NCBI GenBank assembly: GCA_017537925.1
Contig: JAFYJW010000061.1
Coordinates: forward strand, 76,660 to 117,316
Direction of reading: 5' to 3'
Length of the DNA stretch: 40,657 nucleotides
Source of the DNA: Synergistes sp.
Lineage (GTDB): Bacteria; Synergistota; Synergistia; Synergistales; Synergistaceae
Shown: positions 1 through 40,657 of the stretch, one piece after another
Position numbering within the stretch: position 1 is the first letter of the stretch
How the letters are laid out: every line of letters starts with the position of its first letter
Position numbers and translations under genes: made by a program
Notes under the pieces: generated by a model
Databases searched by the model: none
Told to the model about the DNA's origin: nothing
The model's input: the letters and a program-made list of their open reading frames with translations, nothing else

Positions 1-640
1 TGTCTCCGACATTGTCTCCGACGTTATCGGCGATGACCGCCGGGTTGCGCGGGTCGTCTTCCGGGATGCCTGCTTCGACCTTTCCGACAAGGTCGGCTCC
101 TACGTCAGCAGCCTTCGTATAAATACCGCCGCCGACACGGGCGAAGAGTGCTATCGAGCTTGCTCCGAAACCAAAGGCTGTGATGATGTTCGCATCCTTG
201 AAAATAAAGAACATGACGACTATGCCGAGAAGGCCGACGCCTACGACCGTCATGCCCATGACGCTTCCGCCCATGAACGCTACCTTCAGCGCTTCGTTCA
301 TGCCGTGCGTCGCGGCAAAGGATGTTTTGCCGTTTGATTTAGTGGCGACCCTCATACCGATAAAGCCTGTCAGACCGCTGCAAAGTGCGCCGACTACAAA
401 GCATACCGCGCTCGGTACGCTGATCTTCCATGCCAGAATGGCCGCGACTATGATGACAAACGGGACAAGCGCCTTATACTCACGATAAAGAAAGGCCATA
501 GCGCCTCCCTGGATAATGCCGGATAATTCGCTTACACGCTCGTTCTCCACTTTGAAAGAGGAGATCTTACCCGAAGCAACCGCCGCGAAGAGAAGTGCAA
601 TTACACCAGTTCCCCCCACAATGGCTATTATGTTATTCAT
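1..640 (-). CDS. hppA: Membrane-bound ion-translocating pyrophosphatase, N-terminal part
   Basis: The enzyme hydrolyses pyrophosphate and uses the energy to pump H+ or Na+ across the cytoplasmic membrane. Only about 213 N-terminal codons are present, because the gene runs off the left edge. The start ATG at 640 follows a purine-rich AGGGGGAA ribosome site. The N-terminus is a hydrophobic helix, followed by more membrane segments. The last residues in the window carry the family signature: GGGIYTKAADVGADLVGK, then EDDPRNPAVIADNVGDNVGD, which is the pyrophosphate- and Mg-binding loop. This signature is close to invariant in membrane pyrophosphatases, so the family is certain. The residues that separate K+-dependent from K+-independent and Na+ from H+ pumps lie outside the window, so ion specificity cannot be called. 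Confidence 0.96.
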   Translation of the reverse strand, partial: MNNIIAIVGGTGVIALLFAAVASGKISSFKVENERVSELSGIIQGGAMAFLYREYKALVPFVIIVAAILAWKISVPSAVCFVVGALCSGLTGFIGMRVATKSNGKTSFAATHGMNEALKVAFMGGSVMGMTVVGVGLLGIVVMFFIFKDANIITAFGFGASSIALFARVGGGIYTKAADVGADLVGKVEAGIPEDDPRNPAVIADNVGDNVGD

Positions 641-702
641 TGCTGAAGTTCCCCCTGACGTTGTATTTTTATTGCTGTAGCCCATATGCAGGCTAATTTG
701 TT

Positions 703-731
703 ATTATATATTTATGTTTATTAATAATCAA
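703..731 (-). promoter_or_regulatory. Sigma-70-type promoter of hppA
   Basis: On the minus strand TTGATT (726-731) and TATAAT (703-708) are separated by exactly 17 bp. The start codon of hppA at 640 lies about 55 nt below the expected transcription start. The spacer is very AT-rich. Confidence 0.7.
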
Positions 732-841
732 CAGCACCTTGCTCTTTTTTTCTCTAAATATCGAATTTAATGCATTCTGCTTTTTTCAGGATACATATGC
801 GGACCGTATGCTTTTACCGGCGCGGCTGTATGCTTCGCGAT

Positions 842-2494
842 TTACGAAGCGGTCCCGCGTCTTTTGAGGTACTCCTGCCAGTATGTGCTGTCGCCGGTCA
901 TCGATGAAAACTCTTTATATGTGACATTCGCGACGCCGCCTCGTATCGGGCTCACATACTTCCGCTTCGTGTGATCCACGCGCGATCTCGTGCTTTCTTT
1001 CATCCTGCTGTAAAAAAGCGCAAGCGACGCGCAGAATTCCATCAGTCCGCCAAGTTCATCTTCCGGCATCGGTACGGAGACGCGCAGTATCACATGCGAA
1101 CCGGGCACGCCCTGCGCGTGGAACCATATATCATCTGGATTTGCAAGCTTAAATGTCACATATCTGTTGCCCTTTGCAGAGAGCCCGGCATAAACGATCG
1201 CGCCGTCAAATTCAAAGCGAAGGTGCGGGGGCAGAGATGCGCCTTTTTCGCTGTTTTTCTTCTTTGGCGCCCTTTTTGCAATGCCGAGCTCATCCTCTAT
1301 CATCGAAAGGCTTTTGCCGTCAGTGACAGCGCGCACGGCTTCAAGCGTTTCGGCATATCCGGCAAGTTCCTCTTCGACGGAAGGCATAAGCGCTGCAGCC
1401 CGCTCCGCCGAAGCCCTTATCTTTTTATATTTCGAAAAATAAACTTCCGCGCTCTTCTGAGGAGAAACGCCTTTTACGAGCGGCACTTCAAGAGAGTACG
1501 TGTTTCCGTCCTCATCGTAACCGCTGAGCAATACTTCGCCTGCGCCCGGCTTTATGCGCCACAGATTTGCCGTTATAAGCTCACCGTACTGCCTGAACCG
1601 GCCGTCGAGGCTTTCATGGATCAGCGCTTTGATATCCGACAGCTGGCGCTCCCGGCGCGTTATCTCCCTGCCGATCAGAGCGGCTGCCCTCTTTTTTCGC
1701 GCGTCCAGGTCCGCGTCGCGCATAGGTTCAAGAACTGCCGCAAAGCCGCTTCCCTTCCCCAGAGGCACGGCCTGCGGAAGAAGTTCCGGAAAGACCGTTA
1801 TATAATTGCCTAACTTTTGAGGAATGAATCTTTCTTTTTCTGTTTCTTCGCTGTAAAAGGCGCTCATTGCACGCCGACAGATGTCTGCCGGCATCCCGGA
1901 AGCCGCTTTCAGCAGTTTTCTCCCGAAGCCGGCGATATTTGCCAGATCGGAAGGCTCCGGCCTTTCAAGCCACTCTTCGAGACTGACGCCTCCGAAAAGA
2001 GGGGGCATGATGTAGACAAGACCCGGCAGCACGGCGCGGAAAGAGTTGTCGGCCGGATGTATATGCTTTGCGGTCTCGATGATAACGTCGGATTCGTCTG
2101 CAAGCAGCAAGTTGGAAAAACGCTCCATAGGCTCAAAGATCACATTGCGCACGACGGAAAAGCCAGCGCCAACGGTCTTTCGGAAAGAAAGCTTCAATAT
2201 GCGGTCGCGCCTCAGCTGCTCAGCGGAAAAAAGCACGGCGCCGGTGATATGGCTCCGCAGCGCGTTCACTATCTGCGGCGTCTGCGCTGCTGCCGAAAGA
2301 AGCTCTTTGCGTTCCTTCTGCGATATCGCCACAGCGCCGCATCTGACGGAATCCCATGACAGCAGCAGTTCGTCCTGCCCGAACGAGATCACGACCGCGT
2401 TATTGCCGCCGTCCACCCTCTGCACGCGCTTTCCGCAAAAGGCTGAAGCGATCTCTTTTTTCCAGTACCATACAAGTTCGGGACCAAAAGACAA
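842..2494 (-). CDS. rqcH: RqcH / NFACT-family ribosome quality-control factor
   Basis: This is a cytoplasmic rescue factor. Family members bind the obstructed 50S subunit carrying peptidyl-tRNA and recruit tRNA-Ala to add C-terminal alanine tails that mark the stalled peptide for degradation. The protein is 550 residues long and has the NFACT order: NFACT-N over about the first 270 residues, a helical charged middle part (about 270-410), and NFACT-R near the C-terminus with DIWFHAQGVPGSHVILR at about 455. An Asp-Arg pair falls at residues 97-98 (RRDRIL), the same numbering as the DR motif needed for tailing in Bacillus RqcH, so the enzyme should be tailing-competent. In older annotation these proteins are called fibronectin-binding protein. 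Two tRNA genes lie just upstream on the same strand. No C-terminal NFACT-C domain is evident. Confidence 0.93.
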   Translation of the reverse strand: MSFGPELVWYWKKEIASAFCGKRVQRVDGGNNAVVISFGQDELLLSWDSVRCGAVAISQKERKELLSAAAQTPQIVNALRSHITGAVLFSAEQLRRDRILKLSFRKTVGAGFSVVRNVIFEPMERFSNLLLADESDVIIETAKHIHPADNSFRAVLPGLVYIMPPLFGGVSLEEWLERPEPSDLANIAGFGRKLLKAASGMPADICRRAMSAFYSEETEKERFIPQKLGNYITVFPELLPQAVPLGKGSGFAAVLEPMRDADLDARKKRAAALIGREITRRERQLSDIKALIHESLDGRFRQYGELITANLWRIKPGAGEVLLSGYDEDGNTYSLEVPLVKGVSPQKSAEVYFSKYKKIRASAERAAALMPSVEEELAGYAETLEAVRAVTDGKSLSMIEDELGIAKRAPKKKNSEKGASLPPHLRFEFDGAIVYAGLSAKGNRYVTFKLANPDDIWFHAQGVPGSHVILRVSVPMPEDELGGLMEFCASLALFYSRMKESTRSRVDHTKRKYVSPIRGGVANVTYKEFSSMTGDSTYWQEYLKRRGTAS

Positions 2495-2544
2495 TTTACT
2501 CTCACCGCCTTAATACCGGGCGCACCGGACAGAGGCCGTAATAA

Positions 2545-2593
2545 ATAAAAATTATGACCTCTGCATTTAAGATATCCTTAAGTGACAGAGGTC
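2545..2593 (-). terminator. Intrinsic terminator after the tRNA-Gly/tRNA-Ala pair
   Basis: On the minus strand GACCTCTG (2586-2593) pairs with CAGAGGTC (2556-2563), with an inner TTAAG/CTTAA stem. A T-rich stretch follows. It lies 12 nt below the tRNA-Ala 3' end. Confidence 0.7.
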
Positions 2594-2604
2594 TTATAAA
2601 CGCT

Positions 2605-2679
2605 TGGTGGAGCTGAGGCGATTTGAACGCCCGACCCCTTCCGTGCGAGGGAAGTGCTCTCCCGCTGAGCTACAGCCCC
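2605..2679 (-). tRNA. tRNA-Ala (anticodon CGC)
   Basis: A complete 75-nt cloverleaf including encoded CCA. The acceptor GGGGCTG pairs with CAGCTCC (one G-U). The D stem is GCTC/GAGC. The anticodon stem CTTCC/GGAAG encloses loop CTCGCAC, so the anticodon is CGC and reads GCG. The T arm is GGGCG-TTCAAAT-CGCCT. It is co-oriented with tRNA-Gly 22 nt upstream and shares its terminator. Confidence 0.96.
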
Positions 2680-2701
2680 ATCAAAAAATGCGGGTAAAAA
2701 A

Positions 2702-2777
2702 TGGAGCGGAAAACGGGACTCGAACCCGCGACCTACGGCTTGGAAGGCCATCGCTCTACCAGCTGAGCTATTTCCGC
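2702..2777 (-). tRNA. tRNA-Gly (anticodon TCC)
   Basis: A 76-nt cloverleaf with encoded CCA. The acceptor is GCGGAAA/TTTCCGC. The anticodon stem ATGGC/GCCGT encloses loop CTTCCAA, giving anticodon TCC (reads GGA). The T arm is GCGGG-TTCGAGT-CCCGT. It is the first gene of a two-tRNA transcript with tRNA-Ala. Confidence 0.96.
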
Positions 2778-3082
2778 CCGCAACGGCAGATATAATACCA
2801 TCGAGGTATGAATGTGTCAAGAAAAACGGCGAGCTTCTCACCGCGGCCGGCAACACAGGGATTCGCCGCAGTATGCATCAATTACGCAGCGGGGCGTTTC
2901 AAAGAAGACAGCAACTGTTTCCGCAGGAATATGAATGCGCGGGAGATATTCCTTTCCGCATCCTGCGTGCATCAAATGTCATCAATCTATATAATAAACA
3001 GCAGATTGCTGTATAATATATAGTATAATTACTGCTTTATAATATATAAATGCTGCAGCAAAATTAAAAGAGGTGATGAATA
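2778..3082. other. Intergenic stretch between the tRNA pair and the RelB/YoeB locus
   Basis: About 305 bases without a supported gene. The left two thirds have no recognised signal. The last 90 bases are very AT-rich and contain three TATAAT-like boxes (3012, 3024, 3038), taken to be the promoter/operator of the toxin-antitoxin locus. Confidence 0.5.
2990..3075 (+). promoter_or_regulatory. Probable promoter/operator of the RelB-YoeB locus
   Basis: Three TATAAT boxes lie at 3012-3017, 3024-3029 and 3038-3043 within an AT-rich run. The best -35-like hexamer is TTGCTG at 3006-3011, but its spacing to any box is not canonical. RelB-type antitoxins usually repress their own promoter, so the repeated AT-rich boxes could also be operator half-sites. 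The antitoxin ribosome site (GAGGTGA) follows. Confidence 0.4.
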
Positions 3083-3340
3083 ATGGCACAAATCAGCCTT
3101 CGTGTAGATGATGAAGTAAAACAGAGCGCTGAAAAAACATTCGACGCCATAGGCATAAGCATGTCCGCTGCGATAAACATCTTCCTTAAAACAGTAGCAA
3201 GAGAAAGGCGCATACCCTTTGAACTGTCCGCCGACCCATTTTACTCGGAAGCAAACATACGCTATCTTGAAAGCATCCTGCGGGACATGGAAACAGGCAA
3301 AGCGCGCTTTGCCGAGCATGAACTGATCGAGGCAGACTGA
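3083..3340 (+). CDS. RelB/DinJ-family antitoxin
   Basis: A small (85 aa) cytoplasmic antitoxin that would bind and neutralise the toxin encoded immediately downstream and repress its own promoter. The N-terminus AQISLRVDDEVKQSAEKTFDAIG is a ribbon-helix-helix DNA-binding segment typical of RelB/DinJ (beta strand, then two helices, GISMSAAINIFLKTV). The C-terminal half (about residues 50-85) is the charged toxin-binding tail. A good ribosome site (GAGGTGA) precedes the ATG. The stop TGA overlaps the toxin ATG by one base, the usual coupling for such operons. The partner toxin is broken (see 3340-3600), so this is now probably an orphan antitoxin. Confidence 0.9.
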   Translation: MAQISLRVDDEVKQSAEKTFDAIGISMSAAINIFLKTVARERRIPFELSADPFYSEANIRYLESILRDMETGKARFAEHELIEAD

Positions 3341-3600
3341 TGCGTCTCTTATGGGAAGACAGAGCCTGGGATGATTATTTATGCTGGCAGGGTGAGGATA
3401 AAAAAACGCTCAAATAGATCAACGCGCTGATAAAAGATATGCGGAAAAACCCGTTTATCGGCTTGGGAAAACCGGAACCTCTTAAAGGGAACCTCAGCGG
3501 TCTGTGGAGCCGGCGCATAGACGAAACAAACCGCATAGTCTACTGCGAGCGTGACGGGATAATATACATCATTTCCTGCAAAGGACACTACGAAGAGTAA
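3340..3600 (+). pseudogene. yoeB: YoeB-family mRNA interferase toxin with an internal amber codon
   Basis: The frame from ATG 3340 to TAA 3598 spans 87 codons and reads as a full-length YoeB (family members are about 84 aa). The N-terminus is MRLLWEDRAWDDYLCWQ; the C-terminal part has KPEPLKGNLSGLWSRRI, then RIVYC and a closing GHYEE. YoeB cuts mRNA in the ribosomal A site, and the Glu, Arg and C-terminal His-Tyr region that does this is intact. Codon 26 is TAG (3415-3417), where YoeB proteins normally have Lys, so a single AAG-to-TAG change would restore it. No frameshift is seen. Either this is a recent loss-of-function mutation or the amber is suppressed. Without suppression only a 25-residue peptide is made. 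Confidence 0.88.
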
Positions 3601-3626
3601 TCGGTCAAAACCTCTGCAAGAGCAGC

Positions 3627-3667
3627 AAAAGCAAAGGTCTGCTTTAACAGAAGCCTTTGCACATTTT
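3627..3667. terminator. Bidirectional terminator between yoeB and the HigA-like gene
   Basis: GCAAAGG (3631-3637) pairs with CCTTTGC (3654-3660), with an inner TCTG/CAGA stem. It has T-rich sequence on the right and an A-rich run on the left, so it can serve the convergent genes on both sides. Confidence 0.65.
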
Positions 3668-3677
3668 GTATATGGGA

Positions 3678-3974
3678 TTATCCCTGCGGCAGGTCGCCTA
3701 TATAAAGAGTCTTTCCCAAAGGAGCCAAAACCTTAAGCACGGTATCGAGCTGCGTGTTGGTATACCCCTTTTCCATGCGCGCTATAACAGGCTGTTTTAC
3801 ACCGCTCAGAGCTTCAAGCTTCTTCTGCGAAATACCCTTCTCCGCTCGTGCAGCGGCCAATTCGAGCATCATCGCAACGCGCAGATTGGACGCCGCCCTC
3901 TCCCCGGACGTCATAATATGACCGCGCACTTCGCTCCAGCTGTGTCCCTTCGGACTTATGACTTTTTCACTCAT
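3678..3974 (-). CDS. XRE/HigA-like antitoxin-type regulator
   Basis: A 98-residue helix-turn-helix protein. The XRE domain lies in the C-terminal half: MLELAAARAEKGISQKKLEA, then LSGVKQPVIARMEKG, then a C-terminal strand LGKTLYIGDL. This matches antitoxins of HigBA-like pairs, which repress their own promoter and neutralise an mRNA-cleaving toxin. I chose the ATG at 3974 because AGGGGCGG stands 7 nt before it; the frame is open further up to 4034 but without a ribosome site. No toxin gene is recognisable on either side, so it looks orphaned. Repeated GGTACC sites upstream (4100-4139) may be its operators. Confidence 0.85.
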   Translation of the reverse strand: MSEKVISPKGHSWSEVRGHIMTSGERAASNLRVAMMLELAAARAEKGISQKKLEALSGVKQPVIARMEKGYTNTQLDTVLKVLAPLGKTLYIGDLPQG

Positions 3975-4099
3975 AAAGGCCGCCCCTTTCGATATAATTT
4001 TGTCGGCTCTCCGCCTGTCCGTCTCAATAGACATTGACCGCGTTGCTGTACGCGCACATTAAAAACGAACCCCGGCAGGTATTCCGATCGTTCCGGTAT

Positions 4100-4139
4100 G
4101 GTACTCAAAAAAAAAAGCATAGGTACCAGTTTAGGTACC
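4100..4139. promoter_or_regulatory. Repeated GGTAC(C) operator-like sites upstream of the HigA-like gene
   Basis: Two perfect GGTACC palindromes at 4122-4127 and 4134-4139 are exactly 12 bp apart start to start, with a GGTAC half at 4100-4104. The arrangement suits a dimeric HTH regulator binding about one helical turn apart. Binding by the adjacent XRE protein is an inference. Confidence 0.45.
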
Positions 4140-4185
4140 GATTTTATGAAACTCAATGATTTTACATGACTTTCCAAAAACACGC

Positions 4186-4221
4186 AAAAAAGCGGGAAGC
4201 CGGCCTTTAACCTGCTTCCCG
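4186..4221 (-). terminator. Intrinsic terminator after the tRNA-Gly/tRNA-Thr pair
   Basis: On the minus strand GGGAAGC (4214-4220) pairs with GCTTCCC (4194-4200), and six T residues follow (4186-4191). Confidence 0.75.
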
Positions 4222-4259
4222 TGAATTTTAGCGTTTCCAAAATCCTTATTTTAAAAAAA

Positions 4260-4335
4260 TGGAGCCAGCGTCCAGATTCGAACTGGAGACCTGCGCATTA
4301 CGAGTGCGCTGCTCTACCGACTGAGCTACGCTGGC
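4260..4335 (-). tRNA. tRNA-Thr (anticodon CGT)
   Basis: A 76-nt cloverleaf with encoded CCA. The acceptor is GCCAGCG/CGCTGGC. The anticodon stem GCGCA/TGCGC encloses loop CTCGTAA, giving anticodon CGT (reads ACG). The T arm is CTCCAG-TTCGAAT-CTGGA. It is second in a two-tRNA unit with tRNA-Gly 7 nt upstream. Confidence 0.96.
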
Positions 4336-4342
4336 TTCTTTA

Positions 4343-4418
4343 TGGAGCGGACAACGGGATTCGAACCCGCGACCCTTAGCTTGGGAAGCTAATGCTCTAC
4401 CAGCTGAGCTATATCCGC
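4343..4418 (-). tRNA. tRNA-Gly (anticodon CCC)
   Basis: A 76-nt cloverleaf with encoded CCA. The acceptor GCGGATA pairs with the 3' TGTCCGC (one mismatch-like pair). The anticodon stem TTAGC/GCTAA encloses loop TTCCCAA, giving anticodon CCC (reads GGG). It is the second glycine isoacceptor in the window. Confidence 0.95.
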
Positions 4419-4562
4419 ATAATCAACGAGCGCTATATTAACATACTTTTCTAAAATATTCCAGTGATTATTTTTTCAGGCGGCCGGCAAACGGTGCAAA
4501 GTCAGTGCCGCTATATAAATACCGGCACAAAAAGACCTGACGTATACAGCCGTGTGCTCGCT

Positions 4563-5075
4563 TTATCTGCCGAGAAGATGCTCTTCGGCGATCTGCGCCG
4601 CCCTCCGGCAGGCGCGCACGCAGGGACGGCTGAGATAGTATTCCTCTGTCCTGACGGCCGGTTCCTCCAGATCTTCGCCCTTTTTCAGGCCGAGAAGTTC
4701 ACGGCAGATCAGGGTCCCCTCCGTCTCTTCAAAGGCATGGCACATGGCCTGTATCTTTTCGTACAGCGCCATCTTCCCGTCCGCATCGTCGGGCTCGGCA
4801 TACCCGTTCAGATATCCGGCCAGCATCGTCATACCGCACACTGCGCCGCAGACTTCCCGCATTTTCCCGAAACCGGCGCCAAATGGGCTTGCAAGTTTCG
4901 CGGCCTGTTCGGTCGTCATGCCGAGAATATCCGCAAATGCGGCAAATGTCGACTGGCTGCAGTTATATCCCAGTCGGAAGAGCCTTTCCGCTTCGTCTGC
5001 CCTGCAGATGCTGTTTTTGCACTCATTCTTAAACGTTATTTTCTTCTCCCCGCCTGACACAGTATTTTCTTTCAC
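4563..5075 (-). CDS. C_GCAxxG_C_C-family redox protein
   Basis: A 170-residue cytoplasmic protein of the cysteine-rich C_GCAxxG_C_C family, thought to carry out a redox or metal-linked role of unknown detail. The core reads RLGYNCSQSTFAAFAD, then a glycine-rich block LASPFGAGFGKMREVCGAVCG, then ICRELLG near the C-terminus and a final RPCVRACRRAA; these are the spaced cysteines that define the family. The start was set at GTG 5075 because a perfect GGAGG lies 8 nt before it. An in-frame ATG at 5090 overlaps that ribosome site and is less likely, and the open frame up to 5174 has no support. It stands alone between tRNA genes. Confidence 0.85.
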   Translation of the reverse strand: MKENTVSGGEKKITFKNECKNSICRADEAERLFRLGYNCSQSTFAAFADILGMTTEQAAKLASPFGAGFGKMREVCGAVCGMTMLAGYLNGYAEPDDADGKMALYEKIQAMCHAFEETEGTLICRELLGLKKGEDLEEPAVRTEEYYLSRPCVRACRRAAQIAEEHLLGR

Positions 5076-5216
5076 GGTTAAGTCCTCCATTTTCGAATCC
5101 CCGGTAATAGGCGTCATCATAAAAAATGCGAGGAAACAGCCGGATCCCCGTTGTCTCTTCGCATTTTCGGTCAAAAAATTTAGAACGGCAATCTGTCAAA
5201 ATCAGCGTCCTAAAAA

Positions 5217-5309
5217 TGGCGGAGAAGGTGGGATTTGAACCCACGTAACGGCTCATCACCGCTAAGACGATTTCGAGTCGCCCGCCTTCGACCACTCGGC
5301 CACCCCTCC
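5217..5309 (-). tRNA. tRNA-Ser (anticodon CGA)
   Basis: 93 nt with encoded CCA and the long variable arm typical of serine tRNA. The acceptor is GGAGGGG/CTTCTCC with two G-U pairs. The anticodon stem GGCGA/TCGTC encloses loop CTCGAAA, giving anticodon CGA (reads TCG). The T arm is GTGGG-TTCAAAT-CCCAC. Confidence 0.96.
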
Positions 5310-5407
5310 GCACAAGGCGAACTCAGATATTATACACGATTTGCAAAACTTTTCAATCCGGACGGTTTTTCGCAGAAACTGCCAGGCACGGCTCGCCTTT
5401 TCCGCAT

Positions 5408-5451
5408 AAAAAACTGTCCCCCGCTTCCTTAAAAAAGGCAGGGGGGGACAG
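5408..5451 (-). terminator. Strong intrinsic terminator after the OmpH gene
   Basis: On the minus strand CTGTCCCCC (5443-5451) pairs with GGGGGACAG (5414-5422), and six T residues follow (5408-5413). It lies 27 nt below the OmpH stop codon. Confidence 0.85.
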
Positions 5452-5477
5452 GGTCAGTTCATAACGGATGCTGAGAA

Positions 5478-5900
5478 TCAGTTGGTCTTCAGCGCGTTTA
5501 TTACATCCATCGTGAGGTCAACGCCTCCGAAATAGACAAGCACCTTGTTCATGACCAGCGTAACGCCCTTCTGTTTCGCAACTTTGGCAACGGTATCGTT
5601 CAATTCCTTGAACACGGGGGTCATAAGCTTTGCCTCTTCTTCCCTCATCTCCATCTGCAGTTTTTCGACTATGTTTTTCTTTTTAATTTCGTCTGTTTCC
5701 TTGTCGAATTCCGCTTTTGCCGCGCTTGACTTCCTTTTGTCAAGCTCTTCAAGCTGCTTCTGCGCCTGCTGGAACTTGGAGAACTGGCTCAGGACGCGCA
5801 CATCGTCAATATATCCTACCGTATCGTCATCCGCATAAGCAACGCTTCCCAGGGCAATAAGCGCAAGTACCGCAAGCAAAAGCACAGCGATTTTTTTCAT
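5478..5900 (-). CDS. OmpH/Skp-family periplasmic chaperone
   Basis: A 140-residue exported protein. OmpH/Skp trimers hold unfolded outer-membrane proteins in the periplasm. The N-terminus is a signal peptide (MKKIAVLLLAVLALIALGSVAYA, cleavage likely after AYA), followed by GYIDDVRVLSQFSKFQQAQ, the family start. A long charged helix (about residues 50-105) forms the tentacle, and the C-terminal strand region VTLVMNKVLVYFGGVDLT closes the body. Start: the ATG at 5900 has GGAGG 8 nt before it; the frame is open to 5936 but that part is not signal-like. It is a monocistronic unit with its own terminator. Its presence argues for an outer membrane. Confidence 0.9.
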   Translation of the reverse strand: MKKIAVLLLAVLALIALGSVAYADDDTVGYIDDVRVLSQFSKFQQAQKQLEELDKRKSSAAKAEFDKETDEIKKKNIVEKLQMEMREEEAKLMTPVFKELNDTVAKVAKQKGVTLVMNKVLVYFGGVDLTMDVINALKTN

Positions 5901-6087
5901 TTTTAACTCCTCCATACTCACAGCATACGTTGCCATATGCGTTTTATTATACAGCGTATGATTTTATAACTATTTGGGCCTCTTGTCCATATCCCGGCAA
6001 TGTTTCGCGGCTCTTTTGCATGCAAAAGTCATATATCTGCAAAGGGCGGGCAGCTGCCAGAAAACGCCGCGGTGCGGCAGCTCACGA

Positions 6088-7011
6088 TCAAGCCTTTTCT
6101 TCTTTTTTATCGGAAGCGTCTTCTGTGAGCAGTTCCTTAAGAGAAGAAGCAAGCCCCGCGACCCCCTGTATCTCGGACGGTATTATTATCTTCGTCGCTT
6201 TGCCGTCTGCCGCTTTGCTGAAAGCCTCAAGGCTCTTAAGCGCTATTATCTCTTTTTTCGGAGAGGCTTCGTTGAGCATCCTTATGCCGTCCGCTATTGC
6301 GCGCTGGACAGACCTGACGGCTTCCGCTTCGCCTGCCGCCTCGCGTATTTTCTGTTCCTTGACCGCGTCGGCCCTCAGTATAGCGGATTCCTTTTCTCCC
6401 TCGGCTATGAGGATCTTGCTCTGCTTTTCTCCTTCCGCAAGCAGTATGGCTTCGCGTTTTTCGCGTTCTGCCTTCATCTGGCGTTCCATCGCCGCCATTA
6501 TTTCCTTGGGGGGCACGATATTCTTTACTTCGACGCGGTTTACCTTTATGCCCCATTTGTCCGTGGCCTTGTCAAGCGTCTCCGTTATGGAAGTGTTGAT
6601 CAGGTCGCGCGACGTCAGGGTATGGTCCAGTTCCATCGAGCCTATGATGTTCCTGAGCGTCGTGGCGGTCAGGTTTTCTATCGCGGAAAGCGGATTCTCG
6701 ACGCCGTAGGTGAGCATTTTCGCATCGGTGACCTGAAAGAACACGACGGTGTCTATCTGCATCGTTACATTGTCCTTTGTGATGACGGACTGGGGAACGA
6801 AATCGACTACCTGCTCCTTTACGGAGACAACGTTCGCCACCCTGTCGATAAAAGGCAGCTTAACATGAAGACCTGCTCCCCATGTGCAGAGATACGTCCC
6901 GAGGCGTTCGAGCACAAAAACTTTTCCCTGCGGCACGATGCGGACATTCACCGCCACGGCGATTATAAGGATGATCGCCAGATTGGCAAGCATCACGGTA
7001 TGAAAGATCAT
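6088..7011 (-). CDS. SPFH/band-7 membrane protein (QmcA/stomatin type)
   Basis: A 307-residue membrane scaffold of the SPFH family, which forms large cages or microdomains and often partners with NfeD proteins. A single N-terminal membrane helix (about residues 5-22) precedes VRIVPQGKVFVLERLGTY, the SPFH start. The SPFH core continues through ITKDNVTMQIDTVVFFQVTD and GSMELDHTLTSRDLIN. A long Ala/Glu-rich coiled coil (about 175-235, repeated AEGEK segments) follows, then a conserved C-terminal segment IALKSLEAF. The start lies one base after the stop of the upstream NfeD gene, which strongly suggests translational coupling in one operon. The exact substrate or protease partner is unknown. Confidence 0.93.
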   Translation of the reverse strand: MIFHTVMLANLAIILIIAVAVNVRIVPQGKVFVLERLGTYLCTWGAGLHVKLPFIDRVANVVSVKEQVVDFVPQSVITKDNVTMQIDTVVFFQVTDAKMLTYGVENPLSAIENLTATTLRNIIGSMELDHTLTSRDLINTSITETLDKATDKWGIKVNRVEVKNIVPPKEIMAAMERQMKAEREKREAILLAEGEKQSKILIAEGEKESAILRADAVKEQKIREAAGEAEAVRSVQRAIADGIRMLNEASPKKEIIALKSLEAFSKAADGKATKIIIPSEIQGVAGLASSLKELLTEDASDKKEEKA

Positions 7012-7012
7012 G

Positions 7013-7495
7013 TTATATTCCCTCCCGTTTTTCGGTATCGGATATTTTTTTCACTATCAGCTTTACCCCGCTGAGTTCCTTAACGATAACCATGTCGCCC
7101 TTTTCAAGCCGGCTCCCGTCCTCTGTGCGCGCCTCCCACTCAAGGCCGTCCGCAAGGACGCGCCCCTTCTCAAAAACGTTGTCGATCTGGGAAAGCACGA
7201 CGCCGCGCTGCCCTATCACTTTTTCCGCGTTCGTAGGCGTCTTTTTGACGTGCAGCACCTTTTTGAGGAAAGGCCGCGTAAGAAGCATGGAAATTATACT
7301 GGCCGCTATAAAAACCGCCATCTGAACGTCAAAGCGGACGTCAAAAGCGGCAAAGAGCGCGGCAACTATTGCCCCCACGGAGAACCAGACAGAAACAAGC
7401 CCCACCGTGGCCGCTTCGAGAACGCCTGCCGCAACCGCGACTATCAGCCAGAAAGTTACGGTGTTTTCCGTCAGCAGCTTAACAAGATCTTCCAT
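7013..7495 (-). CDS. NfeD-family membrane protein (short form)
   Basis: A 160-residue partner of the SPFH protein downstream. It has two or three membrane segments (about residues 12-35, 40-58 and 62-80), then a C-terminal OB-fold domain (about 95-155: GQRGVVLSQIDN, GRVLADGLEWEAR, EKGDMVIVKELSGVKLIV) as in NfeD1b proteins. It lacks the N-terminal ClpP-like protease of long forms. The ATG at 7495 was chosen because GGAGG stands 5 nt before it. NfeD-SPFH pairs are a well-known operon; they are linked to membrane quality control, but the function here is inferred from family only. Confidence 0.92.
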   Translation of the reverse strand: MEDLVKLLTENTVTFWLIVAVAAGVLEAATVGLVSVWFSVGAIVAALFAAFDVRFDVQMAVFIAASIISMLLTRPFLKKVLHVKKTPTNAEKVIGQRGVVLSQIDNVFEKGRVLADGLEWEARTEDGSRLEKGDMVIVKELSGVKLIVKKISDTEKREGI

Positions 7496-7632
7496 CTTAT
7501 CCTCCTGTCTGCATCCGGCCATGCGCGCGAATCATATCCGGGCACGCGGCCGAACGGCGGTATGAGTTGCCGTATATATGTTATCACCCTTTGAAAATGC
7601 TGTCATCACAGCCTGACAGACGAGGGGCTGTA

Positions 7633-8427
7633 TTACAAAAGACCGCGCCCCGGCTGAGGGAACGTGATCGAGGGATGGTCGCCGCAGGCTGCGCAGTCCG
7701 CGTTTCTTTTGGGCAGATGAAATTTGCAGACATTCATCGTAAGGGTGTCCACCGTCAGCATCTGACCTGTCAGCAGCTCCCCTATCCCGAGCAGATACTT
7801 CAGCGCCTCCATGGCCTGGATGCTTCCGATGATCCCGGTCACGGCACCGATAACGCCTCCCTCGCGGCAGGTCGGCGCTTCATCCCCTGTCGGAGGCTCT
7901 CTGAATACGCAGCGGCAGCACGGCCCTTTGCCGGGCAGATATGTCATCGTCTGACCGAAATAACGGAAGATTCCGCCGTAGCTGAACGGCTTGCCGGCGA
8001 TCACGCATGCGTCGCTTATCAGAAATTTGGAAGTAAAGCTGTCTGTGGCGTCTATGACAAAATCATATCCTTCGATGAGGGATAGTATATTCTCTTCTGT
8101 CGCATCCTCTTCACAGACGTTCACCTTTATCTCCGGATTCAGCGCAAGCAGCGCTTCGCGCGCGGAATCGGCCTTCGGCCTGCCGATATCCTCGGTACGG
8201 TGCAGTATCTGACGCTGAAGGTTGCTGAGCTCGACTTTATCTCCGTCAACGATGCCGATAGTGCCGACTCCCGCGGCTGCAAGATAAACGGAAGAAGGAC
8301 ACCCCAGCCCGCCCGCGCCGATAACAAGCACGCTCGAAGAAAGCAGCTTCTTCTGCCCGTCAGACCCTATATCCTTTATTACAACCTGCCGCTGATAACG
8401 CCGTATCTGTTCCTTTGAAAGCTTCAT
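7633..8427 (-). CDS. ThiF/MoeB-family adenylyltransferase
   Basis: An E1-like enzyme that adenylates the C-terminus of a small ubiquitin-like sulfur carrier (ThiS or MoaD type). The nucleotide loop VIGAGGLGCPSS lies near residue 35, the Asp binding the ribose follows in IVDGDKVELSNLQRQILH, and a reactive Cys is in PTCREGG. Two Cys pairs (CCRC near 170 and CAAC near 248) should bind structural zinc. The protein is about 264 residues, the length of MoeB/ThiF. No thiS, moaD, thiG or moeA lies nearby, so the pathway (thiamine or molybdopterin) cannot be chosen. The start is ATG 8427 with AGGTGG upstream; GTG 8436 in the same frame is an alternative. Confidence 0.9.
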   Translation of the reverse strand: MKLSKEQIRRYQRQVVIKDIGSDGQKKLLSSSVLVIGAGGLGCPSSVYLAAAGVGTIGIVDGDKVELSNLQRQILHRTEDIGRPKADSAREALLALNPEIKVNVCEEDATEENILSLIEGYDFVIDATDSFTSKFLISDACVIAGKPFSYGGIFRYFGQTMTYLPGKGPCCRCVFREPPTGDEAPTCREGGVIGAVTGIIGSIQAMEALKYLLGIGELLTGQMLTVDTLTMNVCKFHLPKRNADCAACGDHPSITFPQPGRGLL

Positions 8428-8660
8428 ACCGCCCACCTCTCTCCTGTGTCATATTTTACATTAATTTCACTGTTCAACAAAAGATGCGAATATGCCGCGC
8501 ACACGCATTTCTTCCGTTTTCGCACGGCGCCGCATACACGCCGCACTCACATATCTGCCGCGGAATCGATTTATTATTCATAGAGTAAAAATGAGACTGA
8601 GCGGCAGGTACTGCGCTGTTTGTGATATGATATGCCGCAGAAAAAGGAGGCAGAAACAAA

Positions 8661-9419
8661 ATGAATAAACTGAAAAGACAGGCGGCAGCAGGAACGCTTA
8701 TCATACTTATCACAGCGCTTTTCGGATGCCTGATAAGTTCAGAAAAGAGCACATCAGGCATATGGGCGGTTTTTACACAGAGCAAAGCGGAGGCAAGCGC
8801 TATAAATGAAATGTTTTACAGTTCCCCGATAACAAACGATATCTGGAAAAGAATATACGGAAAGTCTTACAAGGAAAACTGTCCTCTCCCCGTCGAAGAT
8901 CTGAGGTACCTGCATCTTCTGCATAAGGATCTTAACGGAAAAACAAAAGAGGGCGAAATGGTATGCAACGCCCATATCGCCGATACACTTCTCGAAATAT
9001 TCAGAGAGCTGTACGCGGCCGGTTACCGGATAGAAAAGATTCGTCTTGTGGACGAATACGGCGCGGACGACGAGACTTCGATGAGAGACAACAACTCCTC
9101 CTGCTTCAATTTCCGTTTTATCTCCGGAACAAAGAAGATATCAAAGCACGGGCTGGGGCTTGCGGTGGACATAAACACGCTCTATAACCCGTACGTCAAG
9201 GAAAAGGACGGTAAAATAATTGTAGAGCCCGCAACCGCAACGGAATATATCGACAGGACAAAGGACTTCCCCTGCAAGATAACCAGAGACGACCTCTGCT
9301 TCAAACTCTTCACAGAGCACGGTTTCGAATGGGGAGGAGACTGGAAAAGCGTAAAAGACTACCAGCACTTTGAACTGCCGACAGAGGAGATAAATAAACT
9401 GTATCCGGAAAACAAATAA
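8661..9419 (+). CDS. M15-family peptidase (D-Ala-D-Ala carboxypeptidase-like)
   Basis: A 252-residue exported zinc peptidase, probably acting on peptidoglycan stem peptides. A hydrophobic N-terminal segment (about residues 8-24) acts as signal or anchor; LFGC at 20-23 resembles a lipobox but Phe at -2 is unusual. The catalytic core shows SKHGLGLAVDIN (His163 and Asp170, zinc ligands) and DYQHFEL (His236, third ligand). The family usually has Glu at the position of Asp233, a conservative change. A good AAGGAGG site stands before the ATG. It is monocistronic, with a terminator at 9457-9497 shared with the convergent MFS gene. A lytic or recycling role is inferred. Confidence 0.88.
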   Translation: MNKLKRQAAAGTLIILITALFGCLISSEKSTSGIWAVFTQSKAEASAINEMFYSSPITNDIWKRIYGKSYKENCPLPVEDLRYLHLLHKDLNGKTKEGEMVCNAHIADTLLEIFRELYAAGYRIEKIRLVDEYGADDETSMRDNNSSCFNFRFISGTKKISKHGLGLAVDINTLYNPYVKEKDGKIIVEPATATEYIDRTKDFPCKITRDDLCFKLFTEHGFEWGGDWKSVKDYQHFELPTEEINKLYPENK

Positions 9420-9456
9420 CGCCTTACGCGCGGTCAGCAGCGATAATACGTCACGA

Positions 9457-9497
9457 ATAAAACACACTCTTGCCGCCTGCCGGCAGGAGTGCTGTTT
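9457..9497. terminator. Bidirectional terminator between the M15 peptidase and MFS genes
   Basis: CACTCTTGCC (9465-9474) pairs with GGCAGGAGTG (9482-9491), with an A-rich run on the left and TTTT on the right. It sits between convergent genes. Confidence 0.8.
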
Positions 9498-9500
9498 TGT

Positions 9501-10751
9501 TTACCGTCTGTGCAGCCAGCCGCGCTTCATGCCGTAGGCAAACCACGCGCAGCAGGCAAAATTCAGCAAAGAGAGAGCGTAAAGGCAGACGCTGTGTCCC
9601 GCGGGCGAAAAATGCCCGTCCGTGACCGGGTAAAGGTTAAGGAGCAGCCCGATAAACCACTGAATGAAAAACGAAATAAGGAATATGAGGAAATTCAAAA
9701 GCGCAAACGCACGGCCGACTTCTCCTCCGGCGTACATCCTGCGTACTATAGGGAAAGAGATCATCGTCATCGCCGAAAAAAACATTACAGGAGACCACAG
9801 AGAAGCCGCAGAAGCGCCGTTCATCGCCGCGATCACGGCAAGAAATACCGCTATGAAAATATCCGAGATCAGATAAAACTGCTCCCATGAAAGCAAGCCT
9901 CTCTCCTCGAGCCATTCCGCAATCACGCCGTTCATAAAAAAGCCGGCCGCGGCGCTTGCAAATGCCAGCATCATGAACGTCCCGGCAGACGCTTCTCCGA
10001 AAGCGGCCACATCGTACATCCACGGGCCTATCCACAGGAAAAGATACGCAAAATATACCCCCTGCCCCGCCATAGCCGGCGCCGAAGCGCAGAGGAAGCC
10101 TTTGTCGGCAAAAAGCGCAAGCATCTCCCTAAGCATTCGCGCAAGCGTTGTACCTCCCGCGCCGCCCTCCGGTCCATCCTTTGGCACCGCAAACCAAATT
10201 GCGGCAGAATACGCGAGCGTTCCTGCGGCAAGCAGAAAGAAGACCGGGCGCCAACCGATCGTATCGAAAGCCATCGCAACGGGGCGTGTGGCGCACATAC
10301 CGCCCAGCCCGCCCATAAGAGAAAGCGCACTGTAGGCTACGGGCAGCTTTTCTTGCGGAAGCAGCGTGGCAAATGCTTTAAAAGCGGCCATAAGACTGCC
10401 TGCAAAACCTATGCCTACAAGCGCGCGCGAAAGAACAAGCGCGCCAAAGCCGTGAGCTATACCGTAGATCAAAGCGCCCGCTGCAGCAAAAATCAAAAAC
10501 GGAGCCAACGTCTTCCGCGCACCGAAACGGTCAAGAAAAATACCTACAGGGAACTGAGACAGTCCGAAAACGATAAGATAGACGGAACTCATAAAGCCGA
10601 GATCCGCCGGAGAAAGAGAAAACTCCGAAATGAGAATCGGCGACATCATCGCATTTACGCTGCCGACGATGACCGATAAAAAATACCCAAGGCCGAACGG
10701 TAAAAAAAGACGTATAAAAACCGGCGAAAGCCGGCCTGTTTTATTCTCCAA
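9501..10751 (-). CDS. MFS-family transporter
   Basis: A 12-helix-type secondary transporter of about 416 residues in the cytoplasmic membrane. The N-terminal half shows an MFS loop motif between helices 2 and 3 (GIFLDRFGARKTLAPF) and a GIGFAGSLMAAFKAF segment in the helix 4-5 region. The second half has paired hydrophobic helices through LLNFLIFLISFFIQWFIG. The substrate cannot be told from sequence. The frame opens with two TTG codons (10754 and 10751) and no ATG or GTG after the upstream stop TAG, so a TTG start is likely; the ribosome site is weak (GGGGCGA). It is convergent with the M15 peptidase and about 185 nt from the HAD gene. Confidence 0.87.
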   Translation of the reverse strand: MENKTGRLSPVFIRLFLPFGLGYFLSVIVGSVNAMMSPILISEFSLSPADLGFMSSVYLIVFGLSQFPVGIFLDRFGARKTLAPFLIFAAAGALIYGIAHGFGALVLSRALVGIGFAGSLMAAFKAFATLLPQEKLPVAYSALSLMGGLGGMCATRPVAMAFDTIGWRPVFFLLAAGTLAYSAAIWFAVPKDGPEGGAGGTTLARMLREMLALFADKGFLCASAPAMAGQGVYFAYLFLWIGPWMYDVAAFGEASAGTFMMLAFASAAAGFFMNGVIAEWLEERGLLSWEQFYLISDIFIAVFLAVIAAMNGASAASLWSPVMFFSAMTMISFPIVRRMYAGGEVGRAFALLNFLIFLISFFIQWFIGLLLNLYPVTDGHFSPAGHSVCLYALSLLNFACCAWFAYGMKRGWLHRR

Positions 10752-10936
10752 CAATGTCGCCCCGATCCGCGCGATATTCGACTAACAACTGGAAATTATA
10801 CAACATTGCCGCGGCACGCGGCTGTTCAGAATATACGATAATCTTCCGGCGAAACCGACAAAGCGGGAGATATCACGCTGTGACGCCTGCCGCATATGCC
10901 AATTTAAAGCACTGCGCCTGCGCTTGTCCGGCAAAT

Positions 10937-12097
10937 CTATTTTGTGAGTTTCAGATACTTTTCGCCGTCAAGCCCGTGCTTCTCAGCCAGACCGTTATAG
11001 AAATCCTTTACTTCTTCGTCCTGCATGACGGAACGGACATGGCTGTTCCGCAAAGCTATCTCAAACATGCGTTCCGCCTGTTCCCTGGACCAGTCCTTGA
11101 TCCTGCTCAGCTTCGAAAAGACCTGGCGCGCTTTTGAGACGCTGAAACTGCCGTCAAGGTCGGATATCAGATCCATCTTCTCCAGTTCTTCCTTCGTGTG
11201 CCGCCTGTCGGCTTCGATATTCTCCTTCTTATTGATCTCGTGCAGCCGTTCTAACTTTTCGGCGGCGGCCGTCTTGTCGATTATCGCTTTCAGCAGCATA
11301 TCAAGCTCCGTCCCCTCCGAATAGTCGGCCGGAGCGAAGTATTTTATCCTGTTCTCGCGCATCATTTTATAAACTTTTGTCTTATCCTGCGTGACGCGGT
11401 CATATACGCCTATCGAATGCCCGCCGTAAGAGCTGACGAGCGCCATGCAGGGGATGTCGGTGTCGCTGTCTCCGATGTAAACAATATTCCTGAACGGCAC
11501 GCGAATCTGTTCGGGCGGCAGGTAGTCGTTCACGGCGGGGTCGTTAACATCCAAAACGCCCTTTACGATGCGGAAGAGGAACTGCGTCTTGTTCGTATAA
11601 TTCACGACCTGAGCGGGCCATTTTGCCAGACGGCCGTTCTCGAAATAAAAGGAACTCGCGAATATCCTTTCAAAAGCGCCGGCTCTTGCGACAGACGTCC
11701 CCTCGATCATTTCCTTGAGCCCGGAGGAAATAATATAGTGCTCTACGATAACGCCGCGCTCCCTGCCGTATTCCCTTATCCTCTCAAACCATCCTTCGAC
11801 GCCGGGGAAAAGCTTGACCTTTGAACCGTACTCCTGAAGTTTTTCCTTATTGAATACGATTCTTCCCTCCGCTTCATGCAGCATCTGATACATGTAGGAC
11901 AGGTTCTGGTCCATGTCATTCTCATCCGCCATCGCGTTCGACTTCCGCCAGAAATCGTCGGCGATATCGTATCCGACAGACTGGATATACCCCTGCGCCT
12001 GCATATCGTCCGGGGAAAGGGTCTTGTCAAAGTCATAGCAGACCGCAAGGACCGGCCGGTCCTCCTTCGTTTTTCTGACATATTCGCAGTTTGACAT
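10937..12097 (-). CDS. HAD-superfamily phosphatase with helical C-terminal extension
   Basis: A 386-residue cytoplasmic HAD hydrolase. Motif I is CYDFDKTLSPDD (Asp22, Asp24, Thr26), motif II lies in HYIISSGLKEMIEG, motif III at the Lys before FRNIVYIGDSDTDIPCMA, and motif IV is in that GDSDTD segment. The first 300 residues are the hydrolase with a helical cap. The last 90 residues are a charged helical region that is absent from its paralogue at 15320-16228. The substrate is unknown; it could be a small phosphorylated metabolite. It is followed on the same strand by neither partner nor operon, and the macrodomain gene lies just upstream with about a 30-nt gap, so the two may be co-transcribed. 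Confidence 0.85.
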   Translation of the reverse strand: MSNCEYVRKTKEDRPVLAVCYDFDKTLSPDDMQAQGYIQSVGYDIADDFWRKSNAMADENDMDQNLSYMYQMLHEAEGRIVFNKEKLQEYGSKVKLFPGVEGWFERIREYGRERGVIVEHYIISSGLKEMIEGTSVARAGAFERIFASSFYFENGRLAKWPAQVVNYTNKTQFLFRIVKGVLDVNDPAVNDYLPPEQIRVPFRNIVYIGDSDTDIPCMALVSSYGGHSIGVYDRVTQDKTKVYKMMRENRIKYFAPADYSEGTELDMLLKAIIDKTAAAEKLERLHEINKKENIEADRRHTKEELEKMDLISDLDGSFSVSKARQVFSKLSRIKDWSREQAERMFEIALRNSHVRSVMQDEEVKDFYNGLAEKHGLDGEKYLKLTK

Positions 12098-12125
12098 ATT
12101 CCCGCCCCTTTCCGGACCTGTTTAT

Positions 12126-12671
12126 TTATTTGCCGAGCTCCGCTTCCAGAGCATCAAGCGCGTCGTCGTAAGCCGCTTTCGTATCTCCGTCAAAAAGCAC
12201 CCACAGAATCTCGTCAAATGCGTCCGGATGCCCGGCGACAAAGGCGGCGACTTCGTGAACGGCGACCTCTGCCGCCAGATTCTTGGGGTACGAATAGACG
12301 CCGGTGGAAACAGACGGAAAAGCAACAGAGCGTATCCCGTGCTCAAGCGCCACCGACAGCGAGTTCCTGTAGCATGAGGCAAGCAGCTCCGGCTCGTTGT
12401 TCCTGCCGCCGTACCAGACAGGCCCTACCGTATGTATGACATATTTGCACGGCAGCCTGTACGCGCCGGTGATCTTTGCGCCGCCGGTCTCGCAGCCATT
12501 CAGTTTACGGCATTCCTCAAGAAGTTCTCTGCCCGCCGCGCGGTGTATCGCGCCGTCCACACCGCCGCCGCCGAGCAGCGATCTGTTCGCGGCGTTCACT
12601 ATAGCCGTTACGAAATCGACCTTTGTAATATCTCCCTCTATAGTCCTGATGACAGTGCCGCGAATCTTCAT
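12126..12671 (-). CDS. Macrodomain protein (O-acetyl-ADP-ribose deacetylase-like)
   Basis: A 181-residue single macrodomain that should bind ADP-ribose and remove acetyl or ADP-ribosyl groups. It shows all the family blocks: [20 protein letters not shown], then [16 protein letters not shown], then a middle block [18 protein letters not shown], and [15 protein letters not shown] around the distal ribose. This is the MacroD/YmdB type. Start: ATG 12671 follows GAGGAGGGG by 6 nt; the frame is open to 12710 but that is less likely. It precedes the HAD gene on the same strand. A role in ADP-ribosylation turnover, possibly linked to the nearby Fic and defence genes, is speculative. Confidence 0.93.
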
Positions 12672-13058
12672 TACGGTCCCCTCCTCGTGCGTAAACGGTA
12701 TATATGTCAATATTTTACATTATAGCCGCAGGAAAGGCGCTGCGGCATCCGGCGTCTGAACGCCGCGAATCGCACCCGGCCCCTGCCTGATGCAGATTAC
12801 AGCACGAAGTCGAGAATGAAAGAATCCTGCCCCGGACGGAAACAGTCACCTTATCAGTCACCCTATCAGTCACTATATGAGTCACCTTCCAAAACTCACT
12901 TTTCTTTTAGACATTCTTTTGGACCTCGTGACCATTTACATTTAGAAGTTCAGTACCCTCATGCGGCCGAGTCTTTCGGGCTGTTTTGCTTCATGTTTTT
13001 TGCTTTCATTAATAAAGGCAAAGTGCATATTCATCCCGTAATCCCAATTAATCACAAT
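12672..13058. other. Intergenic stretch with a short tandem repeat
   Basis: About 387 bases between the macrodomain gene and the RhuM-Fic gene. The only structure I see is the 12-bp repeat at 12843-12886. An open frame on the plus strand here overlaps the RhuM-Fic gene and has no family features, so it is not called. Confidence 0.5.
12843..12886. repeat. Short 12-bp tandem repeat
   Basis: Three and two-thirds copies of a 12-base unit CAGTCACCNTAT-like: 12843, 12855, 12867 and a partial copy at 12879, with small changes between copies. It is non-coding as far as can be told. Confidence 0.8.
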
Positions 13059-14003
13059 TTATCTTATACAATTCATGATAACACTGATCATAGTTTCCTT
13101 TTCTTCAGGCCTGGATTCTGCAATCATAATGGTAAGCGCCACCAAAGTGTGATCATCCAGCAGCTTTTGCCCATCATCTTCATAAAGAATTCCGTTTCGG
13201 TCAAGGAAGTAAAGGAACATCGTTGCAGCAATACGCTTATTGCCATCCAGAAAGCTGTGGTTCTTTGTCACAAAGTACAGCAGATTTGCAGCTTTCTCCT
13301 GCAGGCTGGGATATACCTCCTGCCCGTCAAAGGACTGATATATATTTCCTATGCTCCCCTTAAAAGAATCGTCTTTTTCTACGCCGAAAAGATCGGATCC
13401 TTTGCCGAATCGCATAGTGTCGATCACCTGCCGGCATTCTTCATATGTCAGAATATAGGCCGCATTTGAGCCTTTCGGCCTGCTCATGTTTTGATGATCG
13501 TAAGCATCCAAAAGAGCCAGCGCCGAACTGTAGCGTTCGATCACAGACAAGACCTGTCTGCTGTCCAATGAATCCCGTGTGCGATTCATCAGGCGGACAA
13601 CATTGCCTAGCTGCTTCAGCCGAACCTCATTAGCCGCATAGCCCTTAATAATGTACTGTTTTAAAACCGAATTGGCCCATTTGCGGAACTCAACGCCACG
13701 CCTTGATTTAACGCGATAGCCGACAGAAATGATGACGTCGAGATTGTAATAATCAATCTTTCTTTCGACTTTGCGCTCACCCTCTTCCTGAACTGTTGCA
13801 AATTTTGCAACAGTTGCGCTGCGATTTAATTCACTCTCCAGGAAAACATTCCGTATATGCCGGGATATGGTTGATTTATCTCTTTGAAACAGCGCTGAGA
13901 TCTGGTCCAACGTCAGCCATACTGTCTCATTATCCACAGCGACAGAAAGGGAAACTTCTCCGTCGCAGCTGTTGAATAACACCAGTTCGGTTGCTCTGTT
14001 CAT
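13059..14003 (-). CDS. RhuM-Fic fusion protein
   Basis: A 314-residue two-domain protein. Residues 1 to about 125 match the RhuM family (VWLTLDQISALFQRDKSTIS, then RHIRNVFLESELN, then YYNLDVIISVGYRVKS), a putative DNA-binding or regulatory module. Residues about 180-314 are a Fic/Doc domain with the active motif HSFLDGNKR (His249 to Arg257), matching HxFxDGNxR. Fic enzymes usually transfer AMP to target proteins. The inhibitory helix motif is not obvious. RhuM/Fic fusions are a known combination, often found in genomic islands near restriction genes, and this one opens the AT-rich island. An operon partner is not seen. The target is unknown. Confidence 0.9.
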   Translation of the reverse strand: MNRATELVLFNSCDGEVSLSVAVDNETVWLTLDQISALFQRDKSTISRHIRNVFLESELNRSATVAKFATVQEEGERKVERKIDYYNLDVIISVGYRVKSRRGVEFRKWANSVLKQYIIKGYAANEVRLKQLGNVVRLMNRTRDSLDSRQVLSVIERYSSALALLDAYDHQNMSRPKGSNAAYILTYEECRQVIDTMRFGKGSDLFGVEKDDSFKGSIGNIYQSFDGQEVYPSLQEKAANLLYFVTKNHSFLDGNKRIAATMFLYFLDRNGILYEDDGQKLLDDHTLVALTIMIAESRPEEKETMISVIMNCIR

Positions 14004-14402
14004 CTAATTTGCACCTTTTTCGGAAGTTTTACAGCTTTAGAATCTCTGCAAAAACTATCCCAATCCCTCATGCCATTTGAAACCCAATGCCAAAAGCTTC
14101 TTTAAACAATGTGATGAATTCCCAAACACAAAAGTTGCACAAGTGCAGTTGAGCGTCTCTCGACGTTTTCATTAAACTACATTGAGATTGCCATGGAAAT
14201 ATCCTTACAGATGATTATATCAGACATTGATTTAGGAAATATCATTTGTTTTCCACAATTTAGGCTGTGTTTTCACAACCACAAAGACATCTGTAATCTC
14301 GCTATTTAGCAATAGAGATAATTTAGGGCTGTATGTTTTATCCTAACCGGCGACGATACACTTATGTCGAAAAGAGGGAAAAGAAGTTTCACATCCCTGA
14401 AT
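14004..14402. other. AT-rich intergenic stretch
   Basis: About 400 bases between the RhuM-Fic and HEPN genes. I see no gene, tRNA or strong hairpin. Base composition matches the rest of the AT-rich island. Confidence 0.5.
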
Positions 14403-15251
14403 TCAAGCAAAAGCATCCGGGAAAATCAAGTTTTCAGCTTTTGGCAATTCACCAAGTTCTGCGCAACGTCTAATTATACGATTAAGAAGTATTGCAGACT
14501 CTGAAACAAGAGCACCTAAGTCACCCTTTATCTTTCCTCCATGTACAGCTGCTGAGCGAGAAGAATATAGTTTTCTTGTTTTTACAAAGAGCTTTTTTGT
14601 CTCTGCTGCATAATTACCCGCCAAGAAGTTGGCAATATATAAGCTTATACGAAAACTTATCTCAGTATTTACTTCAAATAGTGCTTCAATACCAGACCAC
14701 AGAATGGATAGTTGAACACGCGGCATAGAATGCCATTGATAGCTTGCCATAGCGTGGACTGCCGTCATGAATGAATTATGATTCAGCAGTTTATAAGCGG
14801 TTGAATAATACCTTTTTATCCAAGCCTCATCATCTTGTGTCAAGCAATATGGTGCTGAGAGCATTGCGCGAAATTCATAGTTTGTAACATTTATATACGA
14901 TGCGTTATTCAGCTTTTCTACGGGTTTATCGCATTGGATATTACACATAACCTCGCAATGAAAAAGTGCCCCTAAAAGGACGCAGTCCCATGCGGCATTC
15001 CACGCATTTCGTGCTAACTCTTCCTCGTTTGAGGCCTTAATACGAATTTGAGATGAAATCGTTCTGCCGCTTACTGCCGCAACAGCGTAATCAACATCAT
15101 TTTTGAGCAAGTCCGACACTTTCCCATAATGAAAATCTGCTGTTACTGGGGCAAGCATAGTACCATCGTGCAGAGGGATTCCTTCCATATTAGCAGTAGA
15201 TATTCCATTAATGTACAAATACGTTTCGGTGCCTACTCCGACCATTTTCAT
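14403..15251 (-). CDS. Apea-like HEPN-domain protein
   Basis: A 282-residue protein whose C-terminal third is an Apea-like HEPN domain: SILWSGIEALFEV (about 182-194), SFRISLYIANFLAG (about 199-212), and LYSSRSAAVHGG containing the R-x4-H catalytic pair (Arg232, His237). HEPN proteins of this kind are RNases active in phage defence and toxin systems. The N-terminal 170 residues do not match any family I recognise. The start is ATG 15251 after GGGG with 8 nt spacing; ATG at 15245 is possible. The 5' flank on its strand carries what looks like a degraded hsdS end, so the gene probably entered at a former type I restriction locus. No antitoxin partner is visible. Confidence 0.78.
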   Translation of the reverse strand: MKMVGVGTETYLYINGISTANMEGIPLHDGTMLAPVTADFHYGKVSDLLKNDVDYAVAAVSGRTISSQIRIKASNEEELARNAWNAAWDCVLLGALFHCEVMCNIQCDKPVEKLNNASYINVTNYEFRAMLSAPYCLTQDDEAWIKRYYSTAYKLLNHNSFMTAVHAMASYQWHSMPRVQLSILWSGIEALFEVNTEISFRISLYIANFLAGNYAAETKKLFVKTRKLYSSRSAAVHGGKIKGDLGALVSESAILLNRIIRRCAELGELPKAENLIFPDAFA

Positions 15252-15261
15252 TATATATACC

Positions 15262-15297
15262 CCATTTTAATCTCTCACACAGTGACCCACGTTCTTC
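15262..15297 (-). pseudogene. Remnant of an hsdS 3' end (degraded)
   Basis: Read on the minus strand, 12 codons give EERGSLCERLKW, close to the EELLPLCERLK ending of the better preserved remnant at 16245-16307. The stop has become TGG. Only a short match, so this call is tentative. Confidence 0.4.
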
Positions 15298-15319
15298 CAA
15301 TCAAGTGACAATACTTTCT

Positions 15320-16228
15320 TTATGTCAGATGTTTGGGAACAGACGAAGCAGACGCGCGGATGCGGTCTTGTTCGCGATCCCGGATCTTATCTGCCATCGC
15401 CTGAATTTTATTTGTGATCCACATATATGCCGTCGTATTTTCGGAATAATCCGCTTCCGCGTACATATCCACACGTCCGTCCGCCCGCATCTGTTCCACC
15501 TGACGCATTGCATCCCGGTCCCCTTTGGGATATATCGCAAAAGTTGCGCCTCCATTTTGCTTTACTACAGAAAAAGCCGGAATATCACTCGGTCCGTCTG
15601 CGATATAGATCATATTCTCAAACTGGACGCGCCGCAGCTCATTAGGGATCTTGGAGTTGACATTGATCTCCGGGAGTTTCCCGATCCCTTTGTTGATCTC
15701 AAAAACAGCACGGGTCTTCGTGGTGTTATCGATAGTATAAACTATCTCGCTCAGCACATTTTCCCCATCGTTAACCGGCGCATCCAACAGCTCGCATGCC
15801 CATATACCGTCAACATAAGGTGCGAGTTCAGAACCGCGGATCGTTTCCGCAAATCCCGTGCTTATAATATAATGCTCCACCTGGATGCCGTATTCGGAAT
15901 AGGATTCGTCGTAACTTAACATGCTTTTGGTCTTTGCCAATATCTCCGGCACCCCGGCGTAATACTTCTGTTCTTTTCCAAGCTCTCTCAGAAAAGAATT
16001 GTTAAGCCCGGGGAATCTGCCTTCATGCGCGCACTTTATAAAATAATTCAGGTAATATGTATCTTCGTTGACCCGAACGCCCCTGCTCCTGATATCTTCC
16101 GTCTGTTTTTTTACTTCTTCCCAAAAGGAGTGCGCGTCGATCTCATACTTTTTAAAAAGCGGATCCTGCATATATCCGTCGATCAGGGTCTTATCACAGT
16201 CCCAGATGACAGCGATGATATTAGCCAT
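15320..16228 (-). CDS. HAD-superfamily phosphatase, paralogue of 10937-12097
   Basis: A 302-residue HAD hydrolase. Motif I is VIWDCDKTLIDG (Asp10, Asp12, Thr14), QVEHYIISTGFAETIRG contains motif II, and ENMIYIADGPSDIPAF carries motif IV (GPSD replaces the usual GDSxxD, so the second Asp is kept). The family order matches the HAD protein at 10937-12097 segment for segment, but it lacks the C-terminal extension. The ribosome site GGAGG is 7 nt before the ATG. It lies between two hsdS 3'-end remnants in direct orientation, as if it had been inserted into or recombined with a type I restriction locus. The substrate is unknown. Confidence 0.85.
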   Translation of the reverse strand: MANIIAVIWDCDKTLIDGYMQDPLFKKYEIDAHSFWEEVKKQTEDIRSRGVRVNEDTYYLNYFIKCAHEGRFPGLNNSFLRELGKEQKYYAGVPEILAKTKSMLSYDESYSEYGIQVEHYIISTGFAETIRGSELAPYVDGIWACELLDAPVNDGENVLSEIVYTIDNTTKTRAVFEINKGIGKLPEINVNSKIPNELRRVQFENMIYIADGPSDIPAFSVVKQNGGATFAIYPKGDRDAMRQVEQMRADGRVDMYAEADYSENTTAYMWITNKIQAMADKIRDREQDRIRASASSVPKHLT

Positions 16229-16559
16229 GAGCTGACCTCCTGTTTTATTTCAATCTCTCGCACAGCGGCAGCAGTTCTTCTATCTTGGCGATGATGCGTT
16301 TCCTCCGGTACGGTAAACCTGGCCATAATATCTACAGAGCTTCTGCTTTCATCTCACCACAGGTTATTGCTATGCTGGCCGTCGTCACAAAACTGCAGAA
16401 ATATATTTGCGTCAGCTTTTCGTCATCATCACACATTCTGTCGCTCCCACTTCTCTTTCGGTCTAGAACAAGTAAAATGGCTGGTCGAATAAATGCTAAC
16501 TAATCTGGTTAAGCAGAAAGCAGCAGATGTTATTTTGAAATTTTCCCGATCTCAGAAAG
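16229..16559. other. Intergenic stretch containing an hsdS remnant
   Basis: About 330 bases between the HAD and DUF262 genes. Apart from the hsdS remnant at 16245-16307, no gene or signal is recognised. Confidence 0.5.
16245..16307 (-). pseudogene. Remnant of a type I restriction specificity gene (hsdS 3' end)
   Basis: On the minus strand, 20 codons followed by TAA (16245-16247) read RRKRIIAKIEELLPLCERLK, the standard C-terminal coiled-coil end of HsdS proteins. The upstream sequence carries no HsdS body. The stop lies just before the ribosome site of the HAD gene. Confidence 0.6.
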
Positions 16560-17717
16560 CTATTCATCAGGATCTTCAGTAGGAATGGCAGATAGAGACA
16601 CAATTTTCGCATGCAAATCTGATTCAGCTGAGATTAGCTCTTGATTGGTATTGAATAAGAAATCTTTCAGAACATTGTATCGTATCATACGGTTAGTGTG
16701 CTTATTTAACCCTTCTGAAGAAGCAAGCTTATATTTCTTAAGCCAATCAAATAGTGTCTTTTCAGCCTCAGAAAGTTGGTCCTCAAGGTCAATATCATTT
16801 CCAAATACTGAATACAGATTAACAAATCGTTTAAAATTATCTAAGTGCTTACCCTGTAGCTCTATTTTTTCACGCTGCATATAAAAAATAACTGAAAAAA
16901 GGGTGTATAACTGAGTTCTTTTCTTGAGAAATTTTGTTACTTCATCTGATATGAAGAAATGCGATAGACTATTAATTGCCTCAATTATTGCTTCTTTATC
17001 ATTTTCCGCATCTTTGTATCCTATTTGATAATCTTCATAGGCCTCATTTAATGCTGTTTGATTTGTTTGATCGATTATTCCTTTTTTGTAAAGCAGAATA
17101 AGCGAAGCGCAGAATTCAACATCTTTCATTCTTTTGACATCCGGGACGGTAAACAAATGATACTGGTCCCAAATATCCATTTCGGACAGTTCTCGAGCAA
17201 GTGAAGCAAATTCGCCAGATTTACTATTTCTTTTTTCTTGATCATTCAAATTATAATCTGTTAAATTCAAACGGTTAAACATAGTGATAATGTCTTCGCG
17301 TGTTGCGGATGGGTCAATATCAATAACCATCAACTGATAGTTCCAGAAATCTCGCTTATCATCATCACTCAAATCCCTAAAAAGTTTGTTTGCATACTTT
17401 GTTTTTATTTCTTCACTTAACAAAAACTGCGGCTTTAATTTAAATTCATTGTTGACATACGAACAAATAGCTTTAATACGTTGTTGTCCATCAACTATAT
17501 GGGTAATTGATGCCCCTGTATCTGGGTCTGTTTCTGCTTTCCAAAAGAATAATACAGGAATAATCAGTTTAAGAAGCACCGTTTCAATAAGACGAATTTT
17601 ATCCTTCTCTCCCCATACTGATCTGCGCTGATATGAATCATCTACAATCAGATCTCCACCCTCAAACATTGTTGAAATATCTTTTATGCTCTTTCTTGTG
17701 TCAGTAAAGTTAAACAT
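16560..17717 (-). CDS. DUF262 (ParB-like, GmrS-type) protein
   Basis: A 385-residue protein with a DUF262 domain at the N-terminus: DSYQRRSVWGEKDKIRLIE (about 27-45) and THIVDGQQRIKAI with the DGQQR motif near residue 78. DUF262 is a ParB/sulfiredoxin-type fold that in GmrSD and BrxU-like enzymes binds or hydrolyses nucleotides and controls cleavage of modified DNA. The C-terminal HNH (DUF1524) that GmrSD proteins carry is not visible here; an HNH nuclease is encoded separately three genes upstream. The ribosome site GGAGGTG precedes ATG 17717, only 3 bases after the nucleotidyltransferase stop codon, so this is the last gene of the restriction operon. A role as a sensor or co-factor is inferred. 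Confidence 0.85.
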   Translation of the reverse strand: MFNFTDTRKSIKDISTMFEGGDLIVDDSYQRRSVWGEKDKIRLIETVLLKLIIPVLFFWKAETDPDTGASITHIVDGQQRIKAICSYVNNEFKLKPQFLLSEEIKTKYANKLFRDLSDDDKRDFWNYQLMVIDIDPSATREDIITMFNRLNLTDYNLNDQEKRNSKSGEFASLARELSEMDIWDQYHLFTVPDVKRMKDVEFCASLILLYKKGIIDQTNQTALNEAYEDYQIGYKDAENDKEAIIEAINSLSHFFISDEVTKFLKKRTQLYTLFSVIFYMQREKIELQGKHLDNFKRFVNLYSVFGNDIDLEDQLSEAEKTLFDWLKKYKLASSEGLNKHTNRMIRYNVLKDFLFNTNQELISAESDLHAKIVSLSAIPTEDPDE

Positions 17718-17720
17718 CTA

Positions 17721-18338
17721 TCACACCTCCAGCGCTTTTCGAGCTTTTGTGATACTAATTATTTGATATTCCTCCAAATCATCCCAACTACGATATAGTC
17801 TATATGAAATAGGGTGCACAAATCCCAATTTATCTTGCAAAGAGAAATTAACTGGACGAATCATTTCTTCCCATTCTTCTCGCAATGCATCTATTTTTAG
17901 TAAATCCTTATCGTTAATATAACCGCGAAAAATTGATTCCGTTAAGTGTTTATAGTAATGCTGGTTATGCCATATATTCTTTATTTTTCGCAATTTATCC
18001 CAAAATTTCAAAAAAAGCCGTTCTGAGATAATCGCAATATCAATATCTGATGAAGAAGATGCACCTTGCACTTCATCATGAAAAGGACTAAACAATTTGC
18101 TCGGAGATAAACTATACCCTGTTTTAGCACTTCCAACGATCTGTAAACTATGAAAACTAATACCTAATTTTTTGGATACAATTTCCTTAAAAAAATCCAT
18201 CTTATCAACAATTTCTTCTGGGGGAACATGAAGGTAATCCGAAAAATACCAATTATGCGATTTAACTATGTGCTTTATGTAAAAGTCTTTGGGCTCCAAA
18301 TAAAGCAAATCACTTTGCAATTCTTCTCTATTCATCAT
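17721..18338 (-). CDS. Nucleotidyltransferase-like protein of the restriction operon
   Basis: About 205 residues with a pol-beta-type nucleotidyltransferase signature: IVGSAKTGYSLSP (the GS motif with Gly-x-Ser), a short loop, and SSSSDIDIAIIS with paired acidic residues that would hold Mg. The rest is helical. The ATG at 18338 follows the upstream methyltransferase stop TGA with one base between them, and AGGTGA overlaps that stop, so translation is coupled; GTG 18347 is an alternative. Proteins of this fold accompany several defence systems, where they can modify RNA, a protein or make nucleotide signals, but I do not recognise a characterised family and give no reaction. Confidence 0.7.
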   Translation of the reverse strand: MMNREELQSDLLYLEPKDFYIKHIVKSHNWYFSDYLHVPPEEIVDKMDFFKEIVSKKLGISFHSLQIVGSAKTGYSLSPSKLFSPFHDEVQGASSSSDIDIAIISERLFLKFWDKLRKIKNIWHNQHYYKHLTESIFRGYINDKDLLKIDALREEWEEMIRPVNFSLQDKLGFVHPISYRLYRSWDDLEEYQIISITKARKALEV

Positions 18339-18339
18339 A

Positions 18340-19449
18340 TCAATCACCTAATTTGTCTTGGAAATTCGCAATCCAGTCAGACAATTCTTGAGCAATTTTA
18401 CGAGCAAGCAAGTATGGCACACCATTTCCAACCATTTTAAATTTCGTAGATAAAGGGAGTTCAGCGGGCAACGAAAACCACTCTGGCAGGGATTGTATTG
18501 CTAAGGCCTCAGCAACACTTATTCTTCTTGCCTGGTACGGGTGCAAATGGACCTCATTATTCCCATATGCTGCAGTAGGAGAATATCGCCACCTATGAAG
18601 CCTCTTGAATGATTTCCCTCTGGAATCACCCTCAGGTATTGTAGCAAATCGATCTTTACTTTTAGTCTCAAAAAAATCGTTTTGGTTTGGATGTTCTTGT
18701 ACATGATTCTTATCGAACCAGTACTGCACAGTAAGAGCCTCAATTATTCCATCTGGCATGCTTAGCTTTCCGTTTTCAACAAAAGGAGATGTTGTTGGCC
18801 AAGCGGTGCTATTAATTATGTCAAAAGAATATTGGCGATTATTTCCTATTTTATACCTGATATTTTTCCCAAATTTTTCTCGCCTAAACCCAATAAGAAA
18901 TAGTCTATCCCTAAATTGTGGGGCACCATACAGAAGAGCATTTTCTATAGAATCAAAGAGTGAATAGCCCTCCCGATATAGTTTTCGCTTCATACGGTCA
19001 TAAAATTCCCGGTGCTTTTGCGTTTTATACAGCCCCTTGACATTTTCCAGAACGAAAAAATCTGGTTTCCTTTTTATAATGAGTTTAACATATACATATG
19101 TTAATTGGCCATTTTTCCCCTTCTCTCCCACATTATTACCTGCAGAAGAAAAATCTGGACATGGAGGACCACCAATAAAACCAACAATGGCGTTGTCGCG
19201 ATTATTATATTCTGGAAAAGTCTCCTGCCACTTTTTATCTACTAGAAATTGTCTTATATCATCGTTACTATAACCATATCTTGGAACATGATTTTGTTTT
19301 CTTCGCGCATAGCGGTAAGCTTGAAGAAATCGCGCATCATATTCATCAACAAATACAATGTTGAAGCCTGTAGTCTCAAAGCCTAGGTCTAAAAAACCTA
19401 CCCCAGAGAAAAATGAATACACTTCAACAGGCATTTTTTTTCTTTTCAT
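18340..19449 (-). CDS. DNA (cytosine-5) methyltransferase, stand-alone
   Basis: A 369-residue m5C DNA methyltransferase. Motif I is YSFFSGVGFLDLGFE (about 11-25), motif IV GGPPCPDFSSAG (catalytic Cys97), motif VI FFVLENVKG (Glu135), motif VIII QFRDRLFLIGFR, and motif X KMVGNGVPYLLARKIA near the C-terminus. The target-recognition domain (about 215-300) is variable and gives no sequence specificity by eye. Asp follows PCP where many enzymes have Gln-Gly. It lies 30 bases after the HNH nuclease and one base before the nucleotidyltransferase, all on the minus strand. Having this as well as the hybrid enzyme upstream suggests an asymmetric recognition site with both strands protected by different activities. 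Confidence 0.95.
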   Translation of the reverse strand: MKRKKMPVEVYSFFSGVGFLDLGFETTGFNIVFVDEYDARFLQAYRYARRKQNHVPRYGYSNDDIRQFLVDKKWQETFPEYNNRDNAIVGFIGGPPCPDFSSAGNNVGEKGKNGQLTYVYVKLIIKRKPDFFVLENVKGLYKTQKHREFYDRMKRKLYREGYSLFDSIENALLYGAPQFRDRLFLIGFRREKFGKNIRYKIGNNRQYSFDIINSTAWPTTSPFVENGKLSMPDGIIEALTVQYWFDKNHVQEHPNQNDFFETKSKDRFATIPEGDSRGKSFKRLHRWRYSPTAAYGNNEVHLHPYQARRISVAEALAIQSLPEWFSLPAELPLSTKFKMVGNGVPYLLARKIAQELSDWIANFQDKLGD

Positions 19450-19479
19450 TTCAGGAAACCATAGGAAACCATATAGAAA

Positions 19480-20691
19480 TCAGTAATTGAACTCAATCCC
19501 GGTCACTACAGAGTCAAAATCGCAATTAGAAAGAGCCTCAAAGTAATCCGTGCTAAGTCCTATATCCAAAACATACATAAACGCAGAAAAATCATATATT
19601 ATTGGCTCGCCTTTATTTGCCATGATGTTCTTCCGTATACTTTCAGTCTTCGCAATGAGGCAAGTATACTGATAATGCTTGTCAATGACCTGCGTATTTC
19701 CGTTTGGATGTGCTCTTTGCAAATGCTGTCCGCTGGTCAGTGCGATAATATTCTCGATGTAATCAGCAATCTCAGAAAACTCGTTCTGTGGGAAGATATG
19801 GTGCATATGTGTTGCTTTCTCCCCGACAGAAAAACGATCCAAAATTTCTGACAGGCCGTCACGATGAGTATCATTGAACTTGTGGAGGTACTTCATAGCC
19901 CTGCTGATGCGATACTGATACATTTGCTCGGTCTTCGGCTGCGGGTTAAAGTCACCACGAGCAACGTTTTTATCCTTGCCTACAGCAACGTCCCTCCAGT
20001 TAGTCTGGTTGTACATGATTTTGTCATAGGTAATCATAGACTTGGAAAGATACCCTTTTTCAACCCCCTTCTTATGTAGCTTGCAGGCAAGCGGATTCAA
20101 CACCTTGATAAAGATACGATTTGCTTCCCTTTCTGTGTTAATTGGGGTGTATTTGATACAGAAAGAAGAAAACTTTGTCTTCAACTCAGTTAGTGACTCT
20201 TTTGTCTGCAACTCAAAAAAGGTTTCAAAGCTATCCCATAAGCCGCTGTCTTTCAGCGTTTTTTCAATATAGAGACAAAGGAACTCAAAAGAGTTACGCT
20301 CACGGAGAGCAATATACTCCAGCACATCCATATTTTCCACACTGAACTGAATGGTATTATTTATAATGCCGTTCTCTCGCAGGACCCCAGCCGCAGCAAG
20401 CATCTTCATCGGCTGACGGAAGAATTTGTTATACTCATCTAGAGTCGTTCTAATGGTTGGGTCTGGCTTGCCGAACAAATGCTGTACATTCTCTATCGCG
20501 TATGCAGAATGCCATATATCAGGCGATTGAAACGGCTGTTTCCCGCCTTTCTGGATATAATCCACGATGCAGTCCGCAACAAAGCAGACGGCATCCAAAG
20601 CACACTTCTGGTCAATCCACCGGCCATTCCCGATTTTACGTACATCATAATCATGACTTTCCAAAAATCTTTGAAGAATGTTACTTGTCAT
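19480..20691 (-). CDS. HNH-type endonuclease, likely restriction enzyme of the operon
   Basis: A 403-residue protein. Near residue 310 it has MHHIFPQNEFSEIADYIENI, then IALTSGQHLQRAHPNGNT, which reads as an HNH metal finger (His-His-x-x-Pro, Asn in ENI, and His-x4-His). The first 290 residues are helical and carry no other recognised domain; they may bind DNA. It overlaps the end of the hybrid methyltransferase by 11 bases and precedes a second methyltransferase, exactly where a type II restriction enzyme is expected. A type IIS-like cutting mode is possible but not shown. The gene might instead act as a nicking enzyme. Family assignment is by motif only. Confidence 0.78.
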   Translation of the reverse strand: MTSNILQRFLESHDYDVRKIGNGRWIDQKCALDAVCFVADCIVDYIQKGGKQPFQSPDIWHSAYAIENVQHLFGKPDPTIRTTLDEYNKFFRQPMKMLAAAGVLRENGIINNTIQFSVENMDVLEYIALRERNSFEFLCLYIEKTLKDSGLWDSFETFFELQTKESLTELKTKFSSFCIKYTPINTEREANRIFIKVLNPLACKLHKKGVEKGYLSKSMITYDKIMYNQTNWRDVAVGKDKNVARGDFNPQPKTEQMYQYRISRAMKYLHKFNDTHRDGLSEILDRFSVGEKATHMHHIFPQNEFSEIADYIENIIALTSGQHLQRAHPNGNTQVIDKHYQYTCLIAKTESIRKNIMANKGEPIIYDFSAFMYVLDIGLSTDYFEALSNCDFDSVVTGIEFNY

Positions 20692-23206
20692 CTTCTTTTA
20701 ACACCCCATAAAAAAATACACTCGTTTTATCTACATTTATAGACTGCGTTGACATGTTCCTCGCAATGCCATAAAACCGCCTGTATTCCTCTGTGGAGAA
20801 ATACGCCAGTTGTTTCCTTGTAAGTTTCAACGGCTTCTTCGGAATCAGAACAGCAACCGAACCATCTGGAATAATTCCGGGAAGATTCTCAATAACTCGC
20901 GGATTGTAGGTCATATTCGGTGTGAGGTAAACTTGATCATCATTCACATAACGATATGCGGAAAGGCCGACCGCCTTTTCCTCAGGTAGATAAACATCAT
21001 AATCAGGGATGTGTGTGACACCCTGTCCATCATCATCAATGTTCCTTGCCTTAATCACCCACAGGGACTGGGGCTTATATTCCTGACTTGTAATCGCTTT
21101 AGTAATCTGCCTGTCACGGAACACAGAGAACACATTGAACAACAGCTTATCCGCTACCGCATCAAACTCTTCATCTCTGTAAATGATGAAGTAGGGGAAT
21201 CTATTGTCTGTTAAGTATGACTGCTCTTGGATTGATTTGCGATTAAACTTCATACTGTAGACAGTGGTCTCTTTCGGTTTCATCTTCGGATATATTACAA
21301 GACACATGGTTTCAATCGACACACCAGTGAAACCGTATCGTCCGAAGTCGATGATGGTATCAATCCGCATCTGCCGTAAGAGATTCCTAGTGTCCTCAAA
21401 TTCATCTGTACTAAGAATGGTCTTGTTAAGCACTATCGCAACACAATCGCTACAGCGAATACACTTTTCCATAAACAACTCTGAAAGATTGTTCGTTTTT
21501 TGATTTGCATTTAACGCCAAATGCAGAGCTATATCAGGAGTCCTTTCTTTCAACTTAGAGAAAGGGGGATTTCCAACTGCCAAGTCGTATCGATTCGTTG
21601 TGTGAAATGTAAGAAAATCATGGCACACTCGATTGATTGTAAAGTTTTTCGGGATATTAAGCTTTTCCAGCATGATATTAAATGTATCAATGCTGTCTGA
21701 ATCAATATCAACCACATCCAAGATAACATGAGGAACATCCTCATATCTTTTGAAGAGGAAAGGAACGAAGCTACCGACACCTACAGATGGTTCCAATATC
21801 CGAATCTCATCCTTGCTAAACGTTGGCAAACTGCTCATGATTTCATTCACTATAAACTTATTTGTATAAAACGCAGCATTTTTCTCCCTACGCGCATTGC
21901 AAAGCTCAGTTATACGCATAAGGGAAGCCACATCCAATCTCAAGGGATTATACCTGAGGAATGAACACAGATTTTGTCGATCATCTAGGCTATTGTCTAA
22001 AATGATTCTGTTAATTTCAACTGCTTCACACATTTTTTGTGCAAGATTACTGCGAATTGTTACCGCAAGTTGGCGCATAATCTCAGTTGGAACAGCTTCA
22101 CCTAGACATTGCCTAATGTTCATTTCGTGGTTCTTATAAATGATTTGCTTTTCCTCTTCTGAAAGCGCATTCAGTTCTTCAAGACTATAATCCACCCAAC
22201 GGAAATCATCGGGGACAGTCATCATAGCCATAAGCTCGCGAATACTATAAACTCTATCTTGATCAGGGTGAATTGTATTCTGTGCTGCTAACTGGTCATT
22301 ACGGGTATGAACACATTGAACAAACCGATCCCACAGTTGCCGTGTATATTTATCTCTGTTCTTTTTTATATTCTCTACAATATTGCCACCAACAATTCTA
22401 TGTGGCCGTTTCATGGGGTCATCGTTGTCAAAAGCCGATTCACCCTCTTTCAAGTTGTGAATCCACTCACGCATTTCCGGTCTGTATTTACGGAAAGCAT
22501 GGTAAAAATCTGTAGCACAGATTTCTCCCCATTCAAGTCTTGGATAATCATAAATAACTTCACGGAGCGTCCTTTCAGGTCTGTACTCTGGGTAAAGATC
22601 ATAAGGCGTGATGTTGTTTCGATATGCCTTATCTACACCAATCATCAGCGTCCGTGTGCGAGAGGAATTTGAGCCATAATGCATAAAATTCATAATACGC
22701 CCAGTAATTATGTAATCCTTCCCGAGAACTTCCCGAACATATTCTCCAATAGGCACAGTCCGCCCATCAGGTGTAATGCATAGTGTTTTCTGAAATGCCA
22801 TGACATTTTCAAAAATGAAAAACCTAGGATTGATTTTATGGACTATTTCAACGGATTCAACAACAAGACTGTTTCTATTGATCTCACAGTCGTTTTTCTT
22901 GTGATTAATGACACTGATTCCTTGGCATGGCGGCGTAGCAATGATTACGTCAACGCGGTCATTGCCTATTTTCCGCCACATTTCGATCTCTTTATATACG
23001 CTCTGCTTAATCTCATCGGACGTAATATCACCAACAATATAACCAGAATCGTATTCACATTTGTGATTGCAACGCTGCACCTGCATACGCCGTTCAAGGA
23101 TTTCATTTGTGGCAATGCAGTGGTATCCTTCCATTTGGAAACCATGACAACCTACTCCAGCTGAACTGAATAGCGTCACATATGTTAAGCTCTTATCTTT
23201 CAACAT
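20681..23206 (-). CDS. Fused cytosine-5 and adenine-N6 DNA methyltransferase
   Basis: An 841-residue protein with two complete methyltransferases. Residues 1 to about 400 are a C5 enzyme: motif I TLFSSAGVGCHGF (about 11-23), motif IV ATPPCQGIS (catalytic Cys94), motif VI FENVMAFQK (Glu133), motif VIII SNSSRTRTLMIG. Residues about 430-840 are an adenine-N6 enzyme of the gamma order: ILEPSVGVGSFVPFL (about 470-484, SAM loop) and AVGNPPFSKLK (NPPF at 546-549), followed by a target-recognition part. Fused or paired m5C/m6A enzymes are known to protect asymmetric type IIS sites, where each strand has a different methylatable base. It is the second gene of the operon, 46 bases after the small HTH gene. 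The sequence is AT-rich like the rest of the island. Confidence 0.93.
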   Translation of the reverse strand: MLKDKSLTYVTLFSSAGVGCHGFQMEGYHCIATNEILERRMQVQRCNHKCEYDSGYIVGDITSDEIKQSVYKEIEMWRKIGNDRVDVIIATPPCQGISVINHKKNDCEINRNSLVVESVEIVHKINPRFFIFENVMAFQKTLCITPDGRTVPIGEYVREVLGKDYIITGRIMNFMHYGSNSSRTRTLMIGVDKAYRNNITPYDLYPEYRPERTLREVIYDYPRLEWGEICATDFYHAFRKYRPEMREWIHNLKEGESAFDNDDPMKRPHRIVGGNIVENIKKNRDKYTRQLWDRFVQCVHTRNDQLAAQNTIHPDQDRVYSIRELMAMMTVPDDFRWVDYSLEELNALSEEEKQIIYKNHEMNIRQCLGEAVPTEIMRQLAVTIRSNLAQKMCEAVEINRIILDNSLDDRQNLCSFLRYNPLRLDVASLMRITELCNARREKNAAFYTNKFIVNEIMSSLPTFSKDEIRILEPSVGVGSFVPFLFKRYEDVPHVILDVVDIDSDSIDTFNIMLEKLNIPKNFTINRVCHDFLTFHTTNRYDLAVGNPPFSKLKERTPDIALHLALNANQKTNNLSELFMEKCIRCSDCVAIVLNKTILSTDEFEDTRNLLRQMRIDTIIDFGRYGFTGVSIETMCLVIYPKMKPKETTVYSMKFNRKSIQEQSYLTDNRFPYFIIYRDEEFDAVADKLLFNVFSVFRDRQITKAITSQEYKPQSLWVIKARNIDDDGQGVTHIPDYDVYLPEEKAVGLSAYRYVNDDQVYLTPNMTYNPRVIENLPGIIPDGSVAVLIPKKPLKLTRKQLAYFSTEEYRRFYGIARNMSTQSINVDKTSVFFYGVLKEDDK

Positions 23207-23252
23207 AAAGAAACCTCAAGCAATTTCTATAGACCTAATTTATATAACACCA

Positions 23253-23447
23253 TTACGTTTGGTGGGACGATTGATGAACTTTTCTATTCTTATCGGCGGT
23301 AGGCTTATCTGATGTCTCGGGGATAATCCAAATACGGCTCATCCTAGTTGCGCCTTCAATTCTTCCGTTCTTACACAGAACCTGCACCTGTCTAGATGTA
23401 ATTCCCCACTTGTCGGCTGCTTCTTGCACAGTGATAAAGCCATTCAT
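23253..23447 (-). CDS. Small helix-turn-helix protein leading the restriction operon
   Basis: A 64-residue protein, MNGFITVQEAADKWG-like at the N-terminus, with the typical excisionase/MerR-type winged HTH: ITSRQVQVLCKNGRIEGATR and RIWIIP. The basic C-terminal tail may contact DNA. It is the first gene of the operon, so it is a candidate controller of restriction gene timing, although it is not of the classic XRE C-protein fold. The open frame runs to 23633, but that part has no ribosome site; the ATG at 23447 follows GGGGTG by 8 nt. It lies about 30 nt below the predicted transcription start. Confidence 0.7.
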   Translation of the reverse strand: MNGFITVQEAADKWGITSRQVQVLCKNGRIEGATRMSRIWIIPETSDKPTADKNRKVHQSSHQT

Positions 23448-23483
23448 GCTTGAACACCCCAAAAGGCTATAACGATTTTTTTC

Positions 23484-23512
23484 ATTATATTCGTTTAAGC
23501 GAATTAGTACAA
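23484..23512 (-). promoter_or_regulatory. Promoter of the restriction-modification operon with a dyad in the spacer
   Basis: On the minus strand TTGTAC (23507-23512) and TATAAT (23484-23489) are 17 bp apart. The spacer holds an inverted repeat ATTCG-N6-CGAAT (23489-23504), a likely operator. The adjacent small HTH protein is the obvious candidate ligand. Confidence 0.65.
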
Positions 23513-23926
23513 GAGATAAACGATTTATACCAATATAAGGCCAATATAATGATAATGATAAGTTGAGCATTTCTATGTCTTTTAAAATGGCAATATTAAA
23601 AAATGTATGGGAAAGGAACGAATGTATTTGCACGAGCGTTAAGGAGTATCAGTAAACGCTTTTCCTTTAACAACAATTGTGTCCATCATTCCAGAGAATC
23701 AGCAATCGTGCCAACATATCGAATGCTTATTGTATAAATTACACTAACGGAATGATTACAGCGGACGGTTTTTCCATCCACTTAGGATATACTTTCAGTA
23801 TTTTTATGTGCCTATGAGTTAATGAAAGTCATATCGTCTGTTTTTGCAACCGAGTCTGCGTGAGTGAAATTACTTGAGGATTCCACAGAAGTTCTCGATT
23901 GCACTGATTGATATAAATGTAAAAAC

Positions 23927-23960
23927 GGTGCTAAAACGAAGTAGACTTCGAATCAGCACC
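23927..23960 (+). repeat. Conserved two-stem hairpin, copy A
   Basis: GGTGCT pairs with AGCACC (6 bp), and inside it CGAAG pairs with CTTCG around a TAGA loop. The same arrangement occurs at 28476-28509 with different bases in the inner stem (see findings). Confidence 0.7.
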
Positions 23961-23977
23961 ATTTCCTTATACAGGAG

Positions 23978-24112
23978 CGCAGTCAAAGCCTTTTCAGTGC
24001 TGAAAAATGCAGAACGACAGGTGAACTGGCGCAGTGATCTGTATGTCGGATATGGCGCTGCCGCTTTATGAAAACGATTTCATCATGCCCTCCGGCATCA
24101 TTTGACCGGTTT
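23978..24112 (+). pseudogene. C-terminal relic of an AAA/DUF4143 ATPase gene
   Basis: This segment is clearly homologous at the DNA level to the 3' end of the ATPase gene at 28525-29751 (the stretch around 29625-29755, including TCATTTGACCGG after the stop). The frame reads VKAFSVLKNAERQ and then shifts out of frame. The entire 5' three quarters of the gene are missing, although the upstream hairpin (23927-23960) is retained. It is a deleted copy in the same orientation. Confidence 0.85.
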
Positions 24113-24153
24113 ATCCAATATCGTTAAGAACTCAGATCCTGTACCAGCACAAA

Positions 24154-24189
24154 AGCAGCGGGCGGTTTTACCGTCCGCTGCTGTGTTTT
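24154..24189. terminator. Bidirectional terminator by the DapA-family gene
   Basis: AGCAGCGGGCGG pairs with CCGTCCGCTGCT (12 bp, one G-U) around TTTTA. TTTT follows on the plus strand and an A-run precedes it, so it also ends the minus-strand gene whose stop is at 24215. Confidence 0.8.
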
Positions 24190-24214
24190 ACGACAGAATA
24201 TTTGGAAATGCCGG

Positions 24215-25165
24215 TCAGCTCTGCTGCAGATTGCAGCGCAGGCTGGCTGCAGCTTCCGCAGTCAGCTCCGGCGGGAGTTTTTTGCCGTTATAGCAGTAGA
24301 TGTCCATCTTAGCCGCTTCCGGGCCGTATTCCTTCGCATAACAGATCGCCCTTACGGCGTCTGAGAAGGGATTTGAGACCGGTTCGGCGACTGCGGCGAA
24401 GACTTCGCTTATCACGTCTCCATAGCCGGAGTAATCTCTTTTGCCCTGCATCAGCTCGCTGTGTTCGCGCGCGAAGCAGTTTACGGTGGAGAGCAGCAGC
24501 CCGTCATAGATCGGGGAACTGCCGGTGACCATTTCCGTTTGGTCCCCTTCTGCTCCTCTCAGCAGCATCAACCTGTCTTTCAAGAGACCAGACTTTGCCA
24601 TCTCATCTGCGCCGCCGCTGTCCTTGGCGACTATGAGATTGGCATGTTTATCCGCAAGTTCCGCCACGACCGCTGGGTCCACGGTCACTCCGGTGACCAG
24701 CGGCAGCTGATAGAACGCCATCGGAAGCCCCACGTCCAGAATGCGCCCCATTTCTTTGAGCTGCGCTTCTTTTGCGTCCAAACCTGCCGGCACGCAGAAA
24801 ACGAATGCCTTGACGTCAAGCGCGGCCATCGCTTCCGCGGCGTCGCTTTTGCCGGACTCTTCCCTTAAGATCTCACACCATCCGGCAATCGACTGAATCG
24901 TCTCATCCGCCGTGGGCTTGAGGGCTCCTATCATCATCGAAAATCTGCCGAAGTCGAAGCCCTTAAGGAAAAACCGCACCAGAGCTTCCTGCTTTTCCTG
25001 ACTGAGCACCCAGCCGTCCCCGGTCGAGCCGGGCACAAGCACGCCTTTGCTGTACGGATATATCTTTGACAGTTCAAACGCCATTTTATCCGTGTCTATA
25101 ACTCCGCCCTCTTTATAGTATGTAAGCGGCGGGAACCACAATGTCGGGAAATTTTTTATCTTCAT
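24215..25165 (-). CDS. DapA/NAL-family class I aldolase-type lyase
   Basis: A 316-residue TIM-barrel enzyme of the dihydrodipicolinate synthase / N-acetylneuraminate lyase superfamily. The substrate-binding GSTGDGW (about residue 48) takes the place of the GTTGE motif. The Schiff-base Lys is in LIVAKDSGGADEM and the catalytic Tyr lies in AFYQLPLVTG. It is slightly longer than DapA (about 290-300 aa). The substrate (a keto acid aldol) cannot be assigned; no lysine or sialic acid genes are near, so true DapA is unlikely. The start is ATG 25165; GGAGGG stands 9 nt before it. It stands alone between two terminators. A catabolic role is an inference. Confidence 0.88.
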   Translation of the reverse strand: MKIKNFPTLWFPPLTYYKEGGVIDTDKMAFELSKIYPYSKGVLVPGSTGDGWVLSQEKQEALVRFFLKGFDFGRFSMMIGALKPTADETIQSIAGWCEILREESGKSDAAEAMAALDVKAFVFCVPAGLDAKEAQLKEMGRILDVGLPMAFYQLPLVTGVTVDPAVVAELADKHANLIVAKDSGGADEMAKSGLLKDRLMLLRGAEGDQTEMVTGSSPIYDGLLLSTVNCFAREHSELMQGKRDYSGYGDVISEVFAAVAEPVSNPFSDAVRAICYAKEYGPEAAKMDIYCYNGKKLPPELTAEAAASLRCNLQQS

Positions 25166-25394
25166 GTCCTTATACCCTCCTGTCATGCAGTGCCTTCTTC
25201 TTATGATAATTTTATTTCTGCTGCCCGAATCATTGAATCCAGCATATTTGCGGCATATATGCCGTCACTCTGTTTCCCGGTAACTGTATCGTATTATAGC
25301 AATTACGCCGGCTCTTAATTATTCTTGCGCAGTTCAATAACTTTAAAAGGCTTTGTAAGGATGTCAAAGGAATTCCTCATACATCAATTAAGGC

Positions 25395-25445
25395 CTGTTT
25401 CGCAAAATCAATATTTTTTCAAAAGCGCGAAACAGAAAGCGCGGG
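25395..25445. repeat. Dispersed intergenic repeat, copy 1
   Basis: About 50 bases almost identical to 28274-28325. It contains the inverted pair CTGTTTCGC (25395-25403) and GCGAAACAG (25427-25435). It may form a hairpin; no coding content is seen. Confidence 0.8.
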
Positions 25446-25522
25446 AAAAGATCATCATTACGCCCCGATCGGTAGACAGACAGTTTTTTTCTTCGGGGAC
25501 GGAGCAACTCATGCCATAAACG

Positions 25523-25560
25523 ATAAAGCCCCGGGAGCTGATCGGCAGCAGCCCGGGGCA
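25523..25560 (-). terminator. Terminator of the MerR-controlled operon
   Basis: On the minus strand GCCCCGGG (25552-25559) pairs with CCCGGGGC (25528-25535), followed by TTTAT. It lies just below the cyclophilin-like stop codon. Confidence 0.75.
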
Positions 25561-25579
25561 TATTTGTCTTTCGCTCATT

Positions 25580-26098
25580 CTATCGTTGTTTCAGTGAAAA
25601 AGTGACTGTCACGTATCCTTTGCCGAGAATCTCTTTCAACTCATCCTGTGAGAGCTGCTGCACTTTTCCGAGGCGGGTGAAGCTCCAGCTGTTAACGTCA
25701 TAATATATCGTGATCTGGTCCCCCTGATATAAGATAACGTCACCCGGTTCGGTGGTGATGCGTTCATCATTCCGCGGCAGCGTTCTGCCAAGCGGCCCTA
25801 CCTTTTCAAAATTGCCGTAATCGTGCATTTCCACCGTGATATCGCTCTTCCGCAGCGCTTCGATAAAAGCTTCGGCGGAAGAATTCTTTTCCGGCCGAAT
25901 CGAAAGGCTCTTGCCGTTTACATACGCGCAGATGACCGCAGCTGGCGCGGACTGTGACGCCTGCAGCCCGGTTTTGCTTTGTACCGCCGCCGATGCTTCC
26001 GGCCTGCTGTATCCGGCAAAGAGAATCACCGGCAAGACGATAAGAAGCAGCAGAAGAATCAGGTTTTTCCCTTTACAGGATGGCCTTTCCGAACTCAT
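25580..26098 (-). CDS. Exported cyclophilin-like fold protein
   Basis: A 172-residue protein with an N-terminal membrane or signal helix (NLILLLLLIVLPVILFAGY, about 10-28) and then a cyclophilin-like domain: ICAYVNGKSLSIRPEKNSSA, a HDYGNFEKVGPLGRTLPRND loop, TTEPGDVILYQGDQITIYYD and a final strand. These proteins resemble the AF0070-like cyclophilin-type fold rather than a true prolyl isomerase, since the catalytic Arg-Phe pattern is not apparent. The start ATG 26098 has AAGGAGG 6 nt before it. It overlaps the flavodoxin gene by 26 bases, so the pair is translationally coupled. It is the last gene of the hydrolase-flavodoxin operon. Function unknown. Confidence 0.82.
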   Translation of the reverse strand: MSSERPSCKGKNLILLLLLIVLPVILFAGYSRPEASAAVQSKTGLQASQSAPAAVICAYVNGKSLSIRPEKNSSAEAFIEALRKSDITVEMHDYGNFEKVGPLGRTLPRNDERITTEPGDVILYQGDQITIYYDVNSWSFTRLGKVQQLSQDELKEILGKGYVTVTFSLKQR

Positions 26099-26615
26099 AG
26101 GCTTCCTCCTTCTCATCCGTTTTTTCGTTTGCCTCGCCGGGTTCGGATATGCCTCCGCAGAAGAGAGAGCCCGCAAGCACTGCCTTCTCAAAGCAGTCTA
26201 CCCACCCCTGCAAGCCTGTAACAGTTTTCTCCGGCGTGGTATCTTCGTCCTCGGTAGCTGTGGAAAGCAGATATACCCTGCGGAATTTATAGTCCGCGGG
26301 ATAAAGAGGATTCATCCGGTCAAGCAGCGTCTTCATCTGGCCGCTCATCCCGTAGTAATAAACAGGCGTGGCAAACACCAGCGTATCTGCGTTTTTTACT
26401 TTCTCCGCTATTGATACTGCGTCGTCGTTCAGCACACATTTCTGCGTATTCTGGCAGGCAAGGCAGCCGATGCAGAATCTTATCTCCTTCCCTTTGAGGC
26501 TGATATGCTCGACTTCATGCCCCGCATCCTTTGCTCCTGCGATAAGCCGCTCAGAAAGGATATCCGAATTGCTCTCCGCCCTGAGGCTGGTGGTGATGAC
26601 AAGTACTTTGCTCAT
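26073..26615 (-). CDS. Flavodoxin-like NAD(P)H-dependent FMN reductase family protein
   Basis: A 180-residue flavoprotein of the NADPH-dependent FMN reductase/iron-sulfur flavoprotein group. The phosphate loop ITTSLRAESNSDILSERLI (about 8-26) binds FMN. Cysteines lie in IRFCIGCLACQNTQKC (about 46-61), a compact Cys motif like that of the iron-sulfur flavoproteins, so a 4Fe-4S cluster may be present. PVYYYGMSGQMKTLLDR (about 84-100) is the second flavin loop. The ribosome site AAAGGAGC precedes ATG 26615, 13 bases below the hydrolase stop. It is part of an operon under the MerR-type promoter, which suggests a reductive stress response. Confidence 0.9.
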   Translation of the reverse strand: MSKVLVITTSLRAESNSDILSERLIAGAKDAGHEVEHISLKGKEIRFCIGCLACQNTQKCVLNDDAVSIAEKVKNADTLVFATPVYYYGMSGQMKTLLDRMNPLYPADYKFRRVYLLSTATEDEDTTPEKTVTGLQGWVDCFEKAVLAGSLFCGGISEPGEANEKTDEKEEAYEFGKAIL

Positions 26616-26628
26616 GGACTTTGCTCCT

Positions 26629-27630
26629 TTACTTCAGGTACTCGTTGAAAAATGCTTCGATCTTATCAAACGGAATTACGTCAAACTTATAATATAAGTC
26701 GGTATGGACCGCCCCGGGAATGATCATCAGTTCCTTATTCTCCGGGCAGGGATTGCCGTCCATCATGGCGGCGTAGGCGTCCCTGCTGAAATAGCAGGAA
26801 TGCGCCTTTTCACCGTGAATCATCAGAACGGCGCTGCGAATCTCATTGCTGTACTTCAGAATGGGCTGGTTTAGGAAACTGATGCATCCTGTCACATTCC
26901 AGCCGCCGTTGCCTCCGACGCTGCGCTTGTGATACCCGAGAGGTGTGCGATAGAACTCCGCGTAGTCCTTCATAAACTGCGGGGCGTCCTCACTCAGCTT
27001 ATCGGGATCCGGCAGACCGCCTCCCGGCTTATATCCGCCGTTTCTGTAATCCTCGGTGCGCTGTGCATTCATCGCTGTTTTCTTCGCATAGCGGACTTCT
27101 TCGCTGTCCTCGCTGTCGTAATAGCCGTTTGCGTTCACACGGCTCATATCGTACATAGTGGATGTGACTGCGGCCTTGATGCGGGTGTCGATGGCCGCTG
27201 CATTCAAAGCCATGCCGCCCCAGCCGCAGACGCCTATGATGCCGATGCGCTCCGGATCGACATTATCCTGAACGGAAAGGAAGTCCACCGCTGCCTGGAA
27301 GTCCTCGGTATTGATATCCGGCGAAGCCATATAACGGGGAGTACCGCCGCTCTCGCCGGTAAAGGAGGGATCGAACGCTATCGTAAGGAATCCCCTTGCC
27401 GCCATTTCCTGAGCATATCTGCCCGAGACCTGCTCCTTCACCGCGCCGAAGGGACCGCAGACCGCGATGGCAGGGAGCTTCCCTTCCGCATTTTTCGGGA
27501 CAAACATATCCGCCGCAAGCGTTATACCGTAGCGGTTAACAAAAGTTATCTTGCAGTGGCAAACCCTTTCATCCCTCGGGTATGTTTTATCCCATTCCTG
27601 TGTCAGTTTGAGCTCTTCCGTTTTTAACAT
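26629..27630 (-). CDS. Alpha/beta hydrolase with a cysteine nucleophile
   Basis: A 333-residue alpha/beta hydrolase of the dienelactone hydrolase-like type. The oxyanion region is AIAVCGPFGAVKEQ (about 55-68), the nucleophile elbow IIGVCGWGGMALN has Cys135 in place of Ser, the acid is in the late strand (about 270-290) and the His is in IIPGAVHTDLYYK near 310. The Cys elbow (GxCxG) is that of dienelactone hydrolases and of some metal- or thiol-linked hydrolases. Start: ATG 27630 with GGAGG about 10 nt before it; TTG 27636 is an alternative. It is the first gene of the operon read from the MerR-type promoter. Substrate unknown. Confidence 0.88.
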   Translation of the reverse strand: MLKTEELKLTQEWDKTYPRDERVCHCKITFVNRYGITLAADMFVPKNAEGKLPAIAVCGPFGAVKEQVSGRYAQEMAARGFLTIAFDPSFTGESGGTPRYMASPDINTEDFQAAVDFLSVQDNVDPERIGIIGVCGWGGMALNAAAIDTRIKAAVTSTMYDMSRVNANGYYDSEDSEEVRYAKKTAMNAQRTEDYRNGGYKPGGGLPDPDKLSEDAPQFMKDYAEFYRTPLGYHKRSVGGNGGWNVTGCISFLNQPILKYSNEIRSAVLMIHGEKAHSCYFSRDAYAAMMDGNPCPENKELMIIPGAVHTDLYYKFDVIPFDKIEAFFNEYLK

Positions 27631-27676
27631 ATTCAATGATCCTCCGTATATAGCGATTGTTTTTTATGTCAAGCCG

Positions 27677-27719
27677 TAATACAATAAAATTGTATTACCT
27701 AAACCTGACTTTAGGTCAA
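27677..27719 (-). promoter_or_regulatory. MerR-type promoter with two dyads
   Basis: On the minus strand TTGACC (27714-27719) and TACAAT (27689-27694) are separated by 19 bp, the hallmark of MerR-activated promoters. The spacer contains the dyad ACCTAAA-N6-TTTAGGT (27697-27716). A second, perfect palindrome TAATACAAT-AAA-ATTGTATTA (27677-27697) overlaps the -10 and start region. The adjacent divergent merR gene is the likely controller. Confidence 0.85.
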
Positions 27720-27750
27720 TGGTTATTTCACAAATACAGGAGAAATTACT

Positions 27751-28188
27751 ATGTACACGATAGGACAGATCTCTGAGATGTTCGGTATTCCTATATCGAC
27801 GCTCCGCTACTATGATAAGGAAGGCCTCTTTCCCAAAATTGAGCGTCAGTCCGGAATACGCAGATTCAGTGAGACGGAAGTCGAGACGCTTCGCATAATC
27901 GAGTGCCTGAATGCATCAGGGCTTGGGATAAAGGACATCAAACAGTTCATGGAGTGGACTACGGAAGGAAGCGCGACCTATGCCAGGCGCAGGCAGCTGT
28001 TCGAGAAACGAAAAGCCGCTGTGGAAGATGAGATTCGCCGGCTTCAAAAAACGCTTGATATGCTGAAATACAAATGCTGGTATTACGAAACAGCCATCCG
28101 GGACGGAAACGAAGATAGAATCAGCGCAATGCTGCCGGACAGGCTTCCTCCCGAGATACAGAAACTGTACGATCACGGGCGCAGCTGA
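27751..28188 (+). CDS. MerR-family transcriptional regulator
   Basis: A 145-residue MerR protein, divergent from the hydrolase operon it likely activates. The N-terminal winged HTH reads MYTIGQISEMFGIPISTLRY, then YDKEGLFPKIERQSGIRRFS, followed by a dimer coiled coil (about 85-118, RRRQLFEKRKAAVEDEIRRL). The C-terminal effector part (about 118-145) has no His or Cys cluster; one Cys in KCWYYE (about 110) is the only candidate for thiol sensing. The ligand is thus unclear, but an electrophile or reductive stress signal would match the operon (Cys hydrolase and flavodoxin). The ribosome site is a weak GGAGAA. Confidence 0.92.
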   Translation: MYTIGQISEMFGIPISTLRYYDKEGLFPKIERQSGIRRFSETEVETLRIIECLNASGLGIKDIKQFMEWTTEGSATYARRRQLFEKRKAAVEDEIRRLQKTLDMLKYKCWYYETAIRDGNEDRISAMLPDRLPPEIQKLYDHGRS

Positions 28189-28273
28189 AAAATACCTCGG
28201 TTCGTCTTATTAATATAATGATCACGACTTGTCAGCCTGCGGCAGACCGCACTGTATTGAATCATGTCTGAAT

Positions 28274-28325
28274 CTGTTTCGCAAAATCAGTTTTTTTTCA
28301 AAAGCGCGAAATAGAAAGCGCGGGG
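28274..28325. repeat. Dispersed intergenic repeat, copy 2
   Basis: Near-identical to 25395-25445. The inverted pair is CTGTTTCGC (28274-28282) with GCGAAATAG (28306-28314), one base less perfect than copy 1. Confidence 0.8.
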
Positions 28326-28475
28326 AGTGTTGAATACCTTGCGTAGTGAGCGGCGACTCCGGTCTTTCACGTCATAATGTATCATGCCGGGCGGAAGGTC
28401 CCGTGCGTGACTGTGTGATAGCACATATGATAATGACCGGATTTTTGTTTTACCTATTGAGCTAATCATAAAAGT

Positions 28476-28509
28476 GGTGATAAAATAAAGTCTACTTTAA
28501 ATCAGCACC
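28476..28509 (+). repeat. Conserved two-stem hairpin, copy B
   Basis: An inner stem TAAAG/CTTTA around TCTA sits inside GGTG/CACC just upstream of the ATPase gene's ribosome site (GGAGG). It matches copy A at 23927-23960 with compensating inner-stem changes. Confidence 0.7.
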
Positions 28510-28524
28510 ATTTGGAGGTTTCAT

Positions 28525-29751
28525 ATGGATTACATCAAACGGGATCTGGAAAGAAAATTCCTTCATATGAGCTCCGCTTTTAAAACCGTCATGGTCACAG
28601 GCGCCAGGCAGGTCGGCAAATCTACTATGCTCAAACACCTTGCCGAAGGTCAGAACAGAACGTATGTGACAATGGACGATACGCAGCTTCGCAATTTCGC
28701 ACGTACTGAGCCAAAGCTGTTTTTGCAGACCTTTCAGCCGCCGATCCTTATAGATGAAGTGCAGAAAGCGCCTGAACTTTTCGAAGAGATCAAGATTCTT
28801 TGCGATAACAGCGACGAGCGCGGACAGTTCTGGCTAACGGGCTCTCAAAGTAAAAAATTGGTGAAAAAAGCCGGGGATTCTCTTGCCGGGCGCATATGCA
28901 TCCTGAAGATGTACAGCCTCTCCGCAAGAGAAAAACTTGGCGTCGAACCGGCAGATGAGTTAGAGTTTTCGCTGAAGTCCCTGACGGCCAGGCAAAAGCT
29001 TTTTCCCGCAAACAATATCGTGACCACTTTTGATAATATCTGGCGGGGCGGCCTTCCAGACGTACAGGAGAAGGACGAGGAGCAGCTCGGCGAGTATTTC
29101 AATTCCTATATCGAGACTTATCTGATGCGCGACGCAGTGGACGATTACGGAATCGCCGACACGGAAGCGTTCCGGAGATTCCTGCGCGCGTGCGCGGCGT
29201 TTGCCGGGCAGCTCGTAAATTACAATGACATCGGAAGCTCTGCCGGGGTTTCCGGTGTGACAGCGAAAGATTGGGTAAGAATCCTCCAATCCATGGGTAT
29301 CGTATTCCTTTTAGAACCGTATGCCTCAAACGAATTGAAGCGTCTTGCCAAAACGCCCAAGCTCTATTTCTGCGATACGGGCTTCTGCGCCTACCTCTCC
29401 TCATGGACGTCGAGGAGTGTTCTGATGAACGGCGCCGCAAGCGGGCATTATTACGAAAATTATGTGATCAGCGAGCTCCTGCGCAATTACGCATACGGGA
29501 AGTCCAAAGTCAATCTCAATTTCTATCGGGACAGCAAAATGAAAGAGATAGATCTGATCATCGAAGAAAACGGCGTCCTTCACCCGGTCGAGATCAAGAA
29601 GAGCGCTTCTCCGGACAGGATCGCGCTCAAAGCCTTTTCAGTCCTGAAAAGTTCGGAGCGTCAGGCGGGGACCGGCGCTGTGATCTGTATGTCGGATACG
29701 GTGCTTCCGCTTGATGAAAACAATTTAATTTTGCCGTCATGCATCATTTGA
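28525..29751 (+). CDS. AAA_14/DUF4143 ATPase
   Basis: A 408-residue ATPase of the AAA_14 plus DUF4143 type, widespread in anaerobes and of unknown role. The Walker A GARQVGKST (26-34) and Walker B PILIDEVQKAP (74-84, Asp77 and Glu78) are intact, with sensor TGSQ near 112. The C-terminal DUF4143 half contains YETYLMRDAVDDYGIADTEA-like helices, then LSSWTSRSVLMNGAASGHYY, ENYVISELLRN and a restriction-endonuclease-like FYRDSKMKEIDLI, then HPVEIKKSASPD, i.e. a PD-(D/E)xK-like E-x-K core. GGAGG lies upstream of the ATG. A deleted copy is present at 23978-24112. Related genes often sit in repeat-rich, mobile-looking positions. Confidence 0.92.
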   Translation: MDYIKRDLERKFLHMSSAFKTVMVTGARQVGKSTMLKHLAEGQNRTYVTMDDTQLRNFARTEPKLFLQTFQPPILIDEVQKAPELFEEIKILCDNSDERGQFWLTGSQSKKLVKKAGDSLAGRICILKMYSLSAREKLGVEPADELEFSLKSLTARQKLFPANNIVTTFDNIWRGGLPDVQEKDEEQLGEYFNSYIETYLMRDAVDDYGIADTEAFRRFLRACAAFAGQLVNYNDIGSSAGVSGVTAKDWVRILQSMGIVFLLEPYASNELKRLAKTPKLYFCDTGFCAYLSSWTSRSVLMNGAASGHYYENYVISELLRNYAYGKSKVNLNFYRDSKMKEIDLIIEENGVLHPVEIKKSASPDRIALKAFSVLKSSERQAGTGAVICMSDTVLPLDENNLILPSCII

Positions 29752-29777
29752 CCGGAATTATGCAATATCGGCAGGAA

Positions 29778-29802
29778 CAGCGGGCGGAAAATCCGCCCGC
29801 TG
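29778..29802. terminator. Hairpin after the AAA ATPase gene
   Basis: CAGCGGGCGGA pairs with TCCGCCCGCTG (11 bp) around AAA. There is no T-run on either side, so termination is probable but not certain. Confidence 0.5.
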
Positions 29803-29855
29803 ATGAATAATGCCAAAGATATGGGACACGGTTCCCGGGCAACAGTGCGGCTGAT

Positions 29856-30239
29856 TTACGGTATCAGCTCATAAAAGCTGCACGGCATTATATCCATTCT
29901 TGCAATCAATCCATTTTCAGAACGTTTTGCAGTCAGGCAGCCCGGCTCTATATCAGAACCTTGCTGGTCAAGCACCAAACAGGGTTTCCCGGAGCCTTTA
30001 ATATGCATTATCTTAGTCTTGATTACAACATTGTGTCTTTTAAATGTCTGGATCTTGCCTGCGATGTATTCAACGTACTCATTTGCGGAAGTCATTTCAG
30101 CTAACACAAAAAAGGAGCTATACCTAAAATCAGGTTCCATATGACATTGAATATCCTCTGAAGTGTATTCACTGTACATTTTCCCTATTTTGCGCAAAAA
30201 CTCCTCCTCGCTGATGGGAACAAAGTCCTGTCCTGGCAC
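29856..30239 (-). pseudogene. Probable out-of-frame 3' part of the upstream paralogue
   Basis: A 127-residue frame that begins with GTG 30239, without a clear ribosome site, and overlaps the end of the gene at 30185-31048. Upstream of the GTG the same frame continues readably (ADNSQTESAEVPGQDFVPIS) back to a TAA at about the point where the other frame loses sense. This pattern is what a one-base indel near the A-rich run before AATAATGG (about 30277) would give. If so, the original protein was about 400 residues long. The fragment itself has no known domain (a small alpha+beta unit with SSFFVLAEM and NVVIKTKIMHI strands). A separate small gene cannot be excluded. Confidence 0.5.
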
Positions 30240-31048
30240 TTCGGCGCTCTCTGTTTGAGAATTGTCGGCCTGCCATTATTTTCCTCTGTATCGAGCAATT
30301 CGTCCTGCGACAATTCTGACGGATCTCCATCCATGTAACGATACGATGACGACGCCACTAATTTTGGCGTATCACATATACTCGTATCATATATCAGTAT
30401 TTTCCAATATCCAGATCTTTCCGGCTCTTTTTTTCCCGGCACAATTTTATAATACGAGTAATCCTCGAAACGTTTAAAGATAGAAACGTCAAGGCCTTCG
30501 CGCATCGTTAAAGGCAGGTACTTTTCCTTACCCAGACGGCCGCCGTAGGCCATCAAAACAAGCCAGCAGTATACGGTACTTCTGGACATATACTCATCAA
30601 AGCCGGCAGCAAAATCAATCTCTTCGAAAATGGTTTCCTGTTCTACAACTAAATTCGGATCCCCGCCATTCTCCATGAAAAGCCGCATCAGTCTCGGCGC
30701 AAGTCCTTCCGGGTAATCTATGTACCAAATGATATTCATTGCACAGGAAGTATCACTGTCCGCAAGAACATTGGGATCATAGCCTTTGGAGAAGAGATAC
30801 TGCATTATCTTATAAATATTGCTGGTGACCGTTTTATCCTCCACAAGTGCTTTAAGATCATCCCCGTAAGTATATTGTTCACTAAAGGAGCACTCATCTA
30901 ACAGATCATATGCGATCTTGGACAGTTCTTCTTTCGTTATGGAATAATTGGCGAAGATCTTGTCCGCCGCGTCGTATCTCGGCGGAACGGCAAGTAATGC
31001 TTCTTCTATTTTTTGCGCCTGTTCCGAGAGTTTTGTTTCTTTATACAT
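30185..31048 (-). CDS. Unknown protein, tandem paralogue 2
   Basis: A 287-residue protein of a family I do not recognise. The N-terminal 230 residues parallel the tandem paralogue at 31148-31900 almost end to end. The pattern (SKGYDPNVLADSD, LFMENGGDPNLVVEQ, then a following helix) looks like degenerate ankyrin-type helical repeats. The conserved tail FKRFEDYSYYKIVPGKK and a beta segment (GYWKILIYDT) follow, then SSYRYMDGDPSELSQDEL. The last about 25 residues look out of frame and may be a frameshift artefact (see 29856-30239). Good RBS AAGGAGGT. Cytoplasmic, probably a protein-interaction or immunity-like protein; function unknown. Confidence 0.7.
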   Translation of the reverse strand: MYKETKLSEQAQKIEEALLAVPPRYDAADKIFANYSITKEELSKIAYDLLDECSFSEQYTYGDDLKALVEDKTVTSNIYKIMQYLFSKGYDPNVLADSDTSCAMNIIWYIDYPEGLAPRLMRLFMENGGDPNLVVEQETIFEEIDFAAGFDEYMSRSTVYCWLVLMAYGGRLGKEKYLPLTMREGLDVSIFKRFEDYSYYKIVPGKKEPERSGYWKILIYDTSICDTPKLVASSSYRYMDGDPSELSQDELLDTEENNGRPTILKQRAPKCQDRTLFPSARRSFCAK

Positions 31049-31147
31049 ACCGTATACCTCCTTCCTTAAATGGCGGTTTTTCCGCCCGCTGACGGATTTT
31101 ACGATCAGTATATCTGCAGAAACTAAGGGGCGACATTGCCGGAAGCA

Positions 31148-31900
31148 TTATTCCACTATACCTTCCCCGCGGCAAAGCCCGCGAAATGCCCAGTGTAAAT
31201 ACGATGACGTTGCCACTAATCGCGGCGGTTCTTCCACATCTGCCGTATAAAATATGAGCATTTCCCAACCGTGAAGTTCGCCTGGAACATCTTTTTCCGG
31301 TACTATCTTATAATAAGCATAATCCTCGAAACGCTTAAAGATACTGACGTCAAGGCCATCATGCATTGTAAGAGGCAGGTATTTCTCCCTGCTCACACGT
31401 CCTCCGTAGGCCATTAAAACAAGCCAGCAATATACGAAACTTCTGAACATATACTTATCGAAGGCAACAGCAAATTCGACCTCTTCAAACACGGGTATCC
31501 CTTCTACTACTAAATTCGGATCCCCGCCGTTTTCCATGAAAAGCCGCATCAGTTTCGGTGCAAGTCCTTCCGGGTAAACCAAAAAAGGAATAGTACCCAT
31601 TGCGCACCCATCATCCACTACCACATTGGGTTCATAGCCTTTGGAAAAGAGATATTGCATGACTCTATAAATATTGCTGGTGACTGTATTTTCATCTATA
31701 AGTGTTTTAATATCATCCCAGTAATCGGACTGCTCATTTAAACACTCGTGTAACAGGTCACATGCAATCTTAGCCAGTTCTTCTTTCGTTATGGAATAAT
31801 CGGCGAAGATCTTGTCCGCCGCGGCGTATCTCGGCGGAACGGCAAGCAATGCTTCTTCTATCTTTTGCGCCTGTTCGGAAAGTTTTGTTTCTTTATACAT
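31148..31900 (-). CDS. Unknown protein, tandem paralogue 1
   Basis: A 250-residue protein and the tandem duplicate of 30185-31048, sharing the same start (MYKETKLSEQAQKIEE) and most of the length. Ankyrin-like turns (KGYEPNVVVDDG, NGGDPNLVVEGI) stand at the same positions. The C-terminus diverges after VATSSYLHW and may be truncated. RBS GGGGGAT lies 5 nt before the ATG. It is downstream of rtcB on the same strand but separated by about 200 bases with two palindromes, so it probably has its own promoter. No function is proposed. The two copies differ at many codons, which points to an old duplication. Confidence 0.75.
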   Translation of the reverse strand: MYKETKLSEQAQKIEEALLAVPPRYAAADKIFADYSITKEELAKIACDLLHECLNEQSDYWDDIKTLIDENTVTSNIYRVMQYLFSKGYEPNVVVDDGCAMGTIPFLVYPEGLAPKLMRLFMENGGDPNLVVEGIPVFEEVEFAVAFDKYMFRSFVYCWLVLMAYGGRVSREKYLPLTMHDGLDVSIFKRFEDYAYYKIVPEKDVPGELHGWEMLIFYTADVEEPPRLVATSSYLHWAFRGLCRGEGIVE

Positions 31901-31959
31901 GCTGCATCCCCCATTTCCCGATTCGCCGCAATCAACACTGCAGATGTTTTCGGCGTCGG

Positions 31960-31986
31960 CAGTTGCCGCAAAATTTGCGGCAACTG
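31960..31986. repeat. Perfect 13-bp inverted repeat downstream of rtcB
   Basis: CAGTTGCCGCAAA and TTTGCGGCAACTG flank a single centre base. No T-run adjoins it, so it may be an operator or an mRNA hairpin rather than a terminator. Confidence 0.7.
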
Positions 31987-32060
31987 AACGTCCGCTATTT
32001 AAACAATTTTGCCCTCTTTATCTTACACGGGAAGGCGTCACCGACTGACTTCGTCATGAA

Positions 32061-32081
32061 CTGTTGCATTTTTTGCAACAG
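32061..32081. repeat. Inverted repeat CTGTTGCA-TTTTT-TGCAACAG
   Basis: Arms of 8 bp around five T. A similar palindrome lies within the RhuM-Fic gene (13791-13815). The surrounding minus strand reads NPAVAKNATVHDE, which resembles the RhuM segment there, but this is short. Confidence 0.5.
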
Positions 32082-32107
32082 CTGGATTGCGCGCTTATTT
32101 GATCAGG

Positions 32108-33346
32108 CTATTTCTTCTTTTTCTTCCACGGGAAGAAGTCTTCGGGCGCCTTGAAGTTATACACCGGCTTCATGACGTCGATGATGTCGACGGAGTCGCT
32201 GATGACGTCGATTATCGCGTCTATCGATTTGTACGCCATCGGTGCTTCGTCGATGGTGTCCCTGCTGACCGAGGTCGTGTATATGCCTTTCATCGCGGCT
32301 TTGTATTCCTCGATACTGATCTCCATTTTGGCTTTGCTCCTTGACATGATGCGCCCAGCGCCGTGCGGGGCTGAGAAATTCCACTCCGGGTTTCCTCTGC
32401 CCGCCGCGATAACGGAGCCGTCGCGCATGTTTATCGGGATAAGGACTTTTTCTCCTTCGTGCGCCGCGATGGCGCCCTTGCGCAGTATCATCTCGTCAGT
32501 GTCGATATAGTTGTGTATCGTGTGGAATGCGTCTGCCGCTTTCATTCCTGTCCTTTCGAGGATGATACCCGCCATTATCTCCCTGCTTCTTGCGGCAAAG
32601 CGCTGACAGATCTCGATATCGTGCAGGTAGTCGCCGAGCACAGGGCCGTAAAGCCAGCAAAGGTCTTCGGGCACGTCAGGATTCTTTGCCGCATAATCTT
32701 TCTTAAGCTTTGCAAGCGCGGTCTGAATCTCGGAATGCCTGCCTTCCGCCTTATATGTGCGCAGAATCTCTTCTCTTCTTTCAAAGTAGTCCGCGCGTCC
32801 TGCGTGAAGGTCGACTGCTAACTTCTGATAGAGCTCGGCGGTCTGCTTGCCGAGGTTTCTGCTGCCGGAGTGGATGACCAGAAAGAAGGTCCCGTCCGTG
32901 GACCTGTCTATCTCGATAAAGTGGTTACCCCCGCCAAGAGTGCCGAGCGAACGCTCAAGCCTTGTCGTGCCCGAAAGCGAGTCATAGCATTTCAGCGCGG
33001 TCAGGTCAAAGCTTTCGGCGCGTACCTTCCACGTTTCCATACCGGAAGGGATATAGTGCGCGGCTTCGTCTATCTTCTTAAAGTCCAGTTCGCCTGGCGC
33101 AAGCCTTACCGTGTACATGCCGCAGCCGATGTCGACGCCTACGATGTTGGGACATGCCTTGTCTTTTACCGTCATCGTAGTCCCGATAGTGCAGCCTGCG
33201 CCGCCGTGGACGTCGGGCATGATACGTATGCGGCTTCCTTCCGTCAGCTCATAGTCGCACATCCTGCGAATCTGTTCGATCGCGGCCTCTTCAACAACCT
33301 TTGCGTAGCAGACCGCCGTGTTGACTTTTCCTTTTATCTCAAACAA
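32108..33346 (-). CDS. rtcB: RtcB-family RNA ligase
   Basis: A 412-residue GTP- and Mn-dependent RNA ligase that joins 2',3'-cyclic phosphate or 3'-phosphate ends to 5'-OH ends, repairing RNA cut by toxins or nucleases. The metal and guanylate site is intact: VDIGCGM (Asp72, Cys75), LGGGNHFIE (Asn141, His142), HSGSRNLG (His159), HTIHNYI (His278) and the guanylylated His in APHGAGRIMSR (His328). Length equals canonical RtcB (about 410). Start: TTG 33346 with AAGGA 9 nt before it; no ATG lies in frame near. It follows the Ro60-like gene by 52 bases, so the two should be one transcript. In other bacteria RtcB is paired with RtcR, RtcA or Ro60/Y RNA; here the regulators are of WYL type. Confidence 0.95.
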   Translation of the reverse strand: MFEIKGKVNTAVCYAKVVEEAAIEQIRRMCDYELTEGSRIRIMPDVHGGAGCTIGTTMTVKDKACPNIVGVDIGCGMYTVRLAPGELDFKKIDEAAHYIPSGMETWKVRAESFDLTALKCYDSLSGTTRLERSLGTLGGGNHFIEIDRSTDGTFFLVIHSGSRNLGKQTAELYQKLAVDLHAGRADYFERREEILRTYKAEGRHSEIQTALAKLKKDYAAKNPDVPEDLCWLYGPVLGDYLHDIEICQRFAARSREIMAGIILERTGMKAADAFHTIHNYIDTDEMILRKGAIAAHEGEKVLIPINMRDGSVIAAGRGNPEWNFSAPHGAGRIMSRSKAKMEISIEEYKAAMKGIYTTSVSRDTIDEAPMAYKSIDAIIDVISDSVDIIDVMKPVYNFKAPEDFFPWKKKKK

Positions 33347-33398
33347 TTTCTTTCATCCTTTCAAAACGGGCGGGGTCTCATGCCCCGCCCGACGTTCC

Positions 33399-34898
33399 CT
33401 ATGCAGCTATTTTCGCATAGCGCTCGCTTTCGAGCACCTCTCGCATAAAAGTATACGGAGAGAGGACGCCTCCCGCGATCATCGAAAAGAGCCGCGGAGT
33501 CACACCGGAAACCAGAGCAACGCCCTGTTCGTTCATTGTAACAGGCTGCTGGCAATGTCGGCTGGCTACGTTCCAGAATACGACCTGCGGTATCTTATAT
33601 CCGAATGACTCGTATTTATTCCGGGCATTTATGAAATTGACCGCCGACGCGTTGCCGACGCAGGCGTCAAATTCCATATCTGAAATGATTATCAGCTTCG
33701 CCGGAAGTTCTTCCTGAGGCACGCTGTTTTTTACTGCGGCTCTGAGAATCAGATCAAACACCGCTTCCAGATTCGTGTTGGCGACCTGGCTGAAAGAGGC
33801 GGCATAGCAGAGCCTGTCGGCAAACGTTTTGCCTTTCAGCCCGATAAGCTGCGGACTGGCTGAAAACTCTATAAAATGATTCCTGAACGCGCCTTTATTA
33901 TGTTCCGCAAAATAAAGCCCGAGCGAGAGCGCCACGGCCGCCGGCAGAGGCTCTGAACCCCAGTACATGGAGGCGGAGGTATCTATTACAGCAAGAGCGT
34001 TCTCATCGCCGCCGAAATCGGGGATCGCAGCCCATGTGGCGTTCAGCACAGCTTTTTCCGAAGGTGTGATATTCTTCATATAGCTGCCCTTATGGTAAGC
34101 CCAATAATCGCTGAGATACGGCGCCACAAGCTCATAGGGAGCCACGTTATCCGCATGAAGCACCGCTTTCCCGGACGCCGCGGCATCGATAAACGCGCTG
34201 TAGCGCTCGCCGTCGTTGCGCGCAAAAGCCTTTTTGTATTTGAACAACGCCCTTGAAGGCTGCTTTTCATAATCAAAGGAGTAATCCTTTTTGCGGAGGT
34301 TATTCTCTATGATATGTATCTCCGCACGGAGTGCGGACAAAGCCTTTCTGTATTCCGCTTCGGACAATCCGAGCGCCTTCGCCGTCTTCTTTCCCAGGCT
34401 TTTTGTCCCGATGCTCGAGGCATTGACGGACGGCAGCCACTTCGCTAAAAGTGAGACGGGCTTACCGGCTTCCAAAGCCTTCATATCCTCTGAGAACTGA
34501 TTCCTGAGAACTTCGAACATTTCCTTTTCGCAGGTAGTTCCCGCAAGCGAGAGCAGGTCGTCAAAGCGGCCGTATTCGGCTACATATTCCAGGTTTTTCC
34601 TGACGGACGCGGGCTCATTTGCCGCAAGCCAGCCGAAGATCACGCGGAAGACCCGCCTTTCGCCGAGCCCGCCTCTTATATCTCTTGCGAAAAAGAGCAG
34701 CTTCATGGCTGAATCGGCATCTTCGGCATAGGCGCGGGCAAACCTCGCTCTTATCTCCGCATCGCTTTCACGGCGCAGCGCGCCTATCGAAGCAAAGAGG
34801 TCAAGGCAGTCTGATCCTGTGGACAGATATGCCGCCGCTCCGTTTTCCGTCAATGTCATATTCGTCATATTCGCTTCCTGTTTGATATATTCCAGCAT
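33399..34898 (-). CDS. Ro60-like DUF2828/vWA RNA-binding protein
   Basis: A 499-residue protein. Residues about 60-290 match DUF2828, a helical-repeat relative of the TROVE ring: LLFFARDIRGGLGERRVFRV (67-86), LAKWLPSVNASS (151-162) and SRALFKYKKAFARNDGERY (215-233). Residues about 300-480 form a von Willebrand A domain with an intact MIDAS: VIDTSASM (Asp306, Ser308, Ser310), Thr375 in VANTN and Asp407 in ISDMEFD. Ro60 has the same order of HEAT-like repeats and vWA, and binds Y RNA and misfolded RNA. The ATG at 34898 follows AAGGAG by 8 nt; GTG 34907 is within that site. It lies between the Y-RNA-like array and rtcB. The Ro60 role is inferred from architecture and context, not from TROVE sequence identity. 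Confidence 0.82.
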   Translation of the reverse strand: MLEYIKQEANMTNMTLTENGAAAYLSTGSDCLDLFASIGALRRESDAEIRARFARAYAEDADSAMKLLFFARDIRGGLGERRVFRVIFGWLAANEPASVRKNLEYVAEYGRFDDLLSLAGTTCEKEMFEVLRNQFSEDMKALEAGKPVSLLAKWLPSVNASSIGTKSLGKKTAKALGLSEAEYRKALSALRAEIHIIENNLRKKDYSFDYEKQPSRALFKYKKAFARNDGERYSAFIDAAASGKAVLHADNVAPYELVAPYLSDYWAYHKGSYMKNITPSEKAVLNATWAAIPDFGGDENALAVIDTSASMYWGSEPLPAAVALSLGLYFAEHNKGAFRNHFIEFSASPQLIGLKGKTFADRLCYAASFSQVANTNLEAVFDLILRAAVKNSVPQEELPAKLIIISDMEFDACVGNASAVNFINARNKYESFGYKIPQVVFWNVASRHCQQPVTMNEQGVALVSGVTPRLFSMIAGGVLSPYTFMREVLESERYAKIAA

Positions 34899-34931
34899 AA
34901 AGCTCACTCCTTCCGCTTATCATAAAATTAC

Positions 34932-34999
34932 AAGGCACCTTGCGGGATTTGAGCCCGCGAGCCGTGCTGTCAGCTTACCTTTGCTGCTGTGGGTGCCTT
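34932..34999 (-). ncRNA. Y-RNA-like RNA IV, a minimal tRNA mimic
   Basis: 68 nt on the minus strand. The 8-bp terminal stem AAGGCACC/GGTGCCTT closes the unit. A D-like arm CAGC-AAAGGTAA-GCTG (RNA positions 14-29) keeps a GG pair like tRNA G18-G19, and a T arm GCGGG-CTCAAAT-CCCGC (42-58) lies almost next to the acceptor strand. Positions 30-41 replace the anticodon arm. There is no encoded CCA. The ACAGCA motif sits at 10-15. Bacterial Y RNAs with tRNA-like modules (YrlA type) are known, so this is the best candidate RNA of the cluster. It lies 34 bases upstream of the Ro60-like start codon. Confidence 0.72.
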
Positions 35000-35007
35000 T
35001 ATTCAAA

Positions 35008-35020
35008 GAGGCAGAGCCTC
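35008..35020. repeat. Small hairpin between RNA III and RNA IV
   Basis: GAGGC pairs with GCCTC around three bases. It is a possible processing or weak termination signal. Confidence 0.45.
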
Positions 35021-35032
35021 GTTGATTCGGAC

Positions 35033-35104
35033 AAGGCGCATCCTTTTTACGGATAAACTCCGTTTGGTGGTGGTTGGCAATCCGAATTTTGCTGTATGCG
35101 CCTT
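35033..35104 (-). ncRNA. Y-RNA-like RNA III
   Basis: 72 nt on the minus strand, closed by a perfect 9-bp stem AAGGCGCAT/ATGCGCCTT, with ACAGCA directly after the 5' strand. An inner hairpin ACGGA-GTTTA-TCCGT and a long single-stranded CCAACCACCACCAAA part lie between. The 3' strand is preceded by a purine run. It begins only 5 bases after RNA II ends, so the two must be processed from one transcript or be a single structured RNA. Confidence 0.65.
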
Positions 35105-35109
35105 TTTAC

Positions 35110-35212
35110 AAGATGCGTATCCCGACAGGAATATGCCCCGGGCAATGACCCGTTACTGAAACTGGAAACTGGCCTGAATCCGGGTTAGATGCAGCTTTGC
35201 TGTCCGCATCTT
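35110..35212 (-). ncRNA. Y-RNA-like RNA II
   Basis: 103 nt on the minus strand, closed by a perfect 8-bp stem AAGATGCG/CGCATCTT, with ACAGCA at positions 10-15. Inside are ACCCG/CGGGT, a TGCC-CGG-GGCA hairpin and an ATTCC-TGTC-GGGAT hairpin next to the 3' strand. An alternative AGATGC/GCATCT pairing near the 5' end competes. No promoter-like AT-rich sequence precedes it. Confidence 0.6.
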
Positions 35213-35310
35213 TACCGCGCAGACCGGCTTCCGGAAGCAGAGCCTGCAGGATGGTGTTGACGTGGGTTTCCCGCAGGCCGGCTGCCGGATGCCGCAGCTG
35301 CCTTAAACTC
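35213..35310 (-). other. GC-rich spacer between RNA I and RNA II
   Basis: About 98 bases, rich in short self-complementary pieces (GCTTCCGGAAGC, CCGGCAGCCGG, CCTGCAGG). A 5' start AAGGCAGCTGCGGCA resembles the other units but no matching 3' stem strand follows, so it is not called as a fifth RNA. Confidence 0.4.
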
Positions 35311-35390
35311 AAGACGCCGCATTTCGGCCCTTGAATAGAACACATCTCCGAAGAGCAGTTCTTAGTAGAAGGGATTGCTGTATGCGTCTT
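35311..35390 (-). ncRNA. Y-RNA-like RNA I
   Basis: 80 nt on the minus strand, closed by a 7-bp stem AAGACGC/GCGTCTT that can extend with a small bulge. ACAGCA sits at 10-15. Further inside, CCCTT pairs with AAGGG, and a CTC-TTCG-GAG tetraloop hairpin is at the centre. It lies directly after the predicted promoter; the expected transcription start is close to its 5' end, so this unit could be a primary transcript. Confidence 0.65.
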
Positions 35391-35405
35391 TCTGTTTATG
35401 ATGTT

Positions 35406-35433
35406 ATTTTACAGAAGGAAAATAAATTATCAC
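35406..35433 (-). promoter_or_regulatory. Probable promoter of the Y-RNA-like array
   Basis: On the minus strand GTGATA (35428-35433) and TAAAAT (35406-35411) are 16 bp apart. The expected start, at about 35395-35399, is within 10 bases of the RNA I stem. The array is therefore likely transcribed separately from the WYL genes. Confidence 0.55.
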
Positions 35434-35435
35434 GG

Positions 35436-35466
35436 AAAAAAAGCTGCGAACTCTTATTGCCCGCAG
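35436..35466 (-). terminator. Terminator overlapping the end of the second WYL gene
   Basis: On the minus strand CTGCG (35462-35466) pairs with CGCAG (35444-35448), followed by a run of seven T. The stop codon of the WYL gene lies in the loop. Stem is short, so strength is uncertain. Confidence 0.5.
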
Positions 35467-36365
35467 TTTTTCTGCCTGAGAAGTCTTCCTTTGATCAGTT
35501 CCACGAAGTGACGCGGCGCCGTTGCCTTCACCATGGGTCCGAAGGAAAGAAAGCGTATCACTATCTCGGTCTCATCGTCCCTGTCGTACTTTACCGTTAC
35601 CTTATATCTGTCCTCGCCTGTTTTTTCCGCCTGCTTCTCGAAATGGGCGAAATGCATCAGGACCCGTTCAAGCGCATTCCTCTTATCGTACAGCTCAAAT
35701 TCAACGGTCCCGATTCTCGGCTGCTTTTTGCCGCCGGGCTTCTCTTCAAAGGGCTTAGTGTACGGCCTGCAGCTTACGATTCTGCCAAGGTTAACGACGC
35801 CGCCGTATCTGCAGCTCGAGCCTATCAGCCTGAACTTGTCGTCTTTTTCGGAATACTCCAGATACTCGGGCATCATGACCATATGAGTGACGCCGCCCCT
35901 GCGGTTCGTTATGTGGATGCTAAGAGGATATCTGTTCCGCACCGCGTCTAATATGAGCCGGAAGTTTTTGATGTATGCCTCGTCCTCATACGGGTCGCCG
36001 TCTGAGTATCTGTCAAAGACCGAGATATCATCAGGGCCGAAGAGAGGATCTGCGTCCGGCAGATCTATTTCTTCATCGGTAAAGAGCCTTACCCTCGGAT
36101 CGGCATATATCGCTTTGAGCCAGCGCTTCTCAAGCATCGTCAGCGGCATGGTCGGTGTATTCCTCACTGCTGCAGAGCCGTCTTTGCAAAGCAGCTGCCA
36201 GCGCTCCTCCGCTATCGCGGATTCGATATTCGGAAGGCTCTCGCCGAACGCGTTCTTTTCGATTATCCCGCGCAGCTCGCCGCTGCCGAGCGGGCGGGCC
36301 GCCGCGGCTTTCAGTATCCCGGCCACCGCGTTGTAATAGGCGCTGTAGAGTTCGCTGAATATCAC
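35454..36365 (-). CDS. WYL-domain regulator 2
   Basis: A 303-residue protein with a WYL domain at about 145-200: RYPLSIHITNRRGG, then MVMMPEYLEYSEKDDKFRLI and GSSCRYGGVVNLGRIVSCRPY. The Arg and hydrophobic positions of the ligand-binding SH3-like fold are kept. The N-terminal 90 residues are helical without a clear HTH. The C-terminal 80 residues (TVEFELYDKRNALERVLMHF, then FLSFGPMVKATAP) are of WCX type. It starts with GTG 36365, which overlaps the stop of the first WYL gene by 4 bases (GTGA), so both are co-translated and probably act as a heteromeric regulator. WYL proteins sense nucleic acid or nucleotide ligands and control defence and RNA-repair loci. This copy ends at the array terminator. 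Confidence 0.85.
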   Translation of the reverse strand: MIFSELYSAYYNAVAGILKAAAARPLGSGELRGIIEKNAFGESLPNIESAIAEERWQLLCKDGSAAVRNTPTMPLTMLEKRWLKAIYADPRVRLFTDEEIDLPDADPLFGPDDISVFDRYSDGDPYEDEAYIKNFRLILDAVRNRYPLSIHITNRRGGVTHMVMMPEYLEYSEKDDKFRLIGSSCRYGGVVNLGRIVSCRPYTKPFEEKPGGKKQPRIGTVEFELYDKRNALERVLMHFAHFEKQAEKTGEDRYKVTVKYDRDDETEIVIRFLSFGPMVKATAPRHFVELIKGRLLRQKNCGQ

Positions 36366-37612
36366 CGGGAGTCACCGCCTTCCAGCCCGTACATCGCATA
36401 CATTTCCTTTATGTCGTCCCAAAACTGGGTCTCAAGCTCTTTGTTTGAAAAGCTGATATCCGTTATGCGGCAGATGAAAGTCCGAATCCAGGGGACCAGT
36501 TCGCCCGCGTCAAATACGTCCGCGGAAAACCTGCTGCTGTGTTCGTCAAGCTTTTCCACGCTGCCGCAGCGCTTTTCACGCTCAAGGCGCTGATGTATAT
36601 ACGTTTCGTCTGCTTTATATGTCACCGTGAATTCGACATGCTCGATGCGCTCTCCGGACGCGCTCTGCGTGCTGACTCCCCACAGATTGGGCAGCATCCC
36701 GTCAAGCTTTTTGCGGAACTCGTCAAATCTTCCGCAGACCTCCCCGGGCTCAACGGAGATGATATTGTCGGTCCTGAAAGAGATCATGCGCTTAAAGCGC
36801 GGAACGTACGCCATCAGGTACTGCCTGCCCCCCTGCACACTTACCATTATGCGCAGCGGTATCACATATTTTTGCGAGATCCTGCGGTTATGCCTGGTGA
36901 CTGTCTCAATCGCCGCGTATCTTTTTTCAGACATCGCATAAAGAAGAGAGCAGACGATATCGCTGTCCATAGCCGCCGTGATGTAGTGATGCTTGAACGC
37001 AACGTGGCTTTCGTGCGGCTCTATTTTGTCCAGCAGATAGGAGCCGATAACGCCGCATGGAGAAACTTCCGAAAAGAAGTCAAGCATATCGGCGTCTTCT
37101 GCAGTCACAGACTCTGATTCAGCCCGCCGGTAGAACATGGTTTTCCCGCGCTTTTCGGAAACGATGATGCCCTCGGCAATGTATTCGTTCAGCTTCTTGC
37201 GCACAGTCGATGCGTCGAACATTCTGGGCTCGCTGAAGGAAGTAAGATAACCGTCTATCTTCTCAGCTATCTCGTTTAACGAAAGCACAGTATCCGGCGA
37301 GTCCAATATGTCAAAGAGTATGAAGTGCAGAGTGATGTCGCCGTCGGTAAAGCTTTTTGTCTTCCATGCCCTGTACAGGGGATTGTGGCGTGAAAGCCGG
37401 CTGTCTATCGAGATAAAAATGTTCTTTCCGTCGGCTGTCCGGCGGAAGCGCATATGGTCCCCCAGCCAGCTTTCAAGACGGCGGCGTTCGTCATCATATG
37501 AGCGGGCGCTTTTCTTTGTGTATTCCTCCCGGCTCTTGAAGCCGTAGACATAGAACTCCCGCATATAGTCTCGAATGCGGCTGAAGTTCTTTATCAGCTC
37601 GCTGTATGCCAT
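36362..37612 (-). CDS. WYL-domain transcriptional regulator 1
   Basis: A 416-residue protein. The region at about 90-165 is a winged HTH-like part (SLNEIAEKIDGYLTSFSEPR, then DASTVRKKLNEYIAEGIIVS), and the WYL domain is at about 230-295 (KRYAAIETVTRHNRRISQKY, YVIPLRIMVSVQGGRQYLMA, then FRTDNIISVEPGE). A WCX-type C-terminal extension with VEFTVTYKADETYIH follows. This is the complete DNA-binding partner of the WYL-only downstream gene. It starts 89 bases after the helicase stop codon. It probably represses or activates the Ro60-RtcB unit in response to RNA damage; the ligand is unknown. Confidence 0.87.
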   Translation of the reverse strand: MAYSELIKNFSRIRDYMREFYVYGFKSREEYTKKSARSYDDERRRLESWLGDHMRFRRTADGKNIFISIDSRLSRHNPLYRAWKTKSFTDGDITLHFILFDILDSPDTVLSLNEIAEKIDGYLTSFSEPRMFDASTVRKKLNEYIAEGIIVSEKRGKTMFYRRAESESVTAEDADMLDFFSEVSPCGVIGSYLLDKIEPHESHVAFKHHYITAAMDSDIVCSLLYAMSEKRYAAIETVTRHNRRISQKYVIPLRIMVSVQGGRQYLMAYVPRFKRMISFRTDNIISVEPGEVCGRFDEFRKKLDGMLPNLWGVSTQSASGERIEHVEFTVTYKADETYIHQRLEREKRCGSVEKLDEHSSRFSADVFDAGELVPWIRTFICRITDISFSNKELETQFWDDIKEMYAMYGLEGGDSR

Positions 37613-37701
37613 GCCGCCACCGCCTTTCGTTTAAAGTTAAAAGTCTTTTGCCGCCCTGCTGTTTCTAATTCATCGGCATAAATATCTTGCGCACTCTTAT
37701 A

Positions 37702-40623
37702 TCAGCCGACGGCCAGCTTGTTCGTCTTCTTCAAATACTTCGCCGGTATCGGGGCGTCCAGTTTCCAGGTGATGTTCATCGGTCTTTCGCCCTCGTGCTT
37801 CACATAGTTTGCCGTGCCGAGATAGGTGTAGGCTTCGGCGATGCCGGTGATTCTGTCATTCTTGAATTCACGGACAAAGAGCAGCACGCGGCTGCCGCGC
37901 TCTCTGTGATGTATGTAACGCTGTCCCGTTTTTGATCCTTCCGCCGTCGTGCTCTGGCTCTGCCAATGGAAAAGCCATTCGTTGATGGAGTAATCGTTGT
38001 ACATCGTTGTCGGCGAATAATCTTTATCCGCTTTATTCAGCGTCACAAAGAATACGTCTAATTTCTGATCCGGCAGCCACTTCACTCCCTCCCTCACCGT
38101 TGCAGGTTCCATAAAGTCCAGCGCCACAAGCAGCTGGTCGCGAGTGTATGTGGAATGCAGATCCAGCGGACAATCGAAACCGACGTCGACCGGAGAGTCG
38201 ATGAAGTCTATGCGGTCGTACTGATAATTCAGAAGGGCTGTAAGCTCGCCTAAAAGCACCGGGCTGTCCGCAAGCTCATGGAGGTTTCCCAAAACCTCAT
38301 CGCTTTTCCAGTCTTTGGCAGCCTTGCCCCAGAGAGTGATATAGAACATCTGCAGCATGCGTTTTTCAAGCGGCGAAAGCTTGTCAAAGTCCACATCATT
38401 CAAACGCGGCAGCAGCTTCAGCAGGAAGGATATCCACCTGCGGGAATCGATAACCGCAAGCCTCGCCAGCGCCTTTTCCACGGTTTTCTCCAAAGGTTCG
38501 GAGAAGTCTTCTGTCACATCCGCCCTTGCGGAAAGGCGCGAAAACGTCGAAAACTTATAAATGCTCCGCGGGTCAAGGTGGTAATAGTCAAGGAAATTGG
38601 AGAGGCTTAATTTCTGTCCCGTGTCTTCCTCAAAAGAAGCGATCCTTGACACCAGACCCGCGCTGTTTCCGTAGGAGGCCCGGATATTATCCAGAATATA
38701 TTTAGCGGCTTTCTTCTCCAGCTGTATGTAGCAGCCTTTCGGCACGGAGACGAAGCCCTCTTTTATCTCCCTTGATACGCTGCGGGATGTATTTGACAAA
38801 AGGGCTGCGAATTTATCCTCAAAGTTATATTTCTTGTTTGCCTGGCCGATGAAGTCAAGAACCGTCAGGCATTCTTTATCCTCCGCAAGACGAAGACCGC
38901 GGCCGAGCTGCTGCAGGAAAACCGTAAGCGATTCTGTGGGCCTGAGGAAGAGCACTGTGTTGACTTCCGGGATATCCACGCCCTCGTTATAAATATCAAC
39001 GACAAAAATAAACCGCACCCGGCCTGAGACCAGGCTCTCTTTTGCGCTGCGGCGCTCTTCATCGGCAGATCTGCCGGTCAGGAACATGGACGGGACGCCG
39101 TGCCCGTTGAAATAGCGGCACATAAATTCGGCATGGTCCACGGAAACACAGAAGCCGAGACCTTTGACTTTATCTATGTCCGTCACGTATCTCAGCAGCG
39201 ACGCAACTACCATATCGGCGCGGCGCTCCGCTACCCTGCCGCTGAACGAATAGATATTGGACAATTCTGTCCTGTCATAGCCGCCGGCCGCCCATTTCAG
39301 TTTGTCTAAGTCCACAGTGTCGGTCACTCCGAAATACTGGAACGGACAGAGCAGCTTGCGGTCAATGGCTTCCGGAAGACGAATCTCAGCGGCAATGCGA
39401 TCGTTGAAATACCCAAGAATGCTTTTGCCGTCCATGCGCTCCGGCGTGGCGGTCAGGCCAAGCAGAATCTTCGGCCGGTAGTATTCCAAAAGCTTCTGAT
39501 AGGTCGGGGCGGCCGCGTGGTGGAACTCGTCCACGATGATATAGTCATAGAAATCGGGCGTCGTTTTTTCTGTGAAGTCCTGCGAGTTAAAGGTCTGGAT
39601 GGAGATAAACAGATGGTCGATGCCGTCCGGCCGGTAACTGCCGACAAACATTTCGCCAAAATTGGCGTCCTTCAGCACCGCACGGAAGGTATACATGCTC
39701 TGTTTCAGAATCTCCTCACGATGGGCAACGAAAAGCAGACGGCAGGCCTTCCCTGCGTTCCGCTTTCGGAAGTGCTTATAGTCAAGCGCGGAGATCACCG
39801 TTTTGCCGGTGCCTGTGGCGGCCACGACAAGGTTTCTGAAATAGCCGCGAATCGTGCGCTCGGCTTCCAGCCTGTCCAGTATCTCCTGCTGATAGGAGTA
39901 GGGCTGTATATCCATCGTATAGAGTTCGGCGTTATTGCTCTCATAGTACTTTTCCGCCTGCAGCGCCCGAGCCAGGCGTTCCCGCTGCCCCTCGTCGTAA
40001 TATTCAAACTCCCTGTCGTTCCAGTAATACTCAAAGGTCGCAGCTATTTTGCCGATGGTCTCGGGCAGGTCTTTCATAGTTATCTTCGTGTTCCATTCCA
40101 GACCGCTGGTAAGCGCCGCGTTGGATATATTGGACGACCCCACATAAGCCGTGGTAAAGCCGGTATCGCGGTAAAAGATATAAGCCTTTGCATGAAGGCG
40201 CGTGATCTTCGTGTTGTAGCTGACCTTTATCTGCGTATTGGGGAGCTTTCGCAGCTCTTCTATAGCCTTCACGTCGGTGGCGCCCATATATGAAGTCGTG
40301 ATTATCCGGAGCCTGCCGCCCTTTTGCGTAAAGTCCGCCAGTTCTTCGATGATAAGGCGCAGCCCGCTCCATTTGATAAAGGAGACAAGCATATCGATGC
40401 GGTCGCAGGAAACGATCTCTTTCTTGAGTTCTGTATACATCTGCGGCTCATGAACCGCGCCGGTAAAGAGGCTCGACTGTGCGATCGAGCTCTCCGGCCG
40501 GACGACAGAGGCTTTCTCGTCGACCGCCCATATGCTGTTTGTCCGGTCGAAAAGCGCTAAAAGCTGTTCCGCGCGTTCCGCGACCGAGAGTGAATCGTAA
40601 CTTTCTTCCCTGGTTTCGGCCAT
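37702..40623 (-). CDS. PLD-nuclease / SF2 helicase / DUF3427 protein
   Basis: A 973-residue multidomain protein. Residues about 55-190 are a phospholipase D-type nuclease domain with one HxK site (RLHAKAYIF, His144, Lys146, and GSSNIS after it). Residues about 240-650 are an SF2 helicase: Walker A AATGTGKT (268-275), DEFHH (365-369), GLTATPER, and QQLGRGLRL as motif VI. The last 300 residues are DUF3427, with [11 protein letters not shown] and [12 protein letters not shown]. This order is a recognised DNA- or RNA-processing family found near defence and restriction genes. The ATG at 40623 lacks a strong ribosome site and the upstream part is cut by the window edge. It may be the first gene of the WYL unit, but that is not shown. 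Confidence 0.9.
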
Positions 40624-40657
40624 GATTATGCCAATGATTCGGTTTGCGAGGGCTACC

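What the first reader, a model, noticed from the sequence alone, without database searches (positions are those of the whole stretch)
34932..34999. RNA IV is a minimal tRNA mimic without an anticodon arm
The unit next to the Ro60-like gene has an 8-bp acceptor, a D-like arm whose loop holds GG, and a T arm with a 7-nt loop CTCAAAT next to the acceptor. A 12-base linker replaces the anticodon arm and there is no encoded CCA. Canonical D-loop/T-loop contacts look possible. YrlA-type bacterial Y RNAs imitate tRNA, but here the mimic would be the whole RNA rather than one module. It may let the Ro60-like protein or RtcB recognise cut tRNAs.
Basis: partly seen in the sequence, partly recalled or inferred. 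Interest (0 to 1): 0.82.

Follow-up and report, generated by a model that had tools for sequence, protein, structure and literature searches.

The report
Reduced tRNA-mimic RNA beside Ro60-like gene
A 68-base RNA next to an RNA-repair gene pair carries the corner (elbow) of a tRNA on a docking stem shared by hundreds of previously unlisted relatives, many of which imitate almost a whole tRNA, so it is a trimmed member of a widespread tRNA-imitating RNA family.

Summary
The unit at 34932-34999 (minus strand) has an 8-bp end stem, a GG-bearing D-like loop, a T arm (loop CTCAAAT), a 12-nt linker and no CCA. A covariance model built only from other genomes finds it at exactly these ends as the window's best match (E=2e-10), with the anticodon arm deleted.

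It is one of four units in the leader of a WYL/WYL - RNA array - DUF2828 - RtcB locus. The DUF2828 protein folds like Ro60. About 300 such units lie upstream of this gene in 107 of 109 loci: AARRYRC, two bases, ACAGCA, variable interior, complementary end. Rfam has no such family.

About 40 units are long, most with D, anticodon and T arms plus a 3-bp acceptor remnant; 19 are short like RNA IV and keep the T loop and a GG. The sister locus has the long form, so RNA IV most likely lost its anticodon arm.

Corrections: the "acceptor" is the family docking stem, and the drawn D stem is not conserved. The mimicry lies in GG plus T arm. Function (tRNA-elbow module on a Ro60-like protein in tRNA-damage repair) is inferred. 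Recognition of cut tRNAs is untested.

In viral contigs, near-complete tRNAs carry the same hairpin-ACAGCA element inside the anticodon stem.

The parts
34932..34999 (-). RNA IV, the reduced tRNA-mimic unit
   Evidence: Blind CM match, E=2e-10; sequence; fold
34992..34999 (-). 5' strand of the 8-bp end (docking) stem AAGGCACC
   Evidence: Pairs with 34932-34939; family consensus AARRYRC
34932..34939 (-). 3' strand of the end stem GGTGCCTT
   Evidence: As above
34985..34990 (-). ACAGCA box, present in all units of the family
   Evidence: Column counts over 310 units (the search itself required CAGCA)
34978..34979 (-). GG of the D-like loop (tRNA G18 G19 counterpart)
34971..34986 (-). D-like hairpin (CAGC / AAAGGTAA / GCTG); stem not conserved in the family
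34959..34970 (-). 12-nt linker ACAGCACGGCTC in place of the anticodon arm
   Evidence: CM alignment shows the arm deleted
34942..34958 (-). T arm GCGGG CTCAAAT CCCGC
   Evidence: Pair probability near 1; conserved in relatives
35033..35104 (-). RNA III, unit of the same family
   Evidence: 24.0 bits
35110..35212 (-). RNA II, unit of the same family
   Evidence: 19.8 bits
35311..35390 (-). RNA I, unit of the same family
   Evidence: 21.5 bits
33399..34898 (-). DUF2828/DUF7788 protein with Ro60-like fold; ATG at 34898 suggested by the conserved start MLExLKxEAN and by AAGGAG upstream (the ORF can be read from GTG at 34907)
   Evidence: Pfam; AF2 + Foldseek, ten best PDB matches all Ro60/TROVE
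32108..33346 (-). RtcB-family RNA ligase
   Evidence: Pfam PF01139, 2e-55
35454..36365 (-). WYL/WCX-like regulator (weak Pfam match)
   Evidence: WCX E=0.066; conserved near the array in relatives
36362..37612 (-). WYL-like regulator (weak Pfam match)
   Evidence: WYL E=0.022; conserved in relatives
35406..35433 (-). Possible promoter of the array (GTGATA-16-TAAAAT), just downstream of a terminator-like hairpin at 35444-35466
   Evidence: Consensus scan only

Best explanation
RNA IV is the gene-proximal member of an array of four Y-RNA-like RNAs in the leader of a WYL-associated DUF2828 (Ro60-like) - RtcB locus. Shown by comparison: all units share one docking module (7-10 bp end stem, two bases, ACAGCA); RNA IV carries on it the tRNA elbow (GG loop + T arm lying 2 nt from the end stem, so that T arm and end stem could stack into a 13-bp acceptor/T-like helix); it most likely derives by loss of the anticodon arm from longer units with D, anticodon and T arms. 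Inferred: the docking module binds the outside of the Ro60-like ring, and the elbow engages enzymes that read tRNA by elbow and acceptor helix, either tethering one of them to the ring or competing with damaged tRNA, in the same pathway as RtcB resealing. Because the anticodon loop is the least conserved part of the long units, the elbow rather than decoding is the likely selected feature.
For: Blind CM recovery at exact ends. 5' motif without any helix requirement: 253 hits against 0.2 expected; 243 of 253 have their own exact 7-nt complement downstream against 24.7 for another unit's complement. Array upstream of the gene in 107 of 109 loci, nearest unit a median 33 nt from it. In the window's order a unit pattern occurs in 29 of 39 genomes with the gene and 3 of 144 without. 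Cloverleaf with 3-bp acceptor remnant: 93.4% of cells paired, 18 of 25 pairs with changes on both sides, 0 of 500 shuffles reach this, slid controls 38-48%. T-arm hairpins 56 against 0.6 in shuffles. Identity in long units: box 0.97, T loop 0.83, D loop 0.73, anticodon loop 0.33. GG kept in short units. Sister locus L031 (100/91 support) has the long form. Ro60 fold. RtcB within 3 kb in 58 of 80, WYL-like genes in 64-65 of 80 genome loci.
Against: No expression, binding or probing data. RNA IV's own sequence has no close orthologue: the array was not found in the two other genomes of the genus, so the reduction is inferred mainly from one sister locus. Its T loop begins with C, not T, which would weaken the 54-58 contact and recognition by tRNA-modifying enzymes. 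The D stem competes with the ACAGCA box. Binding of the end stem + ACAGCA to DUF2828 rests on co-occurrence and on analogy with Ro60.
Confidence: 0.62

Rival explanations
1. Processing signal: the tRNA-like elbow and stacked helix are recognised by RNase P and RNase Z, which free the Y-like RNAs from the DUF2828 mRNA (tRNA punctuation).
For: T-arm units are commoner among gene-proximal units (32 of 107 against 28 of 194, P=0.002). End stem + T stem of RNA IV make 13 bp, close to a tRNA's 12. Units are spaced a median 13 nt apart.
Against: About 70% of gene-proximal units have no canonical T arm, and 28 T-arm units sit elsewhere in the array. Long units interrupt the acceptor helix with the ACAGCA loop, which should hinder RNase P. 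No CCA follows.
Confidence: 0.2
2. Decoy or sensor for tRNA-cleaving enzymes: the array displays different anticodon arms held by the Ro60-like protein; RtcB reseals them; RNA IV is a member without a cut site.
For: Units without a T arm are rich in 5-bp/7-nt hairpins (119 units against 36 expected), with U33 in about half and position 37 mostly following tRNA rules; loops match those of Lys, Asn, Phe, Ser, Arg, Leu, Met and others. The anticodon loop varies even between otherwise similar units. Viral copies occur among phage tRNA clusters; phage tRNAs are known to counter tRNA-cutting defences (titles and abstracts of PMC10264068, PMC11555353).
Against: RNA IV itself has no anticodon arm. Many long units have 3-, 5-, 6- or 8-nt loops or lack U33. 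YrlA was not cut by the RecA-dependent tRNA nuclease in Salmonella (PMC7790460).
Confidence: 0.25
3. Decayed tRNA gene inserted upstream of the operon, without function of its own.
For: RNA IV looks like a truncated tRNA. Rfam's tRNA model scores several long relatives above its threshold.
Against: End stem, ACAGCA, GG and T loop are kept while the rest varies; compensatory changes in all five helices; position fixed before the gene; short forms at scattered places of the tree.
Confidence: 0.04
4. Chance hairpins in an intergenic leader.
For: Fold z-score alone is only -2.46.
Confidence: 0.01

Closest known systems
YrlA-type bacterial Y RNA of rsr-yrlBA-rtcBA operons (Salmonella; PDB 6CU1 for the tRNA-like part, as cited in PMC8394870)
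   Same: End stem made by the 5' and 3' ends; tRNA-like D/T elbow module; gene next to a Ro60-type protein and RtcB (PMC8394870, PMC7790460).
   Different: Partner is DUF2828/DUF7788, with no TROVE match; distinct ACAGCA box; arrays of up to 9 units; long members carry an anticodon arm; RNA IV's T arm sits next to the end stem; no Rfam match.
Deinococcus radiodurans Rsr - Y RNA - PNPase particle (RYPER)
   Same: Y RNA docks on a Ro60-type ring and tethers a second component (PMC8394870, PMC8058203).
   Different: No evidence here on PNPase; none was identified among the neighbouring proteins examined.
tRNA (RF00005)
   Same: G18 G19, T54, C56, A58, G53-C61 counterparts in long units; Rfam tRNA model matches some of them, often only at model positions 5-66 of 71.
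   Different: Acceptor cut to about 3 bp and replaced by the docking stem; no CCA in RNA IV; RNA IV lacks the anticodon arm; ARAGORN does not call it.
tmRNA and other tRNA-like RNAs
   Same: Elbow mimicry without a decoding anticodon arm.
   Different: No reading frame, no CCA; ARAGORN finds no tmRNA in the window.

Membership tests
Bacterial Y RNA / YrlA | Terminal stem formed by both ends of the RNA | tested here: met
Bacterial Y RNA / YrlA | Encoded beside a Ro60/Rsr (TROVE) protein | tested here: inconclusive
   No TROVE sequence match; Ro60 fold, ten best PDB matches
Bacterial Y RNA / YrlA | tRNA-like module with D and T arms | tested here: met
   GG + T arm in RNA IV and relatives; D stem itself not conserved in short units
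Bacterial Y RNA / YrlA | Match to a known Y RNA covariance model | tested here: not met
   No Y RNA match in the region even at E<=5 nor in 16 related loci at gathering
Bacterial Y RNA / YrlA | Binds the Ro60-type protein; modified by TruB and DusA | not testable with these tools
   Needs biochemistry
RtcB RNA-repair operon | RtcB gene next to the Ro60-type gene | tested here: met
   Window 32108-33346; 58 of 80 genome loci
Ro60 protein | HEAT-like ring plus vWA domain | tested here: met
   AF2 pLDDT 79.5; all ten Foldseek matches with E<=0.001 are Ro60/TROVE, E 1.6e-7 to 7.4e-6
tRNA | Cloverleaf with 7-bp acceptor, anticodon arm and CCA | tested here: not met
   No anticodon arm, no CCA, not called by ARAGORN

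The most novel reading that the evidence does not exclude
A large unrecognised RNA family (docking stem + ACAGCA) attaches tRNA parts - elbow alone, elbow with anticodon arm, permuted elbow, or in phages a near-complete tRNA - to a DUF2828 Ro60-like protein. Bacteria and phages use these particles as decoys or sensors in conflicts over tRNA cleavage, with RtcB resealing.
Probability: 0.35. Interest if true: 0.88.

Novelty: new variant of a known kind. Interest (0 to 1): 0.74.

Why it matters
It extends tRNA mimicry by Y RNAs to a second Ro60-like protein family without detectable sequence similarity (DUF2828), found across Clostridia and in phages, and supplies natural variants in which the tRNA is reduced step by step. 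That makes an open question directly testable: which part of the tRNA does a Ro60-type particle need to imitate, and for whom. It also gives DUF2828, a domain of unknown function, a likely RNA partner and a candidate binding element.

Tried and rejected
Rfam at gathering and E<=5: nothing relevant (a Plastid-ycf2 match of 20.7 bits on the other strand is the mirrored unit). PDB sequence search with the DUF2828 profile: nothing; only the fold comparison worked. The D stem drawn through CAGC/GCTG was tested as a family feature and rejected. Other hits of the 5' motif in the window's genome: seven of eight have no partner strand, one (L113) does and may be chance. Array in same-genus genomes: none found. 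A first T-arm count had a pairing bug and was redone. The main papers on YrlA, bacterial Y RNAs and RNA-repair diversity are not in the library, so YrlA facts come from citing papers. No paper found links DUF2828 to Y RNAs.

Full report
What is there. The minus strand of 34932-34999 reads AAGGCACCCACAGCAGCAAAGGTAAGCTGACAGCACGGCTCGCGGGCTCAAATCCCGCAAGGTGCCTT. The fold is stable but only moderately better than shuffles (z = -2.46). Rfam gives no relevant match and ARAGORN does not call it.

Surroundings. The unit is the last of four (35311-35390, 35110-35212, 35033-35104, 34932-34999), all beginning AAG(G/A)(C/T)RC NN ACAGCA and ending with the complement. Upstream lie two WYL-like genes (weak Pfam matches) and a terminator-like hairpin followed by a promoter-like site. 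Downstream lie a DUF2828/DUF7788 gene and RtcB. An AlphaFold model of the DUF2828 protein (pLDDT 79.5) has Ro60/TROVE structures as its ten best PDB matches, E 1.6e-7 to 7.4e-6, although sequence searches show no link.

A family. The gene was found in 39 of 183 genomes of the window's order and in at least 482 loci of a genome collection, of which the best 80 were kept, nearly all Clostridia. A motif-and-helix search gave 310 units in 107 of 110 loci; about 300 lie upstream of the gene on its strand, in 107 of 109 loci, the nearest a median 33 nt away. That search required the helix and the CAGC letters, so a second one asked only for the 5' strand and box: 253 hits against 0.2 expected, of which 243 have their own exact 7-nt complement downstream, against 24.7 for another unit's complement. 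In the window's order a unit pattern occurs in 29 of 39 genomes with the gene and 3 of 144 without. RtcB lies within 3 kb in 58 of 80 genome loci and the WYL-like genes in 64-65 of 80.

tRNA mimicry. T-arm hairpins with canonical loops occur in 56 units against 0.6 in shuffles. Twenty-nine long units align as a cloverleaf whose acceptor is cut to 3 bp and joined through the ACAGCA loop to the end stem. 93.4% of cells are paired, 18 of 25 pairs show changes on both sides, no shuffle of 500 reaches these values and slid controls fall to 38-48%. Rfam's own tRNA model scores several of them above threshold, often only at positions 5-66 of 71. The positions kept are those of the tRNA elbow (GG, T loop); the anticodon loop is the least conserved part, 0.33 identity overall and 0.37 between units alike elsewhere.

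RNA IV. Nineteen units, in the window's order and elsewhere, share the short build; 17 have GG in the expected place against 70 of 243 units without a T arm (P=2e-7). In a tree of the protein the window is sister to L031 (100/91), whose last unit is long; short forms are scattered. Loss of the anticodon arm is thus the simplest reading, although it rests on one close relative.

The 8-bp stem is not an acceptor specific to this RNA but the stem of every unit. The D stem through CAGC/GCTG is not a family feature (15 of 310 against 16.8 expected). In RNA IV the favoured D stem (0.7) uses the last two bases of the ACAGCA box, so box and stem may compete. The mimicry therefore rests on GG plus T arm.

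How it may work. By analogy with Ro60-Y RNA particles, the end stem and ACAGCA should dock on the DUF2828 ring (inferred), leaving the elbow exposed. In Salmonella the similar operon responds to tRNA fragments, and the tRNA-like part of YrlA has been proposed as a competitor of the nuclease (PMC7790460); in Deinococcus the Y RNA tethers PNPase (PMC8394870). I favour a tether or competitor role within tRNA-damage repair. A processing signal for RNase P/Z and a decoy/sensor for tRNA-cutting enzymes remain live rivals; the second is helped by the enrichment of anticodon-like hairpins in other units (119 against 36 expected) but RNA IV itself lacks the arm.

Viral copies. IMG/VR contigs carry relatives of the protein (394, about 40% identical) with units of the same family. 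In 21 of 80 viral loci, tRNA-like genes carry a 6-11 bp hairpin followed by two bases and ACAGCA between D arm and T arm, 29 cases, none in the bacterial loci; examples align with intact acceptor, D and T arms, the insertion lying on the 5' side of the anticodon stem. ARAGORN misses them.

Limits. Nothing here shows transcription, binding or activity. The loci come from protein searches with one family, so relatedness inflates some counts. YrlA details rest on citing papers, since the original papers are not held. Whether the DUF2828-linked units are already described somewhere outside this library cannot be excluded.

Noticed in passing
L134:2236-2352, L133:2209-2722, L156:2633-2880, L163:2559-2796, L166:2629-2830 and others (viral contigs): Near-complete phage tRNAs carry an insertion on the 5' side of the anticodon stem: a hairpin, two bases and ACAGCA, i.e. 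the bacterial docking element circularly permuted. 29 cases in 21 viral loci, 0 in bacterial loci; some keep an intact anticodon loop (Asn, Lys, Thr). Whether they are spliced is unknown.
   Followed up: partly
L008:1177-1282, L009:3027-3136, L010:1309-1408, L015:1009-1113 and 1306-1414: Units with a permuted tRNA module: T arm first, then an acceptor-like segment, then a D arm (TAGCTCAGAGG..AGAGC), inside the same end stem and box.
   Followed up: partly
L036:2553-2666, L045:2512-2622, L079:2619-2723, L105:2622-2725 and similar AAGATGC/AAGACGC units: A second recurrent class: D-like arm (TTAGCTC..GAGC), anticodon-like arm and a third arm with CGGTGAAAGTCCG in place of the usual T arm.
   Followed up: no
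L074:2536, L066:2595, L094:2369, L105:2067, L087:1079, L096:2591 and others: Units with no T arm that hold an apparent anticodon arm of Lys (CTTTTAA), Asn (CTGTTAA), Arg (CTTCTAA) and others.
   Followed up: partly
L002:1794-1889, L003:2996-3210, L004:2985-3127: Units of the window's order that enclose a nearly full tRNA with anticodon arm.
   Followed up: no
window 30185-31048 and 31148-31900 (-): Two neighbouring proteins, 70% identical to each other, with no Pfam or NCBIfam match, downstream of RtcB; matches in only 2 of 110 related loci.
   Followed up: no
window 34965-34970 (-): The 12-nt linker of RNA IV contains a second ACAGCA; possibly chance.
   Followed up: no
window 37702-40623 (-): Large PLD-nuclease / ResIII helicase / DUF3427 protein upstream of the WYL-like genes, a defence-like architecture.
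   Followed up: no
window gene 33399-34907 against the order: The protein is 74% identical to a Bacillota MAG (L031) but only about 45-61% to full-length copies in its own order (partial same-genus copy 70%), which suggests horizontal transfer.
   Followed up: no
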